Source: Verrucomicrobiota bacterium
Lineage (GTDB): Bacteria; Verrucomicrobiota; Verrucomicrobiia; Opitutales; JAKPNF01
Assembly: GCA_029548565.1 (NCBI GenBank)
Contig: JAKPNF010000083.1
Location: forward strand, 1 to 45,903
Direction of reading: 5' to 3'
DNA: 45,903 bases
The translations under genes and the position numbers were made by a program. The notes below the pieces were generated by a model. It saw nothing but the letters and a program-made list of their open reading frames with translations, was not told the DNA's origin and searched no databases. Shown piece after piece: positions 1 through 45,903 of this stretch. The first letter of the stretch is position 1; the number at the start of each line of letters is the position of its first letter.

Positions 1-36
1 GCGGGGAAGACTTTTTTTCAAAAAAGTTTTCCCCGC
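1..36. repeat. REP-like hairpin copy 1 (may be cut by the window edge)
   Basis: GCGGGGAAGACTTTTTT-TC-AAAAAAGTTTTCCCCGC: 17-bp stem with one G.T pair; the same sequence recurs split at 41068-41185. Confidence 0.8.
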
Positions 37-108
37 ATTTCTTCTAACAAAAAATCTTACCCGTGCTTTTCTCTTTCCCCTAAAAGTTCCAACCTCTACA
101 ATTCATCC

Positions 109-1017
109 ATGCGCCTGGCTATAAAAATAGACGTCGACACCGATCGCGGGACGAAGGAGGGGGTGCCCGCGTTGGCGGCGTTATTGAAACAGCGGGAGGT
201 GCCGGCGACGTTTTTATTTTCGCTGGGGCCGGATCGGACGGGGCGTGCGATCACGCGGATTTTTCGGCCCGGGTTTTTGAAGAAGGTGATGCGCAGCAAT
301 GTGGCGGGGAATTACGGACTGCGCACGCTGCTTAACGGGACACTGCTGCCCGCGCCGCATATCGGGCGGCGGCACGAGGCGGTGCTGAAAAAAATCGCGG
401 ATGAGGGGTTTGAGACGGGGATCCACTGCTACGACCATTACACGTGGCAAGATCACCTTGCGAAAATGTCGCGAGAGCGCGTGCGGAAGGAATTTTTCAA
501 GGCAGTTGAGGAGTACGAGCGGATTTTTAAGACGCGGCCGTTGACGGCGGGCGCGCCCGGCTGGCAGGCGGACGCAAAAAGCCTGCAGGCGTACGACGAA
601 GCGGGGCTGCTCTACGGGTCGGACGCGCGCGACGGGCGCTTCGCGTTTTTCCCGCACGCGGGGGACAAGACGTTTAAGACGCTGCAAATCCCCTCGAACT
701 TGCCGACGCTCGACGAGCTGGTCGGGCGCCCCGAATTTCCGGACGAAAACGCGATCACGGATTTTCTTTTGGAGAAAATAAAAACATCGCCACACAGCAT
801 GCTCACGATCCACGCGGAGCTGGAGGGCCTGCGCTACGCAGCGTGGTTTGAAGCTTTTTTAACCCGCGCCCAAGAAGCGGGCGTTTCCTTTTTCCGCTGC
901 GACGATTGGGCGCGCGAATTGCTAAAGGCGCCTAAAAAAATCCCGGTGTGCGAATTAAAAATGGGGGCCCTGCCTGGGCGCAGCGGTCGCGTCGCCGTGC
1001 AGGGGGAAAGCATCTAA
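109..1017 (+). CDS. Polysaccharide deacetylase family protein, ArnD-like
   Basis: N-terminal IKIDVDTDRGT and internal GIHCYDHYTWQ resemble ArnD/NodB-type deacetylases. Confidence 0.8.
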   Translation: MRLAIKIDVDTDRGTKEGVPALAALLKQREVPATFLFSLGPDRTGRAITRIFRPGFLKKVMRSNVAGNYGLRTLLNGTLLPAPHIGRRHEAVLKKIADEGFETGIHCYDHYTWQDHLAKMSRERVRKEFFKAVEEYERIFKTRPLTAGAPGWQADAKSLQAYDEAGLLYGSDARDGRFAFFPHAGDKTFKTLQIPSNLPTLDELVGRPEFPDENAITDFLLEKIKTSPHSMLTIHAELEGLRYAAWFEAFLTRAQEAGVSFFRCDDWARELLKAPKKIPVCELKMGALPGRSGRVAVQGESI

Positions 1018-1664
1018 ACTTTCATCCTCCGCTCGTGGCGCTTGGTGAAAAAGTGCCTGACCGCGAAGGCGGGTACAAACAGCAAAAACACCGCGAACGG
1101 TACCAGCCACAGACGGCCGGAGAGCACGGTGAATTTCGCCACGTAATAGCCGACCGTGAAATAAACGCTTCCCCACATGAATCCGCCCAGGACGCTGAAC
1201 AAGCCAAATTGCCGTATGTCCATGCGCACTAGCCCCGCGGTCAGCGGCGCGAGACTGCGCATGAAGGGGATGAAGCGCGCGAAAAAAATCGAGGCGCGTT
1301 CATGGCTGCGGAAAAACTGGCGGACTTTCAGGATTTTTTCATGCTCCAGCCAGCGCGTGCTTTTGTTTTTGAACACGCCCCTGCCCAGCAAGCGCCCGAG
1401 CGCGTAATTAAAAAAATAGCCGAGGATCGTTCCCGTTATGATCGCCGTGAGCGCGGCGGGCGCGCTCATTTGCGTGCCCGCGCACACGATACCGGTGGAG
1501 ACGACCAGCGTGTCGCCGGGCAGCACCGAGCCGATCACGTTGGTTTCCAGAAACACCAGCAGCAGCAGCAGCGCGTACACCCACAGCCCGTACTCGCCCA
1601 TCCAGATAACAAGCTTTTCATCCAGCTTGTCGAACACTCCCAATGCGAAATCCGTCCAGGTCAT
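1014..1664 (-). CDS. DedA family membrane protein (VTT domain)
   Basis: FLETNVIGSVLPGDTLV and FFARFIPFMRSLAPLTAG motifs. Confidence 0.9.
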   Translation of the reverse strand: MTWTDFALGVFDKLDEKLVIWMGEYGLWVYALLLLLVFLETNVIGSVLPGDTLVVSTGIVCAGTQMSAPAALTAIITGTILGYFFNYALGRLLGRGVFKNKSTRWLEHEKILKVRQFFRSHERASIFFARFIPFMRSLAPLTAGLVRMDIRQFGLFSVLGGFMWGSVYFTVGYYVAKFTVLSGRLWLVPFAVFLLFVPAFAVRHFFTKRHERRMKV

Positions 1665-1665
1665 T

Positions 1666-2334
1666 TTATTCGTTGTGATCGGACGGCGCGTGCGCGCGGT
1701 GCTCGCCCAATCGGGTGTACAATTTTTTGGCGCCCCAGGCGGGGATGCACAGCAAGATGACCACTATCGGCAACAGCCAGAATTTTCCCGAAAGCACCGT
1801 GAACTTCGTCACCAGATAGTCGACGGAAAAACAGCCGACCGCCCACAAAATACCGCCCAGGGTGCTGTAGATGCTGAAAATTTTAAAATCCATGCGCACA
1901 AGCCCCGCCGTCATCGCCGCGACGCTGCGCATGAAGGGGATGAAGCGCGAGAACAAAATCGACGCCGCGGCATAGCGGGCGATGATGGCGCGCGCTTTTT
2001 GGATTTTTGCGTTGTGCGTCCAGCCGATGTCCTTGTTTTTTAAAAAGCGGTCGCTCAGCAGCACGCCGAGCCAGTAGTTCACGAAAAATCCGGCAATCGT
2101 GCCGACCATAATCGCGATAATCGCGGTGTGGCTGTCCATCTTTGTGCCGGCACACACCACTCCGGTGGAAATGACCAGCGAGTCCCCCGGCAGCAGCGCG
2201 CCCAGCACGTTCGTTTCCAAAAACACGATCAGCGCCAGCAGCGCGTACACCCACAGGCCATACTCGTTCACCCAGACGATGAGGGTGCCGTCCATTTTTT
2301 CAAAAAGCGCGTGTGTGAGTTCGGTCAACGTCAT
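1666..2334 (-). CDS. DedA family membrane protein, tandem paralog
   Basis: FLETNVLGALLPGDSLV and FSRFIPFMRSVAAMTAG; collinear with the adjacent DedA. Confidence 0.9.
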   Translation of the reverse strand: MTLTELTHALFEKMDGTLIVWVNEYGLWVYALLALIVFLETNVLGALLPGDSLVISTGVVCAGTKMDSHTAIIAIMVGTIAGFFVNYWLGVLLSDRFLKNKDIGWTHNAKIQKARAIIARYAAASILFSRFIPFMRSVAAMTAGLVRMDFKIFSIYSTLGGILWAVGCFSVDYLVTKFTVLSGKFWLLPIVVILLCIPAWGAKKLYTRLGEHRAHAPSDHNE

Positions 2335-2337
2335 AGA

Positions 2338-2889
2338 CTAAGCGGCGGGCGCGTTTGAAAAATAACTGACGGCGAAAAGCGCCATGTGCAGCGTCACGCA
2401 CGCCCACAGGGCGGCGGCCACATCATCCATCACCACGCCGACGCCCCCGGGCAATTTTTGAATGCCGCGGATGCCGAAGGGTTTAAAAACATCGAACAGG
2501 CGAAACAGCGCGAAGCCCAGCAGCAAAATTCCCCACACGGGCAATATCCCGCGACCCACCCACGCCTGCACGCCCAGAAACACCAGCGGCATCGCCACGA
2601 ACTCGTCCAGGATGATGCGGCCGGGGTCGTGCGCCCCGAGGCGTTTTTCGGACTCGTCGCAAAAGGCGCAGGCCAGGTAAATGCTCACCGCGCCCAGAAC
2701 CGCGCAAAACAGAACCGTGGAGTTTTGAAAAAAGACGGTGTAAAACAGCAAACCCGCCGCGCTGCCCCAAGTGCCGGGCGCCTTGACCTTGCCGCCAAAA
2801 CCCAGCGACGCCACGGCGTTGACAAAACCGCTTGGGAAAACGCGCGTCCAGAAAAAGGAGCCGCGCAGGATTTTTAAAAACGCGCTCAT
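2338..2889 (-). CDS. pgpA: Phosphatidylglycerophosphatase A
   Basis: PGTWGSAAG and HDPGRIILDEFVAMPLVF motifs; next to pgsA. Confidence 0.88.
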   Translation of the reverse strand: MSAFLKILRGSFFWTRVFPSGFVNAVASLGFGGKVKAPGTWGSAAGLLFYTVFFQNSTVLFCAVLGAVSIYLACAFCDESEKRLGAHDPGRIILDEFVAMPLVFLGVQAWVGRGILPVWGILLLGFALFRLFDVFKPFGIRGIQKLPGGVGVVMDDVAAALWACVTLHMALFAVSYFSNAPAA

Positions 2890-3491
2890 GATTCGTCCTT
2901 AAGCAGATAGCCGTACGCGCGCAGGTAGTGCACGCCGGACTGGATGGTCAGGTAGGTGGTGATCACCAGCAAAATCGTGCCGACCCAGCACACGATGCTT
3001 TCGGCGTTTTGCGTCCAATCGCCCAGCAGCGGCCCCAAGTCAACGCGCACGACCAGCGCCAATATAAAAAATCCCGTGCTGACCAGTTGCAGCACCATTT
3101 TTACCTTGCCCGCGTTTTCCGCCGCCAGCACCACGCCCTTGCTCATCGCGATCATGCGCAGCCCCGTCACCATGAATTCGCGCGCCAGAATGATGACGAT
3201 TAAAAAGGCAGTCCACGCGGGCATCGGGCTTTGCGGCAGGCCGATCAGCGCGATCAGCGTGCCCAGGACAAAAATCTTGTCCGTGAGCGAGTCCATGAAT
3301 TTCCCAAAGGTGGAGACCATGTTGTAGCGCCGCGCGAGGTAGCCGTCGAGCCAGTCGGTCACGCCCGCCAAAATGTACAGCACCAGCGCCAAACTCGCCA
3401 AACCCCTAGCCGGAATCCAAATCAGCACCATGATCAAAAAGACCATGGGCACGCGCGTGAGCGTGACAAGGTTTGGCAGGTTGATGGACAT
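2886..3491 (-). CDS. pgsA: CDP-diacylglycerol--glycerol-3-phosphate 3-phosphatidyltransferase
   Basis: CDP-alcohol phosphotransferase motif DWLDGYLARRYNMVSTFGKFMDSLTDK; start at MSINLPNLVTLTR preferred over the longer ORF start at 3572. Confidence 0.88.
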   Translation of the reverse strand: MSINLPNLVTLTRVPMVFLIMVLIWIPARGLASLALVLYILAGVTDWLDGYLARRYNMVSTFGKFMDSLTDKIFVLGTLIALIGLPQSPMPAWTAFLIVIILAREFMVTGLRMIAMSKGVVLAAENAGKVKMVLQLVSTGFFILALVVRVDLGPLLGDWTQNAESIVCWVGTILLVITTYLTIQSGVHYLRAYGYLLKDES

Positions 3492-3561
3492 CCCCCTCAT
3501 TGTGGCGCAGAACGTTTTCGAAATAAAGTCCTGATTGCATTTATTTGCCAAATAGACGAGG

Positions 3562-4065
3562 ATGTCCTTCATGCGAAAGGCGCTTTATCCGGGAACCTTC
3601 GACCCCATCACCTTCGGGCATCTGGACGTTGTCAAACGCGCGCTGCGGCTGTTTGACGAGGTGGTGCTGGCCGTCGCCCAAAACGACTCCAAGACCCCGT
3701 GGTTCACGCCGCAGGAGCGCCTGGAGCTGATCCGCGAAAACGTGAAAGACCTGCCGAACGTCTCGGTGCGCCTGCTTGAAGGGCTGACAGTCGAGTTCGC
3801 AAAAAACATCGGGGCCTGCGCGCTCATCCGCGGCCTGCGCGCGGTGTCGGACTTTGACTTCGAATTCCAGATGGCGCAGATGAACCGCCACTTGAACGAC
3901 GAGATCGAAACCATCTTCCTGATGCCCAGCCAAAAATATTTTTATACTTCATCCACGCTCGTCAAACAGGTTTGCAGCGCCAAAAATGCCGAGCATATCG
4001 CCCCCTTCATCCCGCCCAATGTCATCGAGGCCATGCGGCTAAAACGCAGGATGGATCCGCAGTAA
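3562..4065 (+). CDS. coaD: Phosphopantetheine adenylyltransferase
   Basis: [15 protein letters not shown] and [20 protein letters not shown] signatures; start could also be the next Met. Confidence 0.95.
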
Positions 4066-4084
4066 TCTTTTAAAACTTAAAAAC

Positions 4085-4118
4085 AAAAAAGCGCGCCCGG
4101 TTTCGGGCGCGCTTTTTT
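4085..4118. terminator. Bidirectional rho-independent terminator between convergent coaD and eno
   Basis: AAAAAA-GCGCGCCCG-GTTT-CGGGCGCGC-TTTTTT. Confidence 0.92.
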
Positions 4119-4138
4119 GTTTAAAAATGAAAGACGTC

Positions 4139-5507
<1,369 letters not shown>

Positions 5508-5565
5508 GATGCGCCCGCGAGGTTTCATTATGATTTGTCGCGCGTGCGCGGTCAAGCCGTGTATT

Positions 5566-6465
5566 TTACACGCCGTTTTCCCAACGCGCCCAAAGGGACA
5601 AAGGTAGCCAGTTGGGTTGGGCGGGTATTTCGGGCGCCTCGGGTTTTAACGCCAGCTCGCCGATGGAAACCTCGCCCTTTAGCCCCTCGGTGGTTTGGCG
5701 CAGGAGGTTGCCCAGCATGATCGGGGAAGCCTCCAAGGAATAAAGCGTCATGATCATCGCCAGCGGTTGCTCGCTGAACACTTGGCGGCACAATTCCAAA
5801 AGTTCCGGCAGCATGACTTCCACCTTCCACACCTCGCCGCTGGGCCCGCGACCGAAGGACGGCGGATCGAGCATGACAAGGTCGTAGCGGTTGCCACGGC
5901 GCACCTCGCGGCGCAGGAATTTTAAGGCGTCGTCCAAAATCCAGCGGATTGGCGCGTTCCCCAAGCCGCTCAAAGTCTGGTTGTGCCGCGCCCACGAGAT
6001 GGCGGGGCGCGAGGCGTCGACATGCGTCACCGCAAAGCCCGCCTTGGCCGCCACGAGCGTGGCCGCCCCCGTATAACCAAAAAGATTCAGCGCCTTCTTC
6101 GGCTCGCCGCGCGTTTTTTTGCCGAGCGCCTCGATCCATTTCCAGTGCGCGGATTGCTCGGAAAAAACGCCCAGATGCTTGGAGCCTTCCGTCAGCCGCG
6201 CCTCGAAGCGCAGCGTGTCGCCGTAATTTAGCTGCCATGTGCGCGGGGCTTTTGGCGAAAACTGCCAGCCGCCCGCCTCTTTGTGGGTGGCCACGGCCTT
6301 TTTCCAGTCGCGCTCGGGCAGCGCGGGTTTCCACCACGCCTTCGGCTCCGAGCGCACGACCACATAGTCGCCGAAGCGCTCGAGCTTTTGGCGGTTGCCG
6401 CTGTCAAGCAGGCAGTAGGCGTCCCAATCGTTGTGAAGCACGTGGACAGTGGGCGGCGTATTCAT
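5566..6465 (-). CDS. Class I SAM-dependent (rRNA) methyltransferase, RlmI/RlmK-like
   Basis: LNLFGYTGAATLVAAKAGFAVTHVDAS and LVMLDPPSFGRGPSGEVW motifs. Confidence 0.85.
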   Translation of the reverse strand: MNTPPTVHVLHNDWDAYCLLDSGNRQKLERFGDYVVVRSEPKAWWKPALPERDWKKAVATHKEAGGWQFSPKAPRTWQLNYGDTLRFEARLTEGSKHLGVFSEQSAHWKWIEALGKKTRGEPKKALNLFGYTGAATLVAAKAGFAVTHVDASRPAISWARHNQTLSGLGNAPIRWILDDALKFLRREVRRGNRYDLVMLDPPSFGRGPSGEVWKVEVMLPELLELCRQVFSEQPLAMIMTLYSLEASPIMLGNLLRQTTEGLKGEVSIGELALKPEAPEIPAQPNWLPLSLWARWENGV

Positions 6466-6566
6466 TGATTAAGCAATTGTAGCGTTTTCAACGGGCGCTT
6501 CCCAATCAAAAAGAAACGCGCTTTGCCGTTGACCGAAAGGCGCGGGCTTTTTAGTTTTAGGGAAGC

Positions 6567-7064
6567 ATGCCTGACTCCCCTCAGCTTGAACGCCCCGCGC
6601 GCCCGCAACGCCGCCACTCGGCCTCGGGCGGTTCGCTCCTGAACCATTCGCTCTCCTCGGCGCTGCGCGCCTTCGGGGTGATTTTTTTGGGCGAGCTGTC
6701 ACTGGTGCTGACAATCTGGCTGGTTTTCGGCTCCTTTCACCACACCCAGTTGATGGCCATCGGCACGATGGTGCGCGGCGGCGTTTTTTGCACGGCGCTG
6801 GTTTTGTTCATCCTGATTTTTTTCCTGATGGGCTACCGCGCGTTCGCTTATTTTTTCCGCATCACCGCGGTGATTCTCGGGGTGAGCTGTTTGTTTTGCG
6901 CCTCGTACTTTGTGTCGCTGCGCAGCGAGGGTTTTCGCAATTTGGGGCTGGCGTTTGTATTGCTGGCCAGCGTGCCGCTGATCGCCTTTTATATGACGAC
7001 GTTCAACCGCACCGTGCACAACTACCTCGCGCGAAAACGCTGGCTGCGCGACCATAACGTTTGA
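6567..7064 (+). CDS. Hypothetical multi-pass membrane protein
   Basis: Several hydrophobic helices; hydropathy and codon phase support coding. Confidence 0.65.
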   Translation: MPDSPQLERPARPQRRHSASGGSLLNHSLSSALRAFGVIFLGELSLVLTIWLVFGSFHHTQLMAIGTMVRGGVFCTALVLFILIFFLMGYRAFAYFFRITAVILGVSCLFCASYFVSLRSEGFRNLGLAFVLLASVPLIAFYMTTFNRTVHNYLARKRWLRDHNV

Positions 7065-7146
7065 TGTTTATCGTCGCAGGGACGCCTACGGCGCCCCGGA
7101 TTTCTGATGTGGTGCGCTGCGTGGGCGAGGATACGGCTAAAGTACA

Positions 7147-7172
7147 CGAGAAAAGTCTCACGCCTTTTCTCG
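7147..7172. repeat. Inverted repeat (hairpin) in intergenic region
   Basis: CGAGAAAAG-8 nt-CTTTTCTCG, perfect 9-bp arms. Confidence 0.75.
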
Positions 7173-7377
7173 TTCCCGCGGCCCAAAGCGCCCGTGGCTG
7201 CGTTTTCGTCGGGTCAAGTAGGGGAGCAGTAATCTCGTACAGCATCCCTACTTGCCCCTCCTCAAGCCTTGCCACGAACGCTTTTGACTCGCAGGAAGAC
7301 CTGACGGAGCATACGCCCGAAAAGAGTCCAATAGTGCACGCGCCGCTGCGCGGCGCTGACCTGTCCTGTTGGAAAAA

Positions 7378-7455
7378 TAAAGGGGTGCAGGGGACTCGTC
7401 CCCTGCTAGTGCTCATCGTTCCCAGGTTCGTGGCTGAATAACAAAACGAATACTC
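7378..7455. repeat. Dispersed repeat containing palindrome GCAGGGGAC-TC-GTCCCCTGC; inverted partner at the window end
   Basis: Reverse complement aligns along its length with 45814-45892; palindrome at 7387-7406. Confidence 0.85.
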
Positions 7456-7492
7456 GCCCTTTTTCGTCACCTCCGTCAGCCACCTCAAGTGC

Positions 7493-8437
7493 TCAAGGGT
7501 ACTGTTTTCTCAAGTCTTCCCAGGCCTGTTTTTGTTTGTCGGTCGTCGCGGCGGGGACGTTGACTTGCGCCACGACAAACAAGTTGCCGCGCGTTTTGTC
7601 CGGGCGCATCAGCCCCAGACCCGTCAGGCGAAACTGTTTGCCGCTGACAAGTCCGGGCGGCACGGTAAGCGCCACCCTGCCCTTGAGCGTGGGGATGGTT
7701 TTGCGCGCGCCCAAGGCCGCCTCCCAGGGTTGCAGTTCCAGATCGTAAAAGACATCGTGCCCTTTGACTTGAAAGTCGGGGTGGTTTTGGAAGCGGATGT
7801 TCAGGTAAAGGTCGCCCGGCGGCGTGCCCTCGCCGCCTTTGCCCGGCACGCGGATTTTTTGCCCTTCAAAAACTCCGGCGGGGATTTTTATTTTCAGCGT
7901 CTCCTTTTTCGCCCCGTCCTGGCGGCGCAGCGAAAGCTCGCGCGTGGTGCCTTCCGTGGCTTCTTCCAAAGAGACCAAAATATCGGCCTCGACATCCGCC
8001 CCGCCACGGGCGTGCGGCTGCTCGTAGCCCTCAAAGCCGTGGCCGCCAAAACGCGAGCCGCCACCGCCGCCGGGCCTGCGCGCCGAGCCGAAGAACTGCT
8101 CGAAAAAGTCCGAAAAGCCCGTGCCGCCGAATTCAAAGGAGCCGCCCTCGAACGGCTGGCCGCCACCGTATGAAAATCCACCGCCGCGCGGGTTGAATTG
8201 CGCGCCGTGCTCCCAGTCCGCCCCCAGCGTGTCGTAACGCTCGCGTTTTTTGGGGTCGCTCAAAACCTCGTAAGCCTCGTTGATCTCCTTGAATTTGGCC
8301 TCGGCCTCTTTTTTGTTTTTGGCCGTGTCGGGATGGTATTTGCGGGCAAGTTTGCGGAACGCCTTTTTAAGCTCCTGCGCGCTGACCGTGCGCTCAACCC
8401 CCAGAATCTTGTAATAATCTTTAAATTCGACCGCCAT
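7493..8437 (-). CDS. DnaJ-family co-chaperone (CbpA/DnaJ C-terminal type)
   Basis: J domain YYKILGVER...[13 protein letters not shown] with HPD; Gly/Phe-rich linker; no zinc-finger cysteines; substrate-binding C-terminus. Confidence 0.92.
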
Positions 8438-8563
8438 ATTCCTATACTTAAACGACTAATTTCCGGAAAATCAATCCATGCCGAAACTTTTTAAAACCGC
8501 CCGTCGCCCCTGCCGCCGAACAAAAGGCGTTTTGGGCGGTCTAATACAGGGTGACACACACCG

Positions 8564-10528
8564 ATGCGTTCGTTGAGCCTCATAAAATTCCTGCTTCTGA
8601 CCATGACTGCCGTGCTGGTGGCCGTGGGGGTCTGGATGTGGAAAAATCCCGAGCACGCCGCGGGCAAGGCCGCCGAGCTGCTCAAAATGCAGCCGCGTAC
8701 TTGGGCGGCGCTGGAGGGCACCCCCCACTTGGAAAGCCACCGCGGTGACTTGGTGAACTGGATGCCTTGGGGCGCGCAGGCCTTTGAGCGCGCCAAGCGC
8801 GAGGGCAAGCCGATTTTTTTGTCCAGCGCCTTCGCCGCGTGCCACTGGAACCGCGTCATGCAGCGCGAGTCGTTCAACAACCCGCTAATCGCGCAGCTGA
8901 TCAACAGCTACTTCATCCCCGTAAAGCTCGACCGCGACGAATACCCCTACACCGACTTTTTCTACCAGAGCTTCGTGCAGGCCACCACCGGCAAAAGCGG
9001 CTGGCCGATGACCGTGGTGCTCACGCCCGACGGCTATCCCTTTTTCGGCGGCTCGTACTTCCCGCCCAACGACAGCTTCAGCTCCAACGGGCTGAAAACC
9101 GTGCTGCTGGACTTGCAGCAGCGCTGGGCAAAGCACCGAGCGCTGATCGAGCGCAGCGCCAAGGAAATGTTCGAGCTGATGCTCGCGCAAAACACCCCGT
9201 CGCGCCGCGCGGCGCTGGAATTGCCCGAGGCGATGGACTACCTCACGCTCACCGCCGCCTTGAAAACCTTCGACCCGCAAGAGGGCGGCTTCTCGCACGT
9301 GATGCAGGCCCCGCAGGCGCCCTTGCTGCTGTTTTTGCTGGAGTACGCCGCCGACACGCCGGACGACCCCAACGGCCAGCAGGCGCTCGACGTGGCGGTG
9401 TTCACGCTCAACCGCATGGCGCGCGGGGCGCTGCAAGACCAGTTGGGGGGCGGCTTTTTCTTCTACACGCTCGACCGGCAGTGGAAGCGCCCCTACTTCG
9501 CAAAAATCCTGCGCACGCAGGCGCAGATGGCGATGCTGTACCTGCGCGCCTGGGAGCTGACCCAGGACGAGTATTTTAAACAGGTGGCCGAGCGCACGCT
9601 GGCCTACGCGTGCAACGAGCTGCTGGCGCCCAACCAGCTCTTTCGCTCGGCGCAAATCTCGCTTCTGTCACGCGACGACAACACGGAGGAGGACAGCTAT
9701 TACCTCTTTTCCCCCCAGCAGATAAACCAGGCGCTGCCGCCGGAGCTGGCCCGCGTGTTTTGCGCGCAGTTCGGCATTGAGGACAGCCCGCTGCCCGCGG
9801 CGCTCGTGCAGCCGGAACCCATCGAGCAGACCGCCCGACGCCTGGGATTGGAACCGGCGCAAGCGCGCGCGGATCTCCAAAAAGCCACCGCGCTGGTCAT
9901 CGCGCTGCGCGACAAGCGCCCCAAACCGACCCGCGACGAAAAGGCCGAGACGGGTTCCAACGCGCTCATGGTGTCGGCGCTGGTCATGGCCTACCGGCTC
10001 ACCGGCAAACCGGAGTACCTCGAGCAAGCCGAGCGCACGGCCGACGCGCTGCAATCCATTCTGATCAGCGGCAACAAGCCCCTGCGCCTGCAAAGCCGCG
10101 ACGACCCCGCCAAAACGCGCGGCATTTTGCCCGACTATGTTTGCATGGTAACGGCCTTTTTGGATTTGCACGAGGCCACTCAAAACACCCAACGCACCGA
10201 AGACTGGCTGGCCGACGCGAAAAAAATCCAGCACGCCGCCGACGAGTGTTTCTGGGACCGCGCCAATGCCGGATATTTCGGCGTGGAGCGCCCCATCTTC
10301 GACGGGTTCCCGCGCATGAAAGTCGCCACCGACACCGACTTGCCCAACGCCAACGCGGTGGCCACGATGAACCTGCTGCGCCTGTGGAAACTCACCGGCC
10401 AGAACTCCTACCGCGACAAGGCGGACGCGCTGCTGGGCGCCCTTGGCCCGCAGATCACACAGGCCCCGCAATCACACGCGACCTGGGCAACGCTGCTGCG
10501 CAAACGCGCGCTGATGGAACAAAATTAA
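8564..10528 (+). CDS. DUF255 / YyaL (spermatogenesis-associated 20)-type thioredoxin-domain protein
   Basis: FERAKREGKPIFLSSAFAACHWNRVMQRESF...YPYTDFFYQSFVQATTGKSGWPMTVVLTPDGYPFFGGSYFPP. Confidence 0.88.
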   Translation: MRSLSLIKFLLLTMTAVLVAVGVWMWKNPEHAAGKAAELLKMQPRTWAALEGTPHLESHRGDLVNWMPWGAQAFERAKREGKPIFLSSAFAACHWNRVMQRESFNNPLIAQLINSYFIPVKLDRDEYPYTDFFYQSFVQATTGKSGWPMTVVLTPDGYPFFGGSYFPPNDSFSSNGLKTVLLDLQQRWAKHRALIERSAKEMFELMLAQNTPSRRAALELPEAMDYLTLTAALKTFDPQEGGFSHVMQAPQAPLLLFLLEYAADTPDDPNGQQALDVAVFTLNRMARGALQDQLGGGFFFYTLDRQWKRPYFAKILRTQAQMAMLYLRAWELTQDEYFKQVAERTLAYACNELLAPNQLFRSAQISLLSRDDNTEEDSYYLFSPQQINQALPPELARVFCAQFGIEDSPLPAALVQPEPIEQTARRLGLEPAQARADLQKATALVIALRDKRPKPTRDEKAETGSNALMVSALVMAYRLTGKPEYLEQAERTADALQSILISGNKPLRLQSRDDPAKTRGILPDYVCMVTAFLDLHEATQNTQRTEDWLADAKKIQHAADECFWDRANAGYFGVERPIFDGFPRMKVATDTDLPNANAVATMNLLRLWKLTGQNSYRDKADALLGALGPQITQAPQSHATWATLLRKRALMEQN

Positions 10529-10550
10529 ATTCGCACGACGCCTTCCCTGA

Positions 10551-11588
10551 ATGCCCGAAACTCCCGAGTCCATAAAGGCCGAATTAAAAGCGCTGGCGCA
10601 CAAACTCGGATGCCAACTGTTCGGGGTGGGCGCCGTTCCCGAGCTGGAGCCGAACAGCGAGCACTTTTTGCAATGGACGCGCAGCGGCGCGCACGGGCAG
10701 ATGCACTGGCTGGAGCGTTCCAACGAGCGCCGCCTTTATCCGCAGGCCGTTTTTCCGGGCGCGCGCAGCGTCATTGTCGTGGGATTGAATTATCAAGGCA
10801 CGCCGAAAAAGTCGCCGCAAGGATTGAGCCTCGCCCGCTACGCGCAGGGCAAGGACTACCACAACGTGCTGATGAAAAAACTCAAGTCCTTGTGCGCGGC
10901 CTTGAGCGCGCACGGCGCCGACAACAAACCCTATGTGGACACAGGCCCCGTCATGGAAAAGGCCTTCGCCGAACGCGCGGGGCTGGGCTGGCAGGGAAAA
11001 AACACGCTGCTGGTCGCCCCGCAGTTTGGCTCTTGGCTGTTTTTGGGGATTATTTTCACAACGCTCAAACTGCCGCCGGACGCACCCGCCAAAAAACACT
11101 GCGGCACTTGCAGCGCCTGCGTGCAGGCCTGCCCCACGGGAGCCTTGGACGGCACGGGCGTTTTGGACGCGCGGCGCTGCCTTTCGTATCTAACTATTGA
11201 ATACAAAGGCGCCCTGCCGCCTTGGGCGATGGCGGCGATCGGCGGCTGCGTGGCGGGTTGCGACCGCTGTCAAAAAGCCTGCCCCTTTGGACAAAAATGC
11301 CCGCCGAGCAACGAACCGGCCTTCGCCCCGCGCGCGCCGCTGCCGGATGCCGCGGAAATTTTTGAATGGAGCGAGGCGGACTTTGACTGGCACTTCGAGG
11401 GTTCGGGCGTGCGGCGCGTGGGGTTGGACACGTTCAAGCGCAACGTCGCCGCTGCGCTGGGCAACACGGGCGACACGGACGCGCTGCCCGCTCTGGACTT
11501 CCTCGAAAAAAGCACGCATAATGAGGCTGTGCGCGCTGCCGCCTCTTGGGCGAAGAATGAAATTCTTTCCCGCGCCGCGCGAAGCTGA
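10551..11588 (+). CDS. queG: Epoxyqueuosine reductase
   Basis: Two 4Fe-4S motifs CGTCSACVQACPTGAL and CDRCQKACPFGQKC; DTGPVMEKAFAERAGLGWQGKNT. Confidence 0.93.
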   Translation: MPETPESIKAELKALAHKLGCQLFGVGAVPELEPNSEHFLQWTRSGAHGQMHWLERSNERRLYPQAVFPGARSVIVVGLNYQGTPKKSPQGLSLARYAQGKDYHNVLMKKLKSLCAALSAHGADNKPYVDTGPVMEKAFAERAGLGWQGKNTLLVAPQFGSWLFLGIIFTTLKLPPDAPAKKHCGTCSACVQACPTGALDGTGVLDARRCLSYLTIEYKGALPPWAMAAIGGCVAGCDRCQKACPFGQKCPPSNEPAFAPRAPLPDAAEIFEWSEADFDWHFEGSGVRRVGLDTFKRNVAAALGNTGDTDALPALDFLEKSTHNEAVRAAASWAKNEILSRAARS

Positions 11589-11596
11589 CATTTTTC

Positions 11597-13156
11597 ATGA
11601 AGCCAAAAAAAGACGCCCCGATTGTTCCGCCCGCCCTGCTCTACCTCACCGCCGCGCTGACCGGCGCCGGCATCATGGTCATCGAGATTCTCGGCGCCAA
11701 AATGCTGGCGCCTTATGTGGGCACCTCGCATTTTGTGTGGGTGGCGCAGATCACGATGACGCTGCTGGCGCTGGCCGTCGGCTATTTTTTGGGTGGCAAA
11801 CTCGCCGACAAAAAACCGCACCCGCGTGCGCTATACGCGTGCATCATGGCGGCGGCGGTATATCTGGCGGCCAGCGTGCCGTTCGTGCAACAAGTCGCCT
11901 ACGCGTGTTTGGAGATCCCGAGCCTGCCGCTGGGCACGCTGCTGGCCTCGGTGTTTTTGTATTTTATCCCGCTGGGGCTGCTGGCGGCCACCAGCCCTTT
12001 TTACGTGCGGCTGGTCACCCGTGAGGTGGCGCACGTGGGCAGCAAGGCGGGCAAGCTCAGCGGCGCGGCCACACTGGGCAGCGTCGTGGGCACGGTGCTA
12101 GCGGGCTATGTCGTGGTGCCGAGCCTGCCCAATTCCATAACGATGACGATCGCCGCCGGCGTGCTGTTTTTGTGGGGTGCCCTTTATTTCGTGTGGTTTG
12201 ACCGCCGCGCAAAAACAATGACCCTCTCGATCCTCGCGGCGGCGCTGCTTGGGTCGGCCGCGTTTTACACGCAAAGAAGCGAACAACATTCCTCCTTCAA
12301 CCATTTTAATCAATTGTACCGCGCGCAATCCGTCTTCGGGGAATTGCAGGTCATCGAGAACCGTTACTCCCACGCGCGCATTTTGCTGGACGACCTGCTC
12401 TTTCAAAACGTCTACGATCCCGTGACGCAAAAAAGCCTCGCGCAATTCACCTACATGCTGCAAATCCTAAGCGAGGCGTTCACCCCAAAACTCGAGCGCG
12501 TGCTGTGCCTGGGCATGGGAATGGGCATAGTGCCCAACGAGCTGGCAAAAAAAGGCGTGCAGGTTGATGTCGTGGAAATCAACCCCGCGATGGTCGAGCC
12601 TGCCGAACGTTTTTTTGACTGCGACACTGCCGCCTTCAACCTGCAAATCGAAGACGCGCGCGCCGTTCTCAACCGCACGCCCACCGAGAGCTACGACTCC
12701 ATTTTGCTCGACGTGTTCGCGGGCGACTCCTCGCCTGTGCACCTGTTTTCGTTGGAAGCCTTCACGCTCATGCGCAAGGCGCTCAGGCCCCAAGGCACGC
12801 TCGTGATAAACGCCTTTGGCAGCTTCAACAGCGGGGAAAACTTTTTTCTGGGCTCGCTGGACAAAACCCTGAAGGCGGCGGGCTTCAGCTCCGTGCGCAT
12901 GCACTGCGACTCCAACCAAGGCAACGTCTACGTGCTGGCGGGCTTCGAGCCGATGCGCCTGCATCACTTTCCCGATTTTTCCCAAGTGCACCATAGCTGC
13001 CGCGCGGATGTCCAAAAGGCCTTCAACCGCACCGTGGCCGCGCCGCTCAATGCCGGGACGGTGCTCAGCGACGACTTCAACCCCCTGGAATTTCACGACG
13101 CCAAAAACCGCGAGCGCAGCCGCCGCGGTTATGTCGCCAGTTTCAGGACTTTTTAA
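11597..13156 (+). CDS. Fused MFS-type transmembrane / spermidine synthase-like protein
   Basis: N-terminal TM helices (GAGIMVIEILGAKMLAPYVG) followed by a methyltransferase-fold LCLGMGMGIVPNEL...VDVVEINPAMVEPAERFF. Confidence 0.85.
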   Translation: MKPKKDAPIVPPALLYLTAALTGAGIMVIEILGAKMLAPYVGTSHFVWVAQITMTLLALAVGYFLGGKLADKKPHPRALYACIMAAAVYLAASVPFVQQVAYACLEIPSLPLGTLLASVFLYFIPLGLLAATSPFYVRLVTREVAHVGSKAGKLSGAATLGSVVGTVLAGYVVVPSLPNSITMTIAAGVLFLWGALYFVWFDRRAKTMTLSILAAALLGSAAFYTQRSEQHSSFNHFNQLYRAQSVFGELQVIENRYSHARILLDDLLFQNVYDPVTQKSLAQFTYMLQILSEAFTPKLERVLCLGMGMGIVPNELAKKGVQVDVVEINPAMVEPAERFFDCDTAAFNLQIEDARAVLNRTPTESYDSILLDVFAGDSSPVHLFSLEAFTLMRKALRPQGTLVINAFGSFNSGENFFLGSLDKTLKAAGFSSVRMHCDSNQGNVYVLAGFEPMRLHHFPDFSQVHHSCRADVQKAFNRTVAAPLNAGTVLSDDFNPLEFHDAKNRERSRRGYVASFRTF

Positions 13157-13175
13157 AGGTGAAAAACATTTTGTT

Positions 13176-13200
13176 ATTTTGCATATCAGCATTGCAAAAT
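13176..13200. promoter_or_regulatory. Dyad upstream of glgC (candidate operator)
   Basis: ATTTTGCA-9 nt-TGCAAAAT, perfect 8-bp arms, about 65 nt before the glgC start; no T-run for a terminator. Confidence 0.4.
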
Positions 13201-13264
13201 CCGCCGCAAAGCGTTTTGTTAAATATGGTCGGGCCGGTAGCGGCCTGAAAAACTTTTTCCCTCT

Positions 13265-14548
13265 ATGAGCATCCACGTAAGATCCATCATCATGGGCGGG
13301 GGCCGCGGCACCCGGCTGTACCCCCTGACCAAAGACCGCTGCAAACCGGCGGTGCCGCTGGCCGGCAAATACCGCCTGGTGGACATCCCCATCTCCAATT
13401 GCCTGAATTCCGGCATCAACAAGATCTACCTGCTCACCCAGTACAACACGGCCTCGCTGCACCGCCACATACAGTCGACTTACAAGTTCGACGTGTTTGG
13501 CAACGGGTTTGTGGACATCCTGTCCGCCGAGCAGACCATGCAGGGCGACGCCTGGTACCAGGGCACGGCCGACAGCGTGCGCCAAAACCTGCACCACTTT
13601 GAGAACATGGGCGACGAGGATTTGTTCCTCATCCTCTCCGGCGACCAACTCTACCGGATGGATTTCCGCGATATCATCCAGCAGCACATCGAGACAAATG
13701 CCGACGTGACGATCGCCGCCAAGGCCATGCCCTGCTCGGAAGTGCAGGGACTCGGCGTCATGCGCGTGCACGACGACGGGCAGATCGCGGAGTTTGTCGA
13801 AAAGCCCAAAGACCCCAAGGTCATCGAGTCGCTGGCCATCGGCGAGAGCCTGCGCCAAAAAATGCGCGAACCCAAAGACACGAGTTACTGCCTGGCCTCC
13901 ATGGGCATCTACGTCTTCACCGCCAAGGTCATGCGCGAGGCATTAAAAACCCCCGCCACCGACTTCGGCAAGGAAATCATCCCCGGCCTGCTCGGCCAAA
14001 AGAAGCTCATGAGCTTTTTGTTCGACGACTATTGGGAAGACATCGGCACCATCGAGGCGTTTTTCCAGGCCAACCTCACGCTGGCCTCGATCATGCCGCC
14101 GTTTAACTTTTTCGACACCGAGCGGCCCATCTTCACCCACGCGCGCTACATGCCCGCCACCAAGCTCAACGGCTGCAGCGCGAAAAATTCCATCCTGTCC
14201 GACGGTTGCATCCTGACAGACGCCACCATCAACCGCTGCGTCATCGGCCTGCGCTCCATCATCAACGAGGGCACGCGCCTTGAAAACGTCGTGATGCTCG
14301 GCGCCGACGACTTTGAGACACCCGAGGAAAAGGCCGCAAAAATCGCGCTGGACATCCCGCCTTTGGGCGTGGGCAAAAACTGCGAGATCAAAAACGCCAT
14401 CATCGACAAAAACGCCCGCATCGGCAACAACGTGCGCCTCTCTCCCGACGGCAAGCCCGACATGTGGGAAAAAGACTCCCTCTTTGTGCGCGACGGCGTG
14501 CTGATCGTCACCAAAAGCGGCATTGTGCCCGACAACACTGTGATTTAA
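13265..14548 (+). CDS. glgC: Glucose-1-phosphate adenylyltransferase
   Basis: GGGRGTRLYPLTKDRCKPAVPLAGKYRLVDIPISNCLNSGI; C-terminal left-handed beta-helix repeats. Confidence 0.95.
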   Translation: MSIHVRSIIMGGGRGTRLYPLTKDRCKPAVPLAGKYRLVDIPISNCLNSGINKIYLLTQYNTASLHRHIQSTYKFDVFGNGFVDILSAEQTMQGDAWYQGTADSVRQNLHHFENMGDEDLFLILSGDQLYRMDFRDIIQQHIETNADVTIAAKAMPCSEVQGLGVMRVHDDGQIAEFVEKPKDPKVIESLAIGESLRQKMREPKDTSYCLASMGIYVFTAKVMREALKTPATDFGKEIIPGLLGQKKLMSFLFDDYWEDIGTIEAFFQANLTLASIMPPFNFFDTERPIFTHARYMPATKLNGCSAKNSILSDGCILTDATINRCVIGLRSIINEGTRLENVVMLGADDFETPEEKAAKIALDIPPLGVGKNCEIKNAIIDKNARIGNNVRLSPDGKPDMWEKDSLFVRDGVLIVTKSGIVPDNTVI

Positions 14549-14561
14549 GAAAGGGAAACTT

Positions 14562-15425
14562 ATGAAAGAAATTCTGCTTTGCACGGACGGTTCCAACTAC
14601 AGCGAGGTGTGCACGCACTACGCGGCGTGGATGGCCACGCGGCTCAACTGGCGTGTGAGCGCCCTGCATGTCTCGCTACTGTGGCGCTACGAGATGCCCT
14701 TCATCTCCGACCTGGGCGGCTCGCTCGGCGCGCAGCCTTATCAAGACCTCATTTCCCAGTGGCAGACAGTCGAAAACCAGAAGGCTGCCGTGCTGAAAAA
14801 AGCCGTCACCGCCATTTTGGAAAAAGACGGCGTGCCGCACGGCCACATCTCCTTCAAGCACCAGACGGGCCTGCTCGTCGACAGCGTGACCGAGATGGAA
14901 TCAAAAATCCCCAATGTGGGGCTGGTCATGCTTGGCAAGCGCGGCGAGAACGTCAACTTCGCCACGGGGCACCTTGGCTCCAACATGGAGCGCGTGGTGC
15001 GCGCCTCGAGCAAGCCCTGCCTGGTCACCAACCGCCGCTACGACGAGATCAAAAAAGTCCTATTCGCCTACGACGGCAGCGCGGGCGCGCGCAAGGGGCT
15101 GGACTGGATAGGCGCGCACGCCGACGCCTTTAAAGGCATCGACATGCACATCGTGGGCGCGGCCGACACCGACGCGCAGAAAAAGGAGATCGACGACGCG
15201 CTGGAAGAAGCCTCCACCCTCCTGAAGAAAACCGGCATGACCCTGCACGCCAAACGCCTCGACGGCGTGGCCGGCGACGTCATCGAATCTTACGCCGAGG
15301 CGGAGAACATGAACATGATGATCATGGGCGCCTACGGCCGCAGCCGCATCCGCCAACTGATCATAGGCTCGACCACCACGGAGCTCATGCTGCGCTGCAA
15401 AATCCCGGTGCTGCTGTTCCGGTAA
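14562..15425 (+). CDS. Universal stress protein with two UspA-like domains
   Basis: EILLCTDGSNYSE...VLFAYDGSAGARKGLDW...MIMGAYGRSRIRQLIIGSTTTELML. Confidence 0.9.
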   Translation: MKEILLCTDGSNYSEVCTHYAAWMATRLNWRVSALHVSLLWRYEMPFISDLGGSLGAQPYQDLISQWQTVENQKAAVLKKAVTAILEKDGVPHGHISFKHQTGLLVDSVTEMESKIPNVGLVMLGKRGENVNFATGHLGSNMERVVRASSKPCLVTNRRYDEIKKVLFAYDGSAGARKGLDWIGAHADAFKGIDMHIVGAADTDAQKKEIDDALEEASTLLKKTGMTLHAKRLDGVAGDVIESYAEAENMNMMIMGAYGRSRIRQLIIGSTTTELMLRCKIPVLLFR

Positions 15426-15460
15426 TCCGGCAGCGGCGCAAAGCCGCGGATTTAAAAACA

Positions 15461-15500
15461 AAAAGGCCGTCCGCGACACACGCGGCGGCTTTTTTTTTTT
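15461..15500 (+). terminator. Rho-independent terminator after usp
   Basis: GCCGtCCGCG-ACACA-CGCGGCGGC followed by an 11-T run. Confidence 0.85.
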
Positions 15501-15606
15501 AGGTCAAAAATTTTGGGCACCGCCAACACCACGCGCCTTGGGTTTTCCCGCAATCTTAGCGTTGCCTTTTGCCCGTCGCGGCGCGAAGATTAACGGCAAG
15601 TTTTCG

Positions 15607-17034
15607 ATGGAATATTTGCTGTGCATCGCTTTCGGCATGATGATCGGCGCCCTGGCGTTTTGGGGGCGCTGCGTGGGCGTGCGCAGGGACCTGAACCGCA
15701 TCGACGAAAAGTACCAGCGCCTCAACCAGGAAAAGCAGATCGTCTCCGGCTTCACGCACAACCTGGCGGACGGCATGGGCGAAGACCTCGACCACGCCGA
15801 CTTGATGCAGCGCATCGCCCGCAACGCCCTGCTGGGCACGGGGGCGCTAAGCTCCTGCATTTTCGAGCGCGAGGGCGATCGCCTGCGCTCCGTGGCGGTC
15901 GAGGGGCTTTTCCCGCCGCAAAAAATCACGCCGCACACCAACCCCGCCCGTTACGACACGCGCGCGAAATACCTCGAATACATCCTGCGCAGCGAAATTT
16001 ATGAAATGGGCGAGGGCATCATCGGCTCGAGCGCGAAGGAGTGCCGCGCCGTGCTGGTGGAAAACGCCGAAAGCGACCCGCGCATCGTCCAGTCCACCGA
16101 CCCCGCCCTGCGCGTGCGCTCGCTGATCGCCGCGCCCATGCTCTACCGCAAGCGGGTGATGGGCGTGCTGGCCGTGGCCAACCCTTCCGACGGCTCCTTT
16201 TTTAACCAGGGCGACCTTTCGCTCATCCAGTCCTTTGCCGAGCAGGCGGCGCTGCTGCTGCACAACGCCACGCTCATGAAAACGCAGATCGAAAAAAACA
16301 AACTGGACTTCGACCTTGCGATCGCCAGTTCCATCCAGGGCTTTTTGCTGCCCAACGTGTTTCCCAAAATCCCGAAGCTGGCCATCGACGCGCTGTACCG
16401 CCCCGCCCTGCAAGTCGGCGGCGACTTGTTCGACGCCTTTGAAATCGACGAACACAAAGTGGGTCTGGTAATCGCCGACGTCTCCGGAAAAGGCGTGGCC
16501 GCCTCGCTGTTGATGGCCATCTGCCAGACGCACCTGCGCCACTGTTTCCGCGACAGCGCATCCCCCGCCGAGGTGCTGCGCCGCGTCAACCGCCTCATGG
16601 CGCTGGAGGTGCACCCGGACATGTTCATCACGATCACCTACGCGGTCGTCGACGCGCACAATGACACCATCACCTTCGCGCGCGCGGGGCACGAGCTGCC
16701 ACTGCTGTTTCACGCCGGCGCGGTGGAAAAAGTCGGCTCGGAGGGCATGGCGCTGGGCATGGTGCCGCCCGCCATGTTCGACCGCTTTATCCAGGACAAA
16801 ACGATCCCCTTCAAAAAAGGCGACCTGTTCTGCCTGTACACCGACGGGGCGACCGAGGCGCCCGCCGAGAACGACGAGGAGTTCGGCCTGGAGCGCTTCG
16901 TCCAAACCGTGCGCGACAACGCCGACAAGCCCCCCGCCGAGATCAACGCCGCGCTGCTTGCGCGCGTAAAATCCTTTTCAAAACGCCCCGCCCTGCCGGA
17001 CGACTTCACCGTCATCACCGTCGCGCACCTTTAA
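15607..17034 (+). CDS. GAF-domain PP2C/SpoIIE (RsbU-type) serine phosphatase with N-terminal TM
   Basis: DFDLASSIQGFLLP-like region, GGDLFDAFEIDEHKVGLVIADVSGKGVAASLLMA, FCLYTDGATEA; start could be 15538. Confidence 0.88.
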   Translation: MEYLLCIAFGMMIGALAFWGRCVGVRRDLNRIDEKYQRLNQEKQIVSGFTHNLADGMGEDLDHADLMQRIARNALLGTGALSSCIFEREGDRLRSVAVEGLFPPQKITPHTNPARYDTRAKYLEYILRSEIYEMGEGIIGSSAKECRAVLVENAESDPRIVQSTDPALRVRSLIAAPMLYRKRVMGVLAVANPSDGSFFNQGDLSLIQSFAEQAALLLHNATLMKTQIEKNKLDFDLAIASSIQGFLLPNVFPKIPKLAIDALYRPALQVGGDLFDAFEIDEHKVGLVIADVSGKGVAASLLMAICQTHLRHCFRDSASPAEVLRRVNRLMALEVHPDMFITITYAVVDAHNDTITFARAGHELPLLFHAGAVEKVGSEGMALGMVPPAMFDRFIQDKTIPFKKGDLFCLYTDGATEAPAENDEEFGLERFVQTVRDNADKPPAEINAALLARVKSFSKRPALPDDFTVITVAHL

Positions 17035-17048
17035 TACCCGAAAAACCC

Positions 17049-17918
17049 ATGTATTCAATGACCGGATACGGGCGCGGCGAGGCCGCCGACGCCACCCACA
17101 CCCTCTCGCTGGAAATTTCCGGCGTGAACCGCAAGCAGCTCGAAGTCGTCTGCTCGCTGCCGCGCGAGTGGCAGAGTCTGGAGCGCCGCATTGTGGAGGC
17201 CGTGCGCGCGCGCGTCAGCCGCGGGCGCGTAAGCCTCAACGCGCAACTGCGCGCAAGCGAAAACGCCGAACTTCAATGGGACAAGGCCGCCGTCGCTACA
17301 CGCCTAAACGAGCTGAAAACGCTCTGCGAGGCGAACGCCGTACCCTTCGAGCCGACACCCGCGCTCGTCCTAAAAATCGCCACGACTTCCGCCTCAGCGC
17401 AGCAAACGCCGCAAGACGACGCATTATGGGCGTTCTTGCAACCCGCCCTTGAGTCCGCGCTTGCGGCCTTCACCGCCATGCGCAAGACAGAAGGCGACGC
17501 GCTCAAGGCCGACATCGCAGCACGCGCGCAGGCCCTCGAATCACTGTTGGCGCAGATAAAACAACACGCCCCGCAAGTCGTCACACGCTACCGCGAGCAG
17601 CTTTTCACGCGCCTGAAAACAGGCGGCCTGGAACTCGATTTAAACGACGAGCGCGTCCTGAAAGAAATCTCCCTTTTCGCCGACCGCTGCGACATCGCGG
17701 AAGAAACCACCCGCCTGGAAAGCCACTTCACCCAACTGCGCGCCTGCCTAAGCGCCACCGAACCAGTCGGCCGCAAGCTCGACTTTCTGTGCCAGGAGAT
17801 CAACCGCGAGTTCAACACCATAGGCTCCAAAGCCTCCTTTTTGGAAATCACCAAGGCCGTCCTGGAAGCCAAAAACGAACTCGAACGCCTGCGCGAACAA
17901 GTGCAAAACGTGGAGTGA
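17049..17918 (+). CDS. yicC: YicC family endoribonuclease-like protein
   Basis: MYSMTGYGRGEA start and C-terminal GRKLDFLCQEINREFNTIGSKA. Confidence 0.93.
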   Translation: MYSMTGYGRGEAADATHTLSLEISGVNRKQLEVVCSLPREWQSLERRIVEAVRARVSRGRVSLNAQLRASENAELQWDKAAVATRLNELKTLCEANAVPFEPTPALVLKIATTSASAQQTPQDDALWAFLQPALESALAAFTAMRKTEGDALKADIAARAQALESLLAQIKQHAPQVVTRYREQLFTRLKTGGLELDLNDERVLKEISLFADRCDIAEETTRLESHFTQLRACLSATEPVGRKLDFLCQEINREFNTIGSKASFLEITKAVLEAKNELERLREQVQNVE

Positions 17919-17933
17919 TTACAGTCACCACCC

Positions 17934-18203
17934 ATGGCCGCTTCGCCACATCGTTATCTCTTTGCGTTATTTTCGGTGCTTCTGGCAATCATTCTTTTTT
18001 CGCTGCTACTGACATGCACCGCCCAGCACCATCATGGGCAGTCCAATGCTCAAGACAATGCCATCATTGCCATCCTCTGGCTGCTGGCGCTATCAAATCT
18101 CTTTCTGAGCGCGCGCCTTAAACAGTTTCGCACGGCAGCCCATATTATTTGCTCGGCTGTGCTGTTGATCCTGTCCGTGTTCGCGTTAATGACGATGCTT
18201 TAA
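17934..18203 (+). CDS. Small hypothetical membrane protein
   Basis: Three predicted hydrophobic helices; convergent with the next gene, stops overlapping. Confidence 0.55.
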   Translation: MAASPHRYLFALFSVLLAIILFSLLLTCTAQHHHGQSNAQDNAIIAILWLLALSNLFLSARLKQFRTAAHIICSAVLLILSVFALMTML

Positions 18204-18844
18204 CGCGCCTTGCCAATCGGCACGGCAGGATTTCCATAAACCGAAAGCCCCGGCTTTATATTCACCACCACCGAGGAATTAATTCCCACACTGGCCCAAT
18301 CCCCGATCTTGATGGAGGGAACAGTGCTCACACCCGAGGCTAAAAAAACACCCTCGCCCACTTGGCAAAATCCGGTCACATCGCAAAAAGCGCTGAAAGT
18401 TGCCCAATGGCCGACACGCGCGTCATGTCCGCAGCCGCTCTTTGCGTTCAAGATGACGAAGTCACCTATAACGCAATCGCAAGTGATATTCACTTGCGGA
18501 CAAAAAATACAACCCTGCCCCACAACGACGTTACGCCCGATGCGGGCGGTCGGGTGAACAAGTGTCTCGAATTTTGCACCACGCCCAAGCAAGCGTTCGG
18601 ATATTTTTTTCTTTAAGGCGGGCGCGCCTATCGCCAGCAAAAAGGCGTCGTCCGGTTGTGGTGCGTAATCCGCAATGCAGCCGACAATCGGCCAAGGATA
18701 ATCGTAATCGTCCAAAACGGTGGCATTGTCATCAATAAAACCCTTTATGCGCCACGGCGCGCCGGCGGCGATGCAGTCTTCGGCATATCCGCACACTTCA
18801 CGGCCAAAACCGCCCGCGCCCACAATGATGATGTTTTTAGGCAT
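18200..18844 (-). CDS. NeuD/PglD-family left-handed beta-helix acyltransferase
   Basis: N-terminal IIIVGAGGFGREV and hexapeptide repeats (HPTARIGRNVVVGQGCIF...GHDARVGHWATFSAF). Confidence 0.88.
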   Translation of the reverse strand: MPKNIIIVGAGGFGREVCGYAEDCIAAGAPWRIKGFIDDNATVLDDYDYPWPIVGCIADYAPQPDDAFLLAIGAPALKKKISERLLGRGAKFETLVHPTARIGRNVVVGQGCIFCPQVNITCDCVIGDFVILNAKSGCGHDARVGHWATFSAFCDVTGFCQVGEGVFLASGVSTVPSIKIGDWASVGINSSVVVNIKPGLSVYGNPAVPIGKAR

Positions 18845-18848
18845 AAAA

Positions 18849-19601
18849 CTATCTATAGGCTAAAAATCCCCCGTCCACAATCATATCGCTGCCGCTGACC
18901 CAGCGGGCGGCGTCCGAAAGCAGGTAACGCGCCGCGCAGGCCACATCGCCTGTCGTGCCGAAGCCCAGCGGATATTTGCGTTGTTCGGCCAAGTACATTT
19001 CGTCTTGCTGCCCGAAAATAAACTCTGTCATCGGCGTATGCACCAGGCCAAAGGATAACGTGTTGGCGCGCACTTTACGCGGTGCCGCCTCCACTGCCAG
19101 AACCCTGGCGAATCCCTCAAGAGCCGCTTTGCTGGCCGCGTAGGCACCCAGTCGCGCGGAGGCGCTGTTCACCGCCACCGAGGATAAAAATAAAACGCAA
19201 GCGCCCTTGTTGATTTTCTTGGCGCGCAACAATTCGCAGGTCAATTGCATGGCGCGCGAAAAATTTATCCGCAGCGTCTGCGTGATTTCCTCAGCTGGCA
19301 TGAACTTGATCAGTGTTTTTCCAGGAACACCCGCCGCGTATACGAAGCCGTCGATATCCGGCAATTCAGCAACCAATCTTCCTAGGTCATTTTCGTTTTC
19401 CAGGTCGGCCACGATACCCAGATGTGCCTGCCCTGGCAGCGCATTCAAAAGCTTATCCAAGCGTTCCCGACTGCGTCCGGACACCACAACGCGGGCGGCG
19501 TCGCGCGCGCATTCTTGGGCAATGGCCGATCCCACGGCCGAAGTGCCTGCCGCGATAAAAACCGTTTTTCCCTGCAGACTGAACAGATCCGGGCACATCA
19601 C
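18849..19601 (-). CDS. Short-chain dehydrogenase/reductase, paralog 1 (atypical nucleotide-binding motif)
   Basis: YAASK catalytic motif and C-terminal SDMIVDGGFLAYR; AAGTSAVG in place of TGxxxGIG. Confidence 0.88.
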   Translation of the reverse strand: MMCPDLFSLQGKTVFIAAGTSAVGSAIAQECARDAARVVVSGRSRERLDKLLNALPGQAHLGIVADLENENDLGRLVAELPDIDGFVYAAGVPGKTLIKFMPAEEITQTLRINFSRAMQLTCELLRAKKINKGACVLFLSSVAVNSASARLGAYAASKAALEGFARVLAVEAAPRKVRANTLSFGLVHTPMTEFIFGQQDEMYLAEQRKYPLGFGTTGDVACAARYLLSDAARWVSGSDMIVDGGFLAYR

Positions 19602-19611
19602 AAAAAATTCA

Positions 19612-20676
19612 TTAAATTTCCGCGATAGGCGGACAGCTGATTTGCCGCGTGCGTATCACTGCGCTACCCCAGGAAAGACCCACACCAAAACCAGTCAGCA
19701 AGCTCGTCACCGAGCGTTCGCGCAGCGCCTGCGCGGCACCCGCCACCATCGTCAGTGGAATGCTTGGCGCGGAAGTGTTGCCATAATGGGTGAGCGAATA
19801 AGGGTGCTTTTCCGGCGCGATTTTGGCCATTTTTCGCACAGTTTCGTTAATTAGGCGGTTGGCCTGATGCGCGAACATAAAATCCACTTGTTCGGGGGAA
19901 AGCCCCGCTTCGCCCAACACACGCAGGACAGAGGGTTTTACCTCGCGCATCGCAAACTCCATAATGGGCGCGCCAGCCACGTAACTGTCCACACCGCGCA
20001 TTTTTGCACCGGGAGCATCCGGCACGTCTTTAAATTCAAAAGCCTCCGGCCCATCAATGGGATGGCGAAATCCGCCATACTTGCGAATAATGTGGTGATA
20101 CCCCGACCCGTCGGTGTTTAAATCAAAAAACATCTCGGGTGCCTGCTCGTCAAACCCCATTGCAGTAGCCGTGCCTGCGTCGCCAAAGAGCGGGTAACTC
20201 GATGTGCTCTCGGGCGTCAAAAAGGAAATTGCGTTGTCTCCGACCAGCAACAAAAGGCGCTTGAGCCGCATTGAGGACACCATTGAAGCGGCCACCGCCG
20301 ACCCGTACACATATCCCGAACAGCCCATGCCGATGTCAAAGGCCAGGCAGGATTTGGGCGCGCCCAGACGGTTTTGCAAAATACACGCGGTAGCCGGCAG
20401 CGGGTAATCCATGCTCTGGGAGACAAAAATGATGCCGTCGAGCGAGCCGGGATCCCATTTCAAATCAGCCAGCAAGTCCTGCGCGGCCTTCAGGCACATG
20501 TCGGAGGCGATCAGGCCGTCCTTAGCCCAGCGACGCTCGACAATGCCGGTTTGTTTGGAAAACAACGCCGCCTTTTCGGGCGTGTATTTTTCGTAATCGG
20601 CAACACGCAACACCGTCTTGGGCACGCAAGCCGACACGCCATAATACTTGACCGACGCGATATGGGACAGCGCCAT
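19612..20676 (-). CDS. 3-oxoacyl-ACP synthase III-like (KASIII), copy 1
   Basis: Cys-His-Asn triad: AFDIGMGCSGYVYG, FAHQANRLI, HYGNTSAPSIP. Confidence 0.92.
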   Translation of the reverse strand: MALSHIASVKYYGVSACVPKTVLRVADYEKYTPEKAALFSKQTGIVERRWAKDGLIASDMCLKAAQDLLADLKWDPGSLDGIIFVSQSMDYPLPATACILQNRLGAPKSCLAFDIGMGCSGYVYGSAVAASMVSSMRLKRLLLLVGDNAISFLTPESTSSYPLFGDAGTATAMGFDEQAPEMFFDLNTDGSGYHHIIRKYGGFRHPIDGPEAFEFKDVPDAPGAKMRGVDSYVAGAPIMEFAMREVKPSVLRVLGEAGLSPEQVDFMFAHQANRLINETVRKMAKIAPEKHPYSLTHYGNTSAPSIPLTMVAGAAQALRERSVTSLLTGFGVGLSWGSAVIRTRQISCPPIAEI

Positions 20677-20684
20677 AAAAACGC

Positions 20685-20909
20685 TTATCGTTTGGAATTG
20701 ATGAGCGTCTCAAGGTCGACGAGATTTTTGCACCCGGCAATCGCCTGACTTTCGATATTCACGCCATATTCAGAGGCTATCATCGCCATCGTGGACAACA
20801 ACGCCAGCGAATCCCATTGTGGCAAGTGCACGAAATCTGTTTGCGCGGTCAGTTCCACGTCTTCCAAGGCGTCCACATTGGCTTTCAAATTTTCAATCAG
20901 AGTTTCCAT
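20685..20909 (-). CDS. Stand-alone acyl carrier protein, copy 1
   Basis: 75-aa-class protein with phosphopantetheine-attachment motif QWDSLALLS. Confidence 0.85.
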   Translation of the reverse strand: METLIENLKANVDALEDVELTAQTDFVHLPQWDSLALLSTMAMIASEYGVNIESQAIAGCKNLVDLETLINSKR

Positions 20910-20956
20910 TTGTTTTTAATTTAGAATAAGTTATCTCAAAAAAAGACTGTCCGTTT

Positions 20957-20986
20957 ATGGTAATTTTTCGACAAAAGCGCTGTCAA
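20957..20986 (-). promoter_or_regulatory. Putative sigma70-like promoter upstream of ACP-1
   Basis: Minus strand TTGACA-N18-TACCAT; near-identical copy at 21784-21813. Confidence 0.55.
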
Positions 20987-21002
20987 TGGCAAACAGGCAG
21001 GA

Positions 21003-21755
21003 CTATCGGTAATGCAACATCCCTCCATCAATGACAAAATCCGTGCCAGTGACCCAACGTGAGGCATCCGCCAAAAAATAACGCACCGCGCAAGCGATGT
21101 CTTGCGGCACGCCGTACCCCAACGGGTATTTTGCCAAATCGGCCTTGATCGATTCCTCGCTGCGTCCCTCGCTGGCCGCCTGCGTCATAGGCGTTTGCAC
21201 CGAACCGGGGGAAATCGTGTTAGCGCGCACTTGGCGGGCGGCCATCTCCACCGCCAGCACGCGGACAAACCCCTGCATTCCCGCCTTGGAAGCGCAGTAA
21301 GCGCTCAACCCGGGAAACGCAACGCTGGCCAACACCGAAGAAATATAAACCATCGAGCCACCCTTGTTGATTTTTCGCTGCTTGATCAACGCTTGGCTCA
21401 GTTTGATCGTGCACAACAAATTAGTGTCCAAAACGGCCTCGATATCCTGCCAGTTGGAAAATTTAAGCAACGCGTTCATCGTCATGCCCGCACAGTGTGC
21501 AAAACCGTCCAATGCAGGCAGTTCTTTGATAATTCGCTCAATATCGGCATCGCAGGTGATATCCGCCACCAGGGCGCTATGGCCCTCGCCTTTCAAGGAG
21601 GCCAGCACGTCGTCCAAACGCTCGCGGTTGCGCCCGCTGATAATCACGCGCGCGCCAGCATTGGCACACTCATGCGCGGATGCCTCGCCGATACCGGAAG
21701 ACCCTCCTGTGATAAAAACAGTTTTTCCCTCCAAGCTAAAAAGATCTTTTTGCAT
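21003..21755 (-). CDS. Short-chain dehydrogenase/reductase, paralog 2
   Basis: ITGGSSGIGEA, YCASK and TDFVIDGGMLHYR. Confidence 0.93.
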   Translation of the reverse strand: MQKDLFSLEGKTVFITGGSSGIGEASAHECANAGARVIISGRNRERLDDVLASLKGEGHSALVADITCDADIERIIKELPALDGFAHCAGMTMNALLKFSNWQDIEAVLDTNLLCTIKLSQALIKQRKINKGGSMVYISSVLASVAFPGLSAYCASKAGMQGFVRVLAVEMAARQVRANTISPGSVQTPMTQAASEGRSEESIKADLAKYPLGYGVPQDIACAVRYFLADASRWVTGTDFVIDGGMLHYR

Positions 21756-21783
21756 AAATATAAGCGCCAGCGCGCGTGTGCCT

Positions 21784-21813
21784 ATGGTAATTACGCGCCA
21801 AAAACACTGTCAA
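21784..21813 (-). promoter_or_regulatory. Putative sigma70-like promoter upstream of SDR-2
   Basis: Minus strand TTGACA-N18-TACCAT, same architecture as 20957-20986. Confidence 0.55.
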
Positions 21814-21853
21814 CGCAAATAGCCTGCTGAAAAAGCGTTGGAGGTATTTTCAC

Positions 21854-21882
21854 TTGAAGAGCGCACAGGGCGTGCTTATCGT
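21854..21882 (+). promoter_or_regulatory. Putative promoter for the rightward KASIII-ACP-FkbH operon
   Basis: TTGAAG-N17-TATCGT upstream of the ATG at 21932. Confidence 0.4.
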
Positions 21883-21931
21883 TAAATTGTCTGTTTATGT
21901 AAAAAAAAAAAAGACCCGCTTAAAACAGCGA

Positions 21932-22993
21932 ATGAAGTACTTTTCAAAAATCACCGCATCGCATTACGTTTTGCCGTCCAAAGTCTTGACGAACGACGAT
22001 CTGGCCGAGCGTTTCGACCCAAAAAAAGTAAAAAGCATCGCCAAACTCAGCGGTATCACACAGCGGCGCGTAGCGCCGGAGGGCATGACGGCCTCTGATC
22101 TGGCGGTGGCCGCTGCCCAACGGATGATCGAGTCCGAAAACATCGACCGCGCGAGCATCGACATGGTCGTTTTCGTGACACAGACGCCAGATTATATCCT
22201 GCCCGCCACGGCATTCATCGTGCACGAAAAGCTCGGGCTCTCCAAAGACTGCGGAGCCTTCGACCTTTCGATGGGCTGCCCGGCCATGCCTTATGCGCTA
22301 AGCGTGGTCAACGGCCTGATAGCATCCGGCCAATGCAAAAAAGTCCTGCTCATTTTCTCCGAGACCATTACGCGGCTAGTCTATCCCAAAGACCGCTCGC
22401 TGGTCACCCTGCACGGCGACGGGGCGGCGGCGTTTATCCTGGAAGCGGCCGACGGCGATTACGGTTTTGAATTTGCCGACATTCATTCCGACAGCTCCGG
22501 CTGGAAGCACCTGCTCGTGCCCGCCGGCGGCATGAAACAGCGCATCAGCGAAGAAACAAAAAAAGAAACGACCGACGAAAGCGGCATCTGCACTACGCCC
22601 GAAAGCCTGCAAATGAACGGGGCGGCGGTGTTTCATTTTTCCATTTCAGAAATCCCCCCCGCCGTCAAGGCGTCGCTGCAAAAGCATTCCCTGAGTTTGG
22701 ACGACTGCAAGCTCGTGCTGTTTCACCAGGCCAACAAAATGATGGTCGACAGCATTTACAACGCCCTGCAAGTGCCGCAAGAAAAGCGCTTCTTCTTTAT
22801 GGAACAAATCGGAAATTTAAGCGCGGCCTCTACGCCCGTGCTGTTGGCCGAGGCGCTGCGCCAGGGCAAACTCGACGGCGGCGGCCGCGTGTTGCTGGCC
22901 TCTTTCGGCGTGGGGCTGACCTGGGGGGTCTTTTCCCTCAATTTCGCCCCCGGCAGCGTGAAGGCTTCACAAGCATCCACCGAGCTGGACTAA
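21932..22993 (+). CDS. 3-oxoacyl-ACP synthase III-like (KASIII), copy 2
   Basis: Cys-His-Asn triad: AFDLSMGCPAMPYAL, LFHQANKMM, QIGNLSAASTP; start at MKYFSKITASHYVLPSK preferred over the TTG at 21854. Confidence 0.9.
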   Translation: MKYFSKITASHYVLPSKVLTNDDLAERFDPKKVKSIAKLSGITQRRVAPEGMTASDLAVAAAQRMIESENIDRASIDMVVFVTQTPDYILPATAFIVHEKLGLSKDCGAFDLSMGCPAMPYALSVVNGLIASGQCKKVLLIFSETITRLVYPKDRSLVTLHGDGAAAFILEAADGDYGFEFADIHSDSSGWKHLLVPAGGMKQRISEETKKETTDESGICTTPESLQMNGAAVFHFSISEIPPAVKASLQKHSLSLDDCKLVLFHQANKMMVDSIYNALQVPQEKRFFFMEQIGNLSAASTPVLLAEALRQGKLDGGGRVLLASFGVGLTWGVFSLNFAPGSVKASQASTELD

Positions 22994-23003
22994 GGATTTT
23001 TCA

Positions 23004-23228
23004 ATGAGCAAACAAGAACAACTTCAGGAAATTTTTCGCGACGTGCTGGACAACGCCTTACTCGTGCTCACGCCCGAGCTGGCTCCCGCCAACTGCGGGG
23101 ACTGGGACTCGGTCGCGATGGTGCAAATCGTGTTGGCGGTCGAGTCGGCCTTCGGCGTGCGCTTTTCGACCGACGAGGTGGCCGACATCAAATCCGCCGC
23201 GGACATTTTTAAAAAAATAGACGCCTAA
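23004..23228 (+). CDS. Stand-alone acyl carrier protein, copy 2
   Basis: Phosphopantetheine motif DWDSVAMVQIV. Confidence 0.87.
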   Translation: MSKQEQLQEIFRDVLDNALLVLTPELAPANCGDWDSVAMVQIVLAVESAFGVRFSTDEVADIKSAADIFKKIDA

Positions 23229-23236
23229 TACCCCCC

Positions 23237-25090
23237 ATGCACGAGGACGCGCAGATACTTTTCGAGGACGCGAAAAAATTCGCCGAAAGCGGCGAATGGG
23301 AACGCGCCGTCGAGGCGCTCAAGTGCTTTACTGAGAAAACCACCGATTTCTCGCTGTGCCAAAAGGCCGCGAAGCTCGCGGGCAAAATTTTAAAGACATA
23401 CCCACCGGAAAAATTGCGCCCACTCAAAGTCGCGCTACTGTCCTCGAGCACGACCTTATTTTTGGAACCATTGCTGCCGCTTTACGGGCTTGTGCGAGGC
23501 TTGGATCTTCGCGTCAAAAGCGGGGATTTTGGCACATGGCGGCAAGATATTTTGGATCCGTCCTCGTGGCTGTACAGTTTTGAGCCGGATGTGGTCATCA
23601 TCGCCACGCATTACCGCGACGCGGCACTGCCGTCTTTTTCGCAAGACCCGCAAGGCGACGCGGAAAAAATCGCGGAACAGTTCGTGCAGTTTTGGGAGCA
23701 TCTTAAAAAGCACAGCCGCGCCGCCATATTGCAGCATGGCTTTGACCGCCCCAACGACGACGCAGCCGCTTATCTGAGCGCCACCCACCCGGGCGCACGG
23801 GCACGGGTGCTGGAGTCGGCCAACGCCGCCCTCGTGCGTCGCGCAGCCGAGCTGAGTGTCGTGCCCGTGGACATCGCCGAATTGCGCGCACGTTGCGGCG
23901 CCGATCAATGGGAAGACGCGCGACTGTGGCATCACGCAAAACAGCATCCTGCCCCCGCGGGGTTGCCGCTGCTGGCGCGCGAATATGTGCGCGCGATTTG
24001 TGCCAAACTCGGCCTCTCCAAAAAAGTGTGCGTGTGCGATTTGGACAACACGCTGTGGGGCGGCGTGATTGGCGAGGACGGCATCGACGGCATCACGCTG
24101 GGTACGCCGAACGCCGCAGGCGAGGCCTTTGCCGCCTTTCAAACTTATTTGAAAGAACTTAAGCAGCGCGGCATTTTGCTCGCGGTGTGTTCCAAAAACA
24201 ACGAGGCGGACGCGCTCTTGCCCTTCGAAAAACATCCCGCGATGGTGCTTAAAAAGGACGATTTTGTTTCCTTCAAGGCGAATTGGTCGCCCAAGTCCGA
24301 AAATATCGCGCAGATTGCAGCCGAATTAAATCTTGGGCTAGATAGCTTTGTGTTCGTGGACGACAACCGCGCGGAAATCGAGCAGGTGCGCGCCGCGCTG
24401 CCGCAGGTCGCCTGTGTGCAACTGCCGCAAGACTCGGCAGAGTACGTCGCGGCGCTGTCGCGGGCGCAACTTTTTGACACGGCCACCCTGTCTGCGGACG
24501 ACCTGTCGCGCAGCCAATCCTACCACGCCAACGCCGCGCGCGCGCAGGCGCAATCGGGCGCCACGGATTTAAAGGATTTTTTGCAATCGCTGCAAATGCG
24601 CTGCGCTGCCGCGCCTATCGGCGAGGGCAACCTCGCGCGCGCTGCCCAACTACTGGGCAAAACCAACCAGTTCAACCTCACCACCCGCCGCCACAGCGCC
24701 GAAGCCATTTTAAAAATGGCGGCCGAGAAAAACGCCTTCGCACGCAGCTTCCAACTCGCCGACAAGTTCGGCGACAACGGCATCGTGGGCGTGCTGATCG
24801 CCCTGCCCAAAGAAGACGGCGTGCTGGAAATCGACAGCTTTGTGATGAGCTGCCGCGTCATCGGCCGCGGCCTTGAAAATTTCATGATGGCCGAGCTGAT
24901 CGCTTTCGCACGCGAGCACAATTTCAAACACCTGCGCGGTGTCTACATCCCCACCGCCAAAAACGCACAGACCGCCGATTTTTACGAACGCCTGGGCTTC
25001 ACTCCTAAAGAAAAATCGAGCGACCAAAGCAGCTTCGCCCTCGACCTCGAACACGCGAAAATCCCCGAGACGTTTATCGAAAAGATATAA
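23237..25090 (+). CDS. FkbH-like HAD-IIIC family protein (candidate glyceryl/acyl-ACP loading enzyme)
   Basis: HAD motif VCDLDNTLWGGVIGEDG, LAVCSKNNEADALLPFEKHPAMVLKKDDF, KTNQFNLTTRRHS and GNAT-like C-terminus. Confidence 0.92.
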   Translation: MHEDAQILFEDAKKFAESGEWERAVEALKCFTEKTTDFSLCQKAAKLAGKILKTYPPEKLRPLKVALLSSSTTLFLEPLLPLYGLVRGLDLRVKSGDFGTWRQDILDPSSWLYSFEPDVVIIATHYRDAALPSFSQDPQGDAEKIAEQFVQFWEHLKKHSRAAILQHGFDRPNDDAAAYLSATHPGARARVLESANAALVRRAAELSVVPVDIAELRARCGADQWEDARLWHHAKQHPAPAGLPLLAREYVRAICAKLGLSKKVCVCDLDNTLWGGVIGEDGIDGITLGTPNAAGEAFAAFQTYLKELKQRGILLAVCSKNNEADALLPFEKHPAMVLKKDDFVSFKANWSPKSENIAQIAAELNLGLDSFVFVDDNRAEIEQVRAALPQVACVQLPQDSAEYVAALSRAQLFDTATLSADDLSRSQSYHANAARAQAQSGATDLKDFLQSLQMRCAAAPIGEGNLARAAQLLGKTNQFNLTTRRHSAEAILKMAAEKNAFARSFQLADKFGDNGIVGVLIALPKEDGVLEIDSFVMSCRVIGRGLENFMMAELIAFAREHNFKHLRGVYIPTAKNAQTADFYERLGFTPKEKSSDQSSFALDLEHAKIPETFIEKI

Positions 25091-25092
25091 GT

Positions 25093-26481
25093 TTACGATT
25101 GCCCTGTCATTTTTTCAGGGACGACCGCCTTCTCAAATTCCTCCGCCGTCAGCAGTTTTAATTCCACGGCGGCTTCCTTGAGCGAGATGCCTTTTTTGTG
25201 GGCGAGCTTGGCGATCTTCGCGGCGTTGTCGTAGCCGATGACAGGGTTTAACGCCGTCACAAGCATGAGGCAGTTTTCGACGTAGTATTTGAGCTTTTCC
25301 GGATTCGCCGTGATGCCGCTGACGGCGTATTTCCCAAAACTGTGGCACGCGTCGGCGATCAGGCGGATGGAGTTCAGCAGGTTAAAAATGATGACGGGCT
25401 TGTAGACGTTCAGCTCAAAATTTCCCTGCGAACCGGCAAAGCCGATCGCCGCGTCGTTGCCCATCACCTGCGCGCACACCATCGTGAGCGCCTCGCACTG
25501 CGTGGGGTTGACCTTGCCCGGCATGATGGAGGAACCCGGCTCGTTTTCCGGCAGGTTGATCTCGCCCAACCCGCAGCGTGGCCCGCTGGCCAGCCAGCGG
25601 ATGTCGTTGGCGATTTTCATGAGGTCGGCGGCCAGTGTTTTCAAACTTCCACTCATCGCCACCAACTCCCCGTGCGAGGACAAGGCCGCGAATTTGTTCG
25701 GCGCGCTGACAAAGGGCAAGCCCGTCAACCGCACGATTTTTTCGGCGGCCAATTGCGCGAATCCCTTGGGCGTGTTCAGCCCCGTGCCGACCGCCGTGCC
25801 GCCCAAGGCGAGTTTGTACACGTCGTCCAAACTGCCGCGCACGCGCTCGATGTTGGCGGCCACCAGTGCCGCGTAACCGGAAAACTCCTGCCCGAGCGTG
25901 ACGGGCGTAGCGTCCTGCAAATGCGTGCGGCCGATCTTCACGAGTTTTGAAAATTCATCCGCTTTTCGCGCGAGCGATTCGTGCAAATTTTCCAACTCCG
26001 GCAGCAGGCGCTGCGTCACCTGTTCGGCGGCGGCGATCGCCATCGCGGTCGGAAAGGTGTCGTTGGAAGACTGCGATCGGTTGACATCATCATTGGGGTG
26101 CACGGGTTTTTTGGAGCCAATCTGCCCGCCGGCCAGCTCGATCGCGCGGTTGGAGATCACCTCGTTGGCATTCATGTTGCTCTGGGTGCCGGAACCGGTC
26201 TGCCAGATGTGCAGCGGGAAATGCTCGTCGAGCTTTCCGTCTATCACCTCGTCGGCGGCCCGGCAGATCAAAGCGGCCTTGTCCTCGGGCAGCACCTTTA
26301 GCTCGGCATTGGCCTGCGCGCAGGCTTTTTTGAGCACGCCCAGCGCGCGTATCATCTCGCGCGGCAGCACGTCGTGCCCGATGTTAAAGTGGATGAGCGA
26401 GCGGGCCGTCTGTGCGCCATAGTACTTATCATAAGGCACTTCTATTTCACCCATGCTGTCGGTTTCCGTGCGTGTTTTCAT
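25093..26481 (-). CDS. fumC: Fumarate hydratase class II
   Basis: [16 protein letters not shown] signature; start at [16 protein letters not shown] preferred over 26556. Confidence 0.96.
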
Positions 26482-26602
26482 AGTGTGGCAAGAATTTATT
26501 TTACAAAAAATTTGCTTTTCTCCAAAAGCGGCTGACATTGGAGAGTGTTGACCCATTCAACTTATTTCACAAACCCATTCAATTCAAACACGGATTAAAA
26601 TC

Positions 26603-27055
26603 ATGAAAAAACGTATACTGACATTGGCCGGCGTGTTAGCCGCTGCCACCGCTTTAATGTTCGGCGCCGCCGAAGAAAAATCAGCCAACTGGCTGACCGA
26701 TTACGAGGCCGCCGCCGCCCTCGCGGCCAAGGAGAGCAAGCCCGTCATGGTGGTTTTCACCGGCTCGGACTGGTGCCCGCCCTGTATCGTGATGTGGAAG
26801 ACGGTGTTCGCCTCCGACGCGTTCATCAGTTACGCGGATAAAAACCTGGTGCTGGTAAAGGTGGACTTCCAAAAAATGGAGGAAATCACCGGCAAGGCGC
26901 TGGCCAAGCACTCGCCGCTGGCGGCCAAGTACAAGATCTACGCCTTCCCGACCATGCTGCTGCTGTCCAAAGACCAGGTTGAAATCGACCGCATGACCGG
27001 CGCGAAGACCGAGAATGTACTGCTGACCTGGCTCAAGGACAACGCGCAGAAATAG
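26603..27055 (+). CDS. Secreted thioredoxin-family protein, paralog 1
   Basis: Signal peptide and VVFTGSDWCPPCIVMWKTVF. Confidence 0.88.
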   Translation: MKKRILTLAGVLAAATALMFGAAEEKSANWLTDYEAAAALAAKESKPVMVVFTGSDWCPPCIVMWKTVFASDAFISYADKNLVLVKVDFQKMEEITGKALAKHSPLAAKYKIYAFPTMLLLSKDQVEIDRMTGAKTENVLLTWLKDNAQK

Positions 27056-27074
27056 GCGCCCCGTCCTCACCTTA

Positions 27075-27103
27075 AAAAACGCCGCTTCAAGCGGCGTTTT
27101 TTT
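27075..27103 (+). terminator. Rho-independent terminator after thioredoxin paralog 1
   Basis: AAAAAACGCCGCTTCAAGCGGCGTTTTTTT. Confidence 0.88.
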
Positions 27104-27127
27104 ATGTGTTTAAATAGAGTTTTCCCG

Positions 27128-27155
27128 TTGAACAGGATGCCAACAGGTGTATAAT
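27128..27155 (+). promoter_or_regulatory. Sigma70-like promoter for thioredoxin paralog 2
   Basis: TTGAAC-N16-TATAAT, 36 nt before ATG 27191. Confidence 0.65.
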
Positions 27156-27190
27156 TCAGGCAACCTCACCGCGAAAGGAATTTTTATATT

Positions 27191-27622
27191 ATGAAAAAAA
27201 CCATCCTTACACTGCTGTGCGCACTGGCGTTGCCGCTGAGCGCCCACGCCGCCGACTGGCTGACCGACTACGACAAAGCCCTGGAAGTAGCCAAAGAAAA
27301 AAATAAGCCCGTCCTGATACTGTTCACCGGCTCGGACTGGTGCCCGCCGTGCATGCGCATGGAAAAAACCGTGTTTTCCTCCAAGGAATTTTCCGACCTG
27401 GCGGACAAATACTTCGTCCTGATAAAACTGGACTCTCCGAAAAACAAACCGCAAAGCGCCGAGGAGAAAAAGATGGTCGCCAAATTGGGCGCGCAATACG
27501 AGGTTCAAGGCGTGCCCACCATTGTCATCCTCGGCAAAAAAGGCAAGGAGATCGACCGCATCGTAGGCTCGCGCGACAAGGAATCCTTCCTTAAATGGCT
27601 GACCGCCCTGCGCAACAAATAG
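27191..27622 (+). CDS. Secreted thioredoxin-family protein, paralog 2
   Basis: Signal peptide and LILFTGSDWCPPCMRMEKTVF. Confidence 0.88.
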   Translation: MKKTILTLLCALALPLSAHAADWLTDYDKALEVAKEKNKPVLILFTGSDWCPPCMRMEKTVFSSKEFSDLADKYFVLIKLDSPKNKPQSAEEKKMVAKLGAQYEVQGVPTIVILGKKGKEIDRIVGSRDKESFLKWLTALRNK

Positions 27623-27626
27623 GCCG

Positions 27627-28501
27627 ATGAAAAGAACTATACCCCTTATCGCGCTACTGTCCTTGTGCGCGGGTGCTGTCCTTGGCACCGAGGCCAAGTG
27701 GTTTGAGGACTACGACCAAGCGGCAAAGCAACTGTCGCGCAGAAAAAACACCTGCTTATGCTGTTCACCGGCTCGGACTGGTGCCCGCCCTGCCAGAGCC
27801 TGGAGACCAATGTGCTTGCCTCGCCGCACTTCGTCCAGTTCGCCGAACAAAACCTCGTGTTGCTCAAGCTCGATTACCCGCGCTACAAAAAGCAGTCCAG
27901 CAAGCTCACGCGCCAAAACGAAAGGCTCGCCAAGCAGTACAAGCAAAAGGGCTACCCCACCATCGTCGTCTTAAACAGCCAAGGCGAGGAAATGGACCGC
28001 TTGACAGGAGCTTATGCGAGCGCGGAGGAATTGGTGTACTGGCTCACATGGGTGATGCCCTCTGAGCGGCGCCTTAAAGACTATGAGCAATGGAAGGAAA
28101 AGAACGCCTCGTTACACTGGCACTTTGACTTCGACGAGGCAAAACAAAGCGCCCGTTTGCAAAAACATCCCATCCTTGCATTTTTTCTGGGTCCAGACTG
28201 GTCGCAAGCCAGCAGACAAATTGAAACAATCCTGCTCGAAAGCGACGAGTTTAAAAAACTGGCCGCCAAAAATTTCTGCCTACTGCTTTCCGAAAGCCTG
28301 AGCGATGCCTACCGCCCGCTTCAACAACTCAGACAGTACAGGGAAACCGCCAGGCAGTTTGACTTAAACCCTAGCAGCTACCCCATAATTCTGCTGCTAG
28401 ACATGAACGGCAAGGCGCTTGCAAGCAAGCAGGGCAGCGTCGAGTCGGTGCAAGAGTTCAAACAGTGGCTCAAGAATAACGGTATGGCGATCAAGGAATA
28501 A
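27627..28501 (+). CDS. Tandem-domain secreted thioredoxin-like protein, paralog 3, interrupted by a frameshift at 27743-27749 (slippery site, genuine mutation or sequence error)
   Basis: ORF 27627..27974 gives signal peptide plus WFEDYDQAAKQLSRRKN; ORF 27758..28501 continues in the -1 frame with LMLFTGSDWCPPCQSLE, then a second Trx-like domain. Confidence 0.8.
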
Positions 28502-28504
28502 TTT

Positions 28505-30532
28505 TCACGCGACCGTGGGCGAAGGCGCGGCGCCGGGAGCGGGCGGGCTATCTTCTTCCGGCTCGCTGGTCGGCGCGATGATATCGCCCTCGTTCTTTTT
28601 GACGACGGCGGGGCCCAGAACGATCGGGGAGCGGATTTCGCCGTACTCGATGATCTCGTGGACGTGCTTGCCTTCTATCGTTTCGTGTTCGAGCAGTGCC
28701 TGCGCGATCTTTTCGAGCGCGTCGCGCTTGGTCGTCACTATTTCCTTGGCGCGCTCGTATTGCTCCTGAACAATCTTGCGGATCTCCTCGTCGATCTGGC
28801 GGGCGGTTTGCTCGCTGTAATTTTGGTTGCGCGCGATTTCCTTGCCCAGAAAAATGTGCTCCTGATTCTCGCCGAACGACAGCGGCCCCAGCGGGCTCAT
28901 TCCCCAGTCGCACACCATCTTGCGGGCGATTTTGGTGGATTGGCGGATGTCGCCGGAAGCGCCGGTCGTTATGTCGCCCATGATTGTCTCCTCGGCGACG
29001 CGCCCGCCCATGGCGCAGCAAATGTTGTTGAGCAGGCGCTTTTTGCCCTGATTTAAAATGTCCTTGGTCGGCGACATCATGGTCGAGCCAAGGCTCTGCC
29101 CGCGCGGGATGATGGTGACTTTGTGGATGGGCATCGTCCCGTCGTCCACCACCGCCTGAACGAGCGCGTGCCCGGCCTCGTGCACGGCGACGATTTTTTT
29201 GTCGGACTCGTCCATGAGCTTGCGCCGCTCGCGCCCGTAGGCGATTTTTTCGCGCGCCTCGTCAAAGTCGGAAATGTCCACCTCGGGCTTGTTGCAGCGG
29301 GCGGCCAACAGCGCGGCCTCGTTGACGATGTTGGCCAAGTCCGCTCCGGAGAATCCGGGGGTGTTGCGCGCCACACTCATCAAGTCGGTGCCCTCGACCA
29401 TCTTGATCTTCTTGGCGTGCACTTTCAAAATTTCTTCGCGCCCGAACAAGTCCGGCAAGTCGATCATGACCTGGCGGTCGAAACGCCCGGGGCGCAGCAG
29501 CGCGCTGTCGAGCACGTCGGGGCGGTTGGTGGCCGCGATGATGATCACGCCCTCGTGCCCGTCAAAGCCGTCCATCTCCACGAGCAGGGAGTTGAGCGTT
29601 TGCTCGCGCTCGTCGTTGCCGCCGCCCAATCCCGCACCGCGCTGGCGCCCGACGGCGTCGATCTCGTCGATAAAGACGATGCACGGGGCGTTTTTGCGGC
29701 CCTGCTCAAACATGTCGCGCACGCGCGCGGCGCCCACGCCGACGAACATCTCGACAAAGTCCGAGCCGCTGATGGAGAAAAACGGCACGTCGGCCTCGCC
29801 CGCGACGGCGCGCGCCAGCAAGGTCTTGCCCGTTCCCGGAGGGCCCACCATGAGAATACCCTTGGGAATGCGCCCGCCGATTTGCTGGAATTTTTTGGGA
29901 GCCTTTAAAAAGTCTACGATCTCAGCCACTTCCTCTTTCGCCTCGTCACAGCCGGCCACATCTTTGAAGGTCACGCGGTCTTTGTCGCGCGTGAGCATCT
30001 TGGCGCGGCTTTTTCCAAAACTCATCGCACCCTTGCTGCCCGCGCTGAAACGGCGGAACATGAAGATCAGCAAAAAGGCGATCAGTAAAATCGGCAGCAA
30101 GCTCAACAAAATGGAGCCCCAGATGCTCGCTGGAATTTCCTTCATCTCCGGCACAAAACCGCGCAGTTTTTCAAAGGACTGCTCGGGCAGCCGTCCGCTG
30201 CCGCTAAAGGAGACGACCGCGGGCTTCGCGGCCTTGCCCTCCACAGCCACTGTGGCGGCGCTGTCGGCTTTCAGCCTGCCGGAAAATTCGTAAAACTCCG
30301 GGCCGGAATTGCCGTCGGCGCGCACGGAGAGGCTCTCCACCTTGCCCTGCTGGGCGGCCTCCAACAACTGCGCCACCGTGAAGGTCTCGCGCTGCCCGGC
30401 GGTGTTCGTATTGTTCAAAAGCGCGAACGCCAGCGCGAAAATCGCCAGCCAGATAAGGATGACTTTCGGGTCAAAGCGCGCCGGGCCGCTGCGTAGCGGC
30501 TTGTTCTTGCGCGGTGTCAGGTTATTACTCAT
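28505..30532 (-). CDS. ftsH: ATP-dependent zinc metalloprotease FtsH
   Basis: [49 protein letters not shown] zinc motif. Confidence 0.97.
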
Positions 30533-30557
30533 TTTTTTAAAGGTTCAGTTTCGCCGA

Positions 30558-31970
30558 TCAAGGCTTATAAGTCAACCGAAGAGCCCGTGTGGCGCCCGGG
30601 GAAAGACGCGCCGCGTGCGCCGGCGGCAGACAGGCGACCCACAGAATCGCCCCTATTTTTTTATTATAGACAACCGGCAGCGCGTTTCGTTCCATCGCAG
30701 GAATTTTCGCGTCGGTGAAACAATCCTGCACTTTTTTTGTGCCGGGAGCGCCCAACGGGCGGTAACGGTCACCCGCTTTCCACGCGCGCACAACCAGATG
30801 CGTTGCCGCCTTCGGATCGAGAAAAACTTCATTCACAGGTGGGATTTTCCCCGAAAAAATCTTCCTTTTAAGCGCGGCAGAAAGCGCGATTTTTTCCGCG
30901 CTCATGCATGCGCCTGTGGAAAGTTTTATGGTGCCTTTTAAAATTTTTTCACCCCGCAGTTTTTTCGCGGGCGGCGCTTTTTTTAGGAAAAGATTTTTTC
31001 CATCGCTGGACAAAAAACCGTTTGCCCCGGCGCTGACACGGGCTTGCTTGCCTTCGTTTAAAATGTCCAGCAACGCGTCAAAACCGCCCGCGTCAAAGAT
31101 GCCGCCCAGTTCATGCGCGTCGAGCCACGCGCGTAGCGCGCGACGCGTGAGCGCAGACGGAAAATCTTTTAATTTGCCGAAGGCCAGGCTTTTCTTCTTT
31201 TCAAATCGTTTCCCCAACAAACGATCGAGCCATTCGCCCAGCGCGGCATCGTCCTCGCTCAAAAAACGGTGGGAACGCAAAAAGCCATCCTCTAGCGCGC
31301 GCGGGGCGAGCGCCTTTTTCAATTCATCGAGCAATCCCAACCGCAGGCGGTTGCGCAGATAGTCAGTCTTTAAATTGGAAGCATCCTCGCGCCACGGCAC
31401 GCCCGTCTGTTTGAGAGCGGCTTGCAGCGCCTCTTTTTTCATCTCCAAAAGCGGGCGCAGTAAAAAAAGCCCGCGCCAGGGCTGCACGGCCTTCGGTGCC
31501 GCGATATGTGCGCTGCCGCGAATGAGGCGCAGGAGCATGGTTTCCACCACATCGAGCGCGTGATGCCCAAAGGCCAGCATTTTTATATTGTGCGTGCGGC
31601 AGGTTTTTTCAAAAAAAGAAAAACGCAGTTTTCGCAAAAGCGCCTCGTCGTGTTTTTTTAGCGCGGGCGCCTTTTGGCAGTAAAAGGCAACACCGAGTTT
31701 TTTAGCGAGCTGCCCGACAAACGCCGCATCTTTGTTCGCGGCGCCCTTGCGCAGGCCGTGGTTGTAGTGCAGCAGCGCGATCTTTCCCTTTCGCCGCGCA
31801 TATAAAAAAAGCGCCAGCGCCACCGAGTCCACTCCACCCGAGCAGGCCACGCCCATGATCCCTTTTTGTTTGTCCACGCAGGCAAGCGCGGCGTTGTTTT
31901 CAGACAGCGGCAGCGACGCCGCGAGACTTTCGGCGGCGGCTTTAAAATCGCTGCCGTGCTTGCGTGGCAT
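30558..31970 (-). CDS. tilS: tRNA(Ile)-lysidine synthase
   Basis: PP-loop ACSGGVDSVALALF; LLHYNHGLR; C-terminal WKAGDRYRPLG domain. Confidence 0.92.
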   Translation of the reverse strand: MPRKHGSDFKAAAESLAASLPLSENNAALACVDKQKGIMGVACSGGVDSVALALFLYARRKGKIALLHYNHGLRKGAANKDAAFVGQLAKKLGVAFYCQKAPALKKHDEALLRKLRFSFFEKTCRTHNIKMLAFGHHALDVVETMLLRLIRGSAHIAAPKAVQPWRGLFLLRPLLEMKKEALQAALKQTGVPWREDASNLKTDYLRNRLRLGLLDELKKALAPRALEDGFLRSHRFLSEDDAALGEWLDRLLGKRFEKKKSLAFGKLKDFPSALTRRALRAWLDAHELGGIFDAGGFDALLDILNEGKQARVSAGANGFLSSDGKNLFLKKAPPAKKLRGEKILKGTIKLSTGACMSAEKIALSAALKRKIFSGKIPPVNEVFLDPKAATHLVVRAWKAGDRYRPLGAPGTKKVQDCFTDAKIPAMERNALPVVYNKKIGAILWVACLPPAHAARLSPGATRALRLTYKP

Positions 31971-31973
31971 TGG

Positions 31974-33248
31974 TCAGGCGCGCGCGCCGATAAAATCCTG
32001 CCCCATCCAGGGCTTTAGGCATTCGGGAATTTTTACGGTGCCGTCGCTTTGCAAATTGTTTTCCAGCAGCGCGGCCAGCACGCGCGGGATGGCCAGCGCC
32101 GAGCCGTTGAGCGTGTGCACGAACTGCGGTTTGCCGCCGTTGGCACGGTAACGGATATTGGCGCGGCGGGCTTGGAAGTCTGTGAAATTAGAGCAACTGG
32201 AAACCTCCAACCAGCGCTTTTGACCGGCGGCGAACACTTCCAGATCGTACTGCTTGGCATGCGGGAAGCCGATGTCGCCCGCGCAAATCAGCAGCACACG
32301 GTACGGCAGGCCGAGCTTTTGCAGCAGTCCCTCGGCGTCGGCGCGCAGGCTTTCCAGTTCGTCAAAACTTCTGTCGGGATGCACCCACTTGACGATCTCG
32401 ACCTTGTCGAACTGGTGCAGGCGGTTCAGTCCGCGCACGTGCGCGCCCCAACTGCCCGCCTCACGACGGAAGCACGGCGTGTACGCGCAGCGTTTCACCG
32501 GCAGCTCCTCCTCGTCCAAAATCTCGTCGCGGAAAAAATTGGTGACGGGCACCTCGGCCGTCGGCACCATGTACATCCCGTCTTCTTGCGCGAAATACAT
32601 CATCCCCTCTTTGTCAGGCAACTGCCCCGTGGCTGTGGCGCTGGCGGCGTTGACAAGGATCGGCGGCATCACTTCCTCGTAGCCGTTTTTGCGCGCCTCC
32701 TCCAAAAAGAAACTCAACAACGCGCGCACGAGGCGTGCCATGTCACCCACGTAAAACGGAAAGCCCGCCCCCGTCACCTTCACGCCGCGCTCGAAGTCCA
32801 GCAACTTTGAAAACCACGGGATGTCGAAATGCGCCAGCGCGTCGGGGTAGTCTTTTTCGTCGGAAGAGCCCCAAGTAAAAATACTTTTGTTGTCCGCGTC
32901 GTTGCGTCCGTCGGGCACGGAGGGGTCGGGCAGGTTGGGCACGCTCATCAAGAGCGCGGAAAAGCTGTCTTCCGCATCCTTGGCCTGCGCCTCCAATTCC
33001 TTCACCTGCCCCGCAATCGTGCGCATTTCGGCGAGCTTTGCCTGAAACTCGGGCGAACCCTTGGGCAGCTTCGCCATCTCGGCATTGGCCTGTTTTTGCG
33101 CGGCGCGAGCGTTCTCGGCCTGCGTCAGGCAGGCGCGGCGTTGCTCATCGGCAGCCTTCAGCGCGTCGAAATCGACGTCGAACTTCTTGCGGGCGACGGC
33201 GGCCTTCACGCGGTCAAAATCTTCACGAATGAGACGAATATCCAACAT
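31974..33248 (-). CDS. serS: Seryl-tRNA synthetase
   Basis: MLDIRLIREDFDRVKAAVARK; class II motifs and C-terminal NGSALAIPRVLAALLENNLQSDGTVKIPECLKPWMG. Confidence 0.97.
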   Translation of the reverse strand: MLDIRLIREDFDRVKAAVARKKFDVDFDALKAADEQRRACLTQAENARAAQKQANAEMAKLPKGSPEFQAKLAEMRTIAGQVKELEAQAKDAEDSFSALLMSVPNLPDPSVPDGRNDADNKSIFTWGSSDEKDYPDALAHFDIPWFSKLLDFERGVKVTGAGFPFYVGDMARLVRALLSFFLEEARKNGYEEVMPPILVNAASATATGQLPDKEGMMYFAQEDGMYMVPTAEVPVTNFFRDEILDEEELPVKRCAYTPCFRREAGSWGAHVRGLNRLHQFDKVEIVKWVHPDRSFDELESLRADAEGLLQKLGLPYRVLLICAGDIGFPHAKQYDLEVFAAGQKRWLEVSSCSNFTDFQARRANIRYRANGGKPQFVHTLNGSALAIPRVLAALLENNLQSDGTVKIPECLKPWMGQDFIGARA

Positions 33249-33352
33249 AAAATATAAAAGTTTTTAAGAAACCAAGTATGGGTTGTTTTATAAGAAAAGG
33301 CACTTCAAAAAAGCCTTGGACAGCCCGCCGCGCACGCGCTAGAGTTTTGAGC

Positions 33353-34417
33353 ATGCCCAGATCCCAATTTTACGCGGTCATTATGGCAGGCGGCAGCGGC
33401 GAGCGCTTCTGGCCGATGAGCCGCCACGCCACCCCCAAGCACATGCTTCCAATTGTCGGGCGCGGTGCGATGATCACGCAGACGGTTGAACGCCTCAAGG
33501 GCCTTATTCCGCCCGAGCGCGTCCTCATCCTCACGCAAAAATACCAGATCAAACGCCTGCGCGAGCTGTGTCCGCAGTTGCCCAAAAAGAACTTTTTCGC
33601 CGAGCCCATGCGCCGCGACACCGCCGCCGCCGCCGCGCTAGCCGGGCTGCTAATCGAAAAGCGCGACCCAAACGCCACCTTCGTCGTGCTGCCCTCAGAC
33701 GCTTACATCAAAGATGCCGCCGCCTACCGCAAGACGCTGAAAATCGCGCTCGAAGCAGCCTCCAAAAACGACCTGATCGTCACCGTCGGCATGAAGCCCA
33801 CGCGCCCGGCCACCAACTACGGGTATTTGAAAACAGGCAAGCCAACAAAGGGTTTAAACGGCGTCCTAAACGTCGAGCGCTTCGTCGAAAAGCCCGACTT
33901 AAGCACCGCCAAAAAATACCTCAAGCAAGGCGGCTATTATTGGAACGGCGGAGTTTTCGCGTGGTCGGTGCCCACACTCAAGGCCGCTTTTAAAAAGCAC
34001 TGCCCCGCCCTGTCCAAGCCGTTTTCACGCCTGGCCCAGGCAAAAAATTTCGAGGCCGAGCTGCAAAAAGTCTTTCCGAAGCTCGACCGCATTTCCGTCG
34101 ATTACGCCGTCATGGAAAAGGCGGACAACATCGCGATGGTTCCCGCCACGTTCGACTGGGACGACGTCGGCGAGTGGACGAGCACCGCCCGCCACCACGC
34201 CAAGGATGAAAACGGCAACACCCTGTGCGCGCAAGCCGTGCTGGAGGCGTCCAAAAACAACATCGTGTACAGCGGCAACAAAAAGCACCTGATCGCGCTG
34301 TGCGGGGTTAAAAACCTGATAGTCGTGCACACCCCCGACGCCACGCTTGTGTGCGACAAGGCGCACGCGGGGCACCTGAAAGAGCTCCTCAAAAAAGTCC
34401 CCGAAACCTACCGCTAA
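33353..34417 (+). CDS. Mannose-1-phosphate guanylyltransferase
   Basis: VIMAGGSGERFWPMSRHATPKHML; VEKPDLSTAKKYL; start at MPRSQFYAVIMAGG preferred. Confidence 0.92.
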   Translation: MPRSQFYAVIMAGGSGERFWPMSRHATPKHMLPIVGRGAMITQTVERLKGLIPPERVLILTQKYQIKRLRELCPQLPKKNFFAEPMRRDTAAAAALAGLLIEKRDPNATFVVLPSDAYIKDAAAYRKTLKIALEAASKNDLIVTVGMKPTRPATNYGYLKTGKPTKGLNGVLNVERFVEKPDLSTAKKYLKQGGYYWNGGVFAWSVPTLKAAFKKHCPALSKPFSRLAQAKNFEAELQKVFPKLDRISVDYAVMEKADNIAMVPATFDWDDVGEWTSTARHHAKDENGNTLCAQAVLEASKNNIVYSGNKKHLIALCGVKNLIVVHTPDATLVCDKAHAGHLKELLKKVPETYR

Positions 34418-34418
34418 G

Positions 34419-34811
34419 ATGCCAAACTCCCCGCAAAAGCAACCCCTCATGGAACGCCTCGCTCTGGCGCGGATTTGGCGCGCGTTTTTCTATTCTCTGG
34501 CCGGCCTAAAAACCGCCTTCAAAAATGAGGCCGCCTTCCGCCAGGAACTGCTGCTTTCCGTCGTCCTCATCGCACTGGCCTTTCTAATGGACATCGGCTG
34601 GGGACAACGCGCACTGCTACTATCCAGCGTCCTCATCGTGCTTGTCGTCGAAATACTCAACTCGGCAATAGAAGCCGTCGTCGACCTAATCACAAAAGAA
34701 AAACACCCCCTCGCCAAAAACGCCAAAGATCTCGGCAGCGCCGCCGTGCTGTTGTCCTTCGTCAACCTCGCCGTCGTGTGGACGTGCGTGTTGTTTAGTC
34801 GCTGTCTTTAG
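34419..34811 (+). CDS. dgkA: Diacylglycerol kinase family protein
   Basis: GLKTAFKNEAAFRQEL and VVEILNSAIEAVVDLI motifs. Confidence 0.88.
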   Translation: MPNSPQKQPLMERLALARIWRAFFYSLAGLKTAFKNEAAFRQELLLSVVLIALAFLMDIGWGQRALLLSSVLIVLVVEILNSAIEAVVDLITKEKHPLAKNAKDLGSAAVLLSFVNLAVVWTCVLFSRCL

Positions 34812-34840
34812 GAATCGGTATGGATTTTCGGCTCTGCCAT

Positions 34841-36516
34841 CTACTGTTTTTGCTGCGCGCCGTAGATGCAGTTGCGTGCTAGCTCGAGGCCTTCTTCTAT
34901 AGTGGTGGCCAGGGGTCTTCGCCGAGGCGTTCGCTGAAGCCGCTTTTGTCCATGACCGCGCGCACGCGTCTGGGCACGCGGCACAGGATCAGGTGGCGGC
35001 CGCGGCTGCGCAGGCGCTCGTAGAGCGACTCGAGGGCGTTCAGGCCGGTGGCATCTATCGTGATCACCTCGTCCAGGCACAGCACCATCGCGCGCAGGCC
35101 TTCGCCGGTGCGCCGGAAAGAGGTTTCGAGTTTATCGGCGGTGCCGAAGAAAAAGGCTCCCTGAATGCGGAACAAAAAGACGCCTTCGGGCCAGCTGTCG
35201 TCGGCCCACACGGGACGGCCGCCGTTGGAGGGGTGCGCCTCGTCCAGCGCCGCGATTTTGGACGTCTCGGTCATGCGCTTGATGAACAGCAGCGCGGCCA
35301 GCACAACGCCCACTTCCACCGCCACCGTCAAATCGACGATCACGGTGAGCAAGAAGACGCTCAAAAACACAATCGCGTCGTACAGCGGCACTTTTTTGAG
35401 GCGGCGAAACTCGTTCCACTCGCCCATGCGCAATGCCGTGACCATCAGGACGGCCGCCAGCGCGGCCAAGGGAATCCACTGCACCAACGGCGCGGCCGCC
35501 ACCATGATCACCAGCAGCACAAGCGCGTGCACGATGCCGGAGACGGGGCTTTGCGCGCCGCTGCGGATATTGGTGGCGGTACGGGCGATGGCACCCGTGG
35601 CGGGGATGCCGCCAAACAGCGGCGTGATCATGTTGGCGATGCCCTGCCCCATCAGCTCCTGGTTGGAGTCGTGGCGGTCGTTGGTGAGCCCATCGGCCAC
35701 GACCGCGGACAGCAGCGACTCGATCGCGCACAGCAACGCGATCGCGAAGGCCGGGCCTATCAGGCGCGGCACGGCGGCCCACTCGATGTCCGGCAGGCGC
35801 AGCGAGGGCAAGCCGCGCGGGATCTCGCCAAAGGCCGTCTGGATGGTCTGCACGTCAAGCCCCAGCGCCCACACCAGCACGGTGGCCAGCACGAGCGAGA
35901 CGATGGAGGCCGGCACCACGCGTTGAAAGCGCGGCGGCCAGCGCAAGATCAAGGCAAAGCAGCCCAGCGCGATCAGGATGCTGACCCAGTTGGCCGTCGG
36001 CAACTGTTGCCAGATGGCCGTCATTTTTTGGAAGAACTCGGGCGATGTTTTCTCCGGCATGTCCAGCCCCAGAAAATTGGGCACCTGCCCCAAAAAAATG
36101 ATGACGGCGATGCCGCTGGTAAAACCCATCGTCACGGGATAGGGGATGTACTTGATCATGCGGCCCAGTCCCGTCAGTCCCATCAAAAACAAAATCACGC
36201 CCGCCAAAAACGTGCACAGCATGAACCCGCCCAGCCCATGGACCAGCACGATCCCCGCCACGATCGGCACAAAGGCGCCCGTGGGGCCGCCGATCTGAAA
36301 GCGCGAGCCGCCCAGCGCGGAGATCAGAAAGCCCGCGATCACGGCGGTGATCAACCCCTCGCTGGGGGACACGCCGCTGGCGATCGCAAAACCGATGGCC
36401 AAGGGCAGCGCCACAATCCCCACCGTTAGCCCCGCCGAGAGGTCGGCGCGGAAAGTCCGGGAATTGTAGCCCTTGAGTGAATCGAGGATGACTGGGCGGA
36501 AGCGGCTGACTTTCAT
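34841..36516 (-). CDS. SulP family anion transporter with STAS domain; C-terminus apparently frameshifted (intact ORF 34897-36516)
   Basis: TVGIVALPLAIGFAIASG...SLLSAVVADGLTNDRHDSNQELMGQGIAN; STAS domain; expected STAS C-terminus LATTIEEGLELARNC lies in another frame. Confidence 0.88.
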
Positions 36517-36535
36517 CTAATGCTTTATCAAAAGG

Positions 36536-36559
36536 AAAAACCGCCGGATATTCCGGCGG
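36536..36559 (-). terminator. Rho-independent terminator of the ABC exporter operon
   Basis: CCGCCGGA-TAT-TCCGGCGG with a T-run on the minus strand. Confidence 0.85.
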
Positions 36560-36603
36560 TCGCGTTTATCACGTGTGGATTCGGTGTTTTTTTGTGAATT
36601 AAA

Positions 36604-38763
36604 TCAAAGGGCGGCATTGAGGTTGTCCGCGGGCGGGGCAAACAGGCGCTTGGTTTGCGCGCCAACCGTGAGGCCCGCCTGCTGGCGCATGATCGCGGTG
36701 CCGGCTTTTTCCACACCGATGCGGCATACCTGCGAGGCCGGGTACATATCCTGTCCCGCCAAAAAGTAAGCCAGCGCGCTGGCGTAGTTGCCGTTGGCCA
36801 AGGCGTCTTCGCCCATCGAAAGCATGCGCGCGAAGGGCCCCACCTGCGGGGCGATTTGGCCGATCGTGCGGGAAAGGTCGGGGTCGTTTTCCTCGAGCGA
36901 ACGGGCGTTGAGCAAGGTCTCCCAAGCGGCGTAGGGGTTACGCTGGGCCATCGCCTCCTGCGCGTAAGCGATCGCCACGTCGATTTTTGACAGGCGGCCG
37001 GCGATCGCCTTTAGCTGCTCGGCGCGGCGTTCATCGCGCGAAAGCGCCATGCCGTATTCCACCGAGCGGGCGTAAATCTGGCGGTAATTTTTCTGCGCGA
37101 GCAACTGGTCGAACATCGGCGCGAGCTGGGTGCTTTCGTCGGCGCTGTCGGCGGCCAGTTTGGAAAAGTCCCTGATATTGGGGTTCAGCGGCCAGAGCTG
37201 GACGGCCTGCTGCATTTCCACCTGCGCGCGCTTGGCGTCGCCGGTGAGCATGGCCTGCTTGGCCGAGTACAGCGCAATGTTGCTGGCCTGCATGGCAGTC
37301 TTGACAGCCGAGCGCACGGGCGCCCCTGGAAAGTCAGGCGCAGCCTCCTGTAGCGTGTCCAAAATCGCGTCCGCGCTGGCGTAGTCGCGAGTTTCGGCCA
37401 CCTTTTGCAAGTCGCGCGCGGCGCGGTAGATTTTCAGCAGCTCGCGGCGCTTTTCCGTGGAGAAGGCGTTCACGTCGGCATGGTGCTCGCCTAAAATAAA
37501 GGTCTCTTGCAAGCGCTCGAGCGCCGACCATTTGTCGCCGGCCTCGTAAGACGCCTCCACCGAGCGCATGCCCGTGCGCACGTCCACCTGCGCCTCGCGC
37601 GCGATGGCCTCCAGCGAGCGCATGCTCGGGGTGATGTCCGCCGTCTGGAAAAACTGCGAGAGCTGCGTCTTGCCCACGTCCAGCCCCTGATGCGAACCCT
37701 TGAAAATATTTTGGTAAAACTCGATGGCGATCAACGCGTGCTGAAAGCGCCGCTGCATCAGAAAACTGAGGATCTGTGTCTGGAACTGCAGCTTGGAGCG
37801 CATGTTGGCGGCATATTGCTCGGTTTCCAGCGCAAGGATTTCCGCGTTGGTTCTGGCCAGTTCCGCCGCGGTGATGCTGTTGTAATCGGTGATAGCCTGG
37901 ATCGGCGTGGTGGGCGCCAGCGCGGGGCTCGCGCCGGCGGAATTGCCTTCCCCGCCAAAATCCACGTGCGCGTCGCCAATACCCGCGGAAAAAGTGCTGT
38001 TGGACTTATTGCCGGAGCTTTTTTCTGAACTTTTTTCGGAGCTTTTTGAACTTTGCTGCCCCCCCTGATCGGTTTGCTGCTGCCTTCTATTTTGCTCGCG
38101 CTTGATGATTTCGCGTTTGAGGCTGTATTTATAGGCGTCGTCCTGCTCGTTCTTTTTCTGGTAATCCCAATAGGCCACGCCGCGTTCCTGATGGCGGCGG
38201 TTGCGTTCCAGCTCGGCTTTTTCGATGAAGGAAGTGCTGTATTCGGCGCGCACACTCCAGGCGTTGAATATCTGGTTGGCCACCAGCAGCGAGCCCTCGG
38301 CGTCGGAAGGAAACTTCGCCGCGTCGTACAACAGCGTCCAAGCCTGGTAGGTTTTGTCCACGCCCTTTTCAGTGTTGTTGACCTGCAATAAATCCGTGAT
38401 CTGGCCGAGGATCTCGCGGTAGGTGCGCTCGGCCTCGTACTCCTCCAGCGGGGCGCTGAGGTAACGCTCGAAGCGCGCGCGCGCGGCGCGGGAGGTGCCC
38501 ACGTTGAAGCGCTTGCCCTTCCAGGCGAAGGCGCCTTCCTCAAAGTCCGGCGAGAAAGCCGGGCCCATCACAAAGCGCTCCATGATGGCCGGGACGGAAT
38601 TGTCCGTGCCGGTCTTGGTGCCGTCGTCGGGATTGCGCACACCGGCGGCATCGGCGATGACGCCGGCGCTGCTTTGGTATTCCTTGGAGTCGGCCGCGTG
38701 CACGTGCGCCCAGCAAACAAGCAGTGCCACCGCCGAAAAAATGAGGGAAAGTTTTGTTTTCAT
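36604..38763 (-). CDS. Large secreted protein of unknown function, helical/TPR-like with low-complexity S/K/E/Q linker
   Basis: Signal peptide; linker QNRRQQQTDQGGQQSSKSSEKSSEKSSGNKSNS; last gene of a three-gene unit. Confidence 0.75.
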   Translation of the reverse strand: MKTKLSLIFSAVALLVCWAHVHAADSKEYQSSAGVIADAAGVRNPDDGTKTGTDNSVPAIMERFVMGPAFSPDFEEGAFAWKGKRFNVGTSRAARARFERYLSAPLEEYEAERTYREILGQITDLLQVNNTEKGVDKTYQAWTLLYDAAKFPSDAEGSLLVANQIFNAWSVRAEYSTSFIEKAELERNRRHQERGVAYWDYQKKNEQDDAYKYSLKREIIKREQNRRQQQTDQGGQQSSKSSEKSSEKSSGNKSNSTFSAGIGDAHVDFGGEGNSAGASPALAPTTPIQAITDYNSITAAELARTNAEILALETEQYAANMRSKLQFQTQILSFLMQRRFQHALIAIEFYQNIFKGSHQGLDVGKTQLSQFFQTADITPSMRSLEAIAREAQVDVRTGMRSVEASYEAGDKWSALERLQETFILGEHHADVNAFSTEKRRELLKIYRAARDLQKVAETRDYASADAILDTLQEAAPDFPGAPVRSAVKTAMQASNIALYSAKQAMLTGDAKRAQVEMQQAVQLWPLNPNIRDFSKLAADSADESTQLAPMFDQLLAQKNYRQIYARSVEYGMALSRDERRAEQLKAIAGRLSKIDVAIAYAQEAMAQRNPYAAWETLLNARSLEENDPDLSRTIGQIAPQVGPFARMLSMGEDALANGNYASALAYFLAGQDMYPASQVCRIGVEKAGTAIMRQQAGLTVGAQTKRLFAPPADNLNAAL

Positions 38764-38788
38764 AATGGCGTTTCCGGTTGTGTCTGGA

Positions 38789-39160
38789 TCAGAGTTTTTG
38801 CAGCGATTTCAGCGTGATCAGCCCATCTTTGTCAACCTGCACCGACATGCGGTAACGTTGCCCGACGCTGAGGTTTTCCTGAAGGTTCTTCGGCGCGAGC
38901 ACCCCGAGCCGCCCGTCGTTCAAGCGCACGGACAGCAGGCGGCCAATCTCGGGATCCCAGGCCAATTGCGCGTCTATCTGCCCCTCGATCGTGTAGGAGT
39001 TGCCTTGGAAGTTGGTGGCCGCCTCGCGGTATTGCTCGACGGAAAAACGGTCCAGCGAATCCGCCGAGCCCTTGCGCACCAGCACGAGGATCACGGCGAT
39101 CAAAATGCCTATGAGCGGAATCGCCACGGCATACCATACGGGGTTGATTTTATTTGGCAT
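38789..39160 (-). CDS. Small membrane-anchored hypothetical protein
   Basis: One N-terminal TM helix followed by a soluble domain; 25-nt gap to the downstream gene. Confidence 0.7.
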   Translation of the reverse strand: MPNKINPVWYAVAIPLIGILIAVILVLVRKGSADSLDRFSVEQYREAATNFQGNSYTIEGQIDAQLAWDPEIGRLLSVRLNDGRLGVLAPKNLQENLSVGQRYRMSVQVDKDGLITLKSLQKL

Positions 39161-39178
39161 GTGAAGAATTAAACTGAT

Positions 39179-40831
39179 TTAGTTCCACCGGCGGCGGGAG
39201 AGCCCTTTGGCTGTCCATACCGCCCCGATAATTCCCTGCAGCACCAGCACGCCCAGCGCCAGGGCGGGTGACGGGATCCAGCTGTTGTCTGAAAATCTGA
39301 ACGCGTCGTATAAAGTGGTTTCCTTCATGGTGGCAAAAGTGCCGCCCCATGTCCAGTACGCATTGATGAAGGGGCGAAAGACCCATTCGAGGGCTTTGGG
39401 CAGCGCCAGGATCACCCCGCACAGCGGCAATTGAAAGCCGACCAGATAGATCGACAGCAGCGAGGAGCGTTCGCTCGAGGCGCTGACCGCCGAAAACCCC
39501 AGGCACACCAGCGACATGGAAAAGGTACTCAGCCACATCAGCAAAAACTGCCACAGCACCGAGCCGGGGAATTGACACACATATTTAACAATCAACGTCA
39601 TCAACAACGCCTGCCCCAGCGACAAAAGGCCCACAAAGGCGAATTTGGAAAAAGCATACACGCTCGGCCGCACACCGATGAGCCGCTCCTTTTCGTACAG
39701 CGCTCGCTCGGCGGCGATCTCGCGGCTGCCGTTGTTGGAGGCCATCAGCCCCAGCAGCACGATCTGAAAAAGAATCAACCCCGTGACAAGCAAACTGAGC
39801 GAAGCGGCCTCCTGCGCGTAGCGCACCGTTTGCTGCATCATTTCCATGCGCGCGGAATTGTTGTCGCTCAAGGCGATCTGCTGGATCTGCGGCAGGCCGT
39901 CCCACGCGAACAAAATCACAACCAGCGGGAACCCCACCGCCATCAGCAGCGTCAAAATCAAAGTGCCGGTGTCGCGGAAAAACAGCTTGATGCGCCGCTG
40001 AAGCAACGTCGTGAGCTGCTCGAAAAAAGCGGGAATTTTCGCGGGTGGAATTTGCGGGCAGTCCTGCGGCGCCTCGCTCATGGCGGGGCGCTTTTCCAAC
40101 CAATGCTCAAGCGGCTTTTGCTCGCACGCCCCATACAAGTCAAACGCGCTGTTCACGCCAAAGTGCGCGCACAGCTCATCCGGCGCGCCCTGAAAGAGCA
40201 CGTGCCCGCCGTACACAAACGTGACCGAGTCAAACAGCGGCAGCTTGCCCAAATTGTGAATGATGCAGATAACCGTCTTGCCCGTCTTGTCGCAAACTTG
40301 CCGCAGCAGTTTTAAAATGACGTCCTCGGAAGAAGGATCCAGCCCGCTGGTCACTTCATCACACACCAGCACCGGCGGGTCGAGCATCAGTTCCTGCCCC
40401 AGTCCCAAACGGCGCAACTGCCCGCCGGAAAGCGATTGCACGAGTTTGTCGGCGTGCTCGGCCAGCCCGATCAGCTCCAGCACCTCGTCGATGCGCCCGC
40501 GCTCCAGCGTCTTGTCGCTGACGGCCAGGCAATAGGTGTAATGCAAACACTCGCGCACCGTCAGCTTGGGCGAGGCGATGCTAAATTGCGGCGCAAACCC
40601 CACCCGCCCCGTCAAATCGTCCGCACCGCGCACCTGTTCGCAACCCAAAAAAACCCGCCCCTTGTGCGGCATAAGCCCAAGCATCGCCTTGACCAGCGTT
40701 GTCTTGCCACACCCACTAGGCCCCACAATCGCATGCAGCTTGCCCGCCGCGAACGACACGTTCACTTCGTTTAAAATCCTTTGGGAGCTGGGCGACGAAA
40801 CTTCGACGCTAAGGTTCTGACAACTAAGCAT
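39179..40831 (-). CDS. ABC transporter, ATPase fused to ABC-2 permease (ABCG-like half transporter)
   Basis: Walker A AIVGPSGCGKTTLVKAMLG; signature LSGGQLRRLGLGQELMLDPPVLVCDEVTSGLDPSS; C-terminal TM helices; start at MLSCQNLSVEV preferred over 40876. Confidence 0.88.
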   Translation of the reverse strand: MLSCQNLSVEVSSPSSQRILNEVNVSFAAGKLHAIVGPSGCGKTTLVKAMLGLMPHKGRVFLGCEQVRGADDLTGRVGFAPQFSIASPKLTVRECLHYTYCLAVSDKTLERGRIDEVLELIGLAEHADKLVQSLSGGQLRRLGLGQELMLDPPVLVCDEVTSGLDPSSEDVILKLLRQVCDKTGKTVICIIHNLGKLPLFDSVTFVYGGHVLFQGAPDELCAHFGVNSAFDLYGACEQKPLEHWLEKRPAMSEAPQDCPQIPPAKIPAFFEQLTTLLQRRIKLFFRDTGTLILTLLMAVGFPLVVILFAWDGLPQIQQIALSDNNSARMEMMQQTVRYAQEAASLSLLVTGLILFQIVLLGLMASNNGSREIAAERALYEKERLIGVRPSVYAFSKFAFVGLLSLGQALLMTLIVKYVCQFPGSVLWQFLLMWLSTFSMSLVCLGFSAVSASSERSSLLSIYLVGFQLPLCGVILALPKALEWVFRPFINAYWTWGGTFATMKETTLYDAFRFSDNSWIPSPALALGVLVLQGIIGAVWTAKGLSRRRWN

Positions 40832-40913
40832 AAGTTTGAATGTCCTAAATAATGACGGCGCAAAGCATTCGCGCACAAGCTATTTTTAAGGGAGGAGGGG
40901 TTATAATGAAGAT

Positions 40914-40955
40914 GCGGGGGAAAACCCTTTTTTGAAAAAAAGGGTTTTCCCCCGC
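40914..40955. repeat. REP-like hairpin copy 2 (20-bp perfect stem, 2-nt loop)
   Basis: GCGGGGGAAAACCCTTTTTT-GA-AAAAAAGGGTTTTCCCCCGC. Confidence 0.88.
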
Positions 40956-41067
40956 GCCCCCTTTCCCTAAAAACTTTTGAAATGTTTTGGCTGGATGCCA
41001 TGTATCCATGCATCCCTCTCGTGCACAGGATGCGCAGCATCCGTCATAGAAGTTTTTTGAAAGGGGC

Positions 41068-41185
41068 GCGGGGAAGACTTTTTTTCAATGAAGCGAGCCC
41101 ATTTATAGCGAGCGCAACGGGCGGGTGCTTTAGCACCCGATGCGAAGCATGTCGGCGTTCAGCCGACACCAAAAGTTTTCCCCGC
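41068..41185. repeat. REP-like hairpin copy 3, interrupted by an 82-bp insert
   Basis: 41068-41088 plus 41171-41185 together reconstruct copy 1 exactly; the insert 41089-41170 itself carries several hairpins. Confidence 0.82.
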
Positions 41186-41192
41186 ATATACT

Positions 41193-42110
41193 TTAAAACA
41201 AAAAATCTGCCCATACCGGGCGGTGGTCGCTGGCCTTCAGCACCAGCGGACTGTCTGCTATGTGGGCTTGACTGCGGGCGCGGGTGTGCATGGCGGGTGA
41301 GCACAGCAGAAAGTCGAAGCGCTCGTAGCGTTCGCCGCCGGCGAAAAAGTGCGTCCAGATTTCCCCGCGATTGTCGCGGGCATCGAGCGGGCGGCAGTGG
41401 CCGGGTTGTTTGTCATCGCCGATGAACACGCGCAGGGTTGTACTGCGAGCATTGTCGTTAAAATCTCCGGCCACGACGTAATCGGCGGGGCAAGCCTGCA
41501 CGATTTTGTTTAGCGCGAGCGCCTCGCCGTGGCGCTGGTACTGTGCCTTGGGGTCGCCTTTTTGGGCGTTGACGCGGCTTTTCAGATGCAACGCGAACAG
41601 GTGCCAGCGGGTACCCTGCGTTTCAAAGACGGCCTCCAGCAAGCCGCGGGCAACTGTTTTTCCGGACTCGGCGCGCAGGGGCGCGTGCGCTTTAAATTCT
41701 ACAATGGGCACGCGGCTGAGTATGGCCAGCATGCGCGCGGGGTCGGCGCCTTGCACGCTGTTGGCGTGAGGGTAATTCAGCCCATCGCGCTTCAAGTCGC
41801 GGCGCAGTTCTTCCAGAAAAAGCGGCCCGCCCATTTCCTGAAAGACAATGATGTCGGCATTAATCTCGTGCAACACCGCGCGCAGGGCGGCCTTTTCCGT
41901 TTCCGGCTTGGGGTAATCCCTGCGGAAAACACCACCCACCACGCGATCACAGGTATTGTAGTTGCGCACATTCCAAGTGGCCACGCGCAGCTGGGCGCCT
42001 TGCGCGCATAAAAGGCACAACGCGCACGCGAAAATCAGCGCGCCAGTGAAGGATATGCCGCTGTGTGTTTTCAAATTAACGCCGACCGGTTCCCTTCTCG
42101 CCGCAAACAC
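41193..42110 (-). CDS. Endonuclease/exonuclease/phosphatase family protein
   Basis: RVATWNVRNYNTCD...ADIIVFQEMGG...DYVVAGDFNDNARS...ASDHRPVWADF. Confidence 0.9.
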   Translation of the reverse strand: MFAARREPVGVNLKTHSGISFTGALIFACALCLLCAQGAQLRVATWNVRNYNTCDRVVGGVFRRDYPKPETEKAALRAVLHEINADIIVFQEMGGPLFLEELRRDLKRDGLNYPHANSVQGADPARMLAILSRVPIVEFKAHAPLRAESGKTVARGLLEAVFETQGTRWHLFALHLKSRVNAQKGDPKAQYQRHGEALALNKIVQACPADYVVAGDFNDNARSTTLRVFIGDDKQPGHCRPLDARDNRGEIWTHFFAGGERYERFDFLLCSPAMHTRARSQAHIADSPLVLKASDHRPVWADFLF

Positions 42111-42121
42111 TGCCCGCCTCT

Positions 42122-43249
42122 TTATTTTTTGCGGCGCAGGATCGCAGTGAGCATGAAAGCGCCCAGCAGGCTCGCCGCCCAGGCGGGTTCGGGAATGTTG
42201 CCGACGTACAGGGAGACCTTTGTGTCGGTGACAATCCAGGTGAAAGTCTGCCCACCGTAGGTGACTGTGTCGCCGTCCTTGATGTTGGCGAAGCCGCCGG
42301 AGATCGGGGTAGTCAGCGATTCAAAGAGCACCATTTCCGTGCCGAGCAAAAAGTGCTCGGCCCCGCCCGTGAAGTTGAGGATGAGGTCCACATTGCCGTC
42401 GAAGGTGCCATCCCCCTCCCATTGAATGTGAACGTAGTCCGCCTTGATACTCGCGTAGGTGCTGGACGATTCCAAATCCATGACAACCCGGTTGTCCGGT
42501 TGGTTCGGATTGCCGGCGAAGGCAAAAAAGCCCGCCATGTCGCCGCTACCGTCGTCGCGCACGACAAACGCCTGGGCTTCCACGTGCAGCGTGGCGTTGC
42601 TCAAAGCGCCAATGCCGATAAAGGCCTCGACGGACGAACCTTTCTTCATCGTGATATAGGCATTGTCCAGATGGGTCACATCCAGCGCATACACGGAACC
42701 GGCGTTGGTAACGCTGCCCGTGCACGCGTAGCCGAAATCACCTGAACCCTGAACTTCGAGGTATTTGGCCGTGCCGGTGTTGATGACCGTGAATTCGGTG
42801 TCGCTGAGGCGGTCAATTCTCAGCGCCAAGTCGCCGATATTTCCGCTGTTGTTGAAATAAACGGTTCCACTGGTGTACGCGCGCACTTCCCCGGTAATCG
42901 TGGCCGCGTTGTTAAAATACAGCGAGGAATGGGCGGTAACCTCGGAATCCGCATACGTGGCCAGATGGATGGCGCCCAAAATGGTTCCGGTCAACGGCTG
43001 CGCCACGCCCGTGTCGCTATAACCCATGTAAATGGGGCCGTTCACGTGCGAGAGGGTTATGGCATACGTCTGATAAACATCTTGGGGATCCCAAGTGCCG
43101 CCATTCCAGCCAAAATAAAGAGGCTGGTTTTCAACGGCCTCGCTGTAGGAAAAAGTGCCGGTATAATCGCCGTCGGAGATCTGAATCGCCAACACGGGAG
43201 CGACCAGTGCCACGCTTGACGCCAAAAATGCAATGAGCCTGTTTTTCAT
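42122..43249 (-). CDS. PEP-CTERM sorting domain protein
   Basis: Signal peptide; C-terminal IPEPAWAASLLGAFMLTAILRRKK. Confidence 0.88.
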   Translation of the reverse strand: MKNRLIAFLASSVALVAPVLAIQISDGDYTGTFSYSEAVENQPLYFGWNGGTWDPQDVYQTYAITLSHVNGPIYMGYSDTGVAQPLTGTILGAIHLATYADSEVTAHSSLYFNNAATITGEVRAYTSGTVYFNNSGNIGDLALRIDRLSDTEFTVINTGTAKYLEVQGSGDFGYACTGSVTNAGSVYALDVTHLDNAYITMKKGSSVEAFIGIGALSNATLHVEAQAFVVRDDGSGDMAGFFAFAGNPNQPDNRVVMDLESSSTYASIKADYVHIQWEGDGTFDGNVDLILNFTGGAEHFLLGTEMVLFESLTTPISGGFANIKDGDTVTYGGQTFTWIVTDTKVSLYVGNIPEPAWAASLLGAFMLTAILRRKK

Positions 43250-43251
43250 AA

Positions 43252-43268
43252 TGCCTTAACGGTTAAGG
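43252..43268 (-). promoter_or_regulatory. 17-bp dyad overlapping the PEP-CTERM gene ribosome binding site
   Basis: GCCTTAAC-G-GTTAAGGC, ending 3 nt before the start codon. Confidence 0.55.
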
Positions 43269-43364
43269 CTAAGAAACATTTTGGTTTCGCTCAAGTAAAA
43301 ACCAAGCAATCGGCACCCGAGGGAGGCGTACAAACTACCCGCCATCATATGCGGGCGGCGCGCT

Positions 43365-43531
43365 CTAGGTAGTGTTTGAGAATTAGGTGTTTTGAATGCA
43401 CGGGCTGGTTTCGAGGCATTTTTGGGGGCTTCGAGCCGAGGCGATGGGTACATCGTCGAGGCGAGGACGCCCAAAAAGGACCGAAATCCAGACTGTGCAG
43501 GCGAAATTCATAATTCTCAAACACTACCTAG
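43365..43531. mobile_element. MITE-like element with perfect 21-bp terminal inverted repeats
   Basis: CTAGGTAGTGTTTGAGAATTA (43365-43385) and its exact reverse complement (43511-43531); internal inverted repeats; no transposase. Confidence 0.82.
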
Positions 43532-44379
43532 CGCTGCGCGGCCGCGCCCTCGGCTTTTTTGCGGTCTTTTTCGCGCGCGATCCAGTCCACTTCCTTCTCC
43601 GGCATCACGAAGTAAAGGGCGGGGGCGGCGATGTTGGGGCGCACCTTTTCCACCTTGAGCGTGAACTGCTTGGCGCCGTCTTCCTCGTAGGAGACCAGGA
43701 AGGGGTATTTGACGCCCTCCACGTCGCGCCAGTCGGACATTTGGGCGAGGCCCTCGTGGTCTTTGTCTCCAAAAAATGGATACACTTTCGCGACGATCGG
43801 CAGCATTTCCTTGCCCAGCAAATAGCAGCCTTTCAACCCCTGCTTGTCCTGGGTAAAGCGCAGCATGGTGTAGGTCTTACCATCGAACGACTCGTCCTTA
43901 CCCTTGGAAAAGGCGTAGCCCTTGAGTTCGAGGCTGTAAAAGTTGTCGAACAACCCGGCCAAATACAGCAGCCCCTCATGCGTCTCGCGTGGGGCCTCTT
44001 GCACGACGCGCCCGCCGTCGGGCGTGGGCATCATGATCCAGGAGTAGTAACCGTCCCACCCGCGCGAAAGCTCGGAACCCTCGTTGCGGATGTTAAAGCG
44101 CACCAAAAAGGGCTTGGCCAGCCATAGCTCGAACTCCTGGTTGACCTCCTGCTCCTTGCCCTCCTGGTCTTTCACAAACGCGATCACCTTGCCGCTGACT
44201 TTCAGGGTATTGACCTTTTCCATCTGCAACCGCGAGCCGGCGGCCTTGTAATAGTCATACAGCAAATTGATCGTCTCGGAGGTCATCGCCGCGCCTTTCA
44301 AGGCGCCCGAGGCGAGCATCAAAACCGCGCCCAGCAAAAACAGGCGCCGCAAAAGGGGAAAGTTAAAGGACAAAGCCAT
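43528..44379 (-). CDS. LolA-like outer-membrane lipoprotein carrier family protein
   Basis: Signal peptide; LRFTQDKQGLKGCYLLGKEMLPIVAKVYPFF...VEGVKYPFLVSYEEDGAKQFTLKVEKVRPN. Confidence 0.7.
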   Translation of the reverse strand: MALSFNFPLLRRLFLLGAVLMLASGALKGAAMTSETINLLYDYYKAAGSRLQMEKVNTLKVSGKVIAFVKDQEGKEQEVNQEFELWLAKPFLVRFNIRNEGSELSRGWDGYYSWIMMPTPDGGRVVQEAPRETHEGLLYLAGLFDNFYSLELKGYAFSKGKDESFDGKTYTMLRFTQDKQGLKGCYLLGKEMLPIVAKVYPFFGDKDHEGLAQMSDWRDVEGVKYPFLVSYEEDGAKQFTLKVEKVRPNIAAPALYFVMPEKEVDWIAREKDRKKAEGAAAQR

Positions 44380-44452
44380 CCCTTTTAGGGCAACCGATTT
44401 TGCAAAAAAGGTAAAGCCTATTTTCGGGGAACAGGCGCTTGCGCGCGCGCCG

Positions 44453-45694
44453 TTATTTGCGCAGCGCCTCGGTGCGTTCGATGAGCGTGGGGTGGCTGTA
44501 GTGAAAGAAGCTGTACAGCGGGAGCGGGGTCAGGTTGCTCAAGTTGGCCGTGTGGAGTTTTTGCAGGCCTTCGATGAGAGCCTCGGGCGAGCCGAGGGCG
44601 TCTTTGGCGAAGGCGTCGGCCTCGTACTCGTTTTTGCGGCTCCACATATTCATGAGCGGCGAGAGCCAGAAGGTGACCACGCCCGCGCACAGCACGAAGA
44701 TCGGCAACGCGGCGTACAGGCCGTCTTCGGCCTTGAAGCCGAAGCCTTCCAAAAACCAGGGTGATTTTGCCAGGTACGCGATCAGCGCGAAGGCGACCAG
44801 GCTTATCAATGACGAAACGATGAGCATGCGCGGCACATGCCCCTTGCGGTAGTGGCCGATCTCGTGCGCCAACACGGCTTCGAGCTGGGGGATGGTCATC
44901 TGCTCGATGAGGGTATCGTACAAGACGATGCGGCGCATTTTTCCAAAACCCGTGAAGAAGGCGTTGGAGTGCCCACTGCGCTTGCTGCCGTCGATGACCT
45001 GGATCGTGGAGGCTTTAAAGCCCGTGCGGTCGGCCAAGTCCATGAGCGCGGTTTTGAGTTCGCCTTCCGGCAGGGGGCTGAGCTTGTTAAACAGCGGCAA
45101 AATCAGGCGCGGGTACAAGACCATCATCAGCAGTTGAAAACAGGTCAGCGCCAGCCACGCCCACAGCCACCACTGCGGTAGCGTCTGGGCTATCCACAAA
45201 ATCAGCGCCAGCACCGGCCAGCCCAGCGCGAGGGTCACGGCCAACCCCTTGAGCTTGTCGGTCAGCCAAAGCGCCTGCGTGCTTTTATTAAAACCGTAAC
45301 GCGCCTCGAGCTTGAACTTGTGCGCCCAGTCCCACGGCAAATCAAAAAGCCCCATGATCACCAGCAGCGCCAAAATCACAAGGGCATAACCCCAAACACC
45401 CGCGGCGCCCGTGCATTGAACGAGCGCATGAAACAGCCACGGCAAAAACCCCGTGAGCACCACGGCGGCCAGCACCGCCGCGTCATAAAGCGCGTTGGCC
45501 GACCCAAAACGGCTGCCGGCCAGCGTGTAGGAAACGCTCTTTTGATAGGTTGCCTCGTCCACAATTGTGCGCAGCGCCTCGGGCACCGCCGCGCTCAAGC
45601 TGCGGACATAACGGCGGTTTTGCCAGTCCAGATAATAGTCGGCGGCGGTCTTAGCCAGCAGCAGTCCCGCGAATATAAAGAGCACTTCGTTCAT
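44453..45694 (-). CDS. M48 family metallopeptidase (Ste24-like CAAX protease)
   Basis: HEIGHYRKGH zinc motif; multiple TM helices; NAFFTGFGKMRRIVLYDTL. Confidence 0.95.
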   Translation of the reverse strand: MNEVLFIFAGLLLAKTAADYYLDWQNRRYVRSLSAAVPEALRTIVDEATYQKSVSYTLAGSRFGSANALYDAAVLAAVVLTGFLPWLFHALVQCTGAAGVWGYALVILALLVIMGLFDLPWDWAHKFKLEARYGFNKSTQALWLTDKLKGLAVTLALGWPVLALILWIAQTLPQWWLWAWLALTCFQLLMMVLYPRLILPLFNKLSPLPEGELKTALMDLADRTGFKASTIQVIDGSKRSGHSNAFFTGFGKMRRIVLYDTLIEQMTIPQLEAVLAHEIGHYRKGHVPRMLIVSSLISLVAFALIAYLAKSPWFLEGFGFKAEDGLYAALPIFVLCAGVVTFWLSPLMNMWSRKNEYEADAFAKDALGSPEALIEGLQKLHTANLSNLTPLPLYSFFHYSHPTLIERTEALRK

Positions 45695-45813
45695 GCAAAT
45701 AAAAATACAAAACTACCCTCGCACATCCGCCGCGCACTGGGCAAACGTAAAAACCGTGGGGAGCTGTTTGAGAATAGCACCTGAGAGGGCTGGCGCAGGC
45801 GGGGAGAGATAAC

Positions 45814-45892
45814 GGGTATTCGGCTTGTTATTCAGCCGCGAACCCGGCAACGGTTGGCACCTGCAGGGGACTTAGTCCCCTGCACCCCTTTA
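45814..45892. repeat. Dispersed repeat, inverted partner of 7378-7455
   Basis: TATTCGGCTTGTTATTCAGCCGCGAACCC...GCAGGGGAC-TTA-GTCCCCTGCACCCCTTTA. Confidence 0.85.
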
Positions 45893-45903
45893 CGGAGCTG
45901 GCG

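Follow-up and report, generated by a model that had tools for sequence, protein, structure and literature searches.

An FkbH-coupled KASIII operon beside a PglD-type cassette in an Opitutales genome and its proposed role in sugar N-acylation

Described N-acylation cassettes and FkbH systems

The viosamine island of Pseudomonas syringae carries vioA, the ketoacyl-ACP synthase III (KASIII) gene vioS, the reductase gene vioR, acp and vioB, and without vioR, flagellin no longer carries the modified N-(3-hydroxy-1-oxobutyl) viosamine (PMC3927599). The wfpC-G genes of the Flavobacterium psychrophilum O-polysaccharide are proposed to make a 3,5-dihydroxyhexanoyl group for UDP-Qui2NAc4N (PMC6519341). 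FkbH proteins load glyceryl onto acyl carrier proteins (ACPs), and tetronate operons combine FkbH and an ACP with a FabH-like protein, an Agg4-like acyltransferase and an Agg5-like dehydratase (PMC7489565). An FkbH-domain gene, cj1302, is present in the flagellin glycosylation locus of Campylobacter jejuni (PMC7099621). Full-text literature searches returned no match for FkbH with O-antigen, and nothing relevant for FkbH with polysaccharide or glyceric acid.

The stretch of DNA analyzed here (the window) comprises 45,903 nucleotides of contig JAKPNF010000083.1 from a Verrucomicrobiota bacterium of the order Opitutales. It contains clustered KASIII, ACP, SDR and PglD/VioB-type acyltransferase genes, as do the Vio and Wfp systems. 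The P. syringae island shares the KASIII, ketoreductase, ACP and acyltransferase, and N-acylates a 4-amino-4,6-dideoxy sugar; however, it has one KASIII, no FkbH and no second ACP, and its sugar genes lie inside the island whereas here they are on other contigs. The wfpC-wfpG cluster comprises two KAS, an ACP, a reductase and a PglD homologue, as here, but neither FkbH nor the second ACP (ACP2), and Phe157 is present in the related KASIIIs of Flavobacterium among the sampled loci (residue numbering follows E. coli FabH, the sequence of which was verified against 1HN9). The flagellin/VioA cluster on pBGF3 of Burkholderia glumae (L091), with the order VioA-KASIII-ACP-KASIII-SDR-acetyltransferase, is also comparable to the cassette, but it has no FkbH, Phe157 is present, and its KASIIIs are 32–37% identical to the FkbH-linked enzyme described below, KASIII-2. 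The tetronate glycerate-utilization operons of the agglomerin, RK-682 and tetromadurin type have FkbH, a stand-alone ACP and a FabH-like protein in common with the rightward operon of the window. They differ in a KASIII of another clade without the catalytic His, and in an extra E2-type acyltransferase, a dehydratase and a PKS. The cassette type is already known from Vio and Wfp; its FkbH-coupled version is new, with a chemistry predicted from sequence.

Organization of the locus and its genome

The ORF map places two divergent operons between a housekeeping YicC gene on the left and a fumarase gene on the right. The leftward operon (minus strand) has the order PglD-SDR-KASIII-ACP-SDR. Read from the divergent intergenic region that separates both operons (21756-21931), it encodes the ketoreductase-like SDR1 (21003-21755; PF13561/PF00106), ACP1 (20685-20909; PF00550), the glycan-type KASIII-1 (19612-20676; Pfam/NCBIfam, residue table and tree), the ketoreductase-like SDR2 (18849-19601; Pfam profile match) and a nucleotide-sugar N-acyltransferase of the PglD/NeuD/VioB family (18200-18844). 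The latter scores 161.3 bits with TIGR03570 against a cut-off of 160.8, and its best solved relative is VioB 7txp. The rightward operon (plus strand) consists of KASIII-2 (21932-22993; 353 amino acids, ATG at 21932), ACP2 (23004-23228; PF00550, PP-binding, with its serine in WDSV) and FkbH, a predicted glyceryl transferase/phosphatase (23237-25090), with gaps of 10 nt between KASIII-2 and ACP2 and 8 nt between ACP2 and FkbH. An earlier note on this DNA had limited the operon to three genes, which the coordinates and the flanking SDR1 and fumarase genes bear out. The fumarase gene (25093-26556, minus strand) converges on FkbH, and the operon therefore ends there.

FkbH comprises an N-terminal extension, a HAD-IIIC domain and a C-terminal acyltransferase-like domain. 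The assignment is based on TIGR01686 (306.6 bits, cut-off 146.65), FkbH_N (PF21211), the HAD motif DLDNTLW and an FkbH tree; the gene is present as a single copy in the genome. GC3 is 0.57-0.66 in the leftward operon, 0.71-0.75 in the triad and 0.75-0.86 in the left-flank genes, and the lower values of the cassette suit acquired DNA without proving it. A profile scan of the flanking genes found no glycosyltransferase or sugar-nucleotide genes around the cassette within the window. The clustered genes include no acyl-CoA or hydroxyacyl dehydrogenase and no O-methyltransferase, the partners of methoxymalonyl/hydroxymalonyl-ACP formation, and the methoxymalonyl extender pathway was rejected on this ground. 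To the right of the fumarase gene, three genes in a row encode thioredoxin-fold-like proteins with signal-like N-termini (26603-28501).

The genome assembly consists of 170 contigs and is 97% complete. Genes for a 4-amino sugar are present on another contig than the cassette: at the end of C156, a PglF-like 4,6-dehydratase gene lies beside a DegT aminotransferase gene that is truncated where the contig stops, together with an EpsI/DUF3485 gene. The position of EpsI/DUF3485 genes (L104:13811-14590, L075:14934-15749 and L076:12102-12788), near the FkbH cassette in relatives and beside PglF/DegT in this genome, hints at an exosortase-linked exopolysaccharide. Four KASIIIs are encoded in the genome: KASIII-1, KASIII-2, a FabH whose gene immediately follows plsX on C32, and an OleA-like KASIII that adjoins an alpha/beta hydrolase on C153. 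The plsX and Ole names are our own reading of the sequences. The C153 locus (L083:7917-12519), in which the OleA-like KASIII is accompanied by a haloalkane-dehalogenase-like hydrolase, an SDR and an FAD protein, is a candidate hydrocarbon (ole-like) cluster.

Residues of KASIII-2, phylogeny and association with FkbH

KASIII-2 was assigned to an FkbH-linked KASIII clade on the basis of ACP_syn_III profiles (Pfam/NCBIfam), residues, tree and an AlphaFold model (29-row alignment; mean pLDDT 95.3, pTM 0.94). The best PDB matches of the model identified by Foldseek, 3gwa, 3gwe and 4efi, are relatives of the two B. glumae KASIIIs and the nearest solved folds. The catalytic Cys116, His265 and Asn295 are intact and the GFGxG motif is kept as GFGVGLTWG. 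This triad is that of decarboxylative condensation, which argues against the non-decarboxylative or off-loading role suggested in the earlier note. In FabH, Arg36 and Trp32 contact CoA and Arg151 stacks on the adenine (PMC4606726). In KASIII-2 and its clade, Trp32 is replaced by Ser, Gly, Asn, Asp or Thr, Arg36 by Leu, Ile, Met or Val, and Arg249 by Met or Thr. Gly114 is mostly Ala, Ser or Thr, and Phe157 is His (13 rows) or Gln (1 row); His161 of KASIII-2 occupies this position. KASIII-1 has also lost Trp32, Arg36 and Arg249, and keeps Phe157. In a docking study of mycobacterial FabH, a model result for another enzyme, Phe157 is one of the active-site contacts (PMC9121832). The altered acyl substrate previously suggested for KASIII-2 is likely, with Trp32, Arg36 and Arg249 gone and His at position 157.

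The motifs GCPAMPYAL, FHQANKMM and GNLSAAS of KASIII-2 and GCSGYVYG of KASIII-1 had been read correctly. The contrast drawn between the first of these and housekeeping FabH is real, as every FabH among the 30 genomes sampled from the order carries AAC(S/A/T)G, but 'PAM' is not conserved in the nearest relatives. These have AAF, PAF, SAF, SGY, STY, SAY, TSF or GSF at the same place, and GCPAM was rejected as a functional signature. The 30 housekeeping FabHs all retain Trp32, Arg36 and Arg249; residue 157 is Phe in 29 and Leu in one (L138).

In a 56-row tree, KASIII-2 belongs to a 14-row clade of FkbH-linked KASIIIs from Verrucomicrobiota and Planctomycetota (bootstrap 100, SH-aLRT 100), which is nested in a superclade of glycan-type KASIIIs (100/100) apart from FabH. 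The earlier note had proposed this phylogeny, and had named clustering with FabH, or being the only FabH of the genome, as speaking against its reading. In this tree KASIII-2 sits with the glycan-type enzymes, not with FabH or the tetronate type, and the plsX-linked FabH is present.

A second clade of FkbH-linked KASIIIs has Tyr157 (L050, L053, L058, L059, L062, and L070 without FkbH). The His and Tyr clades do not go back to one origin, since the AU test rejects joining them (p 0.002). Among 48 other non-housekeeping KASIIIs, 47 have Phe157 and one has Ser. Three KASIIIs have no FkbH nearby and yet lack Phe157, L032 (His), L070 (Tyr) and L065 (Ser). The Oribacterium locus with the Ser157 enzyme (L065:4382-12188) encodes three KASIIIs, two ACPs and several SDRs. 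In these sequences residue 157 covaries with FkbH in just two independent clades, which amounts to little independent replication. A hold-out set was drawn phylum-wide after the signature had been found (28 of 388 genomes with E <= 1e-60; 20 new neighborhoods examined). FkbH was found at one of the 20 loci (L177), the KASIII of which has His157 and Ala114 and has lost Trp32, Arg36 and Arg249; the residue-scored KASIIIs of the remaining loci all have Phe157. L177 adds one positive, probably of the His clade judging by its other residues, and does not count as a third origin.

FkbH was matched in 18 of the 132 genomes of the order. In eight near-full-length FkbH loci besides that of the window (L073-L080), ACP2 lies beside FkbH in all eight and a KASIII in seven; the ACP2 counterpart is next to FkbH in the Verrucomicrobiota and Planctomycetota relatives, and the ACP1 counterpart accompanies PglD and SDR. 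PglD is present at the triad locus in all eight sampled Verrucomicrobiota loci of the His clade (L031, L073-L079), with DegT nearby in L075, L078 and L079 and PglF in L079. L177, from elsewhere in the phylum, contains DegT, PglD, ACP, KASIII (His157), SDR, FkbH, DegT and PglF within ~12.5 kb. The SDR1 counterpart adjoins the KASIII-FkbH unit in L031, L073, L075, L077 and L177. The closest locus, from an Opitutales MAG of yak abomasum (L031; KASIII-2 65% identical), has PglD-SDR-ACP1 divergent from KASIII-VOC-ACP2-FkbH. It is much like the window, plus a VOC gene (PF13669, Glyoxalase_4) and minus KASIII-1 and SDR2. The VOC gene, which we take to be methylmalonyl-CoA epimerase-like, separates KASIII from ACP2/FkbH in many relatives; it is missing at the locus in the window, and no close copy was found in the genome. 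The VOC fold handles enolates, so the relatives' VOC would suit epimerization next to a ketone, and its absence here may mean that the stereochemistry or the product differs. In an assembly of 170 contigs, fragmentation may account in part for this absence and for PglF/DegT lying elsewhere.

The Planctomycetota copies (L033, L035, L036 and L071) have no PglD nearby. In at least two of them, at contig ends (L033:1-1533 and L035:3-710), KASIII-ACP-FkbH-VOC follows a tandem-ACP protein with the look of a PUFA synthase, possibly a separate polyketide use of the unit. Rumen and gut Opitutales carry a KASIII-2 orthologue alone, with no ACP or FkbH nearby (L032:1374-2828; L042:3-695, partial), in a shared gene order that includes genes for a CstA-like transporter and an anaerobic ribonucleotide reductase. 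KASIII-ACP-PglD cassettes without FkbH are common in the phylum (L182, L184, L186, L188, L190, L191, L195 and L196), L182 having the identical KASIII-ACP-SDR-PglD gene set; the PglDs of this L182-L196 set are 40–52% identical to that of the window.

A proposed pathway and the alternatives to it

From the observed gene content, clade, residue signature and co-occurrence of PglD, DegT and PglF, we infer substrates and an order of steps by combining the Vio/Wfp hydroxyacyl precedent with a glyceryl-loading FkbH. The reading we prefer, to which we give about an even chance, is that the triad and the leftward operon together form one cassette, which would make an ACP-bound polyhydroxyacyl group and transfer it onto the 4-amino group of a UDP-4-amino-4,6-dideoxy sugar destined for a surface glycan. 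FkbH would make glyceryl-S-ACP2 from 1,3-bisphosphoglycerate, as is known for the family. The active-site Cys of KASIII-2 would then take glyceryl from ACP2, not from CoA, and a decarboxylative condensation with malonyl-ACP would follow, as the retention of Cys-His-Asn and the loss of the CoA contacts suggest; the choice of glyceryl over another acyl group is a prediction from sequence. SDR1 would reduce the ketone, a further two-carbon extension may come from KASIII-1 and SDR2, cf. the two-KAS Wfp cassette, and PglD would transfer the finished acyl group onto the sugar amine. Counted against this are the lack of sugar genes around the cassette, the missing VOC gene, the Planctomycetota copies without PglD and a residue 157 correlation spanning two clades.

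KASIII-2 could instead be a non-condensing shuttle that passes glyceryl from ACP2 to ACP1 or the acyltransferase, such that the sugar would carry a simple glyceramide. FkbH and an ACP alone would supply the glyceryl group, some FkbH-ACP pairs have no adjacent KASIII (L080, L089 and L090), and cj1302 is a precedent for FkbH in a glycosylation locus; the loss of the CoA-binding residues also agrees with a shuttle. We consider it unlikely, as the whole decarboxylative set, GFGVGLTWG included, is kept, and an SDR, for which a glyceramide would have no need, travels with the KASIII in many relatives.

KASIII-2, ACP2 and FkbH form one tight operon, are found together also in distant relatives, and the 157 substitution tracks FkbH. 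It is accordingly rather improbable that two pathways share the locus, KASIII-1 and KASIII-2 making a 3-hydroxyacyl or 3,5-dihydroxyacyl group from acetate while FkbH-ACP2 serve another step, although two KASIIIs and an SDR are enough to make 3,5-dihydroxyhexanoyl in the Wfp model and orphan His-clade KASIIIs occur (L032 and the partial L042).

The earlier note had matched the triad to tetronate core logic, in which KASIII-2 would fuse glyceryl-ACP2 with a beta-ketoacyl thioester and release a tetronate. The three protein families, including an FkbH-like protein with a stand-alone ACP, match the tetronate glycerate-utilization operon (PMC7489565), and the Planctomycetota unit does come after a tandem-ACP protein. 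Two reference loci on plasmids have the orders KASIII-FkbH-ACP-E2-monooxygenase-alpha/beta hydrolase-PKS (Methylosinus, L139) and KASIII-FkbH-ACP-E2 (Pseudalkalibacillus, L140), and there are Streptomyces relatives too. None of these reference KASIIIs is, to our knowledge, experimentally characterized. The HQAN His and the GFGxG motif, both kept in KASIII-2, are lost in all six tetronate-type KASIIIs (PPQL/TPQL and ESSKW/EASKW, respectively), including those beside E2 in L139 and L140; the six keep Trp32 and group in a separate clade (100/100), apart from KASIII-2. The tetronate-type FkbHs likewise form one clade, with the FkbH of the window elsewhere. Among the scanned flanking genes there is no Agg4-like (E2-type) acyltransferase, Agg5-like dehydratase, hydrolase, or PKS or other beta-ketoacyl donor. 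A tetronate core was rejected on the KASIII residues, the clade and the missing partner genes, and is very unlikely. Topologies that unite the KASIII-2 clade with the tetronate type (p 0.10) or with housekeeping FabH (p 0.15) survive the AU test, and both verdicts therefore rest on residues, gene content and topology. Slimmer again are the prospects of a non-decarboxylative joining of glyceryl-ACP2 with an ACP1-bound ketoacyl group by KASIII-2, its Cys-His-Asn intact, which would give the sugar a tetronate- or furanone-like cap by a chemistry of separate evolutionary origin from that of the known tetronate KASIIIs. That KASIII-2 is an ordinary fatty-acid FabH paralogue has next to no likelihood and was dismissed, since it matches the broad beta-ketoacyl-ACP synthase 3 subfamily of NCBIfam (270.7 bits, cut-off 249) but scores 229.6 with the fabH model, under the cut-off of 292.1, lacks Trp32, Arg36, Arg249 and linkage to fatty-acid genes, and is only 35% identical to the genome's own FabH behind plsX (L082).

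KASIII-ACP-FkbH triads should not be named tetronate clusters before the catalytic His of the KASIII has been checked, and Phe versus His, Gln or Tyr at position 157 offers a cheap candidate sequence rule for marking FkbH-coupled enzymes. If the polyhydroxyacyl cassette reading is true, the locus would encode a free-standing type II system that starts a short chain from a glycolytic intermediate and uses it to decorate a glycan, and polyhydroxyacyl amides would be predicted on the surface sugars of Verrucomicrobiota.
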